This document shows, piece by piece, positions 1 through 64,000 of a DNA stretch of 64,000 nt (position 1 is its first letter; each line of letters begins with the position of its first letter). The DNA is from Actinoplanes sp. L3-i22. GTDB lineage: Bacteria > Actinomycetota > Actinomycetes > Mycobacteriales > Micromonosporaceae. The notes below the pieces were generated by a model. The model did not search any database. It was not told the DNA's origin and saw nothing but the letters and a program-made list of their open reading frames with translations. Made by a program: the position numbers and the translations under genes. The stretch spans positions 4,844,501-4,908,500 of the forward strand of contig NZ_AP024745.1 in assembly GCF_019704555.1 (NCBI RefSeq), in the 5' to 3' direction.

Positions 1-750
1 GTTGCGACCGGCCGCGATCCGGGCCGGGTCGAGAAGGCGATCGGGGCCGCGGACGACCTGTTCACCGTACGACTCGACGTGACCGACCCGGTCAGCGTCG
101 AGGCCGCCGTGCAAGCCGCCGCCGACCGGTTCGGCCGGATCGACGTGCTCGTCAACAACGCCGGCAACTTCATCGCCGGATTCTTCGAGGAGATCAGCGC
201 CGAGAACTTCCGGGCTCAGGTCGAGACGAATCTGTTCGGCCCGCTGAACGTCACCCGCGCGGTTCTGCCGGTGATGCGTGCCCGCCGTTCCGGGCTCGTC
301 GTTTCGATCTCCTCGGTCGCCGGGTTCCTCGGGATGGAGTTCACCTCGGCGTACGCGGCGGCGAAGTTCGGTCTCGAGGGCTGGATGGAATCGCTGGCGG
401 CGGAGGTCGAGCCGTTCGGGATCCGCACCATGATCGTCGAGCCGGGCTTCTTCCGGACCGAACTGCTCACCCCGGAGTCGACCAGCTACGCCGAGCCGAG
501 CATCGACGACTACGCCGAGCGCACCGGGCAGACCGTGGAGGCGTGGAGCGGCATGAACGGACTTCAGGGCGGTGACCCCGCCAAGCTGGCGGCCGCGTTG
601 ATCAAGCTTGTCGGCTCCGGCGAGCCGCCGGCCCGCTGGGCCGCCGGAGCCGACGCGGTCGGCGCGCTGCAGCAGAAGGCGAAGGTCCTGCTCGACCAGG
701 CCGACGCACATCGCGAGCTGTCGTCGTCGCTCGCTCACGACGACGCCTGA
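1..750 (+). CDS. SDR family oxidoreductase, 5' partial
   Basis: NAD(P)-dependent short-chain dehydrogenase/reductase, entering from the left edge with its first codons missing. The frame is open from base 1, so the dinucleotide-binding GxxxGxG motif lies outside. Visible are the NNAG motif (LVNNAGN), the catalytic Ser in SISSVAG, and YAAAKFGLEG, which carries the catalytic Tyr and Lys (YxxxK). The later segment IRTMIVEPGFFRTEL is the usual cofactor-contacting PG region. The substrate cannot be told from sequence. The gene ends in LAHDDA and is followed by a convergent sensor kinase gene. Family is certain; role is unknown. Confidence 0.9.
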   Translation, partial: VATGRDPGRVEKAIGAADDLFTVRLDVTDPVSVEAAVQAAADRFGRIDVLVNNAGNFIAGFFEEISAENFRAQVETNLFGPLNVTRAVLPVMRARRSGLVVSISSVAGFLGMEFTSAYAAAKFGLEGWMESLAAEVEPFGIRTMIVEPGFFRTELLTPESTSYAEPSIDDYAERTGQTVEAWSGMNGLQGGDPAKLAAALIKLVGSGEPPARWAAGADAVGALQQKAKVLLDQADAHRELSSSLAHDDA

Positions 751-824
751 ATCAGCGGGACGCTCGACAGTGCCCTGACCCGCACCGTTCGGCGGCCATA
801 CGGGCCGATCATCGCGGCGGGGCG

Positions 825-2447
825 CTACTTCTCGTCCGGCGGCTTGGTCGGTAGTTCGATGGTGAAGGTGGTGCCGGGGCCGTCGTGGTCGGTCAGGGTG
901 ATGGTGCCGCGGTGGCGCTCGATGATGGTGCGGGCGATGACCAGGCCGAGCCCGGTGCCGGGGATGCGCCGGTCCAGGGCGGTCGAGGCGCGGTAGAAGC
1001 GGCGGAACAGCCGGGGGCGTTCGGCGGGCGGGACGCCGATGCCGGTGTCCGCGACGGTCCAGATGATCGTCTGGTCGGTGTCGCCGGTCGTGGCGGCGAC
1101 GGTGATCGTGCCGTTCGCCGGGGTGTACTTGATGGCGTTCGAGAGCAGGTTGTCGGCGACCTGTCGCAGCCGGTTCGGATCGGCGTGCAGCAACAGGCGC
1201 TCCGGCAGCCGTACCGTAATCGTCTGGTTTTTGTCGTTGTCCGGGGTGACGGCCTCGACGGCCTGGCGGATGACGGCGCACAGATCGGTCGGGACGGGAT
1301 CGATGGCCAGGTGCCCGGATTCCAGGCGGGCCAGGTCGAGCAGATCCTCGGCCATGATCGACAGTCGTTCGGCGTTGCGGGTGATCAGCCGCAGGTAGTG
1401 CCGCTGCTCGTCGCGGGTCAGGTCGTCCAGGTCGTCGGCGAGCAGACCGGCGGTGCCGGTGATCGCCGCGAGCGGGTTGCGCAGCTCGTGGGTGACCATG
1501 GCCAGGAACTCGTCCTTGGTGCGGGCGAGCTCGATGGTCAGTTCCTCGGCGCGGCGTCGTTCGACATACTGCCCGATCTGGGCGGCGAGGCCGCTGAGCA
1601 GGCCGAGCAGAACGTCCTCGGGGTCCTCGACCCGGTCGCCGTAGACGCACAGGGCGCCGAGCACGTGCTGCCCGGTGGACAGCGGCACGCCGACGGCCAC
1701 GCGCAGGCCGATGCGCGCGGCGGCGCGGCTGCGCACCGAGCCGGTGTCGGTGCCCAGGTCGGGGATCCAGTGTGCGGCGCCGTCGGCGCAGACCCGGCCG
1801 GGCAGCGCGACGCCGATCTCCAGCACGTCGACGTCGAAACTGTGCAGCCGGCGGCCGGGCTCGACGTGCCGGGCGGCGCAGGTCAGCAGCTGCCGGGCCT
1901 CGTCGACGACCCACATCTCGGTGACCGGCCACCCCATCTTCACACCGAGCGCCTCGACCACCCGGGCCGCGGCGGCGGTGCTCGAGTCGGCTTCGGCCAG
2001 TCCGCGGGCGACGGCGGCCTCGACGGCGGTGAACCGGCCGGCCCGCTGGGCGGTGGTGATGTCGTGGGCGAAGACGTGGAACACCCGGCCGCCGGGTTCG
2101 TCGGTCGCGGTCAGCGTCATCTCGGTGGGAATCTCGTGGCCGTCGGCGTGCCAGGCGGACCATTGCAGCCGCTGGTCGAGGGCGCGCCCCGGCCGGCCGG
2201 CGGCCAGCGCGGCCAGTTCGGCCCGGGCGGCGGTACGGGCCACCGGGCGCACGATGAGCTCCTCGACCGACCGGCCGTACGCCTGGGCGCGGGTGTAGCC
2301 GAAGGTGGTTTCGGCGGCGGGGTTCCAGTCCAGCACCCGTCCGCTGGTGTCGAAGGCGACGTAGGCCTCCAGCGCGCAGGCGAGTACCGCGGACTGGTTC
2401 GGCGGCCCGGTTTCCGGGGCGCTGGGTTGTTCGAGGCTTGCTGCCAT
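825..2447 (-). CDS. PAS-GAF sensor histidine kinase
   Basis: Soluble sensor histidine kinase of 540 residues. Order: PAS (about 20-135, WNPAAETTFGYTRAQAYGRS), GAF (about 140-300), HisKA (about 315-380, phospho-acceptor His in MVTHELRNPLA) and HATPase_c (N box NLLSNAIKYTP, G boxes DTGIGVP and GTGLGL). No membrane segment is visible, so it probably senses a cytoplasmic ligand or redox state. The ATG at 2447 is chosen over the upstream extension because GGGGAAGGG lies just before it and homology starts there. It is divergent from the hybrid kinase at 2675, with 227 bases between. No cognate response regulator is adjacent; the lone receiver at 6981 is a possible partner. Confidence 0.9.
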   Translation of the reverse strand: MAASLEQPSAPETGPPNQSAVLACALEAYVAFDTSGRVLDWNPAAETTFGYTRAQAYGRSVEELIVRPVARTAARAELAALAAGRPGRALDQRLQWSAWHADGHEIPTEMTLTATDEPGGRVFHVFAHDITTAQRAGRFTAVEAAVARGLAEADSSTAAAARVVEALGVKMGWPVTEMWVVDEARQLLTCAARHVEPGRRLHSFDVDVLEIGVALPGRVCADGAAHWIPDLGTDTGSVRSRAAARIGLRVAVGVPLSTGQHVLGALCVYGDRVEDPEDVLLGLLSGLAAQIGQYVERRRAEELTIELARTKDEFLAMVTHELRNPLAAITGTAGLLADDLDDLTRDEQRHYLRLITRNAERLSIMAEDLLDLARLESGHLAIDPVPTDLCAVIRQAVEAVTPDNDKNQTITVRLPERLLLHADPNRLRQVADNLLSNAIKYTPANGTITVAATTGDTDQTIIWTVADTGIGVPPAERPRLFRRFYRASTALDRRIPGTGLGLVIARTIIERHRGTITLTDHDGPGTTFTIELPTKPPDEK

Positions 2448-2674
2448 GGCCCTTCCCCGGTGGAGACGGCGCGATCGGCAACGTCTTACCTGGGGTACTG
2501 GGTGGCGCTGTCTCTTCCACGCTAACGCCGACAGCGGCCGGCCGTCCGTGCAACGCGCATTCCGCACAGGGTCGGCGGGCTGGGCATTCCGCGTTTTTCA
2601 CCCTCATCGGGAAATACCCTGAGCCTTATTGCCCCGATCTGGGGTGCCCGCGAACGGTCGGGACAGAGGCTCTC

Positions 2675-5600
2675 ATGGCGCTGATCATGGTCACTTCGCT
2701 GTTCGCGTTGATCCTGTCGTGGGTTTCCTGGCGATATCTGCGGCACCGTGACCCACTGCTGCGCGACGTGATCTGGATGTTCGCGTCGGTCGCGATGCTG
2801 TTCGTGGTCGGACTGGTCCGAGTGTTCGTGGGCGCGCCGTCCCGGTCGGTGATGATCCTGGCCATCGGGTTGCTGCTGGCGAAACCGGTGTTCACGTTGC
2901 GGCTGGTCAGCCGGTTACGTCCGTTGGCCGCCTGGGGTCTGCCGACCGCGGTGGCGGTCTGGGTGCTGAGCGCCCTGCCGGTGCTGGCCTCGTCGACGCG
3001 GCCGGTGCCGCGCCCGGCGGTCTGGCCGGCGGTGATCGTGTTCTTCGCCGTGGAGGGCGCCGCGGCGTGGCTGCTGATCGCCGAGGCCCGGCGGCGCGGT
3101 GGCGCGGCGCGCGGCCGGCTGTGGTGTGCGGCCGCCGGGACCGGGGTGTTCGGCGCGGCGCTGCCGCTGTCCGCCACCGGTGCCGTGGCGGGATCACAGG
3201 TGCTCGCCGCGATCTCCGGGGTGCTGTATCTGATGGCCTTCGTGCCGCCGCACGGGCTGCGCCGGCTACGGGCCAAGAGCGCCACCCACGCGCCGATGCA
3301 CCGGTTGCTGGCGGTGCCGGCCAACGCGCCGGCCCGAACCTGGGAAAGCTACTTCCGGGACGCCGGCGCGGTGCTCGGCGCGGACGCGGTGGTGGTCCTG
3401 ATGCCGGCCGCGGATCACCGCGTGCAGGTGCTGGGTTGCCCCGGCGCACCCGGCAGCGCGATCGAGTGCACGGCGGCAGACCTGCACGAGCTGCTGGCCG
3501 CCGGCGGCGTGATCGACGCGCTGGCCGGATGGACCCGTCCACCGGCCTCGGCGGTGACGCTGGCCCAGGCCAGCGGCACCCGCTTCGTCACCGCGGCACC
3601 GGTCGAGGCGCCCGGCGGCCGAGGCGTGCTGCTGCTGCTCAACCGCTATCGCAGTCTGTTCGCCGAGGACGACGTGGAGGCCTTCGCCGAACTCGCCGGA
3701 CACGCCGCGGCGCTGGCTGCCCGGGCGCAGACCCTGGCCGAACGCGAGCACCTCGCGGTGATCGTCGAATCGTCACACGACGCGATCATCGGCAAGACCC
3801 TCGACGGCGAGATCACCAGCTGGAACGCCGGGGCCGAGCAGCTCTACGGCTACCGGCGCGAGGAGGTGATCGGCCGGCACGCGTCGGTGCTGTTCCCGCC
3901 CGGAGAGGAGCAGGTCGAGACCCAGCTGATGCGGCGCATCATCGGCGGCGAGATCATCGACCAGCACCGGATGGCCCGCTGCCGCAAGGACGGGGCCGTC
4001 ATCACCGTGTCGCTGACCCTGTCGCCGATCACCGGCGCTGACGGCGGGATCGTCGGGGTGGCGTCGATCTCGCGGGACATCAGCGAACGTCAGCGCGCCG
4101 ACGCGATGTTCGAAGGACTGCTGGAGGCCGCCCCGGACGCGATCATCGGGGTCACCCGCGACGGCACCATCACGCTGATCAACGCGCAGGCCGAGCGCTT
4201 GTTCGGCTATTCGCGCGAGGAGCTGCTGGGCCGATCCGTCGACATCCTGGTGCCCGAACGACTGCGTGGCGATCATGTTCGGCACCGGGACAGCTACTTC
4301 GCGCACCCGCGGCACCGGCCGATGGGCGACGGTGCCGCGCTGACCGCGGTCCGCAAGGACGGCACCGAATTCCCGGCCGAGATCAGCCTCGCCGCGGTCG
4401 ACACCGACCGGGGCATGATCGTGACCACCGCGATCCGGGACGTCAGCGACCGCCTGATCGCCCAGTCGGAACGGGAACGGCTGATCGCCCAGGCCGAACG
4501 CGACGCCGGCGAACGCCGCCTGCAGCACGCCCGCCGGCTGGAGAGCCTCGGCGAACTCGCCGGCGGCGTGGCGCACGACTTCAACAACATCCTCGCCGTG
4601 ATCAGCAACTACACCGAGATGGTCCTGGAGACCCTGCACGATCTCACCGCGGACCCGGCCGAGCTGGCCGAGATCCGCAACGACCTCGGCCAGGTGAGCC
4701 GGGCCGCCGACCGGGCCGCCCGGCTGACCAAGCAGCTGCTGGCCTTCGGCCGGCGCGACATCACCCAGGCCACGGTGCTGAGTCTCAACCACGTCATCGG
4801 GGACGTGGAACAGATGCTGCGCCGTTCCCTCGGCGAGCACATCCACCTGATCACCAGCCTGGACCGGCAGCTGTGGCCGGTGCACGCCGACGCCAGCCAA
4901 CTCGAACAGATCCTGCTCAACCTGGCCGTCAACGCGCGCGACGCGATGCCCGGCGGCGGCACCCTGTCGATCGACACCAGCAACGCCGACATCGCCGAGG
5001 ACGACAGCACCGGCGGGGCGTTCTCCCCGGGCCGGTACGTGCGCCTGCGGGTCAGCGACACCGGCAGCGGCATGCCGCCCGAGGTCATCGAACGGGCCTT
5101 CGAGCCGTTCTACACCACCAAACCGAAAGGCTCGGGCACCGGACTGGGACTTGCCACCGTGTACGGCATCGCCACCGCCGCGGGCGGCGACGTGCGGCTG
5201 TACTCCGAGGCGGGCATCGGCACCACCGTCACCGTCATCCTGCCCGCCGTCGAGTCCGCCATCGACGCGAGCTCGGCACCGGCAGTCGTGCCGGCCACCG
5301 CGACGGGTCCGGTCGCGTCGCCCTACGAGACCATCCTCATGGTCGAGGACGAGGACGACCTGCGGCAGATCACCGCGCGCATCCTGACCCGGGCCGGCTT
5401 TCGCATCCTCGCCGCGGCCGGTGGCGCCGAGGCGATCCACCTCGCGCACACCCATGCCGGGCCGATCCACCTGCTCCTCACCGACGTGATCATGCCCAGG
5501 ATGATGGGGAACGAGGTCGCCGAGCGGGTCGAACAACGCCGGCCGGGGATCCCGGTGCTCTACATGTCCGGCTATGCCGAGCCCGTCCTCACCGAGAACG

Positions 5601-5785
5601 GCACCCTGCCCGACGGCGTCACCATCGTGGAGAAGCCATTCACCAGCCGCGAGCTGCTCGACCGGATCCGCTCGGTCCTGCACCCGGTAGCCGGCGTGCC
5701 GGCCGAGTTGCCGCTCGCGCCGCACCCCGCGTCCAACCAGCCCAGCGCTGATTTCGGCCCGGCAACGCCGAGACCGTCCAGATGA
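2675..5785 (+). CDS. Membrane PAS-PAS hybrid histidine kinase with C-terminal receiver
   Basis: Hybrid sensor kinase of 1036 residues. The N terminus (about 1-200) is a run of hydrophobic helices beginning MALIMVTSLFALILSW, then a degenerate GAF-like stretch, PAS1 (VESSHDAIIGKTLDGEITSW), PAS2 (EAAPDAIIGVTRDGTITLIN), HisKA (phospho-His in GGVAHDFNNIL), HATPase_c (N box NLAVNARDAMPGGG; GTGLGL), and a receiver (TILMVEDEDDL; phospho-Asp in LLLTDVIMP; Lys in VEKPF). The AHDFNN form is typical of hybrid kinases in which the receiver tunes or relays the phosphate. The ATG at 2675 follows GGACAGAGG and directly begins the first membrane helix; the open frame further upstream overlaps the divergent kinase and is not used. 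Output domain and signal are unknown. Confidence 0.9.
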   Translation: MALIMVTSLFALILSWVSWRYLRHRDPLLRDVIWMFASVAMLFVVGLVRVFVGAPSRSVMILAIGLLLAKPVFTLRLVSRLRPLAAWGLPTAVAVWVLSALPVLASSTRPVPRPAVWPAVIVFFAVEGAAAWLLIAEARRRGGAARGRLWCAAAGTGVFGAALPLSATGAVAGSQVLAAISGVLYLMAFVPPHGLRRLRAKSATHAPMHRLLAVPANAPARTWESYFRDAGAVLGADAVVVLMPAADHRVQVLGCPGAPGSAIECTAADLHELLAAGGVIDALAGWTRPPASAVTLAQASGTRFVTAAPVEAPGGRGVLLLLNRYRSLFAEDDVEAFAELAGHAAALAARAQTLAEREHLAVIVESSHDAIIGKTLDGEITSWNAGAEQLYGYRREEVIGRHASVLFPPGEEQVETQLMRRIIGGEIIDQHRMARCRKDGAVITVSLTLSPITGADGGIVGVASISRDISERQRADAMFEGLLEAAPDAIIGVTRDGTITLINAQAERLFGYSREELLGRSVDILVPERLRGDHVRHRDSYFAHPRHRPMGDGAALTAVRKDGTEFPAEISLAAVDTDRGMIVTTAIRDVSDRLIAQSERERLIAQAERDAGERRLQHARRLESLGELAGGVAHDFNNILAVISNYTEMVLETLHDLTADPAELAEIRNDLGQVSRAADRAARLTKQLLAFGRRDITQATVLSLNHVIGDVEQMLRRSLGEHIHLITSLDRQLWPVHADASQLEQILLNLAVNARDAMPGGGTLSIDTSNADIAEDDSTGGAFSPGRYVRLRVSDTGSGMPPEVIERAFEPFYTTKPKGSGTGLGLATVYGIATAAGGDVRLYSEAGIGTTVTVILPAVESAIDASSAPAVVPATATGPVASPYETILMVEDEDDLRQITARILTRAGFRILAAAGGAEAIHLAHTHAGPIHLLLTDVIMPRMMGNEVAERVEQRRPGIPVLYMSGYAEPVLTENGTLPDGVTIVEKPFTSRELLDRIRSVLHPVAGVPAELPLAPHPASNQPSADFGPATPRPSR

Positions 5786-5809
5786 CGTCTCCGAGGAGAG
5801 TTCGCGGCG

Positions 5810-6538
5810 TCAGGCGGTGGCGCCGGGCCGCAGCAGCACCTTGGTCCAGCCGGCCTCGCGCTGGTCGAACTTGGCATAGCCGTCGGCGGCCGCGGTGAGC
5901 GGGAGCTCGTGGGAGACCAGGAACGACGGTTGGGCGCGGCCGGTGATGATCAGGTCGCGCAGGTGCCGGTTGTAGCGCATCACCGGGCACTGACCGGTGC
6001 CCATCCGCTGGCCCTTGGTGAAGAACGTGCCGTAGTCGAACGCGACCCGGCCGTTCTTGGCCTGCTCGCTCTGGGCGCCCGGGTCCTGCGGCACGTAGAC
6101 GCCGACGACCCCGATGCCGCCGGTCGAGCGGACCACCTTGACCAGATTGTCCAGCACCAGCTCCGGGTGCTCCGCACCGGACGGATCGTGCGCCTGATAC
6201 CCGACGGCTTCGACGCCGCAGTCGGTGCCGCGGCCGCCGGTGGCGTCCAGGATCTGCTCGACCGGGTCGCCTCTGGAGAAGTCCACCGGGGTCGCGCCGA
6301 TCTTGCCGGCCAGGTCGAGGCGGTCGCGTTCCTTGTCCACGACGTACACCTCGGACGCGCCGCGGATCATCGCGCTGTGCGCGGCGAGCAGGCCGACCGG
6401 GCCGGCGCCGAAGACCGCGACCCGGTCACCGGGCTGCATGCCGGCCAGCTCGGTGCCGTGCCAGCCGGTCGGGAAGATGTCCGACAGCATGGTGAAATCG
6501 TTCTCGTGCTCGGTGCCGGCGGGCAGTTCGAGCAGATT
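5810..6538 (-). pseudogene. Glutathione-independent formaldehyde dehydrogenase remnant (C-terminal part)
   Basis: C-terminal part of a zinc-dependent medium-chain dehydrogenase of the FdhA type. The Rossmann motif VFGAGPVGLLAAHSAM and the C-terminal LPLTAAADGYAKFDQRE region are intact. The catalytic N-terminal GroES-like domain, with all zinc ligands, is absent. Family resemblance continues upstream of the first ATG (6490) as LLELPAGTEHENDFT until a TGA at 6539-6541, so the break lies inside the former gene and is not a start choice. Family members are usually near 380-400 residues; about 240 remain. A truncated NAD-binding product from the ATG is possible but should be inactive as a dehydrogenase. 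Confidence 0.8.
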
Positions 6539-6668
6539 TCATCGTTTTGCTCTTGGCCATGATTCCGCCGATACCCACGGCCGGCCTGGTCATGCCGTTT
6601 TGGGGTGTGCGTGCGGGGAAATGGCACCGGTATCCCGGCCGTATCGCCTGAAGGGGGCCAAGAACGTC

Positions 6669-6872
6669 ATGACCGAACCGGAGCACGTGGGCAGCGCCGA
6701 CGGTGGCAGCACCGAGCAGCACATCCAGGGGCTGGAGGAGACCGGCACGTTTCTCACCGACGAATCGCCCGGCTCTACGCCCGCGAACGGCAGCAGCAAC
6801 GCCGGCATCAACCAGACCAGCGCCAACCGCGCCGTCTCTGACCGCGACCCGGAGGAGATGCCGAAGAGTTGA
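6669..6872 (+). CDS. Small hydrophilic hypothetical protein
   Basis: A 67-residue protein starting MTEPEHVGSADGGSTE and ending DRDPEEMPKS, rich in Glu, Ser, Gly, Asn and Thr, with no hydrophobic segment or cysteine. It is probably intrinsically disordered. The ATG at 6669 is preceded by GAAGGGGGCC, a good ribosome binding site, which is the main reason to call it. It stands alone between the dehydrogenase remnant and the receiver gene. Function unknown. Confidence 0.6.
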   Translation: MTEPEHVGSADGGSTEQHIQGLEETGTFLTDESPGSTPANGSSNAGINQTSANRAVSDRDPEEMPKS

Positions 6873-6980
6873 CGCTCGGCGGCAGTGGATCCGGTCGGCT
6901 GCCGGCTCCTTGAGGAGGCATAGGGTGCCCTGGCGAGGTGGCCGGGTCATCGGCTCAGGCGATGTGGAGGTGTGGAGACG

Positions 6981-7406
6981 ATGCGGACGTTGACCGTGCT
7001 GGTGGTCGATGACGACGACGCGGACACGCTGATGATCGTGGAAGCCCTGCAGACCGCGACGGTGCCACCGATTGTGCACCGGGCCGTCGACGGCCAGGAA
7101 GCGCTCGACTTCCTGCGCCGGCGCGGCCCGTTCGCCGAGGCTGTGCGCCCCGATCTGGTACTGCTGGACCTGAACATGCCCCGGGTAAGCGGGCACGAGG
7201 TCCTCGCCGAGGTGAAAAGCGATCCCGAACTCCGGGCGATTCCGGTGGTGGTGCTCACCACCTCCGACGCCGCGGCGGACATTATCGGCAGCTACGGCGA
7301 GCACGCCAATGCCTACGTCAACAAGCCGATGGACCTCGATTCGTTCGAGGCCGTCGTGCAGACGATCAACGACTTCTACAGCGAGGTCGCCGTGCTGCCC
7401 GACTGA
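6981..7406 (+). CDS. Single-domain response regulator (Rcp1/CheY-like receiver)
   Basis: A stand-alone receiver domain of 141 residues. Acidic residues in VVDDDDAD (10-13), phospho-acceptor Asp63 in VLLDLNMPR, Thr in VVVLTTSD and Lys115 in YVNKPMD are all present. The FLRRRGPF region matches Rcp1-like receivers that pair with phytochrome or PAS/GAF kinases. It lacks an output domain, so it would act by protein contact or as a phosphate shuttle. GGAGG at 6966-6970 fits the ATG at 6981 and is too close to an alternative GTG at 6972. The orphan kinases at 825-5785 are plausible partners by proximity only. Confidence 0.9.
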   Translation: MRTLTVLVVDDDDADTLMIVEALQTATVPPIVHRAVDGQEALDFLRRRGPFAEAVRPDLVLLDLNMPRVSGHEVLAEVKSDPELRAIPVVVLTTSDAAADIIGSYGEHANAYVNKPMDLDSFEAVVQTINDFYSEVAVLPD

Positions 7407-7546
7407 CGGGGCGGCAGGTGCCCGGACGGCACCTGCCCACAAGCTGTGCGCGACGACTTCAGCCCAGCGGATCGCTGCTGACCGGCGTCGCCCGCGCGGG
7501 CCACGCCGGGCGCGGCGTGCTCACCGGTCCCCGGCTGAGGGACAGC

Positions 7547-7774
7547 TCAGTCGGTGAGAGTCCGCGCGGGTGGGTTGTCGCGGGCCGTACCGGCCTTGAA
7601 CCGGAACGTCTTGTGGGTGCCGTCGCGGAACGGCTTATCGGCGGATTTGCCGCATCGGCACAGTGCGATGGTGCCGCGTGCCGGGTCGATCGGCTCGCCG
7701 TCGGGGGTGCGCAGCTCGAAGTCGCCGCGGACGATCAGCGGACCGTCCTCGTACGGGACGATGGTCGAGGTCAT
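7547..7774 (-). CDS. CDGSH iron-sulfur domain protein with an altered cluster motif
   Basis: A 75-residue CDGSH-type (mitoNEET-like) protein. Canonical members bind a 2Fe-2S cluster through CxC, a third Cys and a His in a motif of the form CxC..S...PxCDGTH. Here the motif reads CRCGKSADKPFRDGTH, so the third Cys is Arg (CGC codon) while both CxC cysteines and the His remain. The cluster may therefore be absent or differently ligated. The ATG at 7774 is used; the gene is divergent from the diiron-oxygenase-like gene at 7826 with 51 bases between. This pairing looks functional: a small redox protein beside a non-heme iron enzyme. Confidence 0.8.
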   Translation of the reverse strand: MTSTIVPYEDGPLIVRGDFELRTPDGEPIDPARGTIALCRCGKSADKPFRDGTHKTFRFKAGTARDNPPARTLTD

Positions 7775-7825
7775 GGCCGCCTGAATTACCGTTTCGCGCC
7801 GCCGCAAACGGGAATTCGCCCGGCC

Positions 7826-8773
7826 ATGAAACTGCCGTCACCACGAGGATCGCTGTCCGAACGCCTGATCGACATTCTGGGCGGCGGTGCCGGGGACCTG
7901 CGCGCGGAGCCCGACGGCGAGGACGATCTGCAGCTGTCGCTGTTCATCTGTTACGAGCTTGCGTATCGAGGCTGGGACGGCGTGGCTGACGAATGGGAGT
8001 GGCATCCGGCGTTGCTGGGCCTGCGCGCCGCCCTGGAGGACCGCTTCGCGCAGCGCCTGGGTCGCCCGGAGCCGGCCGATCCGCAGACCGTGCCGGCCGC
8101 GCTCGCGGCGATCGTGGCCGCCGACGACGGGCCCTCGCTCTCCGGGTACCTGCGCGGACGGTCCACCCATGAGCAGTTCCGTGAGTTCGTCATGCACCGG
8201 TCGGTGTATCACCTGCGCGAGGCCGACCCGCACACCTGGGCCATCCCGCGGCTGGCCGGCCGGGCCAAGGCGGCACTGATCGAGATCCAGATCGACGAGT
8301 ACGGCGGTGGGGTCACCGGGCGCATGCACCAGGAGCTGTTCAAGCAGACGATGACCTGGTTCGGCCTCGACCTGACGTACGGCGCGTACGTGGACCGGGT
8401 GCCCGCGGCGACGCTGGCGGTCAACAATCTGATGTCGTACTTCGGGATGCATCGGGCCCGCCGGGGCGCGATTCTCGGGCACCTGACCGCCTACGAGATG
8501 ACCTCGTCGTTGCCGAACCGGGCGTACGGCAACGGTCTGCGCCGGCTCGGCGGGGACGCGAAGGCGACGGCGTTCTACGACGAACACGTCGAGGCTGACG
8601 CGGTGCACGAGCAGATCGCCGCCCACGACCTGTGCGGTACGTTCGCCCAAGCCGAACCGGAGCTGGCCGGCCAGGTGCTGTGGGGTGCCCGGTGCGCGCT
8701 CGCCATCGACAACCTGTGGGCGACGGGCGTGCTCGACGCCTGGGCCGAGGGCCGGTCCTCGCTGCGCGAGTGA
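7826..8773 (+). CDS. Iron-containing redox enzyme, heme-oxygenase-like fold (HDO type)
   Basis: A 315-residue all-alpha protein of the iron-containing redox enzyme family (heme-oxygenase-like diiron oxidases/oxygenases). His/Glu/Asp-rich helices that could supply iron ligands are visible: MHRSVYHLREADPHTW, ALIEIQIDEYGGG, HLTAYEMTSS and FYDEHVEADAVHE. No signal peptide or membrane segment. The substrate is unknown; characterised relatives act on amino acids, fatty acids and biosynthetic intermediates. The start is the ATG just after AATTCGCCCGGCC, chosen because homology begins there and it leaves a short divergent promoter region with the CDGSH gene, a likely electron-transfer partner (inference). 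Confidence 0.8.
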   Translation: MKLPSPRGSLSERLIDILGGGAGDLRAEPDGEDDLQLSLFICYELAYRGWDGVADEWEWHPALLGLRAALEDRFAQRLGRPEPADPQTVPAALAAIVAADDGPSLSGYLRGRSTHEQFREFVMHRSVYHLREADPHTWAIPRLAGRAKAALIEIQIDEYGGGVTGRMHQELFKQTMTWFGLDLTYGAYVDRVPAATLAVNNLMSYFGMHRARRGAILGHLTAYEMTSSLPNRAYGNGLRRLGGDAKATAFYDEHVEADAVHEQIAAHDLCGTFAQAEPELAGQVLWGARCALAIDNLWATGVLDAWAEGRSSLRE

Positions 8774-8777
8774 GCTC

Positions 8778-10250
8778 TCAGGTCTGCTGCGTGGTTGCCA
8801 CAGGCGTACCGTTCGTGCAGCTCACTGACATGGTGAGCAGCGATTTTCCGTGTTTGAAGGTCACTGTGGGCGCTGGGGCCGGGCCGGGTTCGACGGCCTG
8901 CACCTTGTAGGGCGGGGCTGCTTTCCAGGACAGGATCTGCGCGGTTGCCGGGCTGGGGCAGATGGCACGCAGGGTGCCGGCAACCGTCGACAGCGTTCGC
9001 TCGGTGGCCCCGGTGGCCGGGGGCTTCGGGGTGGTGGCAGGTTCGGCAGGTATCGCGGGCTGGGAGCGGGTCCGTGTCGCGTTCGGCGGTGCGGGCGCGG
9101 CGCCTTTGGTCCGATCCGGGCCCCGTCCGGCCGTGGACGAGGCGGCCAGGGCTGGGGGAGCTTCCGCAGCCGAGGGCTTGTCCCGGGCCGTGTCGGTTGG
9201 CTGGTTCAGCAGGAGCAATCCGGCGGCGCCGGCGAGGATCACCAGCGCCGCGATGGTCAGCGTCCGGCGTGCGGCCTTTGGGGAGTCCGGGTTCACCGGT
9301 GGAGGATCTTGCGACCGGCGGATCAGGACGGTGGGGTCCGCGTCGTGATGCGCCGGTGCCGGTGCGTGGGGCTCGTCGGTCACCACGCGCATCCCGGCGC
9401 CCTGCGCCAGCACCTCGGCGGTCTCCTGCGCCCTCGGGCGTATCGCCGGGTCCTTGGCCAGGCAGCGATTGCACAGCCCGATGACGTAGTCGGGCACGCC
9501 CGGCATGGGCGGCAGCGGGGCCGGCTCGACGTAGAGGTGCGCCTCCAGCATCTGCCTGGTGTCGTCGCTGGACCAGGGGGAGTGGCCGCACAGCAGCAGG
9601 TAGAGCACGACGCCGAGGGCGTACAGGTCGGACTCTGGTTGCACGGCGTCGCCGGTCAGCCGCTCGGGCGCCACGTAGGCTGCGGTGCCCAGGACCTCGG
9701 CGTCCAGCTCGCCGGAACCACCTGGCGAGACGACCGCGGCGATGCCGAAGTCGACCACCTTGGCGCCGGTCGGGGCCAGCATCACATTGGCCGGCTTGAT
9801 GTCGCGGTGGACCAGCCCCTCGGCGTGCGCGGCGGCCAGGGCCGCGGCTATCTCCGCGCACACCCGCATGGCGAACCGCGGGGGCACCGGGCCGGCCGAG
9901 AGCCTTCGCAGCAGCGTTCCACCGGGGACGAGCTCCATCACGACGTACGGGAAAATCTGGTTTGCCGTTCTTATTTCGCCGTAGTCGTAGACCTGGGCGA
10001 TGTTGGGGTGTGCGAGGGCCGCGGCGGCTCGGGCCTCGTGTCCGATCCGGTCGCGCGCCCGCCGATCGCCCGCGCCTGCGGGAGCCACCAGTTTGACCGC
10101 GACGGCACGGGCCAGCACGTGATCGTGGGCCTGCCAGACGACCGCCATGCCGCCGGCGCCGATCGGGGTCAGCAGCCGGTAGCGGCCACCGAGCAGCAGG
10201 CCGGGGTGGGCCGGCCCGAGGTCACCGTCGACAGTGGGTGATCCGCTCAT
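8778..10250 (-). CDS. PknB-like membrane serine/threonine protein kinase
   Basis: Eukaryotic-type Ser/Thr kinase of 490 residues. Glycine loop GAGGMAVVW (31-39), catalytic Lys53 (AVKL), HRDIKPANVM (148-157), DFG (167-169) and APE (194-196) are all present, so it should be active. The domain ends near 285, then comes a Pro/Ala-rich juxtamembrane linker, one transmembrane helix (about 330-348, LTIAALVILAGAAGLLLL) and an Ala/Pro/Thr-rich extracellular tail. That tail ends in a small domain with two cysteines (ICPSP and VSCTNG). It lacks PASTA repeats, so it is not the canonical cell-wall PknB. The ATG at 10250 gives the usual short leader before GRYRLL. Convergent with the diiron-enzyme gene. 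Confidence 0.9.
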   Translation of the reverse strand: MSGSPTVDGDLGPAHPGLLLGGRYRLLTPIGAGGMAVVWQAHDHVLARAVAVKLVAPAGAGDRRARDRIGHEARAAAALAHPNIAQVYDYGEIRTANQIFPYVVMELVPGGTLLRRLSAGPVPPRFAMRVCAEIAAALAAAHAEGLVHRDIKPANVMLAPTGAKVVDFGIAAVVSPGGSGELDAEVLGTAAYVAPERLTGDAVQPESDLYALGVVLYLLLCGHSPWSSDDTRQMLEAHLYVEPAPLPPMPGVPDYVIGLCNRCLAKDPAIRPRAQETAEVLAQGAGMRVVTDEPHAPAPAHHDADPTVLIRRSQDPPPVNPDSPKAARRTLTIAALVILAGAAGLLLLNQPTDTARDKPSAAEAPPALAASSTAGRGPDRTKGAAPAPPNATRTRSQPAIPAEPATTPKPPATGATERTLSTVAGTLRAICPSPATAQILSWKAAPPYKVQAVEPGPAPAPTVTFKHGKSLLTMSVSCTNGTPVATTQQT

Positions 10251-10483
10251 CCCGGAAGTGTGCCCTGCCTCAAGCGCATCCGCAGTCCGACGGCTGCGGC
10301 CTGACGCGCTCGCGACGGTGGCCGAATAGCGGAGACGGAGCGAGGCAGAGCGCTTGCGGTCCTTCGCGTCAGGTGACTTCGGCTTCCACACCCGATGGGC
10401 CGCCAGAGGTAGCTATGTGCCGGGAATTCCGGCGTCAACGGTGTTCTCGGTGCGCCGCTGCGCGCAGGTGTCGCGGGAGACGC

Positions 10484-10990
10484 TCACCGGCCGCCGCGGT
10501 CGAGGAACCAGGTCGACCGGTCCTGCGGCACGACCCCGGCCCAGCGCAGCGCGGCCAGGTCGAGATCGTTGAGGTAGCTGACGTCCCCGTCGGCCCGGAC
10601 GAGCTCCTTCATCGCCCGAAACGCGAGATCAGCGGCGATGAACTCGCGATCGTCGCCCCGGATGGTGCGGCCGGCCAGCAGCTTCTGCGCCACCTGGTCG
10701 GCGAGCAGGACCATCCGATGCTCGTCCTCGACGTCCCTGCGGTGAGCGGCCGCGACACGCCCGGCCGCCCGCGCGGCCGCGTCGGCCATCAGCCCCACCA
10801 TCCAGGGCGGCGGTTCCTGCGTCAGCGACTTCCACGCCCTGGCCTGGGCGACGGTGACCGGCGTCGTGACACCGGCGGCCCGCATGGCACCCGCCACCAG
10901 ATTGACCTTGAGACCCAGCGTCGCCGCGACCGCGACCGGGCACAACGCACGGTCGGCCCGCTTCTCCGGCGAGAGCGGCTTCCTGGCCAT
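10484..10990 (-). CDS. Hypothetical Ala/Arg-rich cytoplasmic protein
   Basis: A 168-residue protein I do not recognise. It starts MARKPLSPEKRADRALC and is predicted helical and basic at the N terminus. The middle is HRRDVEDEHRMVLLADQVAQ and the C terminus FLDRGGR. There are no membrane segments or known motifs. The ATG at 10990 is preceded by ACGGAGG seven bases upstream; another ATG 30 bases upstream has no comparable site. The N-terminal region could form a helix-turn-helix-like fold, but this is only an impression. Codon use matches its neighbours, which supports a real gene. Confidence 0.6.
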   Translation of the reverse strand: MARKPLSPEKRADRALCPVAVAATLGLKVNLVAGAMRAAGVTTPVTVAQARAWKSLTQEPPPWMVGLMADAAARAAGRVAAAHRRDVEDEHRMVLLADQVAQKLLAGRTIRGDDREFIAADLAFRAMKELVRADGDVSYLNDLDLAALRWAGVVPQDRSTWFLDRGGR

Positions 10991-11099
10991 CCCGGCCTCC
11001 GTTCTTGAGCTGCCCCTCATACCGACGCAGGCCAGGCGTCGTCAGGAGAACGTGTCCACGATAGTCAGCAGCTCCTCGAACAGCACCTGTGGTGGTGGC

Positions 11100-11252
11100 T
11101 CAGGCGATGCAGGCCGCGGTGGCTACCGGGGTGAGGCTGAGCGCCGGCCGACCCTGACCGATCTCCACAGCGATCCGGCTCCGATCGGTCTTTGCCGGCA
11201 GCACGAGTTCGAAGGTGACCCGGCCGTCGTGGACGGGTGCGGTCAGGCATGG
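11100..11252 (-). pseudogene. Possible gene relic (C-terminal fragment)
   Basis: In the 312-base gap before the M3 peptidase, one minus-strand frame between two stops reads as a plausible protein end. It has alternating hydrophobic strands (VTFELVLPAKTDRSRIAVEI) and finishes SLTPVATAACIA before a TGA at 11100. No start codon with a ribosome site serves it, and the frame begins right after another stop. I read it as the tail of a decayed gene of unknown family. Chance coding bias is possible at this GC content. Nothing else is visible in the gap. Confidence 0.3.
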
Positions 11253-11302
11253 TCACGACAGAATGGGGGACGGACTCGTCATCGTGACCGGAGGAGGCGC
11301 AC

Positions 11303-13195
11303 ATGGGAACCGTCGGCACGCCGGAGGAACTGCTCGCGCGGATGCGGCGACGCGTCAGCGAGGCGCGCGAGCACATCACCGCGATCACCGAGGGCAAGAC
11401 CGAAGGGCAAGAGCTACTGCATCGGTACGACGATGCCCGCGCCCTGCTCTCCGACGGCGGCGAGCTGGCCAAACACGTACAGCAGCTGCACCCGTCCGCC
11501 GCCATGCGCGACGCCGCCCGGGCCGCCGCCCACGAGCTTCGTGCCGCCGAGCTGGCCGTGCGCCTCGACGCCGACGTGTTCCGCGCGCTGCGGACCGTCG
11601 AGACCGACGACCCGGTCACCCGCCACTATCTCGACCGCACGCTGCGCGACCTGCGCCGATACGGCCTGGCCGCCGACCAGGCGACCCGCGCGCGGGTCCA
11701 CGACCTGCAGCTGCGCATGCTCGGCCTGGAACAGGACTTCGAGACCGCCATCCGCGACGACCACCGCGAGGCCGCGTTCCCGCCGCCGGCGCTGGCCGGG
11801 CTACCGGCCGACTACCTGGACGCACGGCCGCCGGCCGAGGACGGCCTCGTCCACCTCACCATGGCCTACCCGGACTACTTGCCGGTGCAGCGCTACTGCC
11901 ACGACGCCGGCGTGCGCGAGACGATGTGGCGGCAGTTCCAGCAGCGCGGCGGCCCGGCGAACGCCACCATCCTGCGCGATCTGCTCACCTGCCGGGCCGA
12001 GCTGGCCGGCCTGCTCGGTTACGCCGACTACGCCGACCTGGCCGCCTCGGACAAGATGATCGGCACCGGGGCCGCGATCGGCACGTTCCTCGCCGAGATC
12101 GAGGAGGCCACCGCCGCGGGCGCGGCCGCGGACCGGGAGCGGCTGCTGGCCCGCAAACGGGCCGACGACCCGGGTGCCACCGATCTGGACCCGTGGGACC
12201 TCACCTACCTGGCCGAACAGGTCCGGGCCGAGGACTTCGGCTCGGACAGCCGCGAGCTGCGGGCATATTTCGCCTTCGACCGGGTCAAGGCCGGCATCAT
12301 CGATCTTCTTCAAACCCTTTTCGACGTACGTTTTGTCGCCGTGCCCGACGTCTCGGTGTGGCACCCCGACGTGGAAACCTACGACGTGTCGGACGCCGGT
12401 GGCCCGATCGGACGAGTGCACCTGGATCTGCATCCGCGCCCGGACAAGTACACGCACGCGGCCATCTTCGCGATGGACTCCGGCAAAGCCGGCGAGCGTC
12501 TGCCCGAGTGCACCCTGGTCGGCAACTTCCCGCAGCCCGGCGCGGCGCCGGCGTTGATGCTGCCGTCCGAGGTGCGCACGTTCCTGCACGAGTTCGGCCA
12601 CGTCCTGCACTACCTGCTGGCCGGGCGCGGCGAGTTCGCCGGGCTGAACGGGCTGAGCGTGGAGTGGGACTTCGTGGAGACCCCGTCGCAGATGCTCGAG
12701 GAGTGGCTGGCCGACGCGCCCACCCTGGCCGCCTTCGCCGTGCACCACGAGACCGGCGAGCCACTGCCGGCCGACGAGGTGGACCGGATGCGCGCGGCGG
12801 CGGAGTTCGGCCGGGCGCTGGACACCAGGCGGCAACTGTTCCTCGCCACGCTGAGCCTCGGCCTGCACACCTCGAAACTCTCCCCGGAGCAGATCGAGCA
12901 GGCCGCGGCCGAGCGCATGCTGCCCTACCCGATGCCCGCCGACGTGTTCTCGTACGTGAGCTTCCTGCACCTCTCCTGGTACTCGGCCCTGTACTACACG
13001 TACCAGTGGTCGCTGGTGATCGCGAAGGACCTGTTCACCGCGTTCACCACCGAAGGCATCCGAAACCCGCAGGTGGCCCGCCGCTATCGCGACCGTGTGC
13101 TGGCCCGCGGCTCGTCAGCCCCCGCAGCCGACCTGGTCGCGGACTTCCTCGGCCGCCCGTACAACTCGGCGGCGTACCGGGAATGGCTTTCTTGA
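11303..13195 (+). CDS. M3 family oligopeptidase
   Basis: Zinc metallo-oligopeptidase of 630 residues, M3 (thimet oligopeptidase/Dcp-like) family, cleaving short peptides in the cytoplasm. The zinc site HEFGH lies near residues 429-433 (TFLHEFGHVLHYLLAG). The third ligand Glu is near 459 in WDFVETPSQMLEEW, and the substrate-positioning Tyr residues are in WYSALYYTYQ. No signal peptide is present. The ATG at 11303 has GGAGGAGG just upstream. It stands alone, so its role is probably general peptide turnover. A lower-GC patch near 12300-12345 (DLLQTLFDVRFV) does not disturb the frame. Confidence 0.93.
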   Translation: MGTVGTPEELLARMRRRVSEAREHITAITEGKTEGQELLHRYDDARALLSDGGELAKHVQQLHPSAAMRDAARAAAHELRAAELAVRLDADVFRALRTVETDDPVTRHYLDRTLRDLRRYGLAADQATRARVHDLQLRMLGLEQDFETAIRDDHREAAFPPPALAGLPADYLDARPPAEDGLVHLTMAYPDYLPVQRYCHDAGVRETMWRQFQQRGGPANATILRDLLTCRAELAGLLGYADYADLAASDKMIGTGAAIGTFLAEIEEATAAGAAADRERLLARKRADDPGATDLDPWDLTYLAEQVRAEDFGSDSRELRAYFAFDRVKAGIIDLLQTLFDVRFVAVPDVSVWHPDVETYDVSDAGGPIGRVHLDLHPRPDKYTHAAIFAMDSGKAGERLPECTLVGNFPQPGAAPALMLPSEVRTFLHEFGHVLHYLLAGRGEFAGLNGLSVEWDFVETPSQMLEEWLADAPTLAAFAVHHETGEPLPADEVDRMRAAAEFGRALDTRRQLFLATLSLGLHTSKLSPEQIEQAAAERMLPYPMPADVFSYVSFLHLSWYSALYYTYQWSLVIAKDLFTAFTTEGIRNPQVARRYRDRVLARGSSAPAADLVADFLGRPYNSAAYREWLS

Positions 13196-13203
13196 ATCGA
13201 TTC

Positions 13204-13331
13204 TCAGTCGGAGCGATATGCCTCGAGCCAGGCGTCGATGTCCTGCACCATCGGCTGCTGACCCGGCCCAGGGAAACGCCCGCGAGGTATCCGGCGAGCA
13301 ACGAACCGACGGCTGTGATGACGACAAGCAT
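13204..13331 (-). pseudogene. Small membrane-protein gene, apparently frameshifted
   Basis: An ATG at 13331 has a near-perfect ribosome site (GGAGGTGATCGATC before ATG) and opens with a hydrophobic segment, MLVVITAVGSLLAGYLAG. In that frame the reading runs on into the antisense of the M3 peptidase gene. A second frame reads RFPGPGQQPMVQDIDAWLEA and stops at 13204, just clear of the peptidase stop at 13195, as a compact gene would. Joining the two needs one frameshift near 13278. Either the gene is broken, the assembly has an indel, or the second frame is chance. Confidence 0.4.
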
Positions 13332-13474
13332 GATCGATCACCTCCGTACCGAATTGATGGTGGTCGGCGGGGTGGTTCCACCGGATTCAGGCTGACTACC
13401 CCGCCGCCGAGCACGATGGTTGCCCCTCGTTCGGGGCACCCGCAATGGCGATACGCGAGAAAATCACTCCAGAA

Positions 13475-13490
13475 CTTGGCATTTGCCAAG
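13475..13490. promoter_or_regulatory. Candidate operator of the first XRE gene
   Basis: CTTGGCATTTGCCAAG has perfect seven-base arms (CTTGGCA/TGCCAAG) around TT. It lies 90 bases upstream of the XRE gene at 13580. The same arms recur upstream of the second XRE gene at 15251. An autoregulatory site for this regulator family is the simplest reading (inference). Confidence 0.6.
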
Positions 13491-13579
13491 ATCCTGCGGT
13501 ATTCCTTTCAAATTGGCCGGCCCGGCAGTCCACAGACGCCAGGTTCTGGCTGGCCAGCATGGGAGGAAGGGCTGGACAC

Positions 13580-14482
13580 GTGCCCAGTAGAGCAACCGGC
13601 TCCACCGTGCCCCGCCGTCAGCTCGGCCGGCTTCTCCGCGAGTACCGCGAGCGCGCCGGAATATCGATGTTGGACGCCTACACGTTCCTGGATTGGTCCT
13701 ATCAGCGGCTGTGGCGGATCGAGACCGGCACCCCCGGCGTGACGATCCGCCCGGTCGAGATCGAGGCGTTGGCCCGCTTCTACAACGTCCCGCCGGACGA
13801 GGCCGAGGTCCTGCGCAACCTGGCCTCAGCGGCGAAGGCCGAGGGCTGGTGGCAGAACTACAGCGGCACAGTCATGAAATGGTCCGAGCTCTTCTTCAGC
13901 ATGGAGGCCGGCGCCTCGATGCTGCGACAGTTCGAGTCGATGATCATCCCTGGTCTGCTTCAGGCTCCCGCCTACGTGGAGGCGGTGGTCCGTGCCGACC
14001 GACCGAGGGTCTCGGCGGACAAGATGCAGGCACGGATCAAGGTCAAGCAGCAGCGACAGCGGATTCTGTCCCGATCATTCCCCGCGCCGCCCGAGTGCGA
14101 ATTCATCATCTCCGAGGCGATGCTGCTGGGGGAGTTGGAGACCCCGGGAGCGATGCAGCAGCAGCTCTGGCATCTCCTGAAGGCAAACGAGTTGGCGCAC
14201 GTATCGGTGCGAGTGCTACCAATTTCGGTGGGCGTTCATCCTGGATCCGTCGCAGGCGCCTTCACCATCTTGACGTTCCCGCCACTGGCCGGTGGGAAGC
14301 AGGGCGAACCCGCCACGGTCTACTCCGAGAACCTGACTGGGGCCATCTATCTCGATCAGGAAGATGAGTTGCAGGTCTATGAGGAGACGTGGGCGTCGCT
14401 GACCGAACTCGCGGTCAGCAAGGAAGATTCAACTAAGCTCATCACTACGCTACTGCAGAGCCTAGGGGAGCAACGATCGTGA
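13580..14482 (+). CDS. XRE family regulator with DUF5753 (XRE-DUF397 pair 1)
   Basis: Transcriptional regulator of 300 residues. The N-terminal helix-turn-helix covers about 10-75 (RRQLGRLLREYRERAG; YQRLWRIETG). The C-terminal DUF5753 region begins near GWWQNY and includes FESMIIPGLLQAPAYVEAV, the usual signature. The GTG at 13580 follows GGAGGAAGG; the longer upstream frame includes the operator and has no ribosome site. It overlaps the downstream DUF397 gene by four bases (GTGA), so the two are translationally coupled. Such pairs, like Scr1/Scr2 of Streptomyces coelicolor, act as a DNA-binding protein with a small partner and affect development or antibiotic production. Confidence 0.9.
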   Translation: MPSRATGSTVPRRQLGRLLREYRERAGISMLDAYTFLDWSYQRLWRIETGTPGVTIRPVEIEALARFYNVPPDEAEVLRNLASAAKAEGWWQNYSGTVMKWSELFFSMEAGASMLRQFESMIIPGLLQAPAYVEAVVRADRPRVSADKMQARIKVKQQRQRILSRSFPAPPECEFIISEAMLLGELETPGAMQQQLWHLLKANELAHVSVRVLPISVGVHPGSVAGAFTILTFPPLAGGKQGEPATVYSENLTGAIYLDQEDELQVYEETWASLTELAVSKEDSTKLITTLLQSLGEQRS

Positions 14483-14691
14483 CCAACCACGACTTGAGCG
14501 GCGCTGTCTGGCACAAGAGCACGCGATCCGGCGGTGGCCAGAACTGCGTCGAGGTCGCCGACAATCTCCCGCAGGTCGTCGCGGTCCGTGACACCAAGAA
14601 CCGGGACGCCGGCCCACTCCTCTTCACTCGCGGCGAGTGGACAGCGTTCCTGACCGGAGTCAAGAGCGGCGAGTTCGACCTACCCGCCTGA
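14479..14691 (+). CDS. DUF397 protein (partner of XRE pair 1)
   Basis: A 70-residue DUF397 protein. The family signature is complete: W.KSTRSGGGQNCVEVA, then VAVRDTKNRDAGPLLFTRGEW and AFLTGVKSGEFDL. It starts at GTG 14479 inside the last codons of the XRE gene. DUF397 proteins are small cytoplasmic partners of XRE-DUF5753 regulators and probably modulate their DNA binding. A strong hairpin follows at 14704-14736, so the operon probably ends here. Confidence 0.92.
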   Translation: MTNHDLSGAVWHKSTRSGGGQNCVEVADNLPQVVAVRDTKNRDAGPLLFTRGEWTAFLTGVKSGEFDLPA

Positions 14692-14703
14692 TCGCCGGAG
14701 CAT

Positions 14704-14736
14704 CGAGAAGCCCAGCCCCGGCGACCGGGCTTCTCG
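14704..14736 (+). terminator. Hairpin terminator after XRE-DUF397 pair 1
   Basis: Perfect ten-base stem CGAGAAGCCC / GGGCTTCTCG with a 13-base loop, 12 bases after the DUF397 stop. It is flanked by AGCA/TGCT, which can extend the stem past a bulge. There is no T tract, as is common in actinobacterial terminators. Confidence 0.7.
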
Positions 14737-14812
14737 TGCTGGAGCAGCCGCGGATGAGCGCTACGACGAACCACACGCCTGGCCGCGTGCCCAATCCCAG
14801 TGACCCAGGTTC

Positions 14813-15031
14813 CTAGGAAGATCGGGAAGCTGTGCCGGCGAGCGCAGGTTGTTGAGGGGCCGCCGCAAGAGGCGGTGGACGGTGCGAATGCCGTCCGTCC
14901 CGACTCGGGCTGTTCAGGGCGGCGGGATCCGGGGTGGCGGAGCAGGCGACGAACAGGCCCAGGACGAAGCCGATCAGTACGCACAGCGCGGCCAGCCTGG
15001 CCAATGCGGAGAGGTCGGCCCAGACCTTCAT
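14813..15031 (-). CDS. Small single-span membrane protein
   Basis: A 72-residue protein with one predicted transmembrane helix (about 12-30, LAALCVLIGFVLGLFVAC). The tail is Pro/Ala/Ser-rich. The ATG at 15031 has GAGGTG upstream. FVACSA could look like a lipobox but sits at the end of a long anchor, so a plain membrane anchor is more likely. It lies between the two XRE-DUF397 pairs on the opposite strand. Function unknown; the tail may be partly fortuitous. Confidence 0.45.
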   Translation of the reverse strand: MKVWADLSALARLAALCVLIGFVLGLFVACSATPDPAALNSPSRDGRHSHRPPPLAAAPQQPALAGTASRSS

Positions 15032-15250
15032 CGGGCACCTCGCGGGGGGCGGTGACAGCGTCTAACCTGGCACATAGCGACGCCTTTCTTGGCCGACGAG
15101 CCGTAGGTGTCTCGGCTGGGCCGATGTAACGGCATCGGCCCAGCGCGGCGATTGCCGGGCGGTGACGCGCCCCCGCTCCTCGAGACGAGCGGCGACTTCA
15201 CTCTTTCGAACGATCGGAGATGTGCCCGACAACTCGATGGTGGCGTGTAA

Positions 15251-15292
15251 GTTGGCAATTGCCAACCCGGCAATGCCAGGTTGGCGTTGCCA
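15251..15292. promoter_or_regulatory. Candidate operator cluster of the second XRE gene
   Basis: GTTGGCAATTGCCAAC (15251-15266) is a perfect 16-base palindrome. It is followed by GGCAATGCC (15269-15277) and TTGGCGTTGCCAG (15281-15292), three related sites in 42 bases. They lie about 70-110 bases before the ATG at 15363. The arms match the site before the first XRE gene. Confidence 0.6.
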
Positions 15293-15362
15293 GTGTTCGT
15301 GCCATCTGAAACGACCAACTGGCTGCTGCCGCAACGCAGCAGCGCCCCACGGAGGTGAGCGC

Positions 15363-16226
15363 ATGCCTGGTGATCCCGGGCCGATGGTTCGCCGACGGCA
15401 ACTCAGCGCACTCCTGCGCCACTACCGACTCGCCGCGGGCATGTCGGTCAAGGAAGTCGCTGATCAGCTATTCGAGGCGTCCTCGAAGATCACCCGTATC
15501 GAAAAAGGGCAACGCCTGGCGACGGTGCGCGACATCGTGGACCTTTGCCGGATCTACGACCTGTCGGACGAGATCCGGGACCGGCTGACAGAGCTCGCCA
15601 AGGGCAGCCGGGAACGACAGTGGTGGCAACGGTCGGACCTCAGCCCCCCGTTGCAGATCTTGATCGGAATGGAGGGGTCGGCCAAGTCGATTCTTGAATA
15701 CGAACTTACGTATTTCCCTGGGCTCCTGCAGACGCCGGACTACGCTGACGCGGTTCTGCGTTCGTGGACGACCGACCCTGACAAGCGCAGCGAATTCGTC
15801 GCGGTCCGGATGAGACGGCAGGCGATCTTCGAGTCACCTGATCCGCCGGACGTGCAGACGATTGTGGACGAGGCTGTGGTCCGCCGGATGGTCGGTGGCC
15901 CACAGATCATGCGGGAGCAGCTGGCGCACATCATCGAACGGGTTTCCAGCGGGTGCTGTGACCTACGGGTCATGCCCTTCAGTGCGGGGTCTTACCAGGG
16001 GCTGCACAATGGATTCACGGTCCTCAGCTTCGGCAACTTCGCCGATCTTCCCGGCGAAACTCTCATCCCTGGCGTCGTCTATCTGGAACTGAGCGACGAG
16101 GCGAGGTATTTGGATGCGAGTGACGACGTCGCCTACCACGTGTCCCGGTTCGAGAAGATGCGGGCGCAGGCACTCACCACGGAAGAATCCATCGACCTAC
16201 TCCGGACTGCGGCCGCAGACATCTGA
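15363..16226 (+). CDS. XRE family regulator with DUF5753 (XRE-DUF397 pair 2)
   Basis: A 287-residue paralogue of the regulator at 13580. The helix-turn-helix is at about 8-65 (RRRQLSALLRHYRLAAGMSV; SSKITRIEKG), followed by DUF5753 (YFPGLLQTPDYADAVL; LRVMPFSAGSYQG). The ATG at 15363 is preceded by CGGAGGTGAGCGC, a strong ribosome site. The DUF397 gene follows after 34 bases. The two regulators are clearly divergent in sequence, so they are old paralogues and not a recent duplication, but their promoters carry the same palindrome arms. Confidence 0.92.
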   Translation: MPGDPGPMVRRRQLSALLRHYRLAAGMSVKEVADQLFEASSKITRIEKGQRLATVRDIVDLCRIYDLSDEIRDRLTELAKGSRERQWWQRSDLSPPLQILIGMEGSAKSILEYELTYFPGLLQTPDYADAVLRSWTTDPDKRSEFVAVRMRRQAIFESPDPPDVQTIVDEAVVRRMVGGPQIMREQLAHIIERVSSGCCDLRVMPFSAGSYQGLHNGFTVLSFGNFADLPGETLIPGVVYLELSDEARYLDASDDVAYHVSRFEKMRAQALTTEESIDLLRTAAADI

Positions 16227-16260
16227 GGCCGAGCTCGAAACAACTTTTTTGGAGAATGAC

Positions 16261-16467
16261 ATGCAGCAGGTGCAATCGGTCAGTGTTGACTGGCACACCT
16301 CGACGTTCTGCGCCGCCGAAAACTGCGTCGAGGTGGCCGTTATCGGCGACTCGATCGCGGTCCGGGACTCGAAGAACCCGGCCGGTGCTGTTCAGATGTA
16401 CTCCCGCGACGAGTGGAGCGCCTTTGTCGAGGGCATCACGATCGGCGACTTCGACTTCTCGGCCTGA
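16261..16467 (+). CDS. DUF397 protein (partner of XRE pair 2)
   Basis: A 68-residue DUF397 protein. Motifs: FCAAENCVEVA, IAVRDSKNPAGAVQMYSRDEW, FVEGITIGDFDF. The ATG at 16261 follows TTTTTTGGAGAATGAC, so it has its own ribosome site. Compared with the partner of pair 1 it lacks the usual KSTRS block before NCVEVA (here DWHTSTFCAAENC). That block may carry part of the pairing specificity, which is an inference. Confidence 0.9.
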   Translation: MQQVQSVSVDWHTSTFCAAENCVEVAVIGDSIAVRDSKNPAGAVQMYSRDEWSAFVEGITIGDFDFSA

Positions 16468-16493
16468 CGGCAGCACGAACGCTCCCAAGCCGA

Positions 16494-16530
16494 TCAGCGG
16501 GGCCGGCCCGTGATGGGCCGGCCCCGCTGA
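16494..16530. terminator. Strong hairpin terminator after XRE-DUF397 pair 2
   Basis: A perfect 16-base stem (arms 16494-16509 and 16515-16530, core GGGGCCGGCCC) closes a five-base loop GTGAT. It sits between the DUF397 stop and the convergent MerR gene end at 16555, so it can serve both strands. Confidence 0.85.
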
Positions 16531-16554
16531 AACCATGATGACGGCTCAGCGCGG

Positions 16555-16917
16555 CTACTCGTAGTCGCACTGTGGGTTGGGCCGGGACGTCATCTCGATG
16601 ATGTCGTTGAGTCGGTCGCGGGCGATGATCAGCTCGGCGATCTGGTTGTTGATCCGGTCCCGTTCCGCGGCCAGCCGTTCCCGGGACTCGGGCGTGCTCA
16701 CCTTGGCGTCCACGCACGGCAGCAGCTCCGCGATCGTCTTGCTGGACAGCCCCGCCCCGTACAACTGCTGGATCAGCTGCACGCGGCTGACCGCCGTGTC
16801 CCGGTAGCGCCGCTGCCCGCTCTCGCTCCGGGTCGAGGCCAGCAGGCCCTGCTCCTCGTAGTACCGCAGGGCCCGCACACTCACCTGCGTCCTGGTCGCC
16901 AGGTCCCCGATGCGCAC
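16555..16917 (-). CDS. MerR family transcriptional regulator
   Basis: A 120-residue MerR-type regulator. The winged helix is at 1-70 (MRIGDLATRTQVSVRALRYY; GQRRYRD), followed by a long dimerisation coiled coil (RERLAAERDRINNQIAELI). The C terminus is short (PNPQCDYE) with a single Cys, so it is not a metal-binding MerR with paired Cys ligands. It is divergent from the SDR at 16976 with 58 bases between, the standard arrangement for a MerR regulator and its target. The effector is unknown. Confidence 0.92.
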   Translation of the reverse strand: MRIGDLATRTQVSVRALRYYEEQGLLASTRSESGQRRYRDTAVSRVQLIQQLYGAGLSSKTIAELLPCVDAKVSTPESRERLAAERDRINNQIAELIIARDRLNDIIEMTSRPNPQCDYE

Positions 16918-16937
16918 AGTGATCCACCTCGCAATAC

Positions 16938-16969
16938 TTGCCTCTGACGTCAGCGTGAGGTTTTACCGT
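16938..16969 (+). promoter_or_regulatory. MerR-type promoter of the SDR gene
   Basis: TTGCCT (16938-16943) and TTACCG or TACCGT (to 16969) are separated by 19 or 20 bases, the stretched spacer typical of MerR-activated promoters. The spacer holds CCTC-N12-GAGG with an inner TGACGTCA, a fitting dyad for MerR. The start codon lies six bases past TACCGT, so the mRNA may be leaderless. Confidence 0.6.
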
Positions 16970-16975
16970 AGCGGT

Positions 16976-17686
16976 ATGCAGATCAACGGTACAAAAGCAC
17001 TCGTGACCGGCGCCAACCGTGGCCTCGGCAAGGCCTTCGCCGAGGCGCTCCTCGCCCGCGGCGCCACCACGGTCTACGCCACCGCCCGCCGGCCCGAGCT
17101 GATCGACATCCCCGGCGTCGTCCCGCTGCGGCTGGATCTGACCGATCCGGCGTCGATCGAGGCCGCGGCGGCCGAGGTCGGCGAGCTCGACATCCTGATC
17201 AACAACGCCGGCATCTCCACCGACGCCCCGCTGCTCGGCGCGTCCACCGACAACATCCGCCGCGAGTTCGACACCAACTTCTGGGGCACCCTGGCCGTCA
17301 CCCGGGCCTTCGCGCCGCGCCTGGCCGGCGGCGCCATCCTCAACGTGATCTCGGCGCTGAGCTGGTACGCCTTCGCCCCGTCCAGCAACGGCTACGCCGC
17401 CTCGAAGGCCGCGGAGTGGTCGCTGACCAACGGCATCCGGCTCGAGCTGGCCGACCAGAAGACCCAGGTCGTGGCCCTGGCCCTGGCGATCGCCGACACC
17501 GACATGATGGCCGGCTACGACATCCCGAAGCTGCCGCCGCACGCTGTGGTCGCGCAGGCCCTGGACGGCCTGGAAGCCGGCAAGATCGAGGTGATCGCCG
17601 ACACCCCCACCGCCAACGTGAAGGCGTCCCTGTCCCGCGACCCGGCCCTGTTCTACGCCGACATCCCCGGCGCCCTCTTCGGCTGA
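16976..17686 (+). CDS. SDR family oxidoreductase, MerR-linked
   Basis: Classical short-chain dehydrogenase of 236 residues. Cofactor motif TGANRGLGKAF is near the N terminus, then NNAGIS, Ser in NVISALSWY, and YAASKAAEW with the YxxxK pair. The C-terminal segment has the usual IADTDMM in place of a PG motif. The ATG at 16976 is used because MQINGTKALVTG is the natural start and no Shine-Dalgarno is present. It is probably induced by the divergent MerR regulator in response to a small electrophile or drug, by analogy with similar pairs. Confidence 0.92.
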   Translation: MQINGTKALVTGANRGLGKAFAEALLARGATTVYATARRPELIDIPGVVPLRLDLTDPASIEAAAAEVGELDILINNAGISTDAPLLGASTDNIRREFDTNFWGTLAVTRAFAPRLAGGAILNVISALSWYAFAPSSNGYAASKAAEWSLTNGIRLELADQKTQVVALALAIADTDMMAGYDIPKLPPHAVVAQALDGLEAGKIEVIADTPTANVKASLSRDPALFYADIPGALFG

Positions 17687-17752
17687 CCGCGGGCCGCGGT
17701 GAACGGGCCGGCCCTGACAACTACCTGACATCCGTTGATCAGGCTGGTCGGC

Positions 17753-18487
17753 ATGCGGAAAACGAAGGTGGAGCCGCCGGCCCGCGGTGGCCGGTCGGAA
17801 GCGACCGCGGTCCTGGAGATCCAGAACGCCACCCGTCGCTACGGCCCGGACGTGACCGCGCTGCGCGACGTCTCGCTGCGGATCGACGCGGGCGAGTTCG
17901 TCGCCATTCTCGGGCCGTCCGGGTCGGGCAAGTCCACCCTGCTCAACATCATGGGCACGCTGGACCGGCCGACCGAGGGGCAGGTGCGCCTCGGCGGGCA
18001 CGAGGTCACCGCGATGTCCGACCGGCAGGTGTCCGCGCTGCGGGCCCGATGGCTGGGCTTCGTGTTCCAGCAGTTCCACCTGACCGACGGGCTGACCGCG
18101 ACCGAGAACGTCGCGACCGGCCTGCTCTACGCCGGCGTGCCCCGCCGGCACCGCCGGGGCCTGGCGCTGGCCGCGCTGGAGCGGGTCGGCCTGGCGCATC
18201 GGGCCGGGCACCGTCCGCAGCAGCTCTCCGGCGGTGAGCGGCAGCGGGTGGCGATCGCCCGCGCCCTGGTCAACCGGCCGGCCCTGGTGCTGGCCGACGA
18301 GCCGACCGGCGCACTCGACGTGGCCACCGGCGCGGCGGTGCTCGACATGCTCACCGAGCTGAACCGCGCCGGGACCACGATCGCGCTGATCACCCACGAC
18401 CGCGACATCGCGGCCCGGCTGCCCCGGCAGATCCGCATCCTGGACGGCCGCCTGGTAGCCGACTCGGCCGCGGCCGCCCGGCCATGA
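17753..18487 (+). CDS. MacB/LolD-type ABC transporter ATP-binding protein, no permease nearby
   Basis: ATPase subunit of 244 residues. Walker [13 protein letters not shown] loop FVFQQFHL, signature [15 protein letters not shown], Walker [13 protein letters not shown] and H loop ITHD are intact. The [12 protein letters not shown] and DEPTGALD style matches MacB/LolD/FtsE-like ATPases that pair with an FtsX-like permease. No permease gene is adjacent: the downstream gap holds a palindromic repeat and then a convergent decarboxylase gene. The ATG at 17753 is taken; a TTG 18 bases upstream is an alternative. It may work with a permease elsewhere or have lost it. Confidence 0.88.
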
Positions 18488-18536
18488 CGACACCCTGTTC
18501 CCCGCCGAGCCGCCCGCACTCCGATGACCGGCAATC

Positions 18537-18685
18537 AAGATCAAAATCAAGACCGGCTTGCGGTACGGACGTGAGCGCGCGCCCGTCACCGGGTGAAGCG
18601 GGGCGCCCGGCTCACCGCCGTACCATCGCAAGCGCGGACCGCAACCACCCTCGGCCTGGACGCAAGCGCGGGTTTTGATGTTGGG
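18537..18685. repeat. Dispersed palindromic intergenic element
   Basis: An imperfect palindrome. GATCAAAATCAAGACC and GCTTGCGGTACGG on the left face CCGTACCATCGCAAGC and GGTTTTGATG on the right. Related sequence with the same GATCAAAAC and GGTACGG parts occurs at 29219-29247, 42831-42920 and 57566-57625. It fills most of the 218-base gap, and no gene is visible in it. Confidence 0.5.
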
Positions 18686-18705
18686 CCAGACCGCCCCGGG
18701 GCAGG

Positions 18706-20103
18706 TCAGTGATGGAAGCCTTTGCCGTCGTGCCCGGCCGGTCCGGGTTGGGCGTGCAGCTCGGGCAGCAGCCGGCGCAGGTCGTCGAGGAGCAGGTCGG
18801 CGAGGTCGTGGGTGAATCCGTTCCGGATCACGATGCGCAGGACGCTGAGATCGGTACGGTCGGCGGGGAAGGTGTAGGCCGGCACCAGCCACCCGCGTTC
18901 GCGCAGGCGGCGCGACACGTCGAAGACGTCGAAGGCGGTGACGTCGTCGGCGGTGGTGAACGCGAACGCGGGGACCTGGTCGCCGCGGCTGACGAGCCGG
19001 AAAGCGCCGGTCGCCTCGATCTCCGCGGCCAGGTTCATGGCGATGTCGCGGGAAGCCTGCTGGACGGCACGGAAACCGGAGCGGCCGAGCCGGAAGAACG
19101 TGTAGTACTGGGCGATGACCTCGGCTCCGGGGCGGGAGAAGTTCAGGGCGAAGGTGGGCATCTCGCCGCCGAGATAGCTGACCCGGAAGACCAGTTCCTC
19201 GGGCAGACAGGCCCGGGAGCGCCAGAGAACCCAGCCGACGCCGGGGTAGACCAGGCCGTACTTGTGGCCGGAGGTGTTGATCGAGGCGACCCGGTCCAGG
19301 CGGAAGTCCCAGTCGAGCTCGGGGTCGAGAAACGGGGCGATCATCGCTCCGGAGGCGCCGTCGACGTGGACCGGAACATCCCAGCCGGTGCGCTCCTGCA
19401 ACCGGTCCAGCGCGGCGCAGATCTCGGCGACCGGCTCGTAGCTGCCGTCGAAGGTGGAGCCGAGCACGGCGACCACGCCGATGGTGTTCTCGTCGCACAA
19501 GGCCGCGGCCTGCTCGGCGCCCAGCTGCAACCGGTCGCCCTCGACCGGCACCATGCGCGGCTCGACCTCCCAGTAGTTGCCGAATTTCTCCCAGCAGACC
19601 TGCACGTTGGCACCCATGACCAGGTTCGGCCGGGCTGTCGAGCCGCTCGGCTGCCGGGCGGTCCAGCGTCGTTTCAACGCGATCCCGGCGAGCATGGCCG
19701 CCTCACTGGATCCGGTGGTGGAGCAGCCGATCACGTCGTCGGGATCCGGCGCGTGCCAGAGGTCGGCCAGGATGTTCACGCAGCGCCGTTCGAACTCGGC
19801 GGTCTGCGGGTACTCATCTTTGTCGATCATGTTCTTGTCGGCGCACTCGGCCATCAGCAGGTCGGCCTGTGGTTCCATCCAGGTCGTGACGAACGTCGCC
19901 AGGTTCAGCCGGGACCGGCCGTCGAGCATCAGCTCGTCGTGCACCAGTTGCCACGCCGTGTCGGCCGGGACGGGCTCGTCGGCGAGCGCGTGCAGTGGTG
20001 CGGCGACCTGCCGGGCGACTCCGGGATTGGCGATCGTGGCCAGCGGATTGCCGTCGCGTGCGGCGGGACGCTTGGCCAGCTTTTTGCCGGAGTGCAATGC
20101 CAT
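18706..20103 (-). CDS. gadB: Glutamate decarboxylase
   Basis: PLP-dependent glutamate decarboxylase of 465 residues, the normal family length. It converts glutamate to GABA and CO2 while consuming a proton. Visible are the N-terminal ANPGVARQVAAPLHAL region, LNLATFVTTWMEP, the cofactor-binding STTGSSEAAMLAG, HVDGASGAMIAPF and the Schiff-base Lys281 in NTSGHKYGLVYPG. The C-terminal tail ends GKGFHH, as in bacterial enzymes with a pH-responsive His tail. The ATG at 20103 follows AAGGTGGAGACA; a GTG nine bases upstream is less likely. No GABA antiporter is adjacent, so the role may be GABA metabolism or cytosolic pH control. Confidence 0.95.
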   Translation of the reverse strand: MALHSGKKLAKRPAARDGNPLATIANPGVARQVAAPLHALADEPVPADTAWQLVHDELMLDGRSRLNLATFVTTWMEPQADLLMAECADKNMIDKDEYPQTAEFERRCVNILADLWHAPDPDDVIGCSTTGSSEAAMLAGIALKRRWTARQPSGSTARPNLVMGANVQVCWEKFGNYWEVEPRMVPVEGDRLQLGAEQAAALCDENTIGVVAVLGSTFDGSYEPVAEICAALDRLQERTGWDVPVHVDGASGAMIAPFLDPELDWDFRLDRVASINTSGHKYGLVYPGVGWVLWRSRACLPEELVFRVSYLGGEMPTFALNFSRPGAEVIAQYYTFFRLGRSGFRAVQQASRDIAMNLAAEIEATGAFRLVSRGDQVPAFAFTTADDVTAFDVFDVSRRLRERGWLVPAYTFPADRTDLSVLRIVIRNGFTHDLADLLLDDLRRLLPELHAQPGPAGHDGKGFHH

Positions 20104-20363
20104 TGTCTCCACCTTTCCGGGCCACCGGGGATCTCGCCGGTCGCCGCGGTCCCGAGTTCGCCGCGCGGCAGTGCGCCGGAGCGGATGCCATCCTGGCGGC
20201 AGGCGGATGGCCAGGGCGTTCGTTCCGGCCGGACATCGGCAGAGCGGTGCTGATCCCGATCACGGTGAACGCCTCCTCCGATGCCGAACTTACGGTGTGC
20301 CGATGTGAGAACGATGAAAACCGCGGACGTACGCCGTCCCGGGGCCGACCCGGTGCGCTCGGT

Positions 20364-22502
20364 TCAGCCGCTGCCGGGGGTCGCGAACTGGACGCTCGGT
20401 CTGCCGCTCATGTAGTCGGCGACGGTGTTCCACACCGCCGGGTTCACGACGGTGTGGCTCATCTGCCGGGTGGTGTTCGGCCAATCGGGGTCGGCCAGGT
20501 ATCCGGCGACGACGATCGAGGTGGTGCCGAGGATCAGCGCGGCGGTCCGCTGGTTGTCGGTGGTGCCGGTCTTGCCGAACACCGGATGCCCGACGGCGTC
20601 GTGGGCCTGGGGCGCGGTGCCGCTGCCGTCGCAGCTGCCCAGTTGGGCGGTGTCGCCGACCGGGCAGCGGGCGGCGTCCAGCGCGGCGCGTGCCACGTCG
20701 GGCGTGGTGGCCTGCCGGCAGGCCGGCTCGCCGACGGGCAGGATGCCGCCGTCGGCCGTTTCGATTCTGGAGACGGGCGTCGGAGCGCAGTATCGGCCGT
20801 CGGCGGCCAGGGTCGCGTAGGCACCGGCCAGATCCAGCGGCGTGGACGCGGAGACCCCGAGGGTGAACGCCCCCCACTGGGCGGCGGCCCGCGGGTTGTC
20901 CGCGATCGCGGCGTCGCCGGGCGCCCGGAACCGGATGCCGAATCGCCGGGCGGCGGCCACGACGTTCGCCGCGCCCACCCGCTCCTCGAGCGGGACGAAG
21001 TAGGTGTTGACCGAGTGGCCGAAACCGGACCACATGTCGTAGACCCCGGCCTCGCTCTCGCCGGCGTTGCCGGGGCAGTAGAAGTGGGTGCCCGCACACG
21101 CGGCCGGATCGCCCGGATCGATCGGGTAGTGCGTGCGGGCCCGGGTGCCGGCGACGATCGTGGTCGTCAGCGGCAACCCGGCCTCGAGCGCGGCGACCAT
21201 GGTGAACAGTTTGAACGTCGAGCCGGCCTGGTAGCCGGCGACGCCGCCACCACCGGTGATGATCGGGTTGACGGTGTCGGGATAGGTGCCGCGCTGCCCG
21301 TGGGCACGCTTGGCCGGGTCGGACGACAGCCGGTTGACCGGGTGGGCCGGGTCGTCGACCGCGAATCGCCGGTTTGCCGCGAGTGCCAGCACCCGTCCGG
21401 TGCCGGGCTGGACCGCGGCCAGCATCAACGCCTCCCGGTCGTGGTCGGAGACCTGCTCGCGGATTCTGCGGTACGCCGACGCGGTGGCGTCCACGTCCAT
21501 GGTGGTGGTGATCCGGTAGCCGCCGTTGAGCAGTTGCTGCTCGCGTTGGAAGGCGGTCGCGCCGAAGGCCGGCTGGCTGTCCCACCACCGGCGGAAGTAG
21601 TCGCAGAAGAAGCCCCACTGGTTCGACGGCACGCTCAGACAGCCGTTCCCGACGCCGGCGACGTGGCGCGGGATCGGCTCGGCGAGCGCCGCGCTGGCCT
21701 GCGCCGGGGTGATCATGCCGGTCCGCGCCATCGCGTCGACGACGTACCGGCGTCGTTGCACGGCCTGCGGGTAGCCGGCCGCGGTGGTCGGGTCGAGGCC
21801 GCTGGGGGCCTTCACCATCGCGGCGAGCAGGGCGGCCGCACCGATGGTGAGGCGCTTCGGGCTCGTCCGGAAGTAGATGCGGCTGGCCGCGTCGATGCCG
21901 TAGGCGTTGTTGCCGAACGGGGCGAGGTTCAGGTACCGGTCCAGGATCTCGCTCTTGGTGAGCTGTTTCTCCAGCTGCTCCGCGTACGCCATCTCGCTGA
22001 CCTTGCGACCGAGGGTGTCCTGGCCGGCGTCGAGAACCTGCTGCGGTGTCGGCGCCGCGGCAACTCGGACCATGCGGACGTACTGCATCGTCAACGTGGA
22101 CGCGCCCTGCCGTTGCCCGCCCTTGCCGTTGTCCACGAAAGCGCGGATCACACCCCGGAGGTCGACGCCGTGATGGTGATAGAAGTTCCGGTCCTCAGCG
22201 GCGACGATGGCGTTCCGCATATTCTGCGAAATGTCGGCGAGTGGGACATCGGTGCGGAACTGGTTGTAGAAGACCGCCACTGGAGTCGTGCCGTCGGCGG
22301 CATAGATCCGGCTCGCCTGCGGCGCTCTGAAGGTCAGGACATAGCCGGGCAGGCCCTTGCCGGCCTCGTCCACCGGGGAGGCGAGCCGAGGTGACATCGC
22401 TGCCAGCGGAAACAACACCGCGGCGAGCAACAGGCCGACCAGGCCACCGCAAAGGATCAGGGCGCCCGCCCGGCCGGCGAAGCCGCGGCCACTGCTGCGC
22501 AT
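20364..22502 (-). CDS. Class A penicillin-binding protein (glycosyltransferase/transpeptidase)
   Basis: Bifunctional peptidoglycan synthase of 712 residues. A short cytoplasmic tail and one membrane anchor (LILCGGLVGLLLAAVLFPLA) precede the GT51 domain (VAAEDRNFYHHHGVD; GASTLTMQYVRM). The transpeptidase domain has STFK (Ser428), SVN (GHSVNTYF) and KTGT (FGKTGTTDNQ). Two Cys-rich stretches near the transpeptidase (GTHFYCPGNAGE; ARCPVGDTAQLGSC) may form disulfides outside the cell. ATG at 22502 is used; GTG at 22514 is equally possible. It stands alone between the decarboxylase and an SDR. Confidence 0.93.
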   Translation of the reverse strand: MRSSGRGFAGRAGALILCGGLVGLLLAAVLFPLAAMSPRLASPVDEAGKGLPGYVLTFRAPQASRIYAADGTTPVAVFYNQFRTDVPLADISQNMRNAIVAAEDRNFYHHHGVDLRGVIRAFVDNGKGGQRQGASTLTMQYVRMVRVAAAPTPQQVLDAGQDTLGRKVSEMAYAEQLEKQLTKSEILDRYLNLAPFGNNAYGIDAASRIYFRTSPKRLTIGAAALLAAMVKAPSGLDPTTAAGYPQAVQRRRYVVDAMARTGMITPAQASAALAEPIPRHVAGVGNGCLSVPSNQWGFFCDYFRRWWDSQPAFGATAFQREQQLLNGGYRITTTMDVDATASAYRRIREQVSDHDREALMLAAVQPGTGRVLALAANRRFAVDDPAHPVNRLSSDPAKRAHGQRGTYPDTVNPIITGGGGVAGYQAGSTFKLFTMVAALEAGLPLTTTIVAGTRARTHYPIDPGDPAACAGTHFYCPGNAGESEAGVYDMWSGFGHSVNTYFVPLEERVGAANVVAAARRFGIRFRAPGDAAIADNPRAAAQWGAFTLGVSASTPLDLAGAYATLAADGRYCAPTPVSRIETADGGILPVGEPACRQATTPDVARAALDAARCPVGDTAQLGSCDGSGTAPQAHDAVGHPVFGKTGTTDNQRTAALILGTTSIVVAGYLADPDWPNTTRQMSHTVVNPAVWNTVADYMSGRPSVQFATPGSG

Positions 22503-22667
22503 CCCGGCATGCACCGATCCAGCGTACGGCGCATCCTTGTCCCGGCAATCGTTCGATCACTGCTCCCGGGACCGGGGAGTACCCGATGTGGACGTGGGGC
22601 CGGCGGCCCGGGTCCGGTAGCTGACGGGCGGTAGGAAAGGCCCGTCCGGTGCACGCAGGATGGGCAC

Positions 22668-23519
22668 ATGGGTGGAGTCGCGATCGTGACCGGTGCATCC
22701 TCGGGCATCGGTGCTGCGACCAGTCGGCTACTGCACGAGCGGGGTTTCCGGGTCTACGCGGCCGGCCGCCGGCTGGACCGGATGGCCCCGCTCGCGGCGC
22801 TCGGCGTCACCACGGTCCGGGCCGACGTCACCGAGGAGGCCGGCCTGGTGGCGCTGGTCGATCGGGTGGTCACCGAGTCGCAGCGCATCGACGTGCTGGT
22901 CAACAACGCCGGGTACGGCTCGTTCGGGGCGCTGGAGGACGTGCCGCAGGCCGAGGCCAGGCGGCAGTTCGAGGTCAACGTCTTCGGCGCGGCGCGGTTG
23001 TGTCAGCTGGTCCTGCCGCACCTGCGGGCGCAGGGGGCCGGGCGGATCATCAATGTCTCCTCGGTCGGCGCGCGGATGTATCAGCCGCTGGGCGGGTGGT
23101 ACCACGCGACGAAGTGCGCGCTGGAGGGTCTCAGCGACTGTCTGCGGGTCGAGGTCGCACCGCTGGGCATCGACGTGGTGATGATCGAGCCCGGGGCCAT
23201 CGACACCGAGTTCGCCAAGGTCGCCGGGGAACGGCTGCTGCGGGTCTCCGGCACCGGCGCCTATGCCGGCTACGCCCGTCGTTATGCGGCGGCGTTGGCC
23301 TCGGAGCCCAGGGGGATCTCGTCGCCGGCGGTCGTCGCCCGCGCGATCGTCCGGGCGGCCACGGTCCGGCGGCCGCGCACCCGCTACGCGGTCGGGCGTG
23401 GCGCGAGAGCCGCCCTGGTCGCGCGCTGGCTGCTGCCCGATCGTGCCTACGACCGGCTGCTGGTCGGATTCTTCTCGACGATGGTCAACGCTTCGGCGCG
23501 CGCGGCGAAACGGTCATGA
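22668..23519 (+). CDS. SDR family NAD(P)-dependent oxidoreductase
   Basis: Short-chain dehydrogenase of 283 residues. Motifs: TGASSGIGAATSRLL for the cofactor, NNAGYGSFG, Ser in NVSSVGARM, and YHATKCALEGLSD holding YxxxK. The C-terminal extension (RAIVRAATVRRPRTRYAVG; LLPDRAYDRLLVGFF) resembles the membrane-associated SDR subgroup similar to retinol or 3-ketosphinganine reductases. AGGATGGGCAC precedes the ATG. No operon partners; the convergent cold-shock gene follows beyond a terminator. Confidence 0.9.
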   Translation: MGGVAIVTGASSGIGAATSRLLHERGFRVYAAGRRLDRMAPLAALGVTTVRADVTEEAGLVALVDRVVTESQRIDVLVNNAGYGSFGALEDVPQAEARRQFEVNVFGAARLCQLVLPHLRAQGAGRIINVSSVGARMYQPLGGWYHATKCALEGLSDCLRVEVAPLGIDVVMIEPGAIDTEFAKVAGERLLRVSGTGAYAGYARRYAAALASEPRGISSPAVVARAIVRAATVRRPRTRYAVGRGARAALVARWLLPDRAYDRLLVGFFSTMVNASARAAKRS

Positions 23520-23589
23520 CCTGGTATCGCGCGCCGGATCGGGCGCGAGAGACCGGGGCGCCGGGGGACCGGCAATCGGGTGGAACGCC

Positions 23590-23626
23590 GAACGGCGGCC
23601 CGACTGAAACAGTCGAGCCGCCGTTC
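23590..23626. terminator. Hairpin terminator between SDR and cold-shock gene
   Basis: GAACGGCGGC-C-CGACTG, loop AAA, CAGTCG-A-GCCGCCGTTC: a 16-pair stem with one mismatch, placed 13 bases beyond the cold-shock stop on its strand. It can end transcription from both convergent genes. Confidence 0.8.
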
Positions 23627-23638
23627 AGAACACGTCGA

Positions 23639-23842
23639 TCAGAGCGGGCGGATGTTCTCCGCCTGCAGGCCCTTCTGGCCCTGGGTGACGTCGAACTCCA
23701 CCTTCTGGTTCTCGTCGAGGCTACGGAAGCCGCTCGACGCGATCGCGGAGAAGTGGGCGAAGACGTCGGCGCTGCCGTCGTCCGGCGTGATGAAGCCGAA
23801 ACCCTTGTCGGCGTTGAACCACTTCACGGTACCTGTAACCAT
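23639..23842 (-). CDS. Cold-shock protein (CspA family)
   Basis: A 67-residue single cold-shock domain that binds single-stranded nucleic acid and melts mRNA structure. RNP1 (KGFGFI) and RNP2 (VFAHF) are intact, with the usual start [11 protein letters not shown] and end [14 protein letters not shown]. The ATG at 23842 follows a GAAGGAGC ribosome site. The upstream region is long and carries a U-tailed hairpin (23932-23973) before the start, which suggests leader-based control, common for cold-shock genes. Length and sequence are standard for Actinobacteria. Confidence 0.96.
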
Positions 23843-23931
23843 GTCTGCTCCTTCGCAGGCCGCAGAGGCCGCACAGCGCGACCCCCGGCGCCGCCGCGTT
23901 GATCACCCGCGTCGAAACGACACGCCAAACG

Positions 23932-23973
23932 AAAAAAGCGCCTCGACGGGTTTTGGATACCCCATCAGGCGCT
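23932..23973 (-). promoter_or_regulatory. Intrinsic-terminator-like hairpin in the cold-shock leader
   Basis: On the minus strand AGCGCCT and AGGCGCT close a stem (arms 23967-23973 and 23937-23943) with an inner GGGGT/ACCC pairing. Six T residues follow directly. It ends 90 bases before the cold-shock ATG. The upstream esterase gene already has its own hairpin at 24065-24090, and TGCTACGGT near 24010 could be an extended -10 between the two. It may be a leader attenuator, the end of a small RNA, or a second terminator for the esterase. Confidence 0.55.
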
Positions 23974-24064
23974 GTAAAACGTCTACGGAAATCAAAACTG
24001 CAACACGGTTACCGTAGCACACCGAGTGCCGGACCGGGTGCGGCGTCGACCACAACGCCGCGGG

Positions 24065-24090
24065 CGAGCCGGCCGGGACCGGCCGGCTCG
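24065..24090 (-). terminator. Hairpin terminator after the esterase gene
   Basis: Perfect ten-base stem CGAGCCGGCC / GGCCGGCTCG with a six-base loop, starting nine bases beyond the esterase stop on the minus strand. No T tract. Confidence 0.7.
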
Positions 24091-24098
24091 CGTCGCGG

Positions 24099-25430
24099 TC
24101 AGCGGCTCTGCCGCAGGATCCAGTCGCGGATGCCGGGGATGTCGTAGGCGACCCGCCAGGTGCCGGTGTGCTCGCTGCCGCCGTTGCCGATGGTCGCGCC
24201 CGGCACCGTGCCCGGGGTGAACGAGGCGAAGTTGAACCCGGCGTGCTCGGCCCGCAGCGCGGCCACGGCGGCGCGGAACTCGGCGTCGGTGCCCGCGCCG
24301 TTCCAGGTCGCGGTGGCGACCTCGGCGCCCAGCGGTGCGATCCGCGCCACGATGGCGCTGATGCCCGGGTACGCCTTGGTGTCGCCCTGCGAGACGCACA
24401 CCCACATCTTCGCGGCGGCGAGCGGATCGGCCTGCTCGGCGGGCCACTGCCCGGCCACGATGTACGACGACGCGAACAGGTCGGGGTGCCGGATGTTCAT
24501 GCCCAGCGACAGCATCGCGCCCATCGACTGGCCGGTCGCGTGCAGCCGCCGCCGGTCGATGCGGTACTGCTCGGTGAGCCGGTTGACCAGGTTGACGGTC
24601 GTCTCGAAGTACGCCGACGGCAGGTAGGTGTCGTCGACCACGATCGCCGGGTACGCCGGCGCCAGCACGAAACACTCGTGCCGGGCCTGATCCGCCGGGC
24701 TCGCCCAGACGGTCGCGCCGGTGCCCTGCGCCAGCGGGGACAGGTGCCCGCCGGCGACCACACTCGCGTCGTGCATGAACAGCACCAGCGGGTACGAGCG
24801 CCGCGGGTCGTAGCCGCGCGGCACGAACAGGTTGTACGGCAGGCTCAGCCCGGTCACCTCGTCGGTGAAGGTGAGCTGCCGGAAGTCGTCGACGATCAGG
24901 TTCTCGGTGGCGGTGTTCGGCACCGCTGTGGCGCTCGCCGGGTACGCGGCGCCGTGCGTGGTGTGCACCGTCGCGGCCTGCACGACCGTGGCCGAGGCGG
25001 GCAGCACCTGGTGGCTGGGGGTGGTGTCGCCCACGGTCGGCGGGCCGCCGGTGCCGCCGGTGCCGGGCAGCGACACCCAGAGCTTGGCGGCGGTGTCGTC
25101 GAGCGACAGCTCCAGTACGACGTACCGGCCGCTGCCGCGGCGCTGCCCCGGGTCGATGCCGGGCCGGTCGGCGGTCCAGACGCCGGTGACGGTCCGGCCG
25201 GGGACCTGGAACGTGGCGGTGGTCAGCGGCCGCCCGGCGATCTCCGCGTCGTAGGTGAGCACCAGGTGGGTCAGCTTCTGCCCGTCGCCGTAGACCTGGG
25301 TGTACGCGGTCACGCGGCGCAGATGCGTGGCCTCGGCCGCCGCGGCCGGGGCGGCGGCGGCGGCGGGGCCGAGCACCGCCAGGGCGCCGCCGGTGCCCGC
25401 GGCCAGGAACGCTCGTCTGCTGATGGTCAT
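24099..25430 (-). CDS. Tat-exported alpha/beta-hydrolase esterase
   Basis: Secreted esterase of 443 residues. The Tat signal is at 1-32 (TISRRAFLAAGTGGALAVLG...AAAAPAAAA). An N-terminal all-beta domain (about 35-170) of the kind found before PHB-depolymerase-like esterases follows. The alpha/beta-hydrolase domain has nucleophile Ser in ATGQSMGAML (GxSxG), oxyanion stretch PLVLFMHDASVVAG, and a probable catalytic His in GGSEHTGTW. The substrate is likely a polyester or acylated polymer outside the cell (inference). Eleven bases separate it from the upstream ceramidase-like gene on the same strand, so the two form an operon. Confidence 0.88.
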   Translation of the reverse strand: MTISRRAFLAAGTGGALAVLGPAAAAAPAAAAEATHLRRVTAYTQVYGDGQKLTHLVLTYDAEIAGRPLTTATFQVPGRTVTGVWTADRPGIDPGQRRGSGRYVVLELSLDDTAAKLWVSLPGTGGTGGPPTVGDTTPSHQVLPASATVVQAATVHTTHGAAYPASATAVPNTATENLIVDDFRQLTFTDEVTGLSLPYNLFVPRGYDPRRSYPLVLFMHDASVVAGGHLSPLAQGTGATVWASPADQARHECFVLAPAYPAIVVDDTYLPSAYFETTVNLVNRLTEQYRIDRRRLHATGQSMGAMLSLGMNIRHPDLFASSYIVAGQWPAEQADPLAAAKMWVCVSQGDTKAYPGISAIVARIAPLGAEVATATWNGAGTDAEFRAAVAALRAEHAGFNFASFTPGTVPGATIGNGGSEHTGTWRVAYDIPGIRDWILRQSR

Positions 25431-25441
25431 GCCGGTTCCTC

Positions 25442-26767
25442 TCAGCGCAGCTGCTTGGTGACGGTTTCGGCCCGCGCGGCCAGGCGTTCGGCCGAGCCGG
25501 GGGCATAGCCGGAGTCGACCGCCTCATAGGTGACGTGGGCGTAATTCCAGCGGTCGGCCATGTTCTTCGCGCCGCCCTCGAACATCGAGGCGACGAACGT
25601 GTGCCGGAATCCGGAGTGTTCGCGGATGTCCAGGGCGGTGCCGGTGGACAGTTCCGGCGAGGCGCCGACGAAGACGGCGGCACCGAGCCGGAAGACCCAC
25701 AGGGGTGCCGAGGCCGTACCGGTGGGCGTGAAGTCGTAGGACGTGACCGGCCCGGTCGGGTGGCCCTGCGCGATGGTCGCCACGGTGACCGCCGACCTGG
25801 TGTAGCCCAGTGCGGCCCGGCCGCCGGTGGTGATGGTCTGCGCGACCCGGACGATCTCGGTGCCGAGCCGCTCGCCCTGCACGGTGAGCAGGGTCCAGCC
25901 GGCGTCCCCGGCGTCGACCTGGGACCAGTTGCGGTCCTTGTCGATGGTGTAGCGCTTGGCGCGGTACGCCGGGAACTGGTCGCCGCACGCGCCGACCAGG
26001 AAGAATCCGACGGTGTCCGGCCCGTACTGCGCCTCGACGTGGGCCACCGCGGCGCCGGCCAGATCGGCGGTGATCGGCAGGTCGCCGCCGGCCGTCACCG
26101 ACTCCATCATCACGCAGGACTGCACGTCGTAGTTGGCCAGCACGGCGATCGGCCGGCCGGCCAGGTCGTCGAAGCGGGCGACGGTCACGGTCTTGCTCGA
26201 CGGCAGCGACTCGCCGGTGCCCAGCCAGTAGCCGGCGGCCGTCGCCACGTTGCGGTTGACGTTGACGTCGCAGGTGCCGGAGCCGTAGCCGACCTTGGCC
26301 GGCGCCCGGGTGGCCGCCGCCGCGCCGGCCGCGCTCCGGGTGGCCGCGACGATGCTTGCCACCCAGGCCGCGGCCTGGGCCGACTGGGTAGTGGCTTGCA
26401 CGTGCGGGGCGGAGAACGTGTGGGTGACGGTGACCATGATGTTCGCCGCCGGGACGCCGGTCGCCTCGCCGATCACGGTACGCATGGCGGTGATCGCCTC
26501 GGCGCTGATCGAGGTGAGGTCGAGGATGGCCAGGGCCACGGTGGTGCCGCTGCCGGCCAGCAGCAGCACGCGGACGTAGAGGTCGTCGTGGACGGTGGTG
26601 AAGCCGTCGAGCGGCAGCAGCGAGCCGGGAACGGCGATGGCCGCCTTTCCCGCGCCCACCTCGAGGGTGCCCGCCTCCGGTGCGGCGAGCGCGGGTGAGC
26701 CGATGGCGGCGACGGTGGCGCCGAGCACGGTCCGGCGACTGATGGACGGCTGATTCTCGGTTACCAA
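25442..26767 (-). CDS. Tat-exported ceramidase-like hydrolase
   Basis: Exported protein of 441 residues resembling the neutral/alkaline non-lysosomal ceramidase group. A Tat signal (SISRRTVLGATVAAIGSPAL) is followed by LEVGAGKAAIAVPGSLLPLDG, IMVTVTHTFSAPHVQ and FFLVGACGDQFPAY, where His and Asp residues could bind metal. The TTG at 26767 is chosen because GGAGG lies five bases upstream and it gives a normal Tat signal; an ATG at 26803 would add 12 residues. It is the first gene of an operon with the esterase. Substrate unproven; a lipid amide or similar N-acyl compound is a guess from the family. Confidence 0.7.
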   Translation of the reverse strand: MVTENQPSISRRTVLGATVAAIGSPALAAPEAGTLEVGAGKAAIAVPGSLLPLDGFTTVHDDLYVRVLLLAGSGTTVALAILDLTSISAEAITAMRTVIGEATGVPAANIMVTVTHTFSAPHVQATTQSAQAAAWVASIVAATRSAAGAAAATRAPAKVGYGSGTCDVNVNRNVATAAGYWLGTGESLPSSKTVTVARFDDLAGRPIAVLANYDVQSCVMMESVTAGGDLPITADLAGAAVAHVEAQYGPDTVGFFLVGACGDQFPAYRAKRYTIDKDRNWSQVDAGDAGWTLLTVQGERLGTEIVRVAQTITTGGRAALGYTRSAVTVATIAQGHPTGPVTSYDFTPTGTASAPLWVFRLGAAVFVGASPELSTGTALDIREHSGFRHTFVASMFEGGAKNMADRWNYAHVTYEAVDSGYAPGSAERLAARAETVTKQLR

Positions 26768-26962
26768 CGCAACCTCCAGGAATCGTTTCCGATCGATCGC
26801 CATCAAAATTTCAGCCGCATTACGGGTGGTCAACGACGCGATGCGCAAGCTAAGCGTGCGTCGTTCAGGCCGTTACCCGGCGTGCGTTCGATGCCCGGAT
26901 CAGGGGCTTATGCCGTCGCTGACCGACACGGTGTGTGCTGTCGCGGGGGAGCGCTGCCGAAT

Positions 26963-26979
26963 TCTTACCCGCCTCTTAC
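26963..26979 (-). promoter_or_regulatory. Direct-repeat operator candidate before the ceramidase-esterase operon
   Basis: Two TCTTAC units (GTAAGA on the minus strand) at 26963-26968 and 26974-26979 are in 11-base phase, the tandem spacing bound by OmpR/PhoP-type regulators. An OmpR-type regulator is encoded next door. A weaker copy (GTAACG/GCAAGA, same phase) lies at 29271-29287. Apart from this, the 341-base gap 26768-27108 shows no gene. Confidence 0.4.
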
Positions 26980-27108
26980 CTGGATCCGGGCGGGCCGGAA
27001 TTCCGGTGATCGGCCTGTTCCCGGCCTTTAGATGCGAATGGCTTCCAGGATTTCTGGTCGACGATTTCGGTTCGCGACAATCGGTCTCGCGAAATGGCAA
27101 CCCGGTGG

Positions 27109-28509
27109 TCAGCAGTGGTCCGGCTCGGGCAGCAGGCGGGCCGGGGCGACGGTGAAGCCGGCCTCGGTCCCGCCGCCGGGGCGGGGCCGGGCGAAAACGA
27201 TGCCGCCGTGCGCCGCGGCGACGTCGCGGACGATGGCCAGGCCCAGCCCGGATCCGCGCAGGCCGCGGGCGGTGTCGGCGCGGTAGAAGCGGTCGAAGAC
27301 CCGGTCGAGGTCCGCGGCGGCGATGCCGGGGCCGCGGTCGGCGACGGTGACCTCGCCGCCGCGCACCGACACCTCGATCGGGGCCGACCCGTCCGGGTCG
27401 AACTTGGCCGCGTTCTCCAGCAGGTTGCCCACCGCGCGCAGCAGGCCCGGCTCGCGGCCCAGCACCCGGGAGTCGTCGGCATCGACCCGCACCTGCCGGC
27501 CGGTGCGCCGCCGGGCCCGCTCGGCGGCCCGCTCCGCCAGCGCGGCCAGGTCCAGCGGCTGCTCGGGCTCGTCGCGATGGGTGTCCAGGGCGAACTCGAT
27601 CAGCTCGTCGATCAGCCGGCTGAGCTCGCGGGTCTCGCCCTGCACGTCGTCGATCAGCCGGTCCCGGCTGGCCGGGGACAGCTCGCCGATCCGGCGCAGC
27701 ACGGCGGCGTTGGTCCGCAGGCTGGTCAGCGGGGTGCGCAGCTCGTGCGCGGCGTCCTGGACCAGCCGTTCCTGGGCCTCCCGGGCGGTGGCGAGCCGGC
27801 CGAGCATGGTGTTGAACGACACCGCCAGCCGGGCGACCTCGTCGCGGCCGTCCACCGGAACCGACCGGTCGACCTGCCCGCCGGCGCTGACCTGCTCGGC
27901 GATCGCGGTCAGCCGGACCAGACGCCGGGTCAGGCGCCGGGCCACCAGCCAGCCGGCGCCCGCCGCGACCAGCAGCACCGCCGCGCAGATCAGCGTGAAC
28001 TGCAGCGCCATGCCGTCGAGCACCTGCCGGGTGTAGTCGACCGGCACGGCCACCTGCAGCACCCCGCGCCCGCCGGGCAGCACGGTGATCCGCTGCCGGT
28101 AGGTCGAGCCGTCCACCACGACCGCGCTGGTGAGCACCTGCCCGGGCGTGCCGGAGGCGGCCAGCGACCGCGCCGCCCCGGACGCCGGCAGCGCCAAGGG
28201 CAGGCCGACCAGCGCGGTGACCGTCCCGTCCGGGGCGAGTCGCTGGGCCACCACGTGCACGTCGCGCGCGCAGTCCGGCTGCGGCCGGCACAACCCGGGA
28301 TCGGGACCGGCCAACTGGGTCGGCCGGTCGATGACCGTGGCCGGGTCGCCCTCGAAACCGGCCAGAGCGACGGTGACCGTGCTCAGCGACCGGTCGATCT
28401 CCTGGCTGAGCCGCTGCGAGGCGGCGCGGTAGCTGAGCGCGCCGATGATCGCCGCCGCCACGATGATGATGACGCCGAAGATGAGCGCGAACCGCGAGCG
28501 CAGACTCAT
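27109..28509 (-). CDS. Two-component sensor histidine kinase (MprB/PrrB-like)
   Basis: Membrane sensor kinase of 466 residues. TM1 is at 8-28 ([19 protein letters not shown]), then an extracellular sensor of about 150 residues with one Cys pair ([11 protein letters not shown]), TM2 ([18 protein letters not shown]), HAMP, HisKA (phospho-His in [13 protein letters not shown]) and HATPase_c (N box [23 protein letters not shown]). The ATG at 28509 overlaps the regulator stop by four bases (ATGA), so the pair is co-translated, regulator first. The nearby exported enzymes downstream are likely targets. The signal is unknown, presumably cell-envelope related. Confidence 0.93.
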
Positions 28510-29183
28510 GGCCGCCGCAACGCGTAGCCGGCCCCGCGGACCGTGTGGATCAGCGCGGGCGCGCCCGCCGCGGTGAGCTTGCGCCGCAGGTAGCCGATGT
28601 ACACCTGCAGGTTCTTCGAGTCGGCGCCGAAGTCGTAGCCCCAGATCCGCTGGTAGACGGTCGACTGGTCGAGCACCACGTCCTCGTGCCGGGCCAGCAG
28701 CTCCAGCAGGTCGAACTCGGTCTTCGACAACGACAGCTCGGCGTCGTCCCAGTAGGCCCGCCGGGCGACCGGGTCGATCCGCAGCCCGGCCACGCACAGC
28801 ACGGTGGCGCCGGCCGGCTGCGCCCGGCGCAGCAGCGCGCGCAGCCGGGCGAACAGCTCGTCCGGCTCGAACGGCTTGGGCAGGTAGTCGTCGGCGCCGG
28901 CGTCCAGCCCGGCCACCCGGTCGGCGGTCTCCACCCGGGCGGTGAGCATCAGCACCGGCGTCCGGTCACCGGCGGCGCGCAACTGCCGGCAGACCGCCAG
29001 ACCGTCGACGCCGGGCATCATCACGTCGACGACCAGCGCGTCCGGGGCCTGCTTGCGGGCGCGGGCCAGGGTCTCGGCGCCGTCGGCCGCGGTCAGCACG
29101 GTGTAGCCCTCCAGCTCCAGGGCGCGGGCCAGCGACTCCCGGATGGCACGGTCGTCATCGGCGACCAGAACACGCGTCGGCAT
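28506..29183 (-). CDS. OmpR-family response regulator (MprA/PrrA-like)
   Basis: Response regulator of 225 residues. The receiver domain (1-120) has VADDDRAIR, phospho-Asp53 in VVDVMMPG, Thr in MLTAR and Lys in LPKPF. The winged-helix DNA-binding domain (130-225) has [15 protein letters not shown] and the recognition helix near [13 protein letters not shown]. The ATG at 29183 begins [11 protein letters not shown]; the upstream open frame overlaps the LacI promoter and is not used. It is co-transcribed with the kinase at 27109. It may bind the 11-base-phased repeats at 26963 and near 29271. Confidence 0.95.
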
Positions 29184-29292
29184 CCGGTAATAGTGCCCCG
29201 CCGCCGGCCCGCCCCCACGCCGTACCGTCGCCGGGGTTTGATCTTGGTGGGTGGCGGCCGTCATGCGGTGGTAACGAGCTGGCAAGAAAGTC

Positions 29293-29341
29293 TTGACTTC
29301 GGGGTGGTGACTACGTAGACATTGTGCATGACTACGTAGTC
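29293..29341 (+). promoter_or_regulatory. LacI-gene promoter with two operators
   Basis: TTGACT (29293-29298) and TAGACA (29316-29321) are 17 bases apart, a good promoter. GACTACGTAGAC (29309-29320) overlaps the -10, and the perfect palindrome GACTACGTAGTC (29330-29341) follows, 21 bases centre to centre, two helical turns. The CG centre is typical of LacI-family operators. Confidence 0.75.
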
Positions 29342-29355
29342 GGGGGAGGGGTCGG

Positions 29356-30417
29356 ATGGACACGGCAGTGGGCAGGAGTGGGCGGGATCGGCGGCCCGGT
29401 GGGACCGACGTGGCGCGGCTGGCCGGGGTGTCGCAGAAGACCGTCTCGCGGGTCTTCAACGACGAGCCGAACGTGTCCGCGGAGACCCGGGACCGGGTGC
29501 TGGCCGCCGCGCAGCGCCTCGGTTACCGGCCCAACGGCGCGGCCCGGGCGCTGCTGACCGGGCGTCACCACCGGCTCGGGGTGGTCTCCCTCGGGACCTC
29601 GCACTTCGGGCCGTCGTCGCTGCTGGTGGCGCTGGAGCGGGAGGCGCGGGGCAGCAACTACGCGCTGAGCATCGCCAACTCGTTCGAGGAGGATCCGTCC
29701 GGCCTGGCCGAGGCCGTCGACAACCTGCTCGCCCAGGGCGTCGACGCGGTGATCCTGTCCGAGCCGGTCGACGACGGCGGTGATCCGCTCAGCGTCGACG
29801 TGCCGGTGCTGGCGCTGGGTGCGGCGCCGGTGGTGCACGCGCCGATCGTGCTGTCGGTGCACGCGGCCGAGGGCGGCGCCGCCGCGGCCGCCGCGACCGG
29901 GCACCTGCTCGGGCTCGGGCACCGCACCGTGCACCACATCGCCGGGCCGCACCGCTGGTGGGCCGCCCGCGAGCGCCGCCAGCACTGGCAGGACACGCTG
30001 ACCGCGGCCGGGCGCGACGTGCCCGAGGCGATCGAGGGGGACTGGACCGCGAGCCGCGGCTACGAGATCGGCGCCCGGCTGGCCCGCGACCCGGGCGTGA
30101 CCGCGATCTTCGCGGCCAACGACGAGATGGCGATCGGGGCGATCCACGCGCTGCACGAGGCGGGCCGGTCGGTGCCCGGTGACGTCAGCGTCGTGGGCTT
30201 CGACGACATCCCGCTCGCCGCGCACGTCTGGCCGCCGCTGACCACGGTCAGCTCCGACAACGCCGAGCTCGCCCGGGTCGGGCTGACCTACCTGATCGAC
30301 TTCCTGAACAGCCCGGACAGCCCGCCGGCGCCGCCGCCGGAGCACGAGCACCGGCTGGTGATCCGCAACTCGACCGCCCGTCCCTCAACCGCGGAGGAGG
30401 AGAACACCCGGGCCTGA
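29356..30417 (+). CDS. LacI-family transcriptional regulator of the galactoside operon
   Basis: Repressor of 353 residues. The N-terminal helix-turn-helix is at about 17-65 (TDVARLAGVSQKTVSRVFN; the hinge follows in RRLGY-like form as RLGYRPNGAARAL). The periplasmic-binding-like effector domain has IFAANDEMAIGAIHAL and VSVVGFDDIPLAAHVWPPLTT. The start at 29356 follows GGGGGAGGGG. The two operators in its own promoter point to autoregulation. Next to a binding-protein transporter and a GH42 enzyme, the likely inducer is a galactose-containing sugar (inference). A hairpin follows at 30425, so the structural genes may have their own promoter. Confidence 0.95.
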   Translation: MDTAVGRSGRDRRPGGTDVARLAGVSQKTVSRVFNDEPNVSAETRDRVLAAAQRLGYRPNGAARALLTGRHHRLGVVSLGTSHFGPSSLLVALEREARGSNYALSIANSFEEDPSGLAEAVDNLLAQGVDAVILSEPVDDGGDPLSVDVPVLALGAAPVVHAPIVLSVHAAEGGAAAAAATGHLLGLGHRTVHHIAGPHRWWAARERRQHWQDTLTAAGRDVPEAIEGDWTASRGYEIGARLARDPGVTAIFAANDEMAIGAIHALHEAGRSVPGDVSVVGFDDIPLAAHVWPPLTTVSSDNAELARVGLTYLIDFLNSPDSPPAPPPEHEHRLVIRNSTARPSTAEEENTRA

Positions 30418-30424
30418 CGTAAAC

Positions 30425-30457
30425 GTCGGCCACATCCCTGTGACGGATGCGGCCGAC
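30425..30457. terminator. Hairpin between the LacI gene and the transporter operon
   Basis: GTCGGCC-A-CATCC / GGATG-C-GGCCGAC: 12 pairs around one A-C mismatch with a seven-base loop, directly after the LacI stop. It would separate regulator and transporter transcription or trim readthrough. Confidence 0.6.
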
Positions 30458-30561
30458 CCAGAAGCCATCCTTCTCCCGGCACACAGCCTGCCAGCTCGGC
30501 CGGGAGTCGTCGCGACGTGCGCGTGCAGCGCGCGTCGACAAGCACGGAGGAGCTATCTCCC

Positions 30562-31935
30562 ATGCCGACTTCCAATCCGCATCCTAACCGCCGGACGTTG
30601 CTGAACCTCACCGCGGCGGCCGTCGCCGCGCTCACCCTGGCCGCCTGCGGCGGCTCGTCGCCGGACGCGGCGGCCACCCCGGCCACCGCCGTCAGCCAGG
30701 CCGACGTCGACAAGGCGATGACCACGCCGACCACCCTGACGTTCTGGACCTGGGTGCCGAACATCGACCAGGAGGTGGCGCTGTTCCAGAAGAAGTACCC
30801 GGCCATCAAGGTCGAGGTGGTCAACGCCGGGCAGGGCCTGGACGCGTACACGAAACTGCGGACCGCGTTGAAGGCCGGGACCGGCGCGCCCGACGTCGCC
30901 CAGATCGAGTACCAGTACATCCCGACGTTCTCGATCACCAAGAGCCTGGTCGACCTGCGCCCGTACGGCGCGGACGCCAACCGGTCCAAATTCGTCGACT
31001 GGACCTGGGGCCAGGTCACCGGCCCGAACGGCGAGATCCTGGCGTATCCGCAGGACACCGGGCCGATGGGGATGCTCTATCGGGCCGACCTGTTCGAGAA
31101 GTACGGCATCGCGGTCCCCAAGACCTGGGACGAGTTCGCGGCCGCCGCCCGCAAGCTGCACGCCGCCGACCCGAAGGCGTACCTGACCAACATGTCGGCC
31201 AACGAGGCCGCCGGCTGGCACGGCCTGATGTGGCAGGCCGGGTCCAAGGCGTACACCGTGGCCGGCACCACCGTCGGGCTGGGCGTCAACGACGCCGCCT
31301 CGAAAAAGGTCGCCGGCTACTGGGGCGGGCTGGCCAGCGAGGGCGTGGTCTCCACCGACCCGGACTTCACCGACAACTGGTACCAGGGCTTCAACAGCGG
31401 CAAGTACGCCACCTGGCTGACCGCCGCCTGGGGGCCGGTCTTCCTCAGCGGCGCGGCCAAGTCGACGGCCGGCAAGTGGCGGGCCGCCCCGCTGCCGCAG
31501 TGGGACGCGGCCAAGCCGGTCGCCGGCAACTGGGGTGGCTCCACCTCGGCGGTGATCACCGGCACGAAGAACCCGATCGCGGCGGCGAAGTTCGCCGAGT
31601 TCCTCAACACCGACCCGGACAGTACGGCGATGTTCAGCACCGTGCAGAACTTCTTCCCGGCGGCCAAGGCACTGCTGGCCGACCCCGCGTTCACCGGGCA
31701 GAAGTCCGCGTTCTTCGGCGGCCAGCAGGTCAACGAGCTGTTCGCCGGGATCAGCGACACCGTCGACGTGGGCTGGCAGTGGCCGCCGTTCCTGGACCAG
31801 TCGGTGAAGGACTGGACCGAGACGACCGGCAAGGCGCTCGCGGACCGCGGGGACGCGGCCGCCGCCACCGATCAGTGGCAGGCGCGGCTGACCGCGTACG
31901 CAAAGGATCAGGGTTTTTCCGTCAGCGCCGGCTGA
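30562..31935 (+). CDS. ABC sugar transporter substrate-binding lipoprotein
   Basis: Extracellular solute-binding protein of 457 residues, carbohydrate (family 1) type. The signal region NRRTLLNLTAAAVAALTLAA ends in lipobox LAAC (Cys29), with a twin-arginine before it, so Tat export of a lipoprotein is possible. Binding-protein features are TFWTWVPNIDQEVALFQKKY, PDVAQIEYQYIPTF, GPMGMLYRADLFEKYGI and NWGGSTSAVI. The ATG at 30562 follows GGAGGAG nine bases upstream. It captures the sugar and delivers it to the two permeases that follow. No ATPase is encoded here, so a shared MsiK-type ATPase is expected. Confidence 0.95.
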   Translation: MPTSNPHPNRRTLLNLTAAAVAALTLAACGGSSPDAAATPATAVSQADVDKAMTTPTTLTFWTWVPNIDQEVALFQKKYPAIKVEVVNAGQGLDAYTKLRTALKAGTGAPDVAQIEYQYIPTFSITKSLVDLRPYGADANRSKFVDWTWGQVTGPNGEILAYPQDTGPMGMLYRADLFEKYGIAVPKTWDEFAAAARKLHAADPKAYLTNMSANEAAGWHGLMWQAGSKAYTVAGTTVGLGVNDAASKKVAGYWGGLASEGVVSTDPDFTDNWYQGFNSGKYATWLTAAWGPVFLSGAAKSTAGKWRAAPLPQWDAAKPVAGNWGGSTSAVITGTKNPIAAAKFAEFLNTDPDSTAMFSTVQNFFPAAKALLADPAFTGQKSAFFGGQQVNELFAGISDTVDVGWQWPPFLDQSVKDWTETTGKALADRGDAAAATDQWQARLTAYAKDQGFSVSAG

Positions 31936-31964
31936 GCCACCTTCCTTGAGTGAGAGCCACTGCC

Positions 31965-32825
31965 ATGGCCAATCGTGCCTATCTGTTCATCGCACCCTTT
32001 CTCGCCTGCTTCGTGCTGCTGTTCCTGCTGCCGCTGGGGTACGCCGGCTATCTGAGCCTGTTCAAGGACCAGCTGGTCGGCGGGACCGTGTTCGTCGGGC
32101 TGGACAACTACGTGCACGCGCTGGGCGACGCGCAACTGCTGCGCGGCGTGCTGCGCGTCGGCCTGTTCTTCCTGGTCCAGGTCCCGGTCATGCTGCTGGT
32201 CGCGCTCGCCGTGGCGCTGGCCGTCGACAGTGGCCTGCTGCGCCTGGCCGGGGTGTTCCGGCTGGGGGTGTTCGTGCCGTACGCGGTGCCCAGCGTGGTC
32301 GCCGCCCTGATGTGGGGCTACCTGTACGGACCGGATTTCGGGCCGCTCACCCAGCTCGGTGAGCGGCTCGGCTTCACCGCCCCGCACCTGCTCGGCGACG
32401 GCTGGCTGCTCACCTCCCTGGGAAACGTCGTGACCTGGGAGTTCGCCGGCTACAACATGATCATTCTGTATTCGGCGCTGCGGACCGTGCCGGCCGAACG
32501 CTACGAGGCCGCCGCGGTCGACGGCGCCGGGCCGTGGCGCACCGCCTGGCACCTCAAGATCCCAGCGTTGCGGCCCGCACTGCTGCTCTGCCTGGTCTTC
32601 TCGGTGATCGGCAGCTTCCAGCTGTTCGCCGAGCCGAACCTGATCCAGCGCCTGGCCCCCACGGTGATCAACTCGTCGTACACGCCGAACCTGTACGCCT
32701 ACAGCCTGGCCTTCACCTCGCAGCAGGTGAACTACGCGGCCGCGGTCTCGTTCCTGCTCGGCTTCGTGATCCTGCTCGTGTCGTACGCGGCGCTGCTGCT
32801 GGCCAACCGGAGGCCGCGCCGATGA
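31965..32825 (+). CDS. ABC sugar transporter permease (MalF-like)
   Basis: Inner-membrane permease of 286 residues with six predicted helices (first YLFIAPFLACFVLLFLLPLG). The cytoplasmic EAA loop is at about 183-202 (YEAAAVDGAGPWRTAWHLKI), which docks on the ATPase. The ATG at 31965 is preferred over GTG 31950 because it begins the N-terminal MANRAY start typical of the family. It overlaps the next permease by four bases (ATGA) and follows the binding protein by 29 bases. Confidence 0.95.
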   Translation: MANRAYLFIAPFLACFVLLFLLPLGYAGYLSLFKDQLVGGTVFVGLDNYVHALGDAQLLRGVLRVGLFFLVQVPVMLLVALAVALAVDSGLLRLAGVFRLGVFVPYAVPSVVAALMWGYLYGPDFGPLTQLGERLGFTAPHLLGDGWLLTSLGNVVTWEFAGYNMIILYSALRTVPAERYEAAAVDGAGPWRTAWHLKIPALRPALLLCLVFSVIGSFQLFAEPNLIQRLAPTVINSSYTPNLYAYSLAFTSQQVNYAAAVSFLLGFVILLVSYAALLLANRRPRR

Positions 32826-33676
32826 TCGCCGCCCGTCGCAGCAACCTGCTGACCCTGGGGATGACCGCCCTGCTGGTCTACTTCCTGTTCCCGCTGTTCT
32901 GGCTGGTGATCGCATCCACCAAGACCACCGGTGACCTGTTCGCCACGTTCGGGCTGTGGTTCGGCCACGACTTCTCGCTGGTCGCCAACGTGCGGGCCAC
33001 CTTCACCCACAACCACGGCGAGTACGGCCGCTGGATGCTCAACACCCTGGTGTACGCCGCGGTCAGCGCGCTCGGAGCGGCGTCGCTGGCCACCTTCGCC
33101 GGCTACGGCTTCGCCCGCTACACGTTCCGCGGCCGCGGCCCGCTGCTCGGCCTGATCCTGGGCACCATCATGGTCCCGACCACCGCCCTGGCCATCCCGA
33201 CCTACCTGCTGTTCAGCAAGGTCTCCCTGGTCAATACGCCGTGGGCGGTCATCCTGCCGTCGCTGGTCAGCCCGTTCGGGTTGTTCCTGATGTGGGTCTA
33301 CGCCCGCGACGCGATCTCCGACAGCGTGCTGGAGGCGGCCCGCATCGACGGGGCGGGGGAGCTGGCCATCTTCTTCAAGGTGACGCTGCGCAGCCTGATC
33401 CCGGGCTTCGTCACGGTGCTGCTGTTCACCCTGGTCGCCACGTGGAACAACTACTTCCTGCCACTGATCATGCTCAACGACCCGCGGTACTACCCGATCA
33501 CCGTCGGGCTCAGTTCCTGGTCGGCGCAGGCGGTCGGCGGCAACGGCGGCAACGCCGACCTGCTCGCCTCGGTGGTGACCGGCTCGCTGCTGTCGGTCCT
33601 GCCGCTGATCGCCGCCTTCCTGATGTTGCAGCGGTACTGGCAGTCCGGCCTGTCCGCCGGCGCCGTCAAAGAGTGA
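32822..33676 (+). CDS. ABC sugar transporter permease (MalG-like)
   Basis: Second permease subunit, 284 residues, six predicted helices. The EAA loop is LEAARIDGAGELAIFFKVTL. Ends in the usual LMLQRYWQSGLSAGAVKE, as in MalG-type permeases. The ATG at 32822 overlaps the stop of the first permease. With 30562 and 31965 it forms a CUT1-type importer for oligosaccharides. GH42 follows after 16 bases, so imported sugar is hydrolysed by the same operon. Confidence 0.95.
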   Translation: MIAARRSNLLTLGMTALLVYFLFPLFWLVIASTKTTGDLFATFGLWFGHDFSLVANVRATFTHNHGEYGRWMLNTLVYAAVSALGAASLATFAGYGFARYTFRGRGPLLGLILGTIMVPTTALAIPTYLLFSKVSLVNTPWAVILPSLVSPFGLFLMWVYARDAISDSVLEAARIDGAGELAIFFKVTLRSLIPGFVTVLLFTLVATWNNYFLPLIMLNDPRYYPITVGLSSWSAQAVGGNGGNADLLASVVTGSLLSVLPLIAAFLMLQRYWQSGLSAGAVKE

Positions 33677-33692
33677 CTGGGAGTCATCACAC

Positions 33693-35789
33693 ATGCCTGA
33701 ACTGCCGAACCATGTCCTGTTCGGGGCGGCGTACTACCACGAGTACCAGCCGGTCGACCGCCTGGAGCGCGACCTGGACCTGATGGCCGAGGCCGGGTTC
33801 ACCGTCATCCGGGTCGGCGAGTCGGTCTGGTCCACCTGGGAACCGGAGGACGGCCGCTTCGACCTGGACTGGCTGCAACCGGTCCTGGACGGCGCGCACC
33901 GGCGGGGGATCGCGGTCATCCTCGGCACCCCCACCTATGCGGCGCCGCCCTGGCTGGCCCGGCTCTACCCGGAGATCGCCGGCGAGCGCGGCACCGGCGA
34001 GCGGATCCCGTGGGGCGCCCGCCAGGAGATCGACTTCACCCACCCGGCGTTCCGATTCCACGCCGAACGCGTCATCCGCGCCGTCGTGGCCCGCTACGCC
34101 AGCCACCCGGCGGTGATCGGTTTCCAGGTCGACAACGAGCCCGGCCTGGAGTTGCTGCACAATCACGGGGTCTTCCAGCGGTTCACCGATCATCTGCGCC
34201 ACGAGTACGGCACGGTGGCGAACCTCAACCGGCAGTGGGGCCTGGTCTACTGGTCACACCGGCTGTCCACCTGGGCCGACCTGTGGAAACCCGACGGCAA
34301 CGCCCAGCCGCAGTACGAGCTGGCCTGGCGGGTGTTCCAGGGCCGGCAGACCGAGCAGTTCATCGCCTGGCAGGCCGCGATCGTGCGCGAGTACGCGCGC
34401 CCGGAGCAGTTCGTCACCACCTGCCTGGCCTACGACCGGCCGGCCGTCGACGACGAGCGGACCAGCCGGGCGCTGGACATCACCGCGGGCAACGCCTACT
34501 ACGTGATGCAGGACGGCCTGGCCCGCCCGGACCGGCGCACCCCGGCGCAGAGCTGGACCACCGACGGCGTGTGGGCGCTGTACCTGAGCGCCGACCGGAT
34601 GTACTCCTCCCGGCAGGGACCGTTCCTGATCACCGAGACGAACGCGTCGCACATCGGGTTCTCCTGGGACAGCCGGCCCGCCTACGACGGGCAGTGGCGC
34701 CAGGCCGCGTGGGCGCTGGTGGCCCGGGGCGCCCGGATGATCGGCTACTGGCACTGGCACACGCTGCACTTCGGCACCGAGACGTACTGGGGCGGGATCC
34801 TGCCGCACAGCGGCGAGCCGGGCCGCACCTACGCCGAGATCGCCCGGCTCGGACAGGAGTTCCAGCAGGCCGGGGCGCTGGTTGCCGGGCTCACCCCGGA
34901 CGCCGACGTGGCGCTGCTGTACTCGGTGCCGGCCCGGTGGATCATGCAGAAGTATCCGGCGCTGTCGCATCCGGACGGGACCCCGGACGAGCGGGCCTAT
35001 CCGGGGCTGATCGAGCCGTTCTACCGGGGCGCGTTCGACGCCGGGCTGCAGGTGCGGGTGGTGCACGCCGCGCGGCGCCCGGCGGTGGCTGACGCCGTAC
35101 GTCAATTTCCGATTTTGATCGCTTCTGGTCTCTATCTGACCGACGACGGGACCCTGGATTGGCTGCGCGACTACGCCGAGGCCGGCGGGCATCTGATCCT
35201 GGGACCGCGCACCGGATACGCCGACGAGGAGGCGCGCGCCCGCACCGATCGGATGCCGGCGCGGCTCGCCGAGGCCGCCGGCGTCTGGTACGACGAGTTC
35301 AGCACGATCCACGCCCCGATCAAGATCAATTCAGATCAACTGCCGATTTCCGGTACGGCGTCGGCCACCCGATGGATCGACGGACTCGTCGCCGACGGGG
35401 CGAGCGTGGTCGCGTCCTATGAACACCCGCACTTCGGGCGGTGGCCGGCGGTCACCACGCGCGAGGCCGGGTCGGGACGCATCACCCAGGTCGGCACCGT
35501 GCCCGACCCGGAGCTCGCCGAGGCGCTGCTGCGGTGGGCGGCCGATCGCCGTACCTCCGCATGGGTTTTCTCGGCCGAAAGCCTCACCCGCACCGCAGCC
35601 ACGGCGGCCGACGGAAGCCGGCTGCACTTCGTGCACAACTGGTCGTTCGACCCGGCCACCGTCACCGTGCCGGTCGACTGCCACGACGTGCTGACCGGCA
35701 AACCGATCCCGGCCGGTCAGAGTCTCGACCTCACCGCCTGGGATGTCCGGGTCCTCTCCGCTGGAAAGGAAGCTGAATGTCGATCGTGA
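33693..35789 (+). CDS. Beta-galactosidase, GH42
   Basis: Intracellular glycoside hydrolase family 42 enzyme of 698 residues. It releases terminal beta-D-galactose from short oligosaccharides. The (beta/alpha)8 barrel begins FGAAYYHEYQPVDRLERDL. Acid/base Glu149 is in FQVDNEPGLELL and nucleophile Glu315 is in FLITETNASHI. The trimerisation domain follows near 390-600 (PILIASGLYLTDDG; GHLILGPRTGYADEE), and a small beta domain ends the protein. No signal peptide, consistent with import before cleavage. It overlaps the secreted lectin-propeller gene by 13 bases. AT-richer patches near 35090-35120 and 35327-35360 resemble the dispersed repeat. Confidence 0.95.
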   Translation: MPELPNHVLFGAAYYHEYQPVDRLERDLDLMAEAGFTVIRVGESVWSTWEPEDGRFDLDWLQPVLDGAHRRGIAVILGTPTYAAPPWLARLYPEIAGERGTGERIPWGARQEIDFTHPAFRFHAERVIRAVVARYASHPAVIGFQVDNEPGLELLHNHGVFQRFTDHLRHEYGTVANLNRQWGLVYWSHRLSTWADLWKPDGNAQPQYELAWRVFQGRQTEQFIAWQAAIVREYARPEQFVTTCLAYDRPAVDDERTSRALDITAGNAYYVMQDGLARPDRRTPAQSWTTDGVWALYLSADRMYSSRQGPFLITETNASHIGFSWDSRPAYDGQWRQAAWALVARGARMIGYWHWHTLHFGTETYWGGILPHSGEPGRTYAEIARLGQEFQQAGALVAGLTPDADVALLYSVPARWIMQKYPALSHPDGTPDERAYPGLIEPFYRGAFDAGLQVRVVHAARRPAVADAVRQFPILIASGLYLTDDGTLDWLRDYAEAGGHLILGPRTGYADEEARARTDRMPARLAEAAGVWYDEFSTIHAPIKINSDQLPISGTASATRWIDGLVADGASVVASYEHPHFGRWPAVTTREAGSGRITQVGTVPDPELAEALLRWAADRRTSAWVFSAESLTRTAATAADGSRLHFVHNWSFDPATVTVPVDCHDVLTGKPIPAGQSLDLTAWDVRVLSAGKEAECRS

Positions 35790-37513
35790 GAAGAGCCGCC
35801 GCGGGACTCGCCGTCGCGCTGCTCGCCCTGGCCGGGCCGGTCGCCGCCGAGGCCGCCACGCCCGTCCCGCAGACGCTTTACCAGCTGCCGGCCAATGCCC
35901 AGTGCACCAAGGGCTACGGCAACTGCGTCGTTTACCCGAAGGCGGCCGCGCTGCCCAGCGGCCGTCTGGTCGCCGCGTTCGAGAAGGCCACCGTCGGCCC
36001 GACCGGCGGCGCGGCCGGGCAGGTCATCCCGGTCTACCGCAGCGACGACGACGGCGCGAGCTGGCAGTGGCTCTCCGACGTGGCGCCGCCGCCGTCGGCG
36101 ACCTACACGAGCAACTGGACGAATCCGTACTTCTACGTGCTGCCGCAGGCCGTTGGCAACCTGGCCGCCGAAACGTTGCTGCTGGCCACGGTGGTCAGCG
36201 GCGAGGACTACTACTACACCGAGCACAAGGCGGCCGATCCGAACTGGACGCCGACCAACGACGGCGACCGGCGTGACCTGGCGATCGCGCTCTACGCCAG
36301 CACCAGCCAGGGGGCATCCTGGACGTTCCTCAACATCGTCACGACCGGGGGCTGGCAGGGCGGCAGCGCGGGCGCGATCGGTCAGCGGATCGCCGCCGCC
36401 AACACGTATCAGCAGGTCGACCCGGTGTGGGAGCCGTACCTGATGGTCTACGGCGGTCAGCTGGTCGCCTACTACTCCGACGAGAACGACTACGCCGGCT
36501 ACAGCACCTCGACCGGGGCGCTGACCCTGCGCGCCGACAACGCGACCGGGGCCGACTCGCACGGGCAGATCCTGGCCCACCGCACCTGGAACGGGGTCAC
36601 CGGCAGCGCGTGGAGCGCGCCCGTGCTCGACGTCGCCGGGCTGAGCGGGACCGTCGGCGGCGGGCGGCCCGGGATGGCCAACGTGGTGGCGACCAGCGAC
36701 GGCAAGTGGCTGCTGACCTACGAGTACTTCGGCGGCGGCGACACCGTGCAGTACAAGATCTCGTCGAGCCCGCTGACGTTCTTCGCGGCCGGCGGCGCGA
36801 ACATCGGCGGCCTGCCGGTCACCGCCGGCTCGCCGGTGCTCACCCCCGGCGGCAGCCCGGTCGTCATCCGGCTCCCGGACGGCCGGCTGATCTACAACGC
36901 CGCGGGCAGCGGCGACGTCTGGGTCAACCCGAGCGGCAGCAGCACCGGCGCCTGGACCCGGCAGCGGACCACGATGGAGGCCGGGTACAGCCGCAACCTG
37001 ACCTACGTGCCGCGCACCGGCCGGGTCCTGATCGTCACCGGCTTCGACACCATCCGGCACGCCGACCTGGACTTCGGACGGTCTACTGGCAGCTACTACA
37101 AACTGACAAACCGAAAAACCGGAAAGACGCTTGATGCGTACGGGGCGAGCCTGGCCGACGGCACGAACCTGGTCCAGTGGGCCGACAACGGGGGCCTCAA
37201 CCAGCAGTGGCACGTCACCGACATCGGCGGCGGGTACCGCAGCCTGCTCAACCGGGGCAGCGGCGAGGCCGTGTCGATCTGGCAGACCAGCACGGCCGAC
37301 GGTGCGCAGGCGGTGCAGTGGGTGCAGAACGGGGGGCTTGATCAGTCGTACACGCTGGAGCCGGTCGGTGCTTACTACGAGATCCGCGCCCGCCACAGCG
37401 GCAAACTGCTGACCGTTTCCGGCGGCTCGACCGCCGACGGCGCCCAGGTCGTCCAGTGGCCCGACCAGAACCTGCCGGAACAGCAGTGGTCCTTGGTCCC
37501 GGTGGCGGGATAG
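35777..37513 (+). CDS. Secreted sialidase-like beta-propeller protein with ricin-type lectin domain
   Basis: Secreted protein of 578 residues. The Sec signal is at 1-26 (RAAAGLAVALLALAGPVAAEA). A beta-propeller of the sialidase/BNR type follows (about 30-435), with one clear Asp-box SDDDGASW and a second-like STSQGASW. A C-terminal ricin-type beta-trefoil (about 440-578) has repeated QW motifs (GLNQQWHV, ADGAQAVQWVQ, ADGAQVVQWPD, PEQQWSL), which bind galactose or related sugars. It overlaps GH42 and shares its promoter. It probably trims or holds a galactose-bearing polymer outside the cell so that products enter by the transporter (inference). The exact glycoside hydrolase family is uncertain. 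Confidence 0.85.
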   Translation: MSIVRRAAAGLAVALLALAGPVAAEAATPVPQTLYQLPANAQCTKGYGNCVVYPKAAALPSGRLVAAFEKATVGPTGGAAGQVIPVYRSDDDGASWQWLSDVAPPPSATYTSNWTNPYFYVLPQAVGNLAAETLLLATVVSGEDYYYTEHKAADPNWTPTNDGDRRDLAIALYASTSQGASWTFLNIVTTGGWQGGSAGAIGQRIAAANTYQQVDPVWEPYLMVYGGQLVAYYSDENDYAGYSTSTGALTLRADNATGADSHGQILAHRTWNGVTGSAWSAPVLDVAGLSGTVGGGRPGMANVVATSDGKWLLTYEYFGGGDTVQYKISSSPLTFFAAGGANIGGLPVTAGSPVLTPGGSPVVIRLPDGRLIYNAAGSGDVWVNPSGSSTGAWTRQRTTMEAGYSRNLTYVPRTGRVLIVTGFDTIRHADLDFGRSTGSYYKLTNRKTGKTLDAYGASLADGTNLVQWADNGGLNQQWHVTDIGGGYRSLLNRGSGEAVSIWQTSTADGAQAVQWVQNGGLDQSYTLEPVGAYYEIRARHSGKLLTVSGGSTADGAQVVQWPDQNLPEQQWSLVPVAG

Positions 37514-37530
37514 AGCCGTCAGCTGAATTT

Positions 37531-37569
37531 CGGGTGCGGCGGAGCCTGTTGAAGGTTCCGCCGCACCCG
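37531..37569. terminator. Bidirectional terminator after the sugar operon
   Basis: Perfect 13-base stem CGGGTGCGGCGGA / TCCGCCGCACCCG with a 13-base loop, between the convergent lectin-propeller and lamin-tail genes. Confidence 0.85.
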
Positions 37570-37607
37570 GCAGGCACACACAGCTCGCCACTCCGAAAGG
37601 CGACAGC

Positions 37608-38237
37608 TCAGCCGACGGCTTCCTCGGCCCGTGGTGTCTCGGTGGTCTCGGCAGGCGCCGTGGTGGTCGGCTGGGTGGTGGCGCTGGTGGTCGGCGGCCT
37701 GGCTGTGGTTGGTAGGGCCGGAGGCGGTGTCGGCGACGGGCACAGGGTTACCGAGCCCGTGGATCCCCACTTGCAGGTGTGGACGACCGTCCCGGTCTTG
37801 GTGCGCAGGGTGGCGGTGTCGCCGGTGTTGTTCCAGATGTAGTTCCCGGATCCCCAGTAGACGTGCTTGGCGGGCTTCCCGTTGGTGCCTTTGCCGGTGT
37901 GGATGACGACGGTCTTGCCGGCGGCGAGGGTTCCGGACAGTTTGTAGGTGTGCCCGGCGGCGTCCTTGACGGTCCAGCCGGTGACCGAGACGGCGGTCCT
38001 GCCGCGGTTGGTGACCTGCACGTATTCGGCGTTGAGGCTGGCGTTCGAGCGGGTGTCGCTGCCGGGCGAGTTGTAGTAGACCTTGGAGAACCGGACGTTC
38101 GGGACTGCGGCTGCGGCTGCGGTGGTGGTGGTTGCGGCCGAGGCGACGGTGATCCCGGCTGCGGTCACGGTGAGAGCGCCTGCGGCGACGGCGATCCAGC
38201 GCCACCGTCGGCGGGGCGCGGGTGCGGCTGAGGACAT
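37608..38237 (-). CDS. Secreted lamin-tail-domain protein
   Basis: A 209-residue exported protein. A basic N terminus and signal (RWRWIAVAAGALTVTAAGIT) precede a lamin tail domain (about 45-160). Its pattern VRFSKVYYNSPGSDTRS, LNAEYVQVTNRG, VSVTGWTVKDAAGHTY, TVVIHTGKG and YIWNNTGDTATL is typical. The C-terminal 45 residues are a Pro/Thr-rich low-complexity linker ending RAEEAVG, with no anchor visible. Bacterial lamin-tail proteins are secreted, often beside nucleases or carbohydrate-binding modules; here it stands alone. The isolated Cys pair (HTCKWG; TLCPSP) may make a disulfide. Confidence 0.9.
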   Translation of the reverse strand: MSSAAPAPRRRWRWIAVAAGALTVTAAGITVASAATTTTAAAAAVPNVRFSKVYYNSPGSDTRSNASLNAEYVQVTNRGRTAVSVTGWTVKDAAGHTYKLSGTLAAGKTVVIHTGKGTNGKPAKHVYWGSGNYIWNNTGDTATLRTKTGTVVHTCKWGSTGSVTLCPSPTPPPALPTTARPPTTSATTQPTTTAPAETTETPRAEEAVG

Positions 38238-38387
38238 CCGGCCATCGTTGCAGCCCGGGGCCGGCTGGCACTGCGACGAACGTGTGCTCTTGGACTGGCC
38301 GTCCGGTCAGCGTGCGCCCGGTTCTTCGCCACCTCGAGGAGTCGCGTGATTCCTGTTCACGTTGCGGTCCTGCGCCACGATGCCTAC

Positions 38388-38990
38388 ATGGACACGAGCT
38401 CGCTGATCGCGCTGGGCAGCGTCGCTGTGGCTGCTGCCGCGGCAGCCGTTGCCGCCTACCAAGCCGTGATGGCGAAGCGGCAGGCGAGGTCCGCGGCGAT
38501 GCAAGCAGACGTGGAGTCCCGTTCGTTGGTTCAGCTGACCAAGGCTGACAAAGAGAACGAGCAGCGCAGGGGCCGCGAGGCGATCATCTGCTTCTCGGAG
38601 GCTCTCGCGGACCTCAACACCATGGCTTCGGGGCTCCTCAATCAGTATCGAAGCCGTGACATGTCGACTTTTTCTGCTCACGATGCGATGAAAAGCATGT
38701 ATGGCAAACTCCGCTATGTCGGCTCCTATGCGGGACTGGCCGCCGATTCGGCCACCGAGCTTCAGGCGTCGCTCGTGGACGAGTCGAACGAGCTTGCACA
38801 TCGGCTGGTCGATGGGATCCGCGACCTGCGGCCGAGACCGGTGATCGCGGCCCGGCATCGAGTGGTCGCACCCCTGCTCAAGATCGTCGAACAACTTCGA
38901 GAAAACAATGTCGCCCTGCTGGTCACCATTCACGATGAAGATCGCGGCGTCGAGCTCTTTGAAGATGACAAATGGACAGACGGGCGGTAG
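38388..38990 (+). CDS. Hypothetical membrane-anchored coiled-coil protein, lower GC
   Basis: A 200-residue protein I do not recognise. An N-terminal membrane helix (LIALGSVAVAAAAAAVAAYQ) is followed by a basic, charged helical region (KRQARSAAMQ; KADKENEQRRGREA) and a helical cytoplasmic body ending DEDRGVELFEDDKWTDGR. The ATG at 38388 starts the membrane helix; a GTG at 38346 is the alternative. Codon use is visibly less GC-rich than its neighbours (AAA, GAT, TTT and CAA codons are common), which suggests acquisition from elsewhere. No partner genes reveal a role. Confidence 0.65.
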   Translation: MDTSSLIALGSVAVAAAAAAVAAYQAVMAKRQARSAAMQADVESRSLVQLTKADKENEQRRGREAIICFSEALADLNTMASGLLNQYRSRDMSTFSAHDAMKSMYGKLRYVGSYAGLAADSATELQASLVDESNELAHRLVDGIRDLRPRPVIAARHRVVAPLLKIVEQLRENNVALLVTIHDEDRGVELFEDDKWTDGR

Positions 38991-39020
38991 GCGACCAACT
39001 CGCCTATCGGGCCGCGGCGT

Positions 39021-39131
39021 TCAGACGGGAACGACGGCGTTCACCGTGGTGTCGATGAGCGCGCCGAGCGAGAGGCGGCCGTCGTGGGTGATCCACTCGG
39101 CCTGCACCGCCCGCCGGTCCGGTCGCGCAGC
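39021..39131 (-). other. In-frame protein-like tail after the diguanylate cyclase stop
   Basis: Directly after the TGA of the GGDEF gene and in the same frame, the minus strand stays open for 36 codons and ends at 39021. The residues VQAEWITHDGRLSLGALIDT then VNAVVPV look like a real C terminus, possibly of a TetR-type regulator. No ribosome site precedes the GTG. It is probably a gene remnant or chance. Confidence 0.25.
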
Positions 39132-40700
<1,569 letters not shown>

Positions 40701-40754
40701 GTCAGTCCCGTCGTCGTTTCCCCGAGCCTGGCAGCCCCGGGTTGCAGCCGGCCG

Positions 40755-42734
40755 TCAATCGCGGACGGCCGGGTCGGCCACGCGCGAGCCGGGCCGGATC
40801 CGCGAGTCCGCGTCGGTGCGCTCGTCGAGCCAGGCGATCAGCTGCTCGGGCGGCAACGGCGGGGTCAGCACGTAGCCCTGGATCTCGTCGCAGCCGAGCT
40901 CGTCGAGCCGGGCCCAGGTGCCGGGCGTCTCGACGCCTTCGGCGACGGTGCGCAGGCCGAGCTCGCGGCACAGCTGGATGATGTTGCGGACGACGGCCTC
41001 GTGGGCCGGGTTGGTGAGCAGGTCGGCGACGAACAGCTGGTCGATCTTGAGGGTGTCGACGGGCATCGTGCCGAGCTGGGCCAGCGAGGTGTAGCCGGCG
41101 CCGAAGTCGTCGATGGAGACGCCGATGCCCAGCGCGCGCAGCCGCTCCAGGGTGCCGGCCGCGTGCTCGGGGTCGGTGGTGATCGCGGTTTCGGTGATCT
41201 CGAGTTCGAGCATGGCGGCCGGGATCGCGGCGGCGGCGACCGCGGCCCGGACGACGCCGGGCAGGTCCGGGTCGACCAGGTTGCGCGGGGAGATGTTGAC
41301 CGCGACGCCGAGCATCCGGCCGGCGGCGCGCCAGGCGGCGCACTGCCGGGTGGCCTCGCCGAGCACCCAGGCGGTCAGCGGCTTGATCAGCGAGGTGTGT
41401 TCGGCCAGCGGGACGAACGCGAACGGCCCGAGCAGCCCGCGGCCGGGATGCTGCCAGCGCACCAGCGCCTCCACCTGGTCGACCGTGCCGTCGCGCCGGC
41501 ACTTCGGCTGGTAGTGCAGCCGCAGCTGACCGGCGGTGATGGCGTGCCGCAGCTCGGTCAGGACGGTGAGTCGCTGTTCGTCGCGGGTGTCGGTCGCCGG
41601 GTCGTACAGGGTGACGCCGAGACCGTTGTTCTTGGCGTGGTACATCGCCACGTCCGCGCAGCGCAGCAGGGTGTCGATCTCGGCGCCGTGCCCGGGGGAG
41701 ACGGCGATGCCGACGCTGGCCTCGGTCTCCACGCTGATCAGGCCGATGGTGACCGGTTCGCGCAGCACCTGGCGTAGCCGGTGCGCGGTGTCGGACGCGC
41801 TCTCCGGGGTGTCCTCGGGGCTGTCGCCGGTGCCCAGGTCGGCGAGCAGCACGGCGAACTCGTCACCGCCGAGCCGGACCACGAGGTCCCCGTCGCGGGT
41901 GGCGCCGGCCAGCCGCTCGGCGACCGTGACCAGCAGTTCGTCGCCGGCGCGGTGCCCGAGCGTGTCGTTGATCTCCTTGAACTCGTCGAGGTCGAACAGC
42001 AGCAGGGCGCTCGGCCGCCCCGGGGCGAGGACCTGGTCCGCGCGGTGCGCCAGCAGCGTCCGGTTGCCCAGCCCGGTCAGCGCGTCGTGCCGTTCGGCGT
42101 GTTCGCGCCGGCGCATCCGGATGCGGGCCCGCCAGAGCAGGACCACACCGGCGAGCGCGGCCAGCGCGGCGCCGGCGTCGAGCAGCCGGACCGACCGGGT
42201 GATCGCGCTGCTGATCGTGTCGCCGGGCAGCATCACCTCCACCACGGCGTCGATGGCGTGGTCGTCGGCGGCGTCGGGATCGGCGTCGACGGGCAGGAAC
42301 ACGTTCAGCGTGGCATCGCCGTCATCCTCGTCGTCGCTCGTGCTGAAGGCCACGCCCTGACGGGAGCGGGCGAGCTCGGCGGCGGGCATCGTGGCCGGCG
42401 CGCCGGGGTGGCCACGGTCGGCGTAGATCAGGTGGCCGGTCTGCAGCGCCCAGACGACCAGCCCGGCGATATGGTGGTTCTCGCGTAGTTTCGCCACGTC
42501 GGCGTCCATGTCGGCGCGCCGGCCGGCGTCCAGGACCCCGGTGCTCAGGATGTCGGTGGTGATGTTGCGGCCGACCACCAGCTCGTTGATCAGCTCGGCG
42601 CTGAACCGGGCGCTGTTCAACGCCCGGGTGTGCACCTCACGCTGCAGGCTCACCAGGCCCAGCAGGCCGGCGCCGGCGACGAGCACCCCGACCGCGATCA
42701 GGATCCGCCACTGCGTCAGCCACGACCCTCGCAC
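40755..42734 (-). CDS. Membrane GGDEF-EAL c-di-GMP protein
   Basis: Protein of 659 residues. TM1 is near 9-29 (RILIAVGVLVAGAGLLGLV), then an extracellular sensor of about 160 residues, TM2 (LLDAGAALAALAGVVLLW), GGDEF (about 215-390, intact LGGDEFAVLL) and EAL (about 400-640, intact VEALVRWQHP, ITETAI, DDFGAGYTSL, KIDQLF and AEGVETPG). Both catalytic motifs are complete, so it may synthesise and degrade c-di-GMP, with a dominant activity that sequence cannot settle. It starts at GTG 42734 and is followed by the GGEEF gene at 39132 on the same strand. Confidence 0.93.
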   Translation of the reverse strand: MRGSWLTQWRILIAVGVLVAGAGLLGLVSLQREVHTRALNSARFSAELINELVVGRNITTDILSTGVLDAGRRADMDADVAKLRENHHIAGLVVWALQTGHLIYADRGHPGAPATMPAAELARSRQGVAFSTSDDEDDGDATLNVFLPVDADPDAADDHAIDAVVEVMLPGDTISSAITRSVRLLDAGAALAALAGVVLLWRARIRMRRREHAERHDALTGLGNRTLLAHRADQVLAPGRPSALLLFDLDEFKEINDTLGHRAGDELLVTVAERLAGATRDGDLVVRLGGDEFAVLLADLGTGDSPEDTPESASDTAHRLRQVLREPVTIGLISVETEASVGIAVSPGHGAEIDTLLRCADVAMYHAKNNGLGVTLYDPATDTRDEQRLTVLTELRHAITAGQLRLHYQPKCRRDGTVDQVEALVRWQHPGRGLLGPFAFVPLAEHTSLIKPLTAWVLGEATRQCAAWRAAGRMLGVAVNISPRNLVDPDLPGVVRAAVAAAAIPAAMLELEITETAITTDPEHAAGTLERLRALGIGVSIDDFGAGYTSLAQLGTMPVDTLKIDQLFVADLLTNPAHEAVVRNIIQLCRELGLRTVAEGVETPGTWARLDELGCDEIQGYVLTPPLPPEQLIAWLDERTDADSRIRPGSRVADPAVRD

Positions 42735-42830
42735 GTCGGCTGATCGTCATTCTCGACGGCGGTCTGAGGGATTCGGGCGCGTAACCCTCCGTTACCGGAC
42801 ACCGGCCGGCTGTCGCCGTACGTCAGCCAG

Positions 42831-42866
42831 GGTTTGATCTTGGTTTGGGGTTTCAAGATCAAAACC
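42831..42866. repeat. Hairpin at the head of duplicated copy A
   Basis: GGTTTGATCTTGG (42831-42843) faces CAAGATCAAAACC (42854-42866), a 12-13 pair stem with one bulge. It belongs to the dispersed GATCAAAAC/GGTACGG element and lies directly before the duplicated segment. Confidence 0.6.
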
Positions 42867-42872
42867 AGGAAG

Positions 42873-43648
42873 ACCACGATTTGGTACGGACGGAGCGCCG
42901 CGGATTGACGCGGGGACGCCCGGGGAATCCCAGCGACATGCGCATCCATGCGGCCGGAGCGGTGCTCGACGGCGACCTGATCGTGCCCGCGGCCGCCGCC
43001 GCGGTCGTGCTGTTCACCCAGGACGGTCCGCGTGACCGGGCGCTTGCGAAGGTGCTGCGGCAGCGGGGCCTGGCGACCCTGCTGATCGAGCCGCTGACCG
43101 TCGACGAGCGCCCGGACGAGACGCACCGCTTCGACATGGACCTGCTGGCGGATCGCCTGATCGGCACGCTGCGCTGGATCCGCGCCCAGCCGGTGACCGC
43201 GCACCTGCCGGTCGGCCTGTTCGGCGCGGGCGTCAACGCCGGCGCCGCGCTGGTGGCGGCCGCGGCCCGGCCCGGCGACGTGCAGGCCGTCGTCACCCGC
43301 GGCGGCCGCGTCGACCTGGCCGGTGGCGCGCTGGCGCACCTGCTCGCGCCGACCCTGCTGATCGTCGGCGAACGCGACACGCCGCTGCGCGACATCAACG
43401 ACGACGCCCGCCGGACGACGCGCGCGCCTGCCCAGATGTGCGTCATCCCGGAGGCGGATCGCTACTTCGCCGACCCGGGAGCGCTGGAGCAGGTCGCCGT
43501 CGAGGCGGTCGACTGGTTCACCCGGCACCTGGCCGACCCGTTGCCCGAGCACGCGCCGACGATCGACTCGGCCCTGCCCGTCGCGCAGCCGCGGCTCTTC
43601 GATGCTTTCATACCGCCCACGCCGGCCCCCGAGCCCCGCCCCGACGAG
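42873..43648 (+). repeat. Duplicated 776-base segment, copy A
   Basis: This segment matches 57570-58346 at about 98% identity by eye, including about 65 bases upstream of the ATG. One single-base indel lies in the upstream part. The match ends a codon or two before the stops, and the flanks differ. Confidence 0.9.
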
Positions 43649-43654
43649 TCCTGA
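42938..43654 (+). CDS. Alpha/beta-hydrolase-fold protein lacking the catalytic triad, copy A
   Basis: A 238-residue protein of the dienelactone-hydrolase-like family often fused or linked to phosphoribosyltransferases. Fold landmarks remain: [43 protein letters not shown] and [14 protein letters not shown]. The nucleophile elbow reads [13 protein letters not shown] where active relatives, as I recall them, have a GAST-type Ser. The usual HGSG oxyanion segment is replaced by FTQDGPRDR, and the late His (THLF) is ADRYF. It should be inactive as a hydrolase. A near-identical copy is at 57636. A GGGGAATCCC stretch precedes the ATG. Binding or structural role unknown. Confidence 0.85.
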   Translation: MRIHAAGAVLDGDLIVPAAAAAVVLFTQDGPRDRALAKVLRQRGLATLLIEPLTVDERPDETHRFDMDLLADRLIGTLRWIRAQPVTAHLPVGLFGAGVNAGAALVAAAARPGDVQAVVTRGGRVDLAGGALAHLLAPTLLIVGERDTPLRDINDDARRTTRAPAQMCVIPEADRYFADPGALEQVAVEAVDWFTRHLADPLPEHAPTIDSALPVAQPRLFDAFIPPTPAPEPRPDES

Positions 43655-44520
43655 CCGACCGCCAGCACGCGGAAAGACGCTTGGTGTGTACGGGCGAGCC
43701 CGGCCGACGGCACGAACCCGGTCCAATGGACCGACAGTGGCGGCCTCGACCGGTTCATCCGGTGGGGTTCTTCGGCGGGCAGTTGCTGGGCCAACACCAG
43801 GATGCCCATGGCAACCACGAACCAGCCGAACGCTTTACGCAGGACATCCGCGGGAAGGTGGCCGGCGAGCCGGGCACCCGGAAGGCTGCCGGCGATCGCG
43901 GCGGTGGTCACGGACAGCGCGAGACTCCAGGGGATCGATACGGCCTGCAGGTGCCCGGCGAGCCCGGCGGCTGACTGCATGGCGATGACCAGCAATGAAG
44001 TGCCCACTGCGGCCGGCATGCTCAGGCCGCCGAGCAGGGCGAGGGCCGGCACGATGAGGAATCCACCGCCGGCGCCGATCAGGCCGGCGATCGACCCGAT
44101 CAGGGCGCCGGTGACGATCGTGCGCGGTAGCGACGGTTCCCGAGCGCCGCGCCCGGCCGGCCGGCCGTGCAGCATCCCGATGGCGGTGGCGAGCATCATC
44201 ACCGCGAAGCCGGTGAGCAGGATTCCATCCGGGATGTACGCGGCGAGGCTGCCGGCGGCGTAGGCGCCGGCCATGCCCGCCAGCCCGAAGATCAACCCGA
44301 TGCGCCAGCGGACGTGTCCGGCTCGGGCGTGGGGGATCAGCCCCGCGGTGGCGGTGGCGCCCACGACCAGCAGTGAGGTGGCGATCGCCTGCTTGGCCGG
44401 CAGGTGGGCGACGTAGACCAGCAGGGGCACGGCGAGGATGGATCCGCCGCCGCCGAGCAGTCCCAAGCTGATCCCGACCCCGGCCGCCAGGATCGCGGTC
44501 AGGACGGCGGCGAGGCTCAT
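43462..44520 (-). CDS. TauE/SafE-family sulfur-anion exporter with a read-through C terminus
   Basis: TauE/SafE membrane transporter for sulfite or related organosulfur anions. The family region is residues 1 to about 255: eight or so helices, with AAGVGISLGLLGGGGSILAV and GLIGAGGGFLIVPALALLGG as the two repeat signatures. The natural stop seems lost. From about 256 the frame runs through the antisense of a ricin-lectin relic (43670-43750), and from about 289 through the antisense of the hydrolase-like gene, overlapping its last 193 bases. The 352-residue product therefore carries about 95 unrelated residues. The ATG overlaps the stop of the upstream persulfide dioxygenase (ATGA), so it is the second gene of that operon. 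Confidence 0.85.
   Translation of the reverse strand: MSLAAVLTAILAAGVGISLGLLGGGGSILAVPLLVYVAHLPAKQAIATSLLVVGATATAGLIPHARAGHVRWRIGLIFGLAGMAGAYAAGSLAAYIPDGILLTGFAVMMLATAIGMLHGRPAGRGAREPSLPRTIVTGALIGSIAGLIGAGGGFLIVPALALLGGLSMPAAVGTSLLVIAMQSAAGLAGHLQAVSIPWSLALSVTTAAIAGSLPGARLAGHLPADVLRKAFGWFVVAMGILVLAQQLPAEEPHRMNRSRPPLSVHWTGFVPSAGLARTHQASFRVLAVGQDSSGRGSGAGVGGMKASKSRGCATGRAESIVGACSGNGSARCRVNQSTASTATCSSAPGSAK
43670..43750 (+). pseudogene. Ricin-lectin domain relic
   Basis: About 81 bases match 37120-37202 inside the ricin domain of the lectin-propeller gene at roughly 85-90% by eye with one gap. They share GGAAAGACGCTTG and GGCCGACGGCACGAAC. The coding frame is broken. It lies between the hydrolase-like copy A and the TauE/SafE gene. 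Confidence 0.8.
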
Positions 44521-45875
44521 TGCCGTAGCACGGGTAGCCCCGCCGCGGCGGCGTTGGCGAAGTCGTCGTCGACGGCGACGACCTGCCGTCCGGCGGCGGC
44601 GAGCAGGGACGCGGCGATGGCGGCGCGGTAGCCGGCGGCGCAGTGCACCCAGATTTCACCTTCCGGCAGGTCGTGCAGCCGGCGCGGGAGGTCGTGCAGC
44701 GGGATGTGCACGGCATCGTCGATCCGGGACTGCGCCACTTCGAGGTTACGGCGGGTGTCGAGCACGAGCACGGGCCGGTGGTGGCGGACCTGGGCCAGAT
44801 CGGCGAAGGTCGCGCGTGGGAAGGACGTGAGTTTCTGGCCACCGGCCCAGTCGAGGGGATCGCCGGTCGCGTGCGCGGCGGGCCGGTCGATACCGATGCG
44901 CACCAGCTCGCGCTGGGCCTCGGCGACCTGGTGCGGGGTTTCGGCGAGCAGGGTCAGCGGCGTTCCCCACGGGATGAGCCAGCCGAGGTAGGTGGCGAAG
45001 CTGCCGTCGAGGCCGAAGTTGAGGGTGCCGGCGACGTGACCGGCGGCGAACGCGATGCGGCTGCGCAGGTCGACGACCCATTCGCCGTCGGCGAGGCGTT
45101 TGCGGATCTGCTCGGCGTCGGCAGCCTCGGGCGGGCTCAGATCTGGGGCGGCCGGTCCGGCGCTGTTGGCCGGGCCCATGTGGGCGTAGTAGGCGGGCCA
45201 CGTATCGAGCCCGGCCAGCAACTGGTCCACGAACTGCTGCTCCGCCTGGGTCAGCGCGGGATTGGCGCGACTTTCGGCGCCGATGGTGGAGGCGGTGGCC
45301 CCCGACTGGGTTGCCGAGCAGAAGCTGCCGAAGCCGTGCGTCGGGTAGACATCGGCGGTCTCGGGCAGCTCGCGAGCCAGCCGGTGTGCCGAGTGGTACT
45401 GGTGGTGGACCAGGTCGTGGGTGTGTGCGGGACCGAGCAGGTCGGGGCGGCCGACCGAGCCGTACAGCAGCGATCCGCCGGAGAAGACGGCGATCTGCTC
45501 GCCGTCGGCCTGCAACGCGTACGACAGGTGGGTGAAGGTGTGCCCGGGGGTGGCGATGACGCGGACCCGCAGGGTATGGCCGACGGCGACGATGTCGCCG
45601 TCGCGCACCGGTACGCGGTCGAAGCCGACCGGATCGTCGGCGTTGACGTGGTACGCCGCCCCGGTCACCCGTGCGAGGGCGTGGCCGCCGGTCACGTAGT
45701 CGTTGTGGACGTGGGTCTCGAAGATGTGGGTGATGCTCACTTCTTCGGCGAGTGCCAGGGCCAGGACGCGGTCGATGTCGCGCTGCGGATCGACGACGAA
45801 TGCGCTGGTGCCGTCGTGGACGAGGTAGCTGCGGTCGCCGAGCGTGGGCGTCTCGATCGGCAGGACACGGACCAT
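44517..45875 (-). CDS. MBL-fold persulfide dioxygenase fused to rhodanese domains
   Basis: A 452-residue fusion enzyme of the ETHE1/CstB type. An N-terminal metallo-beta-lactamase domain (1-235) has ETHVHNDYVTGG, TPGHTFTHLSY, FSGGSLLYGSVGRPDL and the late His in YPTHGFGS. Two rhodanese domains follow. The first (about 270-345) has no active-site Cys. The second (about 365-450) has Cys in WVHCAAGYRAAIA. Such enzymes oxidise glutathione- or low-molecular-weight persulfides to sulfite and thiosulfate, and TauE/SafE then exports the product. AAAGGA precedes the ATG. A perfect CsoR/CstR-type palindrome lies 80 bases upstream. Confidence 0.93.
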   Translation of the reverse strand: MVRVLPIETPTLGDRSYLVHDGTSAFVVDPQRDIDRVLALALAEEVSITHIFETHVHNDYVTGGHALARVTGAAYHVNADDPVGFDRVPVRDGDIVAVGHTLRVRVIATPGHTFTHLSYALQADGEQIAVFSGGSLLYGSVGRPDLLGPAHTHDLVHHQYHSAHRLARELPETADVYPTHGFGSFCSATQSGATASTIGAESRANPALTQAEQQFVDQLLAGLDTWPAYYAHMGPANSAGPAAPDLSPPEAADAEQIRKRLADGEWVVDLRSRIAFAAGHVAGTLNFGLDGSFATYLGWLIPWGTPLTLLAETPHQVAEAQRELVRIGIDRPAAHATGDPLDWAGGQKLTSFPRATFADLAQVRHHRPVLVLDTRRNLEVAQSRIDDAVHIPLHDLPRRLHDLPEGEIWVHCAAGYRAAIAASLLAAAGRQVVAVDDDFANAAAAGLPVLRQ

Positions 45876-45954
45876 GATGCGGATTCCTTTACGTCGGTGG
45901 GATGAAGCGCAGTGCGGTCAGGCGGCGCCTGTCCGCTGGCGAACTCAAGATTGC

Positions 45955-45970
45955 ATACCCCCGGGGGTAT
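45955..45970. promoter_or_regulatory. CsoR/CstR-type operator of the persulfide operon
   Basis: ATACCCCCGGGGGTAT is a perfect 16-base palindrome of the CsoR-family type (ATACCCC...GGGGTAT). It lies between the divergent persulfide operon and the CsoR-family relic. A second operator of the same length is at 51378-51393. Confidence 0.8.
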
Positions 45971-46000
45971 CCTGGTCCGACAATAGCGCGCGGGCGGCGG

Positions 46001-46140
46001 CGCTCGGCGGATGCCCTCACCGACGTGGTGACCCGGCTGGCGGCGCTGTCGCAGGCCCTGGACCGGGCGGTGTCAGATCATCGCGACGGGCCTGCGGCAT
46101 TGCGTGATCGCCGAGCAGGGCAGCAAGGAGCCGACCGTGG
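46001..46140 (+). pseudogene. CsoR-family repressor relic
   Basis: The plus strand carries the C-terminal half of a CsoR/CstR-like repressor in two frames. DVVTRLAALSQALDRA (from about 46022) is followed, two bases short of the right frame, by IIATGLRHCVIAEQGSKEPT (from 46077). The helix with the second Cys (RHC) is recognisable. The N-terminal half with the first metal or sulfur ligand Cys is absent, and the normal end is lost. Together with the intact operator this marks a decayed autoregulated repressor gene. The 300-base gap here holds only operator and relic. Confidence 0.75.
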
Positions 46141-46175
46141 GCGGGGCGGTCGTCCCGTCCCGCCCGCCACGGCCG

Positions 46176-46838
46176 CTACCGGTTCGCCCAGTGGGTGAAT
46201 GCGGTCAGGTGCCCCTCGGAGGCCGCGAGCAGGCTGGTGTAGACCTGCGTGACGTCCGGAGCGGTCAGCGCGTCGAGGGCGGCCCGCAGGTCGGCGATAT
46301 CGGTGCGCTCCACCTGCTGCCCGGCGGCCAGGGCGGCCGACAGGCTCTGCCCGCCCTGCGCCAGCAAGGTGTCGTAGGTGGCCTGGACCGCCGGGTCGGT
46401 GAAACTGCCGGCCGGCCGGTTCACGGTCGGGTCGGTCACGCCGTAGCGCTGCAGCAGCGTGCGCACCATGGTCAGGTGTCGGCTCTCCGCGACGGCGATG
46501 TGGTCGAAGACGACCGCGTCGTAGCGGCCGGCGAACGCCAGGTACAGGTCGTGGGCGAGCTTCTCCTCCTGCGCCATGGACGCCAGCGTGCTCTTCTGGG
46601 CATCGGTGAGGGTGCCCTGCCCGGCGGTGACGCCCAGTCCCATGCAGCGGCCGGCGCCGAAGCCGGATCCCATGCCGTAGCCGCGGCCCGGGGCGGACGG
46701 ACCGACGGTGGCGGTGCTGAACGGTCCGGGACCGAACGGGCCGGCGCCGGCCAGTGCCGGTGCCGCGACCGCGAGTCCACCCAGCCCGAGCGTGCCGGCC
46801 GCCACCAGGGTGGCGGTACGGCGGGTGATGGTCTTCAC
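46176..46838 (-). CDS. Secreted DUF2202 ferritin-like protein
   Basis: A 220-residue exported protein. The Tat-like signal KTITRRTATLVAAGTLGLGG ends near AAPALA. A Gly/Pro-rich linker (about 30-75) with one Cys (GRCMG) follows, then a ferritin-like DUF2202 four-helix domain. Glu/His residues that could bind iron are in MAQEEKLAHDLY, FDHIAVAESRHLTMV and LAASEGHLTAFTHW. The GTG at 46838 follows AAGGGAGCAGTC and is preferred over the longer open frame. Family function is unproven; a secreted metal-binding or oxidase role is plausible from the fold. No operon partner is close. Confidence 0.85.
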   Translation of the reverse strand: MKTITRRTATLVAAGTLGLGGLAVAAPALAGAGPFGPGPFSTATVGPSAPGRGYGMGSGFGAGRCMGLGVTAGQGTLTDAQKSTLASMAQEEKLAHDLYLAFAGRYDAVVFDHIAVAESRHLTMVRTLLQRYGVTDPTVNRPAGSFTDPAVQATYDTLLAQGGQSLSAALAAGQQVERTDIADLRAALDALTAPDVTQVYTSLLAASEGHLTAFTHWANR

Positions 46839-46935
46839 GACTGCTCCCTTCCTTGTTCCTACCCCCTCACGGTGGCTCCCCGGCGTGATGACGGCGTGCA
46901 ACCGATGTGCAGAACACGTGGAGAACGGGAGGCGG

Positions 46936-47817
46936 TCAGCCGCGGATCACCACGATCGGGCAGGCGGCGTGATAGATCAGATGCTGGCTGACCGAGCCGA
47001 TCAACAGACCGACGAAGCCGCCATGGCCCCGATCGCCGACGACCAGCAACTGCGCCCGACGCGACCGGGCGGCCAGCGCCGGCCCCACCGGCCCCCGGAG
47101 CAGCTCCTGCCGGATGCTCAGGCCGGGATGACGCTCGGCGACACCGGCCACGGCAGTTGCCAGCACCCGGCCCTCTTCGGCCTCGAGCCGGTCGAGGTCG
47201 TAGACCAACGGCATCATGTCGCCCGCCCCGGCCACCGGCGGTGTGCGCCAGACATGGACGGCGACCAGTTCGGCGCCGCGCAACGCGGCCTCGTCGGCGG
47301 CGAACTCGACGGCTCGCAAGGACCGGGCCGATCCGTCGACGCCGACCACGACGGGCTGGTCCTGCTTCGGCCGGCTCTTGACCACGACGACCGGGCTTGA
47401 TCCGTAGGTGGCCAGCTGCGTGGCGACCGTGCCGGCCAGCATGCCCTCGAATCGGCCGAGGCCCCGATCGCCAATGAGGACCAGTGCCGCACGTCGGCTG
47501 CGCTGCAGCAGGACGTACGCCGCGGGCCCGTCCACCACCTCGGCGGTGACCGGGACATCGGGCGCCTCCTTCGCGGCGCGGGTTTTCGCCTCGGCGACGA
47601 CTGCCTCGATGTGCGCCCTGATCAGTGCGGCCGGTTCGGGCGCACCCTCGGAAGCCGGCCGGACCGAGGCAAGCGAGGCCGGCCAGACGAGGGCGTGGAC
47701 CAGGTGCAGCGGAGCCTGACGTAGCAGGGCCTCACCAGCTGCCATTTCGACGGCGTCAAGGCTCGACGGCGACCCGTCGATGCCGACGACCACGGGTGCT
47801 CCGGCGATGTGCGTCAT
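46936..47817 (-). CDS. Tandem universal stress protein
   Basis: Two UspA domains in 293 residues. Each begins with a VVGIDGS or VVGVDGS strand and carries an ATP-binding GxxGxG loop: GDRGLGRFEGMLAGTVA (domain 1) and GDRGHGGFVGLLIGSVS (domain 2). It probably binds ATP. The ATG at 47817 follows GCGGAGGCTGAC. Tandem Usp proteins in Actinobacteria commonly belong to hypoxia or dormancy regulons. The neighbours here (K+ efflux pair, cation ATPase) fit such a stress set. It is divergent from the KhtT-like gene with 227 bases between. Confidence 0.94.
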   Translation of the reverse strand: MTHIAGAPVVVGIDGSPSSLDAVEMAAGEALLRQAPLHLVHALVWPASLASVRPASEGAPEPAALIRAHIEAVVAEAKTRAAKEAPDVPVTAEVVDGPAAYVLLQRSRRAALVLIGDRGLGRFEGMLAGTVATQLATYGSSPVVVVKSRPKQDQPVVVGVDGSARSLRAVEFAADEAALRGAELVAVHVWRTPPVAGAGDMMPLVYDLDRLEAEEGRVLATAVAGVAERHPGLSIRQELLRGPVGPALAARSRRAQLLVVGDRGHGGFVGLLIGSVSQHLIYHAACPIVVIRG

Positions 47818-48044
47818 GTCAGCCTCCGCTCCAGAGCCGGGCCGCTCGGGGATGTAAGGCATGTGTCGGCGACCCGTGGCTTCATCGTCACGCCGGACCG
47901 GCACCGTCGACAGAGCCGATGGTCCCGGCCCCGACCGCCGCCCGGGCGGACCAGGGACCTACGGCGTGCTCCCGCGGGGACAGCGACCGTGGCACGGCGA
48001 GCAGTGCCGGATGACGATGGAGACGCCGTGAGCAGAGGTGGTGG

Positions 48045-48566
48045 ATGACCGTGAGTCCGTCCGAGAACGCCGAAGGCAGGAACGCTCTGCAGATCAACGA
48101 GGTGCTGCTGCCCGGAGTCGGGCTGCGCTACGAGCTGACCAGCAGCGACGGCGATCATCTCGGCTTTGTCGCCCGCCGGGACGGCTATGTCGAGGTGGTC
48201 CGCTACGGCGGGGGCGATCCCGACGCGGGTGAGCCGTTGTTTCGCCTGACCACGGACGAGGCCGAGGCGGTGGCGGAGATCTTCGGCGCGCCCCGCATCG
48301 TCGAGCGGTTCGCTGACCTCAGCCGCGCAGTGCCCGGACTGGACGCCGGGCAGATCGGTATCGGACCTGGCTCCTCGTACGCCGGACGGCCTCTCGGTGA
48401 GACCCGCGCCCGCACCCGGACCGGTGCCTCCATCGTGGCGATCGTGCGGGGCGAGACCGTGCTGGTCTCCCCGGGGCCGGCCGAGATCATGCAGGCGGAT
48501 GATGTACTCGTCGTCGTCGGCACCGAGGACGGTATCGCCGGGGTCCGCCGCATCGTCGGAACCTGA
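48045..48566 (+). CDS. KhtT-like regulatory subunit of a K+/H+ antiporter
   Basis: A 173-residue cytoplasmic protein with a C-terminal RCK_C/TrkA-C domain (about 95-170: IGPGSSYAGRPLGETRART, TGASIVAIVRGE, ADDVLVVVGTEDG). The N-terminal part (10-90) is the helper domain usual in KhtT-like subunits. RCK_C domains bind nucleotides such as c-di-AMP and gate the antiporter. The transporter subunit follows after six bases, so they form one operon. AGAGGTGG precedes the ATG. Confidence 0.9.
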   Translation: MTVSPSENAEGRNALQINEVLLPGVGLRYELTSSDGDHLGFVARRDGYVEVVRYGGGDPDAGEPLFRLTTDEAEAVAEIFGAPRIVERFADLSRAVPGLDAGQIGIGPGSSYAGRPLGETRARTRTGASIVAIVRGETVLVSPGPAEIMQADDVLVVVGTEDGIAGVRRIVGT

Positions 48567-48572
48567 ATTGCC

Positions 48573-49766
48573 GTGCATGCCTCCCTGGCTTTGCTGCTCG
48601 AGCTGGGGCTCGTCCTGGTCGCGCTGAGCCTGCTCGGCTCCATGGCTCACCGGCTGGCCATTCCGGCGATCCCGTTCTACCTGCTCGCCGGTCTCGCCCT
48701 GGGCGACAGGGGTGTCGAGGTCGCTTCGGAGGCGAGCGGCTTCATCCGAACCGGCGCTTCGATCGGCGTGGTGCTCCTGCTGCTCACGCTGGGACTGGAA
48801 TTCACGACCGACGAGTTCATGGTCAGTGCCCGGCGGCACGTGCCCAGTGGCATCGTCGACCTGCTGGTCAACGCTGGTTCCGGCGTCCTGGCCGGGATTC
48901 TCCTCGGGCTGAATCCGGTTGGCATGCTCGCCCTTGCCGGTGCGACCTGGGTGTCTTCCTCGGGCATCGCCTCGCGCCTGTTGTCCGACCTGCGGCAGCT
49001 CGGCAACCGGGAGACGCCATCGGTGCTCTCGATCCTGGTCATCGAAGACTTCGCGATGGCCGTCTACCTCCCGCTGCTGGCGGTGCTCGGATCCGGCGGC
49101 AGGTGGTGGCAGGCACTGATCGGCATCGCCGTGGCGGTGTCCGCGGTCACCGCGGCCTTCGCCGGCTTGCGCCGATGGGGGCTGCACATCAACCGGTGGC
49201 TGGTTCATCCCGACCCGGAGCAGCTCATGCTCCGCCTGCTCGGGGCCACCCTGGTGGTTGCCGCGCTGGCCGAGATGGTCAACGTGTCGGCCGCAGTCGG
49301 GGCGCTGCTGGTCGGCCTGACGCTCACCGGCAGGAACGCGGCGCGGGCCCGCACCGTCCTGGCCCCGCTCCGGGATCTGTTCGCGGCGGCGTTCTTCCTC
49401 TCCATCGGGTTGACCGTCCGTCCAGCCGACTTGCTCGCCGCGCTGCCCGCGGCCGCGGCGCTCGCGGCGGCCGGGATCGCGACGAAGATCTTCACCGGCT
49501 GGTATGCCGCCGGGCGCGACGGCTCCGGCACGCCCGGTCGCCTGCGAGCCGGTACGGCGCTTGTCGCCCGGGGCGAGTTCTCGATCGTCGTCGTGGGGGT
49601 TGCCGGGACGTCCGAACCGGCCCTGGCTGCCATCGTCGTCGCCTACGTGCTGCTGCTTGCCGTCACCGGACCGCTGCTCGCACGATTCCTGCCCTCGACC
49701 GTCAACCGGCGTCGGGTCACGGCGCGCCCACCGCCGGCCCGATCCGCGGAGGACTTTATTGATTGA
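48573..49766 (+). CDS. CPA2 K+/H+ antiporter (KhtU-like)
   Basis: Monovalent-cation:proton antiporter of 397 residues with about 12 predicted helices. Features are LAIPAIPFYLLAGLALGDRG, the long helix VVLLLLTLGLEFTTDEF, ILVIEDFAMAVYLPLL with conserved acidic residues, SAAVGALLVGLTLTG, and AFFLSIGLTV. No internal RCK domain is present; the KhtT-like partner upstream supplies it. Start at GTG 48573. It likely exports K+ in response to nucleotide signals or stress. The C-terminal 20 residues are hydrophilic (RRVTARPPPARSAEDFID). Confidence 0.93.
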   Translation: MHASLALLLELGLVLVALSLLGSMAHRLAIPAIPFYLLAGLALGDRGVEVASEASGFIRTGASIGVVLLLLTLGLEFTTDEFMVSARRHVPSGIVDLLVNAGSGVLAGILLGLNPVGMLALAGATWVSSSGIASRLLSDLRQLGNRETPSVLSILVIEDFAMAVYLPLLAVLGSGGRWWQALIGIAVAVSAVTAAFAGLRRWGLHINRWLVHPDPEQLMLRLLGATLVVAALAEMVNVSAAVGALLVGLTLTGRNAARARTVLAPLRDLFAAAFFLSIGLTVRPADLLAALPAAAALAAAGIATKIFTGWYAAGRDGSGTPGRLRAGTALVARGEFSIVVVGVAGTSEPALAAIVVAYVLLLAVTGPLLARFLPSTVNRRRVTARPPPARSAEDFID

Positions 49767-49826
49767 CCATCTTCACTGTAGCTGGCAACGTCGGCAGCCG
49801 GACCGCCATCTGAGGGGAGACCCGCC

Positions 49827-51038
49827 ATGCCTAATCGTCGATCCGTGCTGGCCGGCTCGGCCGCGGCAATGTTCGCGGCCGGAATCGGAACGGCATCACC
49901 GGCCGAAGCCGAGCCCCGCGGGCTCGACCGGGCCGCGCTGCAGGCGGCGCTGGATCAGATCGTCGCCACCGGGGCCACCGCCGCGCTGGCCCGGGTGGAC
50001 AGTCCCACCGGCAGCTGGCGATCATCGAGCGGGGTGGTGGAGCTGGGGCGTGCGGCCCGTCCGTCGCCGGCCGGGCAGTTCCGCGTCGGCAGCATCACCA
50101 AGACGTTCGTGGCCACCGTGATCCTGCAGCTCGTCGCCGAGCGGCGCCTGCGCCTCGAGGACACCCTGGAGCGCTGGCTGCCCGGCGCGATCCCGAACGG
50201 CGCCCAGATCACCATCCGCAACCTGCTGCAGCACACCAGTGGCGTATTCGACTACACCAACGCCCTGTTCGCGACCGTCGAGGACGTGCTGCGCGCGCGA
50301 TACCGGACCTTCCGCCCGGAGGAACTGGTCGCCCTGGCCGCCGCCCATCCGCCGGTCTTCGAGCCCGGCACCTCCTGGGAGTACTCCAACACCAACTACG
50401 TCCTGCTGGGTCTGATCATCAAAAAGATCACCCGTCGCGCGTACGGCGTGGAGGTCGGCAGACGCATTCTGCGCCCGCTCCGCCTGCGCGGCACCGAGGT
50501 GCCCGGCACCGACATCACGATCGACGGCCCGCACGCGCACGGGTACGAGCCGATCGAGCAGGACGGCGAGATCGTGCCGCTCGACTTCACCGATCTCAAC
50601 CCGTCGATGGCGTACTCCGCGGGGGAGATCGTCTCCACCACGGCGGATCTGAACCTGTTCTACCGTTCCCTGCTGGGCGGCCGTCTGCTGCGCCCGGCGC
50701 AACTGGCCGAGATGCTGGGCAACCCGGTGGGGGAGCTGGGCTACGGCCTGGGCATCTACCAGCAGCGGCTGCCCGACGGCCGCACGCTGTGGGGACACAC
50801 CGGTGGGATCTTCGGTTACCTGACCCTCTCGTTCTCCACGCCGGACGCCGCGACCCAGCTGACCGTCTCGATCAACCCGTGGCTCGGCGACTTCGGCCCG
50901 GCGGTGAACGAGCTGGTGCTGATCGCGTTCGGGGTGACCGCCACGGCGGCGCCGGCCATGCAGCTGCCCGTGCCGGGCATGCAGCTGCCCGTGCCGGGCA
51001 TCCACCTGCCGCGAGCGAACCTGATGAGCAACGGCTGA
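49827..51038 (+). CDS. Secreted serine hydrolase, class C beta-lactamase fold
   Basis: Exported penicillin-recognising hydrolase of 403 residues. The Tat signal is at 1-29 (NRRSVLAGSAAAMFAAGIG). Active-site motifs are SITK (SxxK, near residue 90), YSNTNY (YxN) and WGHTGG (HxG in place of KTG). It resembles D-Ala-D-Ala carboxypeptidases and esterases of the S12 family. The C-terminal tail contains MQLPVPG twice, encoded by a 21-base perfect tandem. TGAGGGGAG precedes the ATG. Not linked to cell-wall genes here. Confidence 0.92.
   Translation: MPNRRSVLAGSAAAMFAAGIGTASPAEAEPRGLDRAALQAALDQIVATGATAALARVDSPTGSWRSSSGVVELGRAARPSPAGQFRVGSITKTFVATVILQLVAERRLRLEDTLERWLPGAIPNGAQITIRNLLQHTSGVFDYTNALFATVEDVLRARYRTFRPEELVALAAAHPPVFEPGTSWEYSNTNYVLLGLIIKKITRRAYGVEVGRRILRPLRLRGTEVPGTDITIDGPHAHGYEPIEQDGEIVPLDFTDLNPSMAYSAGEIVSTTADLNLFYRSLLGGRLLRPAQLAEMLGNPVGELGYGLGIYQQRLPDGRTLWGHTGGIFGYLTLSFSTPDAATQLTVSINPWLGDFGPAVNELVLIAFGVTATAAPAMQLPVPGMQLPVPGIHLPRANLMSNG
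50958..50999 (+). repeat. 21-base tandem repeat, two copies
   Basis: Two perfect head-to-tail copies of a 21-base unit encode MQLPVPG MQLPVPG. A third, diverged unit (IHLPRAN) follows. In-frame length variation is expected. Confidence 0.9.
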
Positions 51039-51181
51039 TCAGAGGTAGGTCAGCCGCACCGGAGGCGCGTGGAGCCCGAAACGGTCCTGCCGCGAGGAGT
51101 CACGCACCTGCCGGCGGCGCGGCAGAACGGGACCGTCGGCCCCGTCATCGCGGATCAGGGTGCCTCCGGCGCAGCGGCCGG

Positions 51182-51343
51182 TCAGCGTCCGAACAGACGC
51201 GCGAAGAAGCCGGCGGTCGGCTCGCCCTCATGACCGGCGCAGCGCTCCCTGCTGGGAACGCCCCGCAGGACCTGATCGACGTGCTGACCGCAGCCGGCCC
51301 AGGTGGCCTTGCCGCACTCGCGACACGTGACCTGACGACACAT
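51182..51343 (-). CDS. Small Cys-rich protein behind a CsoR-type operator
   Basis: A 53-residue protein opening MCRQVTCRECGKATWAGCG, then QHVDQVLRGVPSRERCAGH and a tail GFFARLFGR. Five cysteines and two His in the first 40 residues (C2, C7, C10, C18, C36; H21, H40) suggest a metal site or thiol chemistry. Related short CR..TC..CGK.TWAGCG proteins recur in Actinobacteria. The ATG at 51343 follows GAGGTAAGGG. A CsoR/CstR-type operator lies 35 bases upstream, linking it to the persulfide operon at 44517. A role in copper or reactive-sulfur handling is an inference. Confidence 0.8.
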   Translation of the reverse strand: MCRQVTCRECGKATWAGCGQHVDQVLRGVPSRERCAGHEGEPTAGFFARLFGR

Positions 51344-51377
51344 GATCCACGTCCCTTACCTCGATGAGGCGTCCAGC

Positions 51378-51393
51378 ATACCCCTGGGGGTAT
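51378..51393. promoter_or_regulatory. Second CsoR/CstR-type operator
   Basis: ATACCCCTGGGGGTAT, 16 bases, matches the operator at 45955 except at the centre (ATACCCC/GGGGTAT arms perfect). It lies directly upstream of the Cys-rich small gene. Confidence 0.75.
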
Positions 51394-51561
51394 AAGGCTG
51401 CGCTGCCTGGACCCCCGGGGGACGCGGGCAAGGACTTTGCCCGAACGGTGCCGAGCAGTCGCCTGCTGTCGGTCCGGTTCGATCAGGCGCCTGCCGCGCG
51501 GGCCGGTCACCGACTCCACCGGACGCTGGTCGCCGTATGGAGCGTGACGTCAGGCCGGTGG

Positions 51562-51810
51562 TCAACCGCCGAAGCGGTCGAGGAAGCCGGTCAGCTTGCT
51601 GGTGATCTGCTCGCCCGTTTCAGCGGCGGCCTCGCTGGCTGTGCCGGCGGCGTCCGCTGCGTCGCCCGCGGCGCCGGTCGCCGTCGTGATCGCGTCGGCG
51701 GCCTGGTCGCCCGCCCCGGTGACGGCGTCGGTGACCGTGTCCGCGCCGGGCACCTCGATGCCGAGAGCTTCTTTGGCGCTGGTGATGATGTCGCGCAGTG
51801 GCTGCCACAT
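51562..51810 (-). CDS. Ala/Thr-rich small helical protein
   Basis: An 82-residue acidic protein, MWQPLRDIITSAKEALGIEV..., almost all Ala, Asp, Thr and Glu, ending TSKLTGFLDRFGG. It has no membrane segment. The repeated AADA/ATGAAGDAADAAGT pattern suggests a long amphipathic helix. GGGAGGATCTC precedes the ATG, a good ribosome site. Its place among stress genes suggests a stress-induced role, but that is only context. Function unknown. Confidence 0.65.
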   Translation of the reverse strand: MWQPLRDIITSAKEALGIEVPGADTVTDAVTGAGDQAADAITTATGAAGDAADAAGTASEAAAETGEQITSKLTGFLDRFGG

Positions 51811-52278
51811 GAGATCCTCCCGTGGGTCTCACCCCGTGCGGGCCGGCACGGGGACGGCGGTTGGTGGCCTCGTCACCAGAGTGCACACGTACCGGGCGGC
51901 TGGCCAGGGCCGATGGTCCTCGCCGGGCTGGGACGGGCCGGCCGGCGGCGCCCGCCGTAGGGCTCGTCAGGCCGTCCAGGCCACGGCCGCGAAGGCAGCA
52001 CGGCCGCCTGTGCGACGCGTCCCATCGCCTGGGAGACCAAGGCCCGAAGGCCCGCTCCGTCGCGCGGTGGCGGGGCGGATGGTCGGCAGCGGCGGGGCCG
52101 GTCGGCCCTGCCCGTCACCCGCCGGCAGGCGCAGACTCGACAGTGCGGCCACGGCGCCCGGGGTAGCAAGGGCGCGCCCCGGCGGCCCCTCTTACCCACG
52201 GCGACCACCGCCGGTCGGCCGTCCACGACCGCCCGGGACACCGGCCGTCCTGGGCGGTGAGCTCCGAAGGGGGCACCG
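51811..52278. other. Gap without a supported gene
   Basis: The 468 bases before the P-type ATPase show no coding frame with family resemblance or a ribosome site. GGGAGACCAAGGCCCG near 52029-52044 is a loose match to a DosR-like GGGACC/GGYCCC dyad, too weak to call. GAAGGGGG at 52266-52273 is the ATPase ribosome site. Confidence 0.5.
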
Positions 52279-54891
52279 ATGGCCAGTGATCTTCAACCGG
52301 CCGCCACCGATGTCGGCGGCCTGTCCGCTACGGAAGCGGCGGTCCGGCTCGAACGCGGCGGCCCGAACACCCTGCCCGCCCCACGCCGGACACCGGTGTG
52401 GCGTCGGGTTCTGGCCCAATTGCGGGATCCGCTGATCCTGGTGCTGCTGGTCGCGATCGCGCTGACCGTCGGCACCGGCGACTGGCCCGACGCGGCCGTG
52501 ATCGCCCTGGTCATCGTGGTCAACACCAGTGTCGGCGTCGTGCAGGAGATCAAAGCCGACCGGGCCATCACCGCGCTGGCCGCGATGACCGCGCCCGAGG
52601 CCCGGGTGCTGCGCGACGGCCGGCAGCAGCTCGTTCCCGCCGGCGAGGTCGTCGTCGGCGACCTGCTGATTCTCGCCGAGGGCGACATCGTGCCCGCCGA
52701 TGCCGTCGTGGTGCGAGCCGCCGCCCTGCTCGTCGACGAGGCCGCGCTCACCGGCGAATCGGTACCGGTCGACAAGACCGGCACCCTCGACAGCGGCTCG
52801 GGCGACGAGGCGGAGCATCCCGGCGCGCTGGTCTCCGCGGGCACGGTCGTGGTCCGCGGCCGAGGCCGCGCCGTGGTCACGGCGACCGGCGTCGACAGCG
52901 CCATGGGCCGCATCGCCGGGTTGATGGCCACCGGTTCCGTGCTGACCCCGCTGCAGCGGCGGCTGGTCGGCGTGGGCCGGGTCCTGGCCGGCGTCGCCGT
53001 GGTCCTGTGCACCGTGGTGCTGGTGCTCGGCCTGGCGCGGGGCGAGCCGCTGGAGCTGATGGTGGTCACCGCGATCAGCCTCGTCGTCGCCGCCGTGCCC
53101 GAATCCCTGCCCGCCGTGGTCACCCTCGCCCTGGCCCTGGGCGCTCGCCGGATGGCCGCCCGGCATGCGCTGATCCGCAGGCTGCCCGCGGTGGAGACCC
53201 TCGGCTCGGTCACCGTCCTCGCCACCGACAAGACCGGCACCCTCACCGAGGGGCGGATGGTCGCCCGCCGGCTGTGGACCCCGGCCGGTGACGCCGAGGT
53301 GGACGGGCCCGGCTACGCCCCGCACGGCACCATCCGCCGGGCCGATCGGCCGGTCACCGCAGCTACCGCGTCCGATCTCGCCGAGCTGCTCACCGCCGCG
53401 GCCCTGTGCACCGATGCCCGGCTGCGCGCTCCCGACGATCCGAGCGGGGAATGGACCGCGCTTGGTGACCCCACCGAGGCGGCGCTGCTGGCCGCCGCCG
53501 GCAGATTCGATCTCGACCCGGCCGCCCTGAGAACCGCCCTGCCCCGCACCGGCGAACAGCCGTTCGACAGCGACCGCAAACGCATGACCACCGTCCACCA
53601 GCGGCCCGGCGGCGGAATCCGGATCATCTGCAAGGGTGCGCCCGAGGTCCTGCTGCACTCGGCGTTCCTCGACGAACCCGCCGAACTGATCACCCGCGCC
53701 ATTGCCCAGGCCGAAGTCCTGGCCACCGGCGGCTACAGGGTCCTGGCCGTCGCCCGGGCCGACCGGGACGCCGCTCCACCGGCGGGCGAGTGGGAACACG
53801 GGCTGCGGCTGCTCGGCCTCATCGGCATCCGCGATGCGGCCCGGCCTTCCGCCGCCGCGACCATCGCCGCCTGTCAGAGCGCCGGCATCACGCCGGTGCT
53901 GATCACCGGCGACCACCCCGCCACCGCCCGCGCCGTCGCTGCCGAGGTCGGCGTCATCGGCGCCGACGGCGACGTCGTGGACTGCCGCCGGGTCGACCCG
54001 GCGGAGCTGGGTGAGAGTTGCCGGGCGCAGGTGTTCGCCCGCGCCACCCCCGAGCAGAAACTCGACATCATCGCCGCACGGCAGCGAGCCGGCGACGTCG
54101 TGGCCATGACCGGCGACGGCGTCAACGACGGCCCCGCCCTGCGCCGCGCCGACATCGGCGTCGCGATGGGCCTGCGCGGCACCGAGGTGGCCCGCCAGGC
54201 CGCCGACCTCGTCCTGGCCGACGACGAGCTCGCCACCGTGGTCGCCGCCACCGAGGAGGGCCGCCGCGTCTACGCCAACATCCGCCGCTTCCTGCTCTAC
54301 GCCCTGTCCGGCGGTGCCGCCGAGATCGCCGTCATGCTCGCCGGCCCCTTCCTCGGTCTGCCGCTGGTGCTGCTGCCCGCCCAGATCCTCTGGGTCAACC
54401 TGCTGACCCACGGCCTGCCGGGCGTCGCGCTGGGCAGCGAACCGGCCCCGCCCGACGTCATGCGCCGCCCGCCGCGCCCGCCCTCCGAATCCGTGCTCGG
54501 CGCCGGGCTGTGGCAACGCATCCTGCGCGTGGGCGTCGTCATCGCCGGGGTCACCCTCGGCATCGCCGTCTGGGCCCACACCACCGACCGGCCCTGGCAG
54601 AGCATGGCCTTCTTCGCCCTCGGCGCCACCCAGCTCGCCGCCGCTCTCGGCTCCCGCGCCCGCCCCGGCTCCCGCGCCAACCCCATGCTCCCGGCCGCCG
54701 TGGCCGCCGCCCTGGCCCTGCAACTCGCCGGCCTGTACCTGCCGATCCTCAACGACCTGCTCGGCACCCGGCCGGTTCCGCTGCCGGACCTGTTGATCAT
54801 CTGCGCGCTGTCCAGCCTCGGCTATGCCGCCATCCGCCTCGACCGCATCCTGCACCCGGGCCGGAGCGCCGCCCTCAGGCCGGCAGCATGA
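52279..54891 (+). CDS. P2-type cation-transporting ATPase (CtpF/PacL-like)
   Basis: P-type ATPase of 870 residues. Order: N-terminal cation-ATPase domain ([20 protein letters not shown]), TM1-2, actuator domain with TGES ([13 protein letters not shown]), TM3-4 with PESLPAVVT, phosphorylation site DKTGTLTEG (Asp317), nucleotide domain ([19 protein letters not shown]), hinge [21 protein letters not shown], and C-terminal helices. The form is P2 (Ca2+-type) rather than the heavy-metal P1B type: no CPx motif or metal-binding N domain. It probably exports Ca2+ or a similar divalent or monovalent cation. Close relatives such as CtpF belong to dormancy regulons. Confidence 0.93.
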
Positions 54892-56500
54892 GGTCGCGCC
54901 GGCGCAGCCGGCTGACCCCGGCCACGGCCAGCAAGGCGGACACCAGGCCGAGACCCAGGATCGGCCCGGCGGTGACGGCTTCGGCCGGTGCGTCGGGCAG
55001 ATGGGTGAAGGGCGACAGATCCAGCAGCCAGGCCGGCAGGTCCAGCGAGGGGCCGAACATCGGCCCGGCAAAGATGGCGAACACCGCCAGCGCCCAGGAC
55101 AGGCCGACCGACCAGCGCGGCAGCGACGTGATCAGGACGACGACCGCGGCGCCGAGCACGCCGACGGCGGGCAGCTGGACGAGCGCGGCACCGAGGAGAT
55201 CGCGCAGCAGCGATGCGGTCCCGCCGAGCGCCTGACCGCCGGTGAGCCCCATCGCCGTCGCGAAGACCAGCAGCAGCAGCGTGGCGCCGGCCAGCGCGTT
55301 GCCGGCGTACGCGCCCAGCCAGCGCAACCGCGAGACGGCGGTGCCGAGCACCGGCTCCAGGGTGCCCCCGGCCTCGTCGTGGTGCAGCCGGAGCAGCAGG
55401 GCGATCGCGTAGACCGCCACGGCCATCCCGGCGATCTGCATCATCGAGGCCCAGTAGGCGTTCAGCAGCCCGGCGTCGCCCCCGAACGCGTCGTACCAGG
55501 TGGTCGCCCCGCCCTCGAGCCCCTTGATCTGGGCGCTCAACGTGCCGAACACCAGGCCGAAGCCGAGCATGCCGAGCACCCAGCCCAGCAGAGTCGTCCG
55601 CTGCTGCCGCCGGACCAGGCCCGCCGGGCTCAGCAGCGCCGGGCTCGCGTGGGCCCGTCCGCCGCGCTCGGGCAACAGGCCCCGGCCGACGTCGCGCCGA
55701 CGGGCGAGAACGATCGACACGCCGAACGAGACGGCCGTCGCCGGCATCGCGAACCCCAGCGGCCACCACAGATCGTCCGCGAACGGCCGCATCTGCTGAC
55801 CCCAGCCGATCGGGGACAGCCAGGCCGGCCAGGCGCTGGTGACCCGCAGGGCGGCCGAATCCACTGCCCCGAGCATGTTGCCCAGCGCCGCGAGCAGGAA
55901 GGCGACGCCGAGCGCCGCACCCGAGAGACCGGTCGCGCCGCGCGTGGTCGAGGACAACTGGGCGCTCACCGCGGCGACACCGGTGAAGGCGACGCCCACC
56001 AGGGCGATCGACGCGCCGGCGGCCAGCGACCCGGTGACCGGCTGACCTGCGATCATCATGGCGAGCCCGAGCAGGACGGCCAGCGCCAGGTTCGCCGCGA
56101 GCGTGACGGTGACCGCCGCCGCCAGCGAGGAGTAGCGGCCCACCACCCCGGCGCGCAGCATCTCCTCCCGGCCGAGCTCCTCGGCCTGGCGGGTGTGCCG
56201 GACGACCGCGAGCACGCTCATCATGGCGGCGAGCACGGCCAGGGTCAGCGCGTCGCGGTGCAACGTGTAGCCCCCGACGTGCGCACCGGTGACGAGCCCG
56301 AGCACCCGCATGCCGGGGTTCTCGACGACGATCCGGGTGTCCGCCGCCAGCAGCGCGAAGTGGCTACCGTACTGCTTCTGGAACATCGCCGTGGTCGCCG
56401 CGAGAAACGCGCTCATGCCCAGCACCCAGGCGGGCAGGGTGAACCGGTCACGCCGCAGCGCGAGTCGCACCAGCCGTCCCGTACCGTCGAAGTTCTTCAT
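54875..56500 (-). CDS. ABC-2 type exporter permease
   Basis: Large membrane permease of 541 residues with about 12 predicted helices. Two similar halves (each beginning with a TLPAWVLGM or TLLGWVLGM segment) match fused ABC-2-like permeases of antibiotic or polyketide exporters. The ATG at 56500 overlaps the stop of the ATPase gene (ATGA). Its 3' end overlaps the convergent P-type ATPase by 17 bases. It works with the ATPase at 56497. The substrate is unknown, probably a hydrophobic compound. Confidence 0.9.
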
Positions 56501-57408
56501 GGTTTTGTTCCGATCGCCGCGATGTCCTCGCCGTAATGCCGCTTGAACAGTTCCTCGAGGGTGGGCGGGGTGGTGACCATCGATCGCACCCGCAGGCCGA
56601 CCAGCCGTTCGAGCACGGAATTCAGCTCTCCCGGGTCGACGCTGAACTCGGCGTGGCCCTCGTGCACCCGGGCATCGTGCACACCGTGCCACCCGCCCAC
56701 CGCGACCGGATGCTCGACCGTGTCGACCACCACCGACGTACGGGTGAGATGGCGCAGGTCGTCGAACGTGCCGCTCTCGGTCGCCCGGCCGGCCCGGATG
56801 ATCGTGACCCGGTCGCACAGCGCCTCGACCTCGGACAGGATGTGGCTGGAGAGCAGGATGCTCCGGCCGGCGGCGCGCAGTTCCCGCACCACCTCCTGAA
56901 AGACCGACTCCATCAGCGGGTCCAACCCGGAGGTGGGCTCATCGAGCAGATACAGCTCGACGTCCGAGGAGAACGCCGCGACCAGGGCGACCTTCTGCCG
57001 GTTGCCCTTCGAGTAGGCGCGGATCTTCTTGGTCGGGTCGAGCCGGAACCGCTCCAGCAGCGCCTCACGACGACCGCGGTCGAGCCCGCCGCGCAGGTCA
57101 CCGAGCAGGTCGATCGACTCACCACCGGTAAGATTGGGCCAGAGGTTCACCTCGCCCGGCACGTAGGCCAGGCGCCGGTGCAGTGCCACCGCGTCTCGCC
57201 ACGGATCACCACCCAGCAGGCGGACGTGACCGGCGTCGGCGCGAAGCATCCCCAGCAGCACCCGGATCGTGGTGGTCTTCCCGGCGCCGTTGGGCCCCAG
57301 GAAGCCGTGCACCTCACCGCGCTGGACCCGCAGGTCGAGACCGTCCAGCGCTCGGGTCGCGGAGCCGAAGTTCTTCACCAGCCCGGAGATCGAGATGGCA
57401 GTCGTCAC
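56497..57408 (-). CDS. ABC exporter ATP-binding protein (DrrA-like)
   Basis: ATPase subunit of 303 residues. Walker [13 protein letters not shown] loop [10 protein letters not shown], signature [15 protein letters not shown], Walker [13 protein letters not shown] and H loop SSHILSE are present; the signature is YSKGNRQK in place of LSGGQ, as in several drug exporters. A C-terminal domain (about 225-303) follows, typical of the DrrA group. The GTG at 57408 is preceded by GAGGAGGTGGGATCC. It is the first gene of a two-gene exporter operon with the permease at 54875. Confidence 0.92.
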
Positions 57409-57569
57409 GGATCCCACCTCCTCGACGAGGAGCCTGCCTGCCTCACTCCGAGTCCAGCATCCGCATGCGCCGGCCGGCCAGGGCCTTACGCCACCCGAGA
57501 CCTGGCCCATCGTCCGGCGGCGACGGCGAACCGCTGCGTCACCGAAGTGATCCTTCGATCGACACCAAA

Positions 57570-58346
57570 ACCACGATTTGGGTACGGGCGGAGCGCCGCG
57601 GATTGGCGCGGGGACGCCCGGGGAATCCCAGCGACATGCGCATCCATGCGGCCGGAGCGATGCTCGACGGCGACCTGATCGTGCCCGCGGCCGCCGCCGC
57701 GGTCGTGCTGTTCACCCAGGACGGTCCGCGTGACCGGGCGCTTGCGAAGGTGCTGCGGCAGCGGGGCCTGGCGACGCTGCTGATCGAGCCGCTGACCGTC
57801 GACGAGCGCCCGGACGAGACGCACCGCTTCGACATGGACCTGCTGGCGGATCGCCTGATCGGCACGCTGCGCTGGATCCGTGCCCAGCCGGTGACCGCGC
57901 ACCTGCCGGTCGGCCTGTTCGGCGCGGGCGTCAACGCCGGCGCCGCGCTGGTGGCGGCCGCCGCCCGGCCCGGCGACGTGCAGGCCGTCGTCACTCGCGG
58001 CGGCCGCGTCGACCTGGCCGGTGGCGCGCTGGCGCACCTGCTCGCGCCGACCCTGCTGATCGTCGGTGAACGCGACACGCCGCTGCGCGACATCAACGAC
58101 GACGCCCGCCGGACGACGCGCGCGCCCGCCCAGATGTGCGTCATCCCGGACGCGGATCGTTACTTCGCCGACCCGGGAGCGCTGGAGCAGGTCGCCGTCG
58201 AGGCCGTCGACTGGTTCACCCGGCACCTGGCCGACCCGTTGCCCGAGCACGCGCCGACGATCGACTCGGCCCTGCCCGTCGCGCAGCCGAGACTCTTCGA
58301 TGCTTTCATACCGCCCACGCCGGCCCCCGAGCCCCGCCCCGAGGAG
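57570..58346 (+). repeat. Duplicated 777-base segment, copy B
   Basis: This segment matches 42873-43648 at about 98%, with one extra G upstream of the gene. The flanks are unrelated to those of copy A apart from short remains of the dispersed repeat. Confidence 0.9.
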
Positions 58347-58349
58347 TAG
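57636..58349 (+). CDS. Alpha/beta-hydrolase-fold protein lacking the catalytic triad, copy B
   Basis: A 237-residue near-copy of the protein at 42938. By direct comparison 13 base substitutions separate the two reading frames; 10 are silent and three change residues (V9M, one E to D in the [16 protein letters not shown] region, one D to E at the end). The stops differ (TAG here, TGA there). The same Ser-less GAGVNAG elbow and ADRYF segment are kept. Silent changes dominate, so both copies may be under selection for a non-catalytic role. The next gene follows after 27 bases. Confidence 0.85.
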
Positions 58350-58376
58350 TGCGCCGCGCTCTCGTACCGTGGCCCG

Positions 58377-59438
58377 ATGGACGATTGGCTGGCCGGCGTG
58401 CAGGAGTTGCTTCCCGGTACGCACGTGGAGTTGCTCGAACAACTGGGCGGCAGCTCGCGGTCGCTGGTGCGGCGGGTCCGGGCCGGCGAGCGCACGCTGA
58501 TCGTCAAGGAGTTCACCGGCCCGGGAGACGGCTGGGCGCGGGAATGCGCGGCGTTGTCGGTGCTCCCGCCGCAGGTGCCGGCGCCGCGGCTGGTGACCGG
58601 TGGGGACGCGCCGCCGATCGTGGTGATGTCCGACCTCGGGCCCGGGACCAGCGTGGCCGACCTGCTGCTGGGCACGGACCGCGCCGCGGCCGCCGACGCC
58701 GTCATGGCCTGGGCGAGCGCCGTCGGAGCGCTGCACCGTGGCACCGCCGGGCTCCGCGACGAGTTCCGGGAAGCGCTGGCCGCCCGGTCCGGGGGCCGGC
58801 CGATGTCCGAGTCGAGAGTCGCGGCGGATCTGGACGAGGCGTGCCGGGCGATCGCAGGCCAGGGCGGGGAGCTCGGGGTCGCGGTACCGGCGGCAGCGGT
58901 CGAGGAGCTGCGGTCGATCGGCGCGCGGCTCGGCGGGGACGGGCCGGCCGCGCTGACTCCGGCCGACGCCTGCCCGGACAACAACGTGCGGACCGGGGCG
59001 GGGCTGGCGCTGATCGACTTCGAGGGTGCGCAGTGGCGGCACATCGCCTGGGACGTCGCGTATTTGACCGTGCCGTGGCCGTCCTGCTGGTGTTCCTGGC
59101 GCATCCCGCCGGACGTCGCGGAGCGGGCGATCGAGGTGTACCGGTCGGCGTGCGCGCTGCCGTACGTCGACACCGATGACTTCCGGGGTGACGTGCGGGC
59201 CGCCGTGGTCGGCTGGGCCTTCGAGTCGCTGTCGTGGCTGCTGCCCCGGGCGCTGGCCGACGCCCCGTCGTCGAGCCGGCCGACGCCGGCCCGGCGGGCG
59301 CTGATCCTGCACCGGCTGCGGCGCGCGGTGGCATCGCCGGAGCTGCCGGCGCTGGCACGGCTGGCGGGTGACTTCCACGACGCGCTCACCGATCGGTGGG
59401 GCGAGGTCCGGCTCGACTACGCCCCGGCCTTCCGCTGA
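58377..59438 (+). CDS. APH-like phosphotransferase
   Basis: Aminoglycoside-phosphotransferase/choline-kinase fold protein of 353 residues. The N lobe has the Lys in TLIVKEFTG. The catalytic loop reads LTPADACPDNNV, so the usual HGD is ADA with Asp and Asn kept. The metal site LIDFEGAQWRHIAWD is normal. It likely phosphorylates a small molecule or is a distant kinase-fold protein. The ATG at 58377 lies six bases after TACCGT, with no Shine-Dalgarno, so the mRNA may be leaderless. Resistance function cannot be claimed. Confidence 0.85.
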   Translation: MDDWLAGVQELLPGTHVELLEQLGGSSRSLVRRVRAGERTLIVKEFTGPGDGWARECAALSVLPPQVPAPRLVTGGDAPPIVVMSDLGPGTSVADLLLGTDRAAAADAVMAWASAVGALHRGTAGLRDEFREALAARSGGRPMSESRVAADLDEACRAIAGQGGELGVAVPAAAVEELRSIGARLGGDGPAALTPADACPDNNVRTGAGLALIDFEGAQWRHIAWDVAYLTVPWPSCWCSWRIPPDVAERAIEVYRSACALPYVDTDDFRGDVRAAVVGWAFESLSWLLPRALADAPSSSRPTPARRALILHRLRRAVASPELPALARLAGDFHDALTDRWGEVRLDYAPAFR

Positions 59439-59588
59439 GCCGCCCCGGCGGCCCACGGTGCGCGTTCTCGCTCTCTTCGTACTCCTCAGCAGGCAGGCCA
59501 GAACGCGGGCCTCGGTGGCGAGCCGGCCTGGCCGGGTTCCCAACTGCTGACCAGGTTGTTGGTCATTGTTGGCCGCCGTCGAACGCAT

Positions 59589-60952
59589 GTGCCAATCATC
59601 AGGTTTCTGTGGGTAGCGGGGTGGCTACTCCGCCATGGCAGAAGTGAATCATTTCGATGAGGTTGTCGAGGTCGGCGTAGCCGTGGGCGCGGGCCTGGAT
59701 CCGGCGGATGCCGGCGTTGATGGCTTCCAGGAGTGAGTTCGAGAGTTGGAGATGGATCGCGTTGAGGATGCTGTCGTGGTGGCGGCGCAGTCGTTTGGCG
59801 AGGGTGACGAACGCGTTGATGCCACTGCGTTTGGCCCGGTTGATCCAGCGGCGCAGGTGGTCGGCGGCGTCTGCGGCGGGGATCCGGTAGATCTGGCGGA
59901 GGTTTTCTTTCAGTTGCCAGGCCCGGTGCAGTCGCGGGTGTTTGCGGCGCAGTTGTTCGATGATCGCCGCGCGGATCGCATCGTGTTTCTCACCCGGCTG
60001 GCGCAGGGTGCCGCGGACCTTCTGCCAGGTCTGGGCGGGTGTCATCGTGTCCACGCTGATTTTTACGCCCTGTTCGCGGACGGTGCTGTAGGCAAGATCT
60101 AGGGCTTCGCCGGCCCATTTCACGACGTGGAACGGGTCCAGGCAGATCGGGGCGTGCGGGAGGTGCGTGGTCGCGGCTTTGCGGTAGATCGCGGTCATGT
60201 CCATACTGACCGCCTCGATCCGGGCCATGCCTTCCGTGCCCAGCGAGGTCAAGAAGTCGCCGAATACCTGCTGGTTACGGCCTTCGCCGATGAACAGGAC
60301 CCGGCCGGTGTCGTGGTCGGCGACCACGGTCAGGAACTGGCGGCCGCGCCGGTAGGCGATCTCGTCGACGCCGATGCGGTAGACGTTGTCGAGCCGGTCG
60401 ATGTCCAGGTGTTCATCGACCAGATTGCGTACCAGGGCGTCGACTTTCTCCCAGGTGGTGCCCAGCACCTTCGCGACCCCGGTCTTCGACATCCGTTTGA
60501 CCAGCCAGCAGGCCATGTCCTCGAAGTCACGGGTGAACCGGGAACCGGGCCGGGCCCAGGGTGTCCACTCGGTACGGACCCGGCCGCATCCACGGCAGTC
60601 GACCCGGCGGATGTCGGCCTCGATCCACACGACCGAACGACCAAATGCCAGGTGACGCCCCCTGCGCCGGGACCGGTCGTAGCGGGCCCGGCTCGTGCGC
60701 CCGCACGGGCAGACCAGCATCGCGGAGGTCAGCCGTACCGAAACGACCATTTCGGCCCCCTCGAAACGTACCCCCTCGACGGCCGTTGCCTTGAAACCCA
60801 GAAGACGGTTGATGACCGTAGCGGCGCGCACGTGGATCCCTTGTTCAGCATGGCTTTAGACACCTCCTGAACGAGTTGGACCTCCACGGCGCGCCGCCCT
60901 TTTTGTGCGTTAAACCCCTAAAACGGACCCACAGAAACCTGAGGATTGGCAC
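59589..60952 (-). mobile_element. ISL3-family insertion sequence
   Basis: A complete insertion sequence of 1364 bases. The left inverted repeat (59589-59614, reading GTGCCAATCATCAGGTTTCT and six more bases) matches the right one (60927-60952) with one mismatch over 26 bases. It carries one transposase gene. The four bases GCAT border it on both sides (59585-59588 and 60953-60956); ISL3 elements usually make eight-base target duplications, so the last four may have mutated or the boundary may be off. Confidence 0.88.
59599..60831 (-). CDS. ISL3-family transposase
   Basis: Full-length transposase of 410 residues. An N-terminal zinc-finger region (VCPCGRTSRARYD; DCRGCGRVRT) and helix-turn-helix (DMACWLVKRMSKTGVAKVLG) are followed by a DDE core (IGVDEIAYRRGRQFLTVVAD; SMDMTAIYRKA; the late part HYAD-type LDPFHVVKWA) and an end with ARAHGYADLDNLIEMI. 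No frameshift is visible, so it may be active. The stop lies inside the left inverted repeat. It is transcribed away from the TnpB-related gene at 60971. Confidence 0.93.
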   Translation of the reverse strand: MRAATVINRLLGFKATAVEGVRFEGAEMVVSVRLTSAMLVCPCGRTSRARYDRSRRRGRHLAFGRSVVWIEADIRRVDCRGCGRVRTEWTPWARPGSRFTRDFEDMACWLVKRMSKTGVAKVLGTTWEKVDALVRNLVDEHLDIDRLDNVYRIGVDEIAYRRGRQFLTVVADHDTGRVLFIGEGRNQQVFGDFLTSLGTEGMARIEAVSMDMTAIYRKAATTHLPHAPICLDPFHVVKWAGEALDLAYSTVREQGVKISVDTMTPAQTWQKVRGTLRQPGEKHDAIRAAIIEQLRRKHPRLHRAWQLKENLRQIYRIPAADAADHLRRWINRAKRSGINAFVTLAKRLRRHHDSILNAIHLQLSNSLLEAINAGIRRIQARAHGYADLDNLIEMIHFCHGGVATPLPTET

Positions 60953-60970
60953 GCATGTACTATTCGCCGG

Positions 60971-62641
60971 GTGAAGGCGAGGCGGCGGAGCAAGGCGTTG
61001 CGGCCGATCGCGGCGCCGTTCGTCGTCGCCCCGCCTACCGGCACCCGCATCCGGACCAGACTGCGGCCCAGCACCGGCGAGGCTGCTGTCCTGACACAGG
61101 TCGCAACCTTTTTGGGTGGGCTGTACCGGGCTGATCTGGCCAGGCGTGTCCGGCTCGGCAATGTGTCCGGCAAGGACACCCAGCGCACGCGGCGTAAGCG
61201 GGAGTTGACCGCGGTCACGACCTCCCGGTGGGCCGGCTCGATCACCCGGACCGCCGAAGACCAATACCAACTCGGGATACGGGCTCTCAAAGCCGACGTG
61301 TCGAGCCTGGGTCAGGCCCTGACCATCCTGGACGCGCGGATCGCCGCCCCGGTCGGCGGCCGGGTCGGCCGGATATCCGGTTATGCCAGCCGGCGCGAGC
61401 GGGCCGCCAAGCAACAGCGCCGCCAAGCCTTGGCCGCCCGCGCCGCCGCCGCCCGAGATCGGCTGGCCGATGGTCGTCCGGCGATCGTTGCGGGCGGACG
61501 GCGGCTGGCCAAGACCCGCCACCGGCTCGGCAGCGCCGGGCTCACCCAGGCGCAGTGGCGGGCCCGGTGGGACGCGGCCCGCATGTTCCTGACCGCCGAC
61601 GGCGAGACCGGCGCCCCGCACGGCAACTACACCATCACCGTCACGCCCGGCGGCGTCGTGTCAATCGCGCTCCCGTCCCAGCTCAAGCATCTAGCGAACG
61701 CCGGACGCGGCAGATACCGCCTCGCCGAGCCGGTCGCGTTCACCCATCGGGCCGGGCAGTGGACCGACCGGGTCACCGCCGACCGGTCGGTGCGCTACGA
61801 CATCAGCTTCGATGCGGTGCGGGGCCGCTGGTACCTGGACGCCTCCTGGACAGCCCCGGCCTACACGCCCGGCCTGGACGCACTCGCCGGCGGCAGGCTA
61901 CTGGGTATCGACCTGAACGCCGACCATCTCGCCGCGCACGTCATCGACGCGCACGGCAACCCGGTCGGCACCCCGATCACCATCCCGCTCAACCTTTCCG
62001 GCCCGGCCTCGCAACGCGACGGACGGCTACGCGCTGCGATCAGCCACGCCCTGCACCTCGCGCACCTGCACGGCTGCCCGGCGATCGCGGTCGAGAACCT
62101 GGGCTTCGCCGACGCCCGTGCTACCGGCCGGGAGACCCTCGGCCGCGGCGCGCGCGGCAAGCGGTTCCGGCGTACGGTCGCCGGGATCCCCACCGCACAG
62201 TTCCGCGACCGTCTCGCCGGCATGGCCTACACCGCCGGGATCGCAGTGATCGCCGTCGACCCCGCCTACACCTCTAAATGGGGCGGGCAGCACTGGAAAC
62301 CCGCCCTCACCAGTAAGACTCCCGCCGCGACCCGGCATCATGCCGCGGCGGTGGTGATCGCACGACGCGCCCACGGCTTCACGGCACGGCGACGGCCAGG
62401 TGTCACCCGGACACGACCAGCGGATCGCGCCCGGGAAACTACCGGCCAGGCCGCACCCCACACCACGGGCGTCAGGGAACAACAGTTCGGCCCGGTCGAG
62501 ACGGCACGCACCACACCCGTGGACAAGACGCGCCCGGCCCCGACCAGAAACCCCGACGTTCCCCGGCCTCGAAGACCGCTCGCGAGGCCCCCGACCCCCG
62601 GTCGGGACCAGCGTATTGACCAACTATGGCCAATACGCTGA
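60971..62641 (+). CDS. TnpB-related protein with altered RuvC motif III and no zinc ribbon
   Basis: A 556-residue protein of the TnpB-related group common in Actinobacteria (IS200/IS605 accessory type). N-terminal features are RRRSKALRPIAAPFVVAPP, RTRLRPSTGEAAVLTQV and SRWAGSITRTAEDQYQ. RuvC I is GIDLNADH (Asp314) and RuvC II VENLGF (Glu375). Canonical TnpB has a CxxC zinc ribbon and a late DxxxNAA; here they are VDPAYTSKWGGQHW and RHHAAAVVIARRA (His456-His457). The tail is long and Arg/Pro-rich. GTG at 60971 starts 18 bases after the ISL3 repeat. No TnpA is adjacent. Nuclease activity is uncertain. Confidence 0.85.
   Translation: MKARRRSKALRPIAAPFVVAPPTGTRIRTRLRPSTGEAAVLTQVATFLGGLYRADLARRVRLGNVSGKDTQRTRRKRELTAVTTSRWAGSITRTAEDQYQLGIRALKADVSSLGQALTILDARIAAPVGGRVGRISGYASRRERAAKQQRRQALAARAAAARDRLADGRPAIVAGGRRLAKTRHRLGSAGLTQAQWRARWDAARMFLTADGETGAPHGNYTITVTPGGVVSIALPSQLKHLANAGRGRYRLAEPVAFTHRAGQWTDRVTADRSVRYDISFDAVRGRWYLDASWTAPAYTPGLDALAGGRLLGIDLNADHLAAHVIDAHGNPVGTPITIPLNLSGPASQRDGRLRAAISHALHLAHLHGCPAIAVENLGFADARATGRETLGRGARGKRFRRTVAGIPTAQFRDRLAGMAYTAGIAVIAVDPAYTSKWGGQHWKPALTSKTPAATRHHAAAVVIARRAHGFTARRRPGVTRTRPADRARETTGQAAPHTTGVREQQFGPVETARTTPVDKTRPAPTRNPDVPRPRRPLARPPTPGRDQRIDQLWPIR
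62610..62639 (+). repeat. Hairpin at the 3' end of the TnpB-related gene
   Basis: AGCGTATTG-A-CC / GG-C-CAATACGCT with a six-base loop: 11 pairs and one A-C mismatch, covering the stop codon. It may be a terminator or the right-end hairpin of the original element, and part of a guide RNA if one exists. Confidence 0.55.
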
Positions 62642-62695
62642 GGAACGGTGAGACTTGTTCCCGCCGTGTGGTCCCGGGTTCCTACGGTGGTCGGC

Positions 62696-63061
62696 ATGAC
62701 TGAAGATTCATCGGCGTCGACAGGTAGAGAGCGCTTCGGCCGGATGGCAGGCATGGCCGCGCTCGTTTCGGTGCCGCTGGTCTCGCTGTTGTGCTGCGTG
62801 CCGGGCTTCGCAGTGATCGGCGCGATGGATGCCAGCTGTGGTGCTGGCTTCGATCATGAATGCATGGATCTCGCCGAGCCGGTCTTCACTGTCTGGCCCT
62901 GGGTGACGGGAGGCGTGGCCGCCGCGGCGTTACTGACGCTGCTGGCGATCCCGCGCCGTGCCGAGGGCCTGCGCCTGCTCGCGGGCGCGGTGGTCGTGGT
63001 GCCGCCCATCGTGAATGCGCTGGTGGCGTTCGCGCAGCTGAGCCGCACCGGCCCGGCTTGA
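62696..63061 (+). CDS. Small membrane protein, three helices
   Basis: A 121-residue protein with three predicted membrane helices (AALVSVPLVSLLCCVPGFAV; WPWVTGGVAAAALLTLLAI; LAGAVVVVPPIVNALVAFAQ). Cysteines CC in helix 1 and two more in the loop (MDASCGAGFDHECMDL) could form a disulfide outside the membrane. The ATG at 62696 starts MTEDSSAST, just after TACGGT, with little ribosome-site evidence. Function unknown; it follows the TnpB-related gene by 54 bases. Confidence 0.6.
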   Translation: MTEDSSASTGRERFGRMAGMAALVSVPLVSLLCCVPGFAVIGAMDASCGAGFDHECMDLAEPVFTVWPWVTGGVAAAALLTLLAIPRRAEGLRLLAGAVVVVPPIVNALVAFAQLSRTGPA

Positions 63062-63230
63062 GCGTGGTTGTAGTGGTTCAGGAACTCGGTGAGTGCCGCC
63101 GCACGGTCTTGCTCGAAGTCGTCCGGCGTCGGCGTAGCCGTGTGGGCCTGGTTCTCACCAATAGGGCGGCCATCCAGCCCCGCCAGGCACGTTAGGCCCG
63201 GGTCGTCGCCGATGGCTGACCTCGTCAGCC
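63062..63230 (-). pseudogene. Possible transposase C-terminal relic
   Basis: A minus-strand frame reads GLDGRPIGENQAHTATPTPD then DFEQDRAAALTEFLNHYNHA, reminiscent of IS481/IS3-like transposase ends (FLxHYN). No start codon serves it. The frame stays open into the antisense of the membrane protein gene. It is a weak call and could be chance. Confidence 0.3.
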
Positions 63231-63315
63231 CGAACCTCCGCGCGCGACCGGCATTGGGTGAATGCGCCGGTGGGCCACGACCGTTCGTCGTAGCCCACCG
63301 GTGGTTGGCGTGCTG

Positions 63316-64000
63316 TTATCGCACGCAGAACATCGTGGTGTCCATCTGCCAGGCCTCGGTCGGCACGGTCGGTGCCTGAGCGCCGAAGGTCGCCAGGTTG
63401 GCGGGCCGGCCGGCCGAGTTCGGCCGGATCTGCTGCAGGTGCGTGCCCGGCAGGATGGTCGCCCCGGCGAGCCCGGAGAGCGCCGACCCGGACGGGCAGG
63501 CCGCCGGGACCTGCTTCTGGCTGGACGTTCCCGCCGGCGAGAAGAACGACACCCGCTGCTGCTGGAAGTCGTCGAGCAGGTTGTTCGGCTTGGCGCACAC
63601 CGAATAGCCGGTGACCGTGTAGGCGCCGCTGTAGCCGTTTGCGTCGGGCTTGGCGAAGGCCGCGCTCCCGGTCGCCAGCGTGCCGCTGGAGTTCGGGAAC
63701 ATGCCCAGGTCCATCTGCCCGCCCGCGTTGTCGATCTTCCCGCCGGTGCCGATCAGCAGCTTGCCCGCCGGGCACGGGGCGAACGCCTGATCGGTGCCGC
63801 CGATCCGCGACGGGTTCTGGTGCTTGACGATCTCGATGGCGGCGCTGGCCGGCGGCGTCGCGCAGAACGCGAACACCTGGAAGCTCCAGTTGCCGGCGAC
63901 GCCGGTCTGATCGGCCTCGGCCGTCACCTGGAAGCTGTCTTTCGCGGCGAGGTTCTGGATCGGTTGCATCTCGGTGATCACCGCGTGGATGCCTCCGACG
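63316..64000 (-). CDS. Secreted repeat-type hypothetical protein, 5' partial
   Basis: The last 228 codons of a gene that begins beyond the right edge (the frame is open to base 64000). The product shows internal repeats of the form CPAGKLLIGTGGKIDNAGG and CPSGSALSGLAGATILPG, each after a Cys, with Gly/Ser-rich strands between. Cysteines come in pairs (FAFCATP, FAPCPAG, SVCAKP, PAACPSG, MFCVR), fitting an extracellular disulfide-bonded protein. I do not recognise the family. It ends at 63316; the gap to 63230 has no gene. Confidence 0.7.
   Translation of the reverse strand, partial: VGGIHAVITEMQPIQNLAAKDSFQVTAEADQTGVAGNWSFQVFAFCATPPASAAIEIVKHQNPSRIGGTDQAFAPCPAGKLLIGTGGKIDNAGGQMDLGMFPNSSGTLATGSAAFAKPDANGYSGAYTVTGYSVCAKPNNLLDDFQQQRVSFFSPAGTSSQKQVPAACPSGSALSGLAGATILPGTHLQQIRPNSAGRPANLATFGAQAPTVPTEAWQMDTTMFCVR

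Follow-up and report, generated by a model that had tools for sequence, protein, structure and literature searches.

The window analysed here is a stretch of 64,000 nucleotides of the Actinoplanes sp. L3-i22 genome (contig NZ_AP024745.1, positions 4,844,501 to 4,908,500). Near its right edge lies a tnpB-like gene that belongs to a mobile element, and an ISL3-family insertion sequence sits within that element upstream of the gene. The features of the locus are as follows, in window positions.

59533..59537, + strand: CGGGT, candidate TAM directly left of the element, with GGT common to the right end (found at 6/7 copies)
59538..59590, + strand: left portion of the TnpB element, up to the point of ISL3 insertion (matched by BLAST; copy L013 by eye)
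59583..59590, no strand: target duplication ACGCATGT, left copy
59591..60950, - strand: ISL3-family insertion sequence inside the TnpB element, with terminal inverted repeats GCCAATC(A/C)TCAGGTTTCTGTGGG
59599-60831, - strand: ISL3 transposase (family matches)
60951..60958, no strand: target duplication ACGCATGT, right copy
60958..60963, + strand: TACTAT, a -10-like box 7 nt before the GTG (read from the sequence)
60971..62641, + strand: tnpB-like gene without a zinc ribbon, 556 aa from a GTG start, with D314, E375 and H456
62391..62649, + strand: putative omega-RNA (reRNA) region that takes in the 3' end of the ORF, with a provisional 5' border
62565..62589, + strand: hairpin GGCCTCG-AAGACCGCTCG-CGAGGCC with the loop ACCG(T/C)TC (covariation in relatives)
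62610..62639, + strand: possible terminal hairpin AGCGTATTG...CAATACGCT adjoining the right end (read from the sequence)
62641..62649, + strand: right end AGGAACGGT (conservation of the tails of relatives)
62650..62669, + strand: flanking DNA, the putative guide segment of the omega-RNA of the window copy (by position)

Since the TnpB element continues on the far side of ISL3 with its left end (59538-59590), it was ISL3 that inserted into the TnpB element. The insertion created an 8-bp target duplication and left the tnpB ORF intact, and it is the sole full-length ISL3 copy of its kind found in the host genome. It had been described as ending 18 bases before the tnpB start; the distance from position 60950 to the GTG is in fact 20 bases, with ACGCATGT lying between. 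The TACTAT box occurs in all six other copies of the element, and its position suggests a leaderless tnpB start. In a consensus scan of copy L014, no promoter-like site turned up, so the -10 reading comes from the letters themselves. In the window copy, ISL3 severs the sequence upstream of the box and probably lowers expression of the gene.

Copies, ends and relatives of the element

The host genome (12.0 Mb, one contig) contains six other near copies of the element and one 46% identical relative; two of the six each show up as two matches in the genome search. Up to AGGAACGGT, the 1.7-kb body of the window copy shares 93-95% DNA identity with the bodies of the six others (BLAST), and the flanks of the seven copies are mutually unrelated. 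On the left, CGGGT precedes six of the seven copies; this end point was picked by searching the left-end region for GGGT. The exception is copy L012, whose left end differs from those of the other copies up to ~25-30 bases before the start codon. Positions 59533-59590 were matched in four of the six other copies by BLAST and in L013 by eye. On the right, the nine-base box AGGAACGGT or a near variant is present in the tails of 80 of 89 relatives. Per-base conservation is 96-100% inside this box and falls to 28-44% over the next 20 bases.

One copy has an empty-site counterpart. The joined flanks of copy L017 were searched in 67 genomes of the genus, and two of them carry the site as GCCGCCGGGT/TCGGGG with the element absent (445/450 bases aligned, at 96% and 93%). 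The empty site confirms the left boundary for copy L017 only. With GGGT on the left and GGT on the right, this one copy looks like an IS607-like insertion, that is, into a GG-containing core without target duplication. L017 (C1:6252461-6254653) splits a gene that is uninterrupted in the same number of genomes of the genus, two; judged by its translation, this gene looks WD40/TolB-like.

Pairs of copies were also compared within single genomes of relatives. One pair (L063/L067) is 98.9% identical over 2401 bases with flanks that differ on both sides, and another (L113/L120) is 99.9% identical over 2243 bases with differing right flanks, its left edge lying outside the stretch compared. On sequence comparison, these pairs show recent movement. 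By the same kind of comparison, the window gene is one of seven copies of a mobile element and not a lone domesticated gene.

The transposase partner points to the IS607 group. IS607 TnpA or a remnant of it lies upstream of tnpB at 14 of 92 loci, three of these matches being partial or weak (L025, L049, and L055), and the two TnpA proteins tested reached 188.9 and 196.4 bits against the NF033518 model, whose cut-off is 110. At the other 78 loci, some of them cut by contig ends, no TnpA was found. In other words, part of the family has an IS607 TnpA partner, and the window copy and its six near copies lack one, as the preliminary description had said of the window copy. A search of the host genome for a matching TnpA returned only a 35% identical match. 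The presence of TnpA or its remnants at 14/92 loci indicates an IS607-type TnpB family whose members are mostly TnpB-only. A different IS607-type TnpA is also encoded in the host genome (L020/L003, C1:4164253-4166360; 114.9 bits, which exceeds the cut-off), and behind it lies a 669-codon frame for a TnpB-like protein with a zinc ribbon.

The family is widespread. A scan of species genomes confirmed at least 516 loci among at least 597 pattern matches, and 80 loci, actinobacterial by title, were kept from it. Within the genus, 4 of 67 genomes match, including the host genome and one with merely a remnant. In one genome of the genus, the proteins of two loci are identical to those of Actinoplanes couchii loci. 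Within the class, 7 of 148 match, again including the host, and two of the seven matches are no better than E 2e-5 and 4.3e-5. Family matches occur in 26 plasmid records, and none was found in viral contigs and phage records. The portions of the literature consulted did not describe the family, which may appear in TnpB/Cas12 classification or TldR discovery work; PMC9956272 treats six other species.

The RuvC site and its third residue

Family models match the 556-aa ORF in part. PF07282 (Pfam) covers residues 410-436 only, at 19.3 bits against a cut-off of 26.3, and guided_TnpB (NF040570) covers residues 370-436 (E 6.9e-9) at 35.5 bits, below its cut-off of 100. Profile-profile alignment with 18 zinc-ribbon TnpBs identified D314 as the RuvC-I Asp and E375 as the RuvC-II Glu. 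In this alignment, GIDLNADHLAA pairs with GIDLGVTHFAV and AIAVENLGF with LIVIEDLNV (E 2e-8 to 4e-10). The RuvC domain closes with RHHAAAVVIARR, and positions 455-460 contain no Asp. Where TnpB has its four-Cys zinc ribbon, which is part of the DNA-loading region, TSxWGxxHW is found family-wide (TSKWGGQHW in the window copy), and a full-length ribbon of the PF07282 type was not found in the window protein. Likewise, an HNH domain gave no Pfam match in this protein at E up to 1. The preliminary description had reported both acidic residues as kept, the ribbon cysteines as lost and RHHAAAVVIARR as standing in place of the third Asp; all of this holds, and the loss of the cysteines is common to the whole family. 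In the class, seven canonical TnpBs (L123, L125, L126, L127, L130, L134, and L151) have CxC instead of CxxC in the second half of the zinc ribbon.

Conservation was counted over 90 aligned rows, namely the window plus 89 loci, with the identical pairs L024/L052 and L027/L082 kept in all counts. D314 is present in all 90 rows, E375 in 89 (one row is truncated) and H456 in 88 (one truncated, one frameshifted). Residue 457 varies among the 88 rows with H456: Asp in 44, His in 36, Glu in 5, and Ala in 3. On a tree of 86 rows, from which the frameshifted L043 and the short or truncated L037, L038, and L046 were left out, position 457 needs seven changes, and Ala arises three times while H456 stays. 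Rows with His at both positions form one deep group (31 of the 86), apart from which there are separate His cases, and D314 and E375 are retained also where 457 is His or Ala. The conservation check that had been suggested for His456 and His457 separates the two residues. A parallel had been drawn to the HHAxDA helix of IscB/Cas9: a pair of histidines is present, but the parallel has to be read differently, since the conserved one is the first (H456, on T. thermophilus RuvC H143) and the second is variable. The single 46% identical relative in the host genome (L029, C1:8419840-8421282) carries Glu at 457 (motif RHEAAS), and a right end AGGAACGGT of its own is present as well.

Which residue takes the third catalytic place? 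In zinc-ribbon TnpBs, this residue is Asp at 31 of 35 loci, with four not read and one place present twice. If 456 is the position equivalent to the RuvC-III Asp (RDxNAAxNI), the family has His there in 88/90 rows. The last helix could not be placed across the missing zinc ribbon by profile-profile alignment, so a register test and a RuvC-only fold were used. In the register test, the last helix was slid along the 18 zinc-ribbon TnpBs at nine offsets and scored by mean BLOSUM62. The best score was obtained at 456 (0.065, or 0.132 without the Asp column). Position 457 scored -0.598, and -0.801 without the Asp column, the lowest of the nine offsets. The 18 TnpBs had been picked with Asp in the motif, so the Asp column is not independent.

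The RuvC-only predicted model had a pLDDT of 87.4, and its overlays on solved structures end at R466 in 48 of the 50 rows listed. Overlaid positions were counted back along the helix, assuming that it is free of gaps. In the model, H456 falls on residue 143 of T. thermophilus RuvC (four entries), 138 of E. coli RuvC, 510 of UnCas12f1, 467 of CnCas12f1, 406 of OsCas12f, and, in two rows, 401 of AsCas12f. We take UnCas12f1 510 to be the third catalytic Asp (D510), and 467, 406, and 401 are Asp by sequence ranges if the entries number residues like their sequences. Against a D-E-H site, AsCas12f D401 falls on 454, two residues earlier, in three of five rows. The two poxvirus resolvases disagree by one residue in their overlays, fowlpox having 132 and canarypox 131. 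Only overlays with a numbered third catalytic residue were used; those on P. aeruginosa and D. radiodurans RuvC (139 on H456), SpCas12f1, Al3Cas12f, Cas12a, Cas12k, IscB, IsrB, Tex, and SPT6 were not. In none of the numbered rows does the third residue lie on 457. The register test and the overlays together indicate that in the whole family, D457 members included, the third catalytic residue is most likely His.

It could be argued instead that 457 is the third catalytic residue, so that relatives with D457 (44/90 rows) or E457 (5/90) would be active and the HH group, deep as it is on the tree, would be a nickase or a nuclease-dead RNA-guided binder. We consider this unlikely, though worth keeping in mind. 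Both the register test and the numbered overlays speak against it, as do the repeated changes at 457 next to a constant H456. D314 and E375 would also have been retained in the rows presumed inactive. Furthermore, seven rows with H457 or A457 (L042, L053, L057, L058, L063, L067, and L101) have a TnpA match of ~200 residues or longer upstream, with the caveat that the open TnpA frame of L067 has merely 129 aa.

The preliminary description had proposed a domesticated RNA-guided DNA-binding protein, and the window copy does lack a zinc ribbon, a third Asp and a TnpA. Such a protein, or a TldR-like one, would be nuclease-dead and would repress host genes under RNA guidance. This is very improbable. 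Seven copies in unrelated flanks plus an empty site leave no fixed genetic partner, and some members of the family still have IS607 TnpA. TldRs, by the account in PMC13418256, have a mutationally inactivated RuvC and strong links to non-transposon genes, whereas here the RuvC-I Asp and RuvC-II Glu are retained in 90 and 89 of 90 rows and the seven flanks all differ.

The 3' end and selection on the gene

The last 200 bases of the element were aligned separately for the D clade (A4, 44 loci chosen from 49) and for the HH clade (A5, 14 loci chosen from 28). Both alignments yield a hairpin with ACCGTTC in its loop. The loop ACCG(T/C)TC is complementary to the right end, with one mismatch in the window copy. 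In A4, the hairpin plus the loop-to-end pairing has 95.8% standard pairs. Covariation was 0.304 compared to 0.120 in shuffled alignments, none of 500 being as high, and slid versions reached at most 0.098. In six of the eight hairpin pairs, both partners change; this count of doubly changed pairs (6) is not clearly above that of the shuffles, which have a mean of 4.9 (49/500 as high). The arm joining the loop to the right end (ACCGTTC with GAACGGT) pairs in 98.4% of cells and hardly varies, so covariation does not test the loop-to-end pairing. A stem of at least five pairs surrounds the loop at 63 of 77 loci, compared to 229 of 1500 trials with shuffled arms. The terminal hairpin over the family (42/77 loci compared to 532/1540 shuffles) is too weak to claim. 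Rfam gave nothing at gathering thresholds in the window, and one match far below the gathering score lies beside the element.

The covariation and the right-end box point to a structured 3'-end RNA that ends at the right end of the element, as in TnpBs. The putative guide segment then follows by position, its length taken from known TnpBs. The preliminary description had named what would refute it: a 3' region that yields no RNA and a presumed active site without conserved residues around it. At the level of sequence, the conserved H456 and the covarying 3' structure speak against both. Its reading of the gene as related to TnpB, with an uncommon active site and a 3' region that resembles RNA, is supported.

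The seven copies also differ in how they vary along the gene. pN/pS was 0.379 for aa 1-307, 0.149 for aa 308-475, and 0.623 for aa 476-556. Synonymous variation was 0.061 in aa 476-556, which is 2.1 times below the value for aa 1-307 (0.126) and 3.3 times below that for aa 308-475 (0.197). Judged by these values, the RuvC part is held as protein, and the tail looks to be held as nucleic acid.

This pattern bears on whether TnpB is a decaying passenger, moved by TnpA and eroding as it is carried. The tnpB genes of L016 and L017 are frameshifted, leaving frames of 547 and 425 codons whose ends are altered; this is compatible with decay and weighs against an active nuclease. In addition, the host genome has no close TnpA. 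We nevertheless find this explanation improbable: the RuvC part is constrained across the seven copies, the catalytic residues are retained across the 90 rows, and so is the structured RNA.

Proposed action and comparison with known systems

Fold, mobility and an RNA-like 3' end make the 556-aa protein a TnpB. We place its gene in a divergent IS607-type TnpB lineage that fails two usual TnpB features, the third Asp and the zinc ribbon. As a whole, the explanation that we favour, with moderate confidence, is a TnpB-only IS607 derivative that acts as an omega-RNA-guided D-E-H cutter of the emptied or sister site. The sequences themselves show the element, its copies, one empty site, the partial linkage to IS607 TnpA, the covarying RNA and the conserved D, E, and H. 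Expression, RNA guidance, TAM use, cleavage and role are what we infer.

The gene would be the TnpB of an IS607-type mobile element, here in a derivative with TnpB only. The 3' end of the tnpB mRNA would be shaped into an omega-RNA in which the right-end box can pair with the hairpin loop, and the DNA flanking the insertion would serve as its guide. TnpB with this RNA would recognise the same flank behind a CGGGT TAM, which is to say the emptied donor or sister site. The RuvC site of D314, E375, and H456 would cut there, and the cut would favour repair from the copy still carrying the element. H456 would replace the third Asp and hold a metal ion like His143 of T. thermophilus RuvC, so that cleavage would be slower but real. 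The missing zinc ribbon and the 78/92 loci without TnpA count against this explanation. On this reading, the protein is a zinc-less TnpB with a D-E-H site, probably an RNA-guided nuclease of reduced activity through which the element is better able to persist; its action may instead be nicking or DNA binding alone.

T. thermophilus RuvC resembles the window protein in having His143 at the overlaid spot and differs in not being RNA-guided; it has a further residue, D146, where the family has A459. As described in PMC3834835, most species have Asp as the third RuvC residue and the Deinococcus-Thermus phylum has His; T. thermophilus RuvC is active, with H143D raising its activity. By the account in PMC8112549, its H143 and H983 of Cas9 are ligands of metal ion A, and the two residues are likened to each other. 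Given this His143 precedent, a working but slower D-E-H site is plausible in the window protein. IscB and Cas9 share with it the His pair in the last RuvC helix; the Asp of HHAxDA and the HNH domain were not found in the window protein.

If true, this would be a natural family that lost the zinc ribbon, exchanged Asp for His and is still mobile, and it would test which parts of the enzyme are needed. The family may yield slow or nicking RNA-guided enzymes. Whether His can be the third RuvC ligand in an RNA-guided nuclease is directly assayable, with the RNA structure, the TAM candidate and the right end defined. We see an even chance that this actinobacterial IS607 TnpB lineage cleaves under RNA guidance with a D-E-H site and without a zinc ribbon, at a metal-ion or rate setting unlike that of the TnpB and Cas12 enzymes compared, and that the recurrent D, H, E, and A at 457 tune activity, possibly to nicking.

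TnpB is regarded as the ancestor of Cas12. The CRISPR type V-F enzymes AsCas12f1 and SpCas12f1 keep the third Asp and the zinc ribbon, are CRISPR-linked and form dimers, and the window protein differs from them in these respects. ISDra2 TnpB has DRDENAALNI with Asp at 361 and four zinc cysteines in the alignment, unlike the window protein. It shares the RuvC Asp and Glu, and the TAM-adjacent RNA-guided cutting demonstrated for it in PMC8612924 would apply here by analogy.

IS607 TnpBs with a reRNA, such as that of ISFba1 as described in PMC11061315, resemble the family in the IS607 TnpA of some members, the 3'-end RNA and a G-rich TAM (5'-AGGAG for ISFba1, candidate CGGGT here). Compared to the ISFba1 type presented there, the window family has no zinc ribbon, has His for the third Asp, has an RNA without an Rfam match and ends in AGGAACGGT. 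TldRs are likewise TnpB relatives with changed RuvC residues; those treated in PMC13418256 have no working nuclease and are associated with genes such as fliC, whereas the window family is mobile and keeps Asp and Glu. Pro-Fanzor IS607 TnpBs and Fanzors share the IS607 TnpB lineage and an altered RuvC site. Their Glu is repositioned and CxxC is kept in the account of PMC10711439, whereas in the window family the Glu is canonical and it is the third Asp that has changed.
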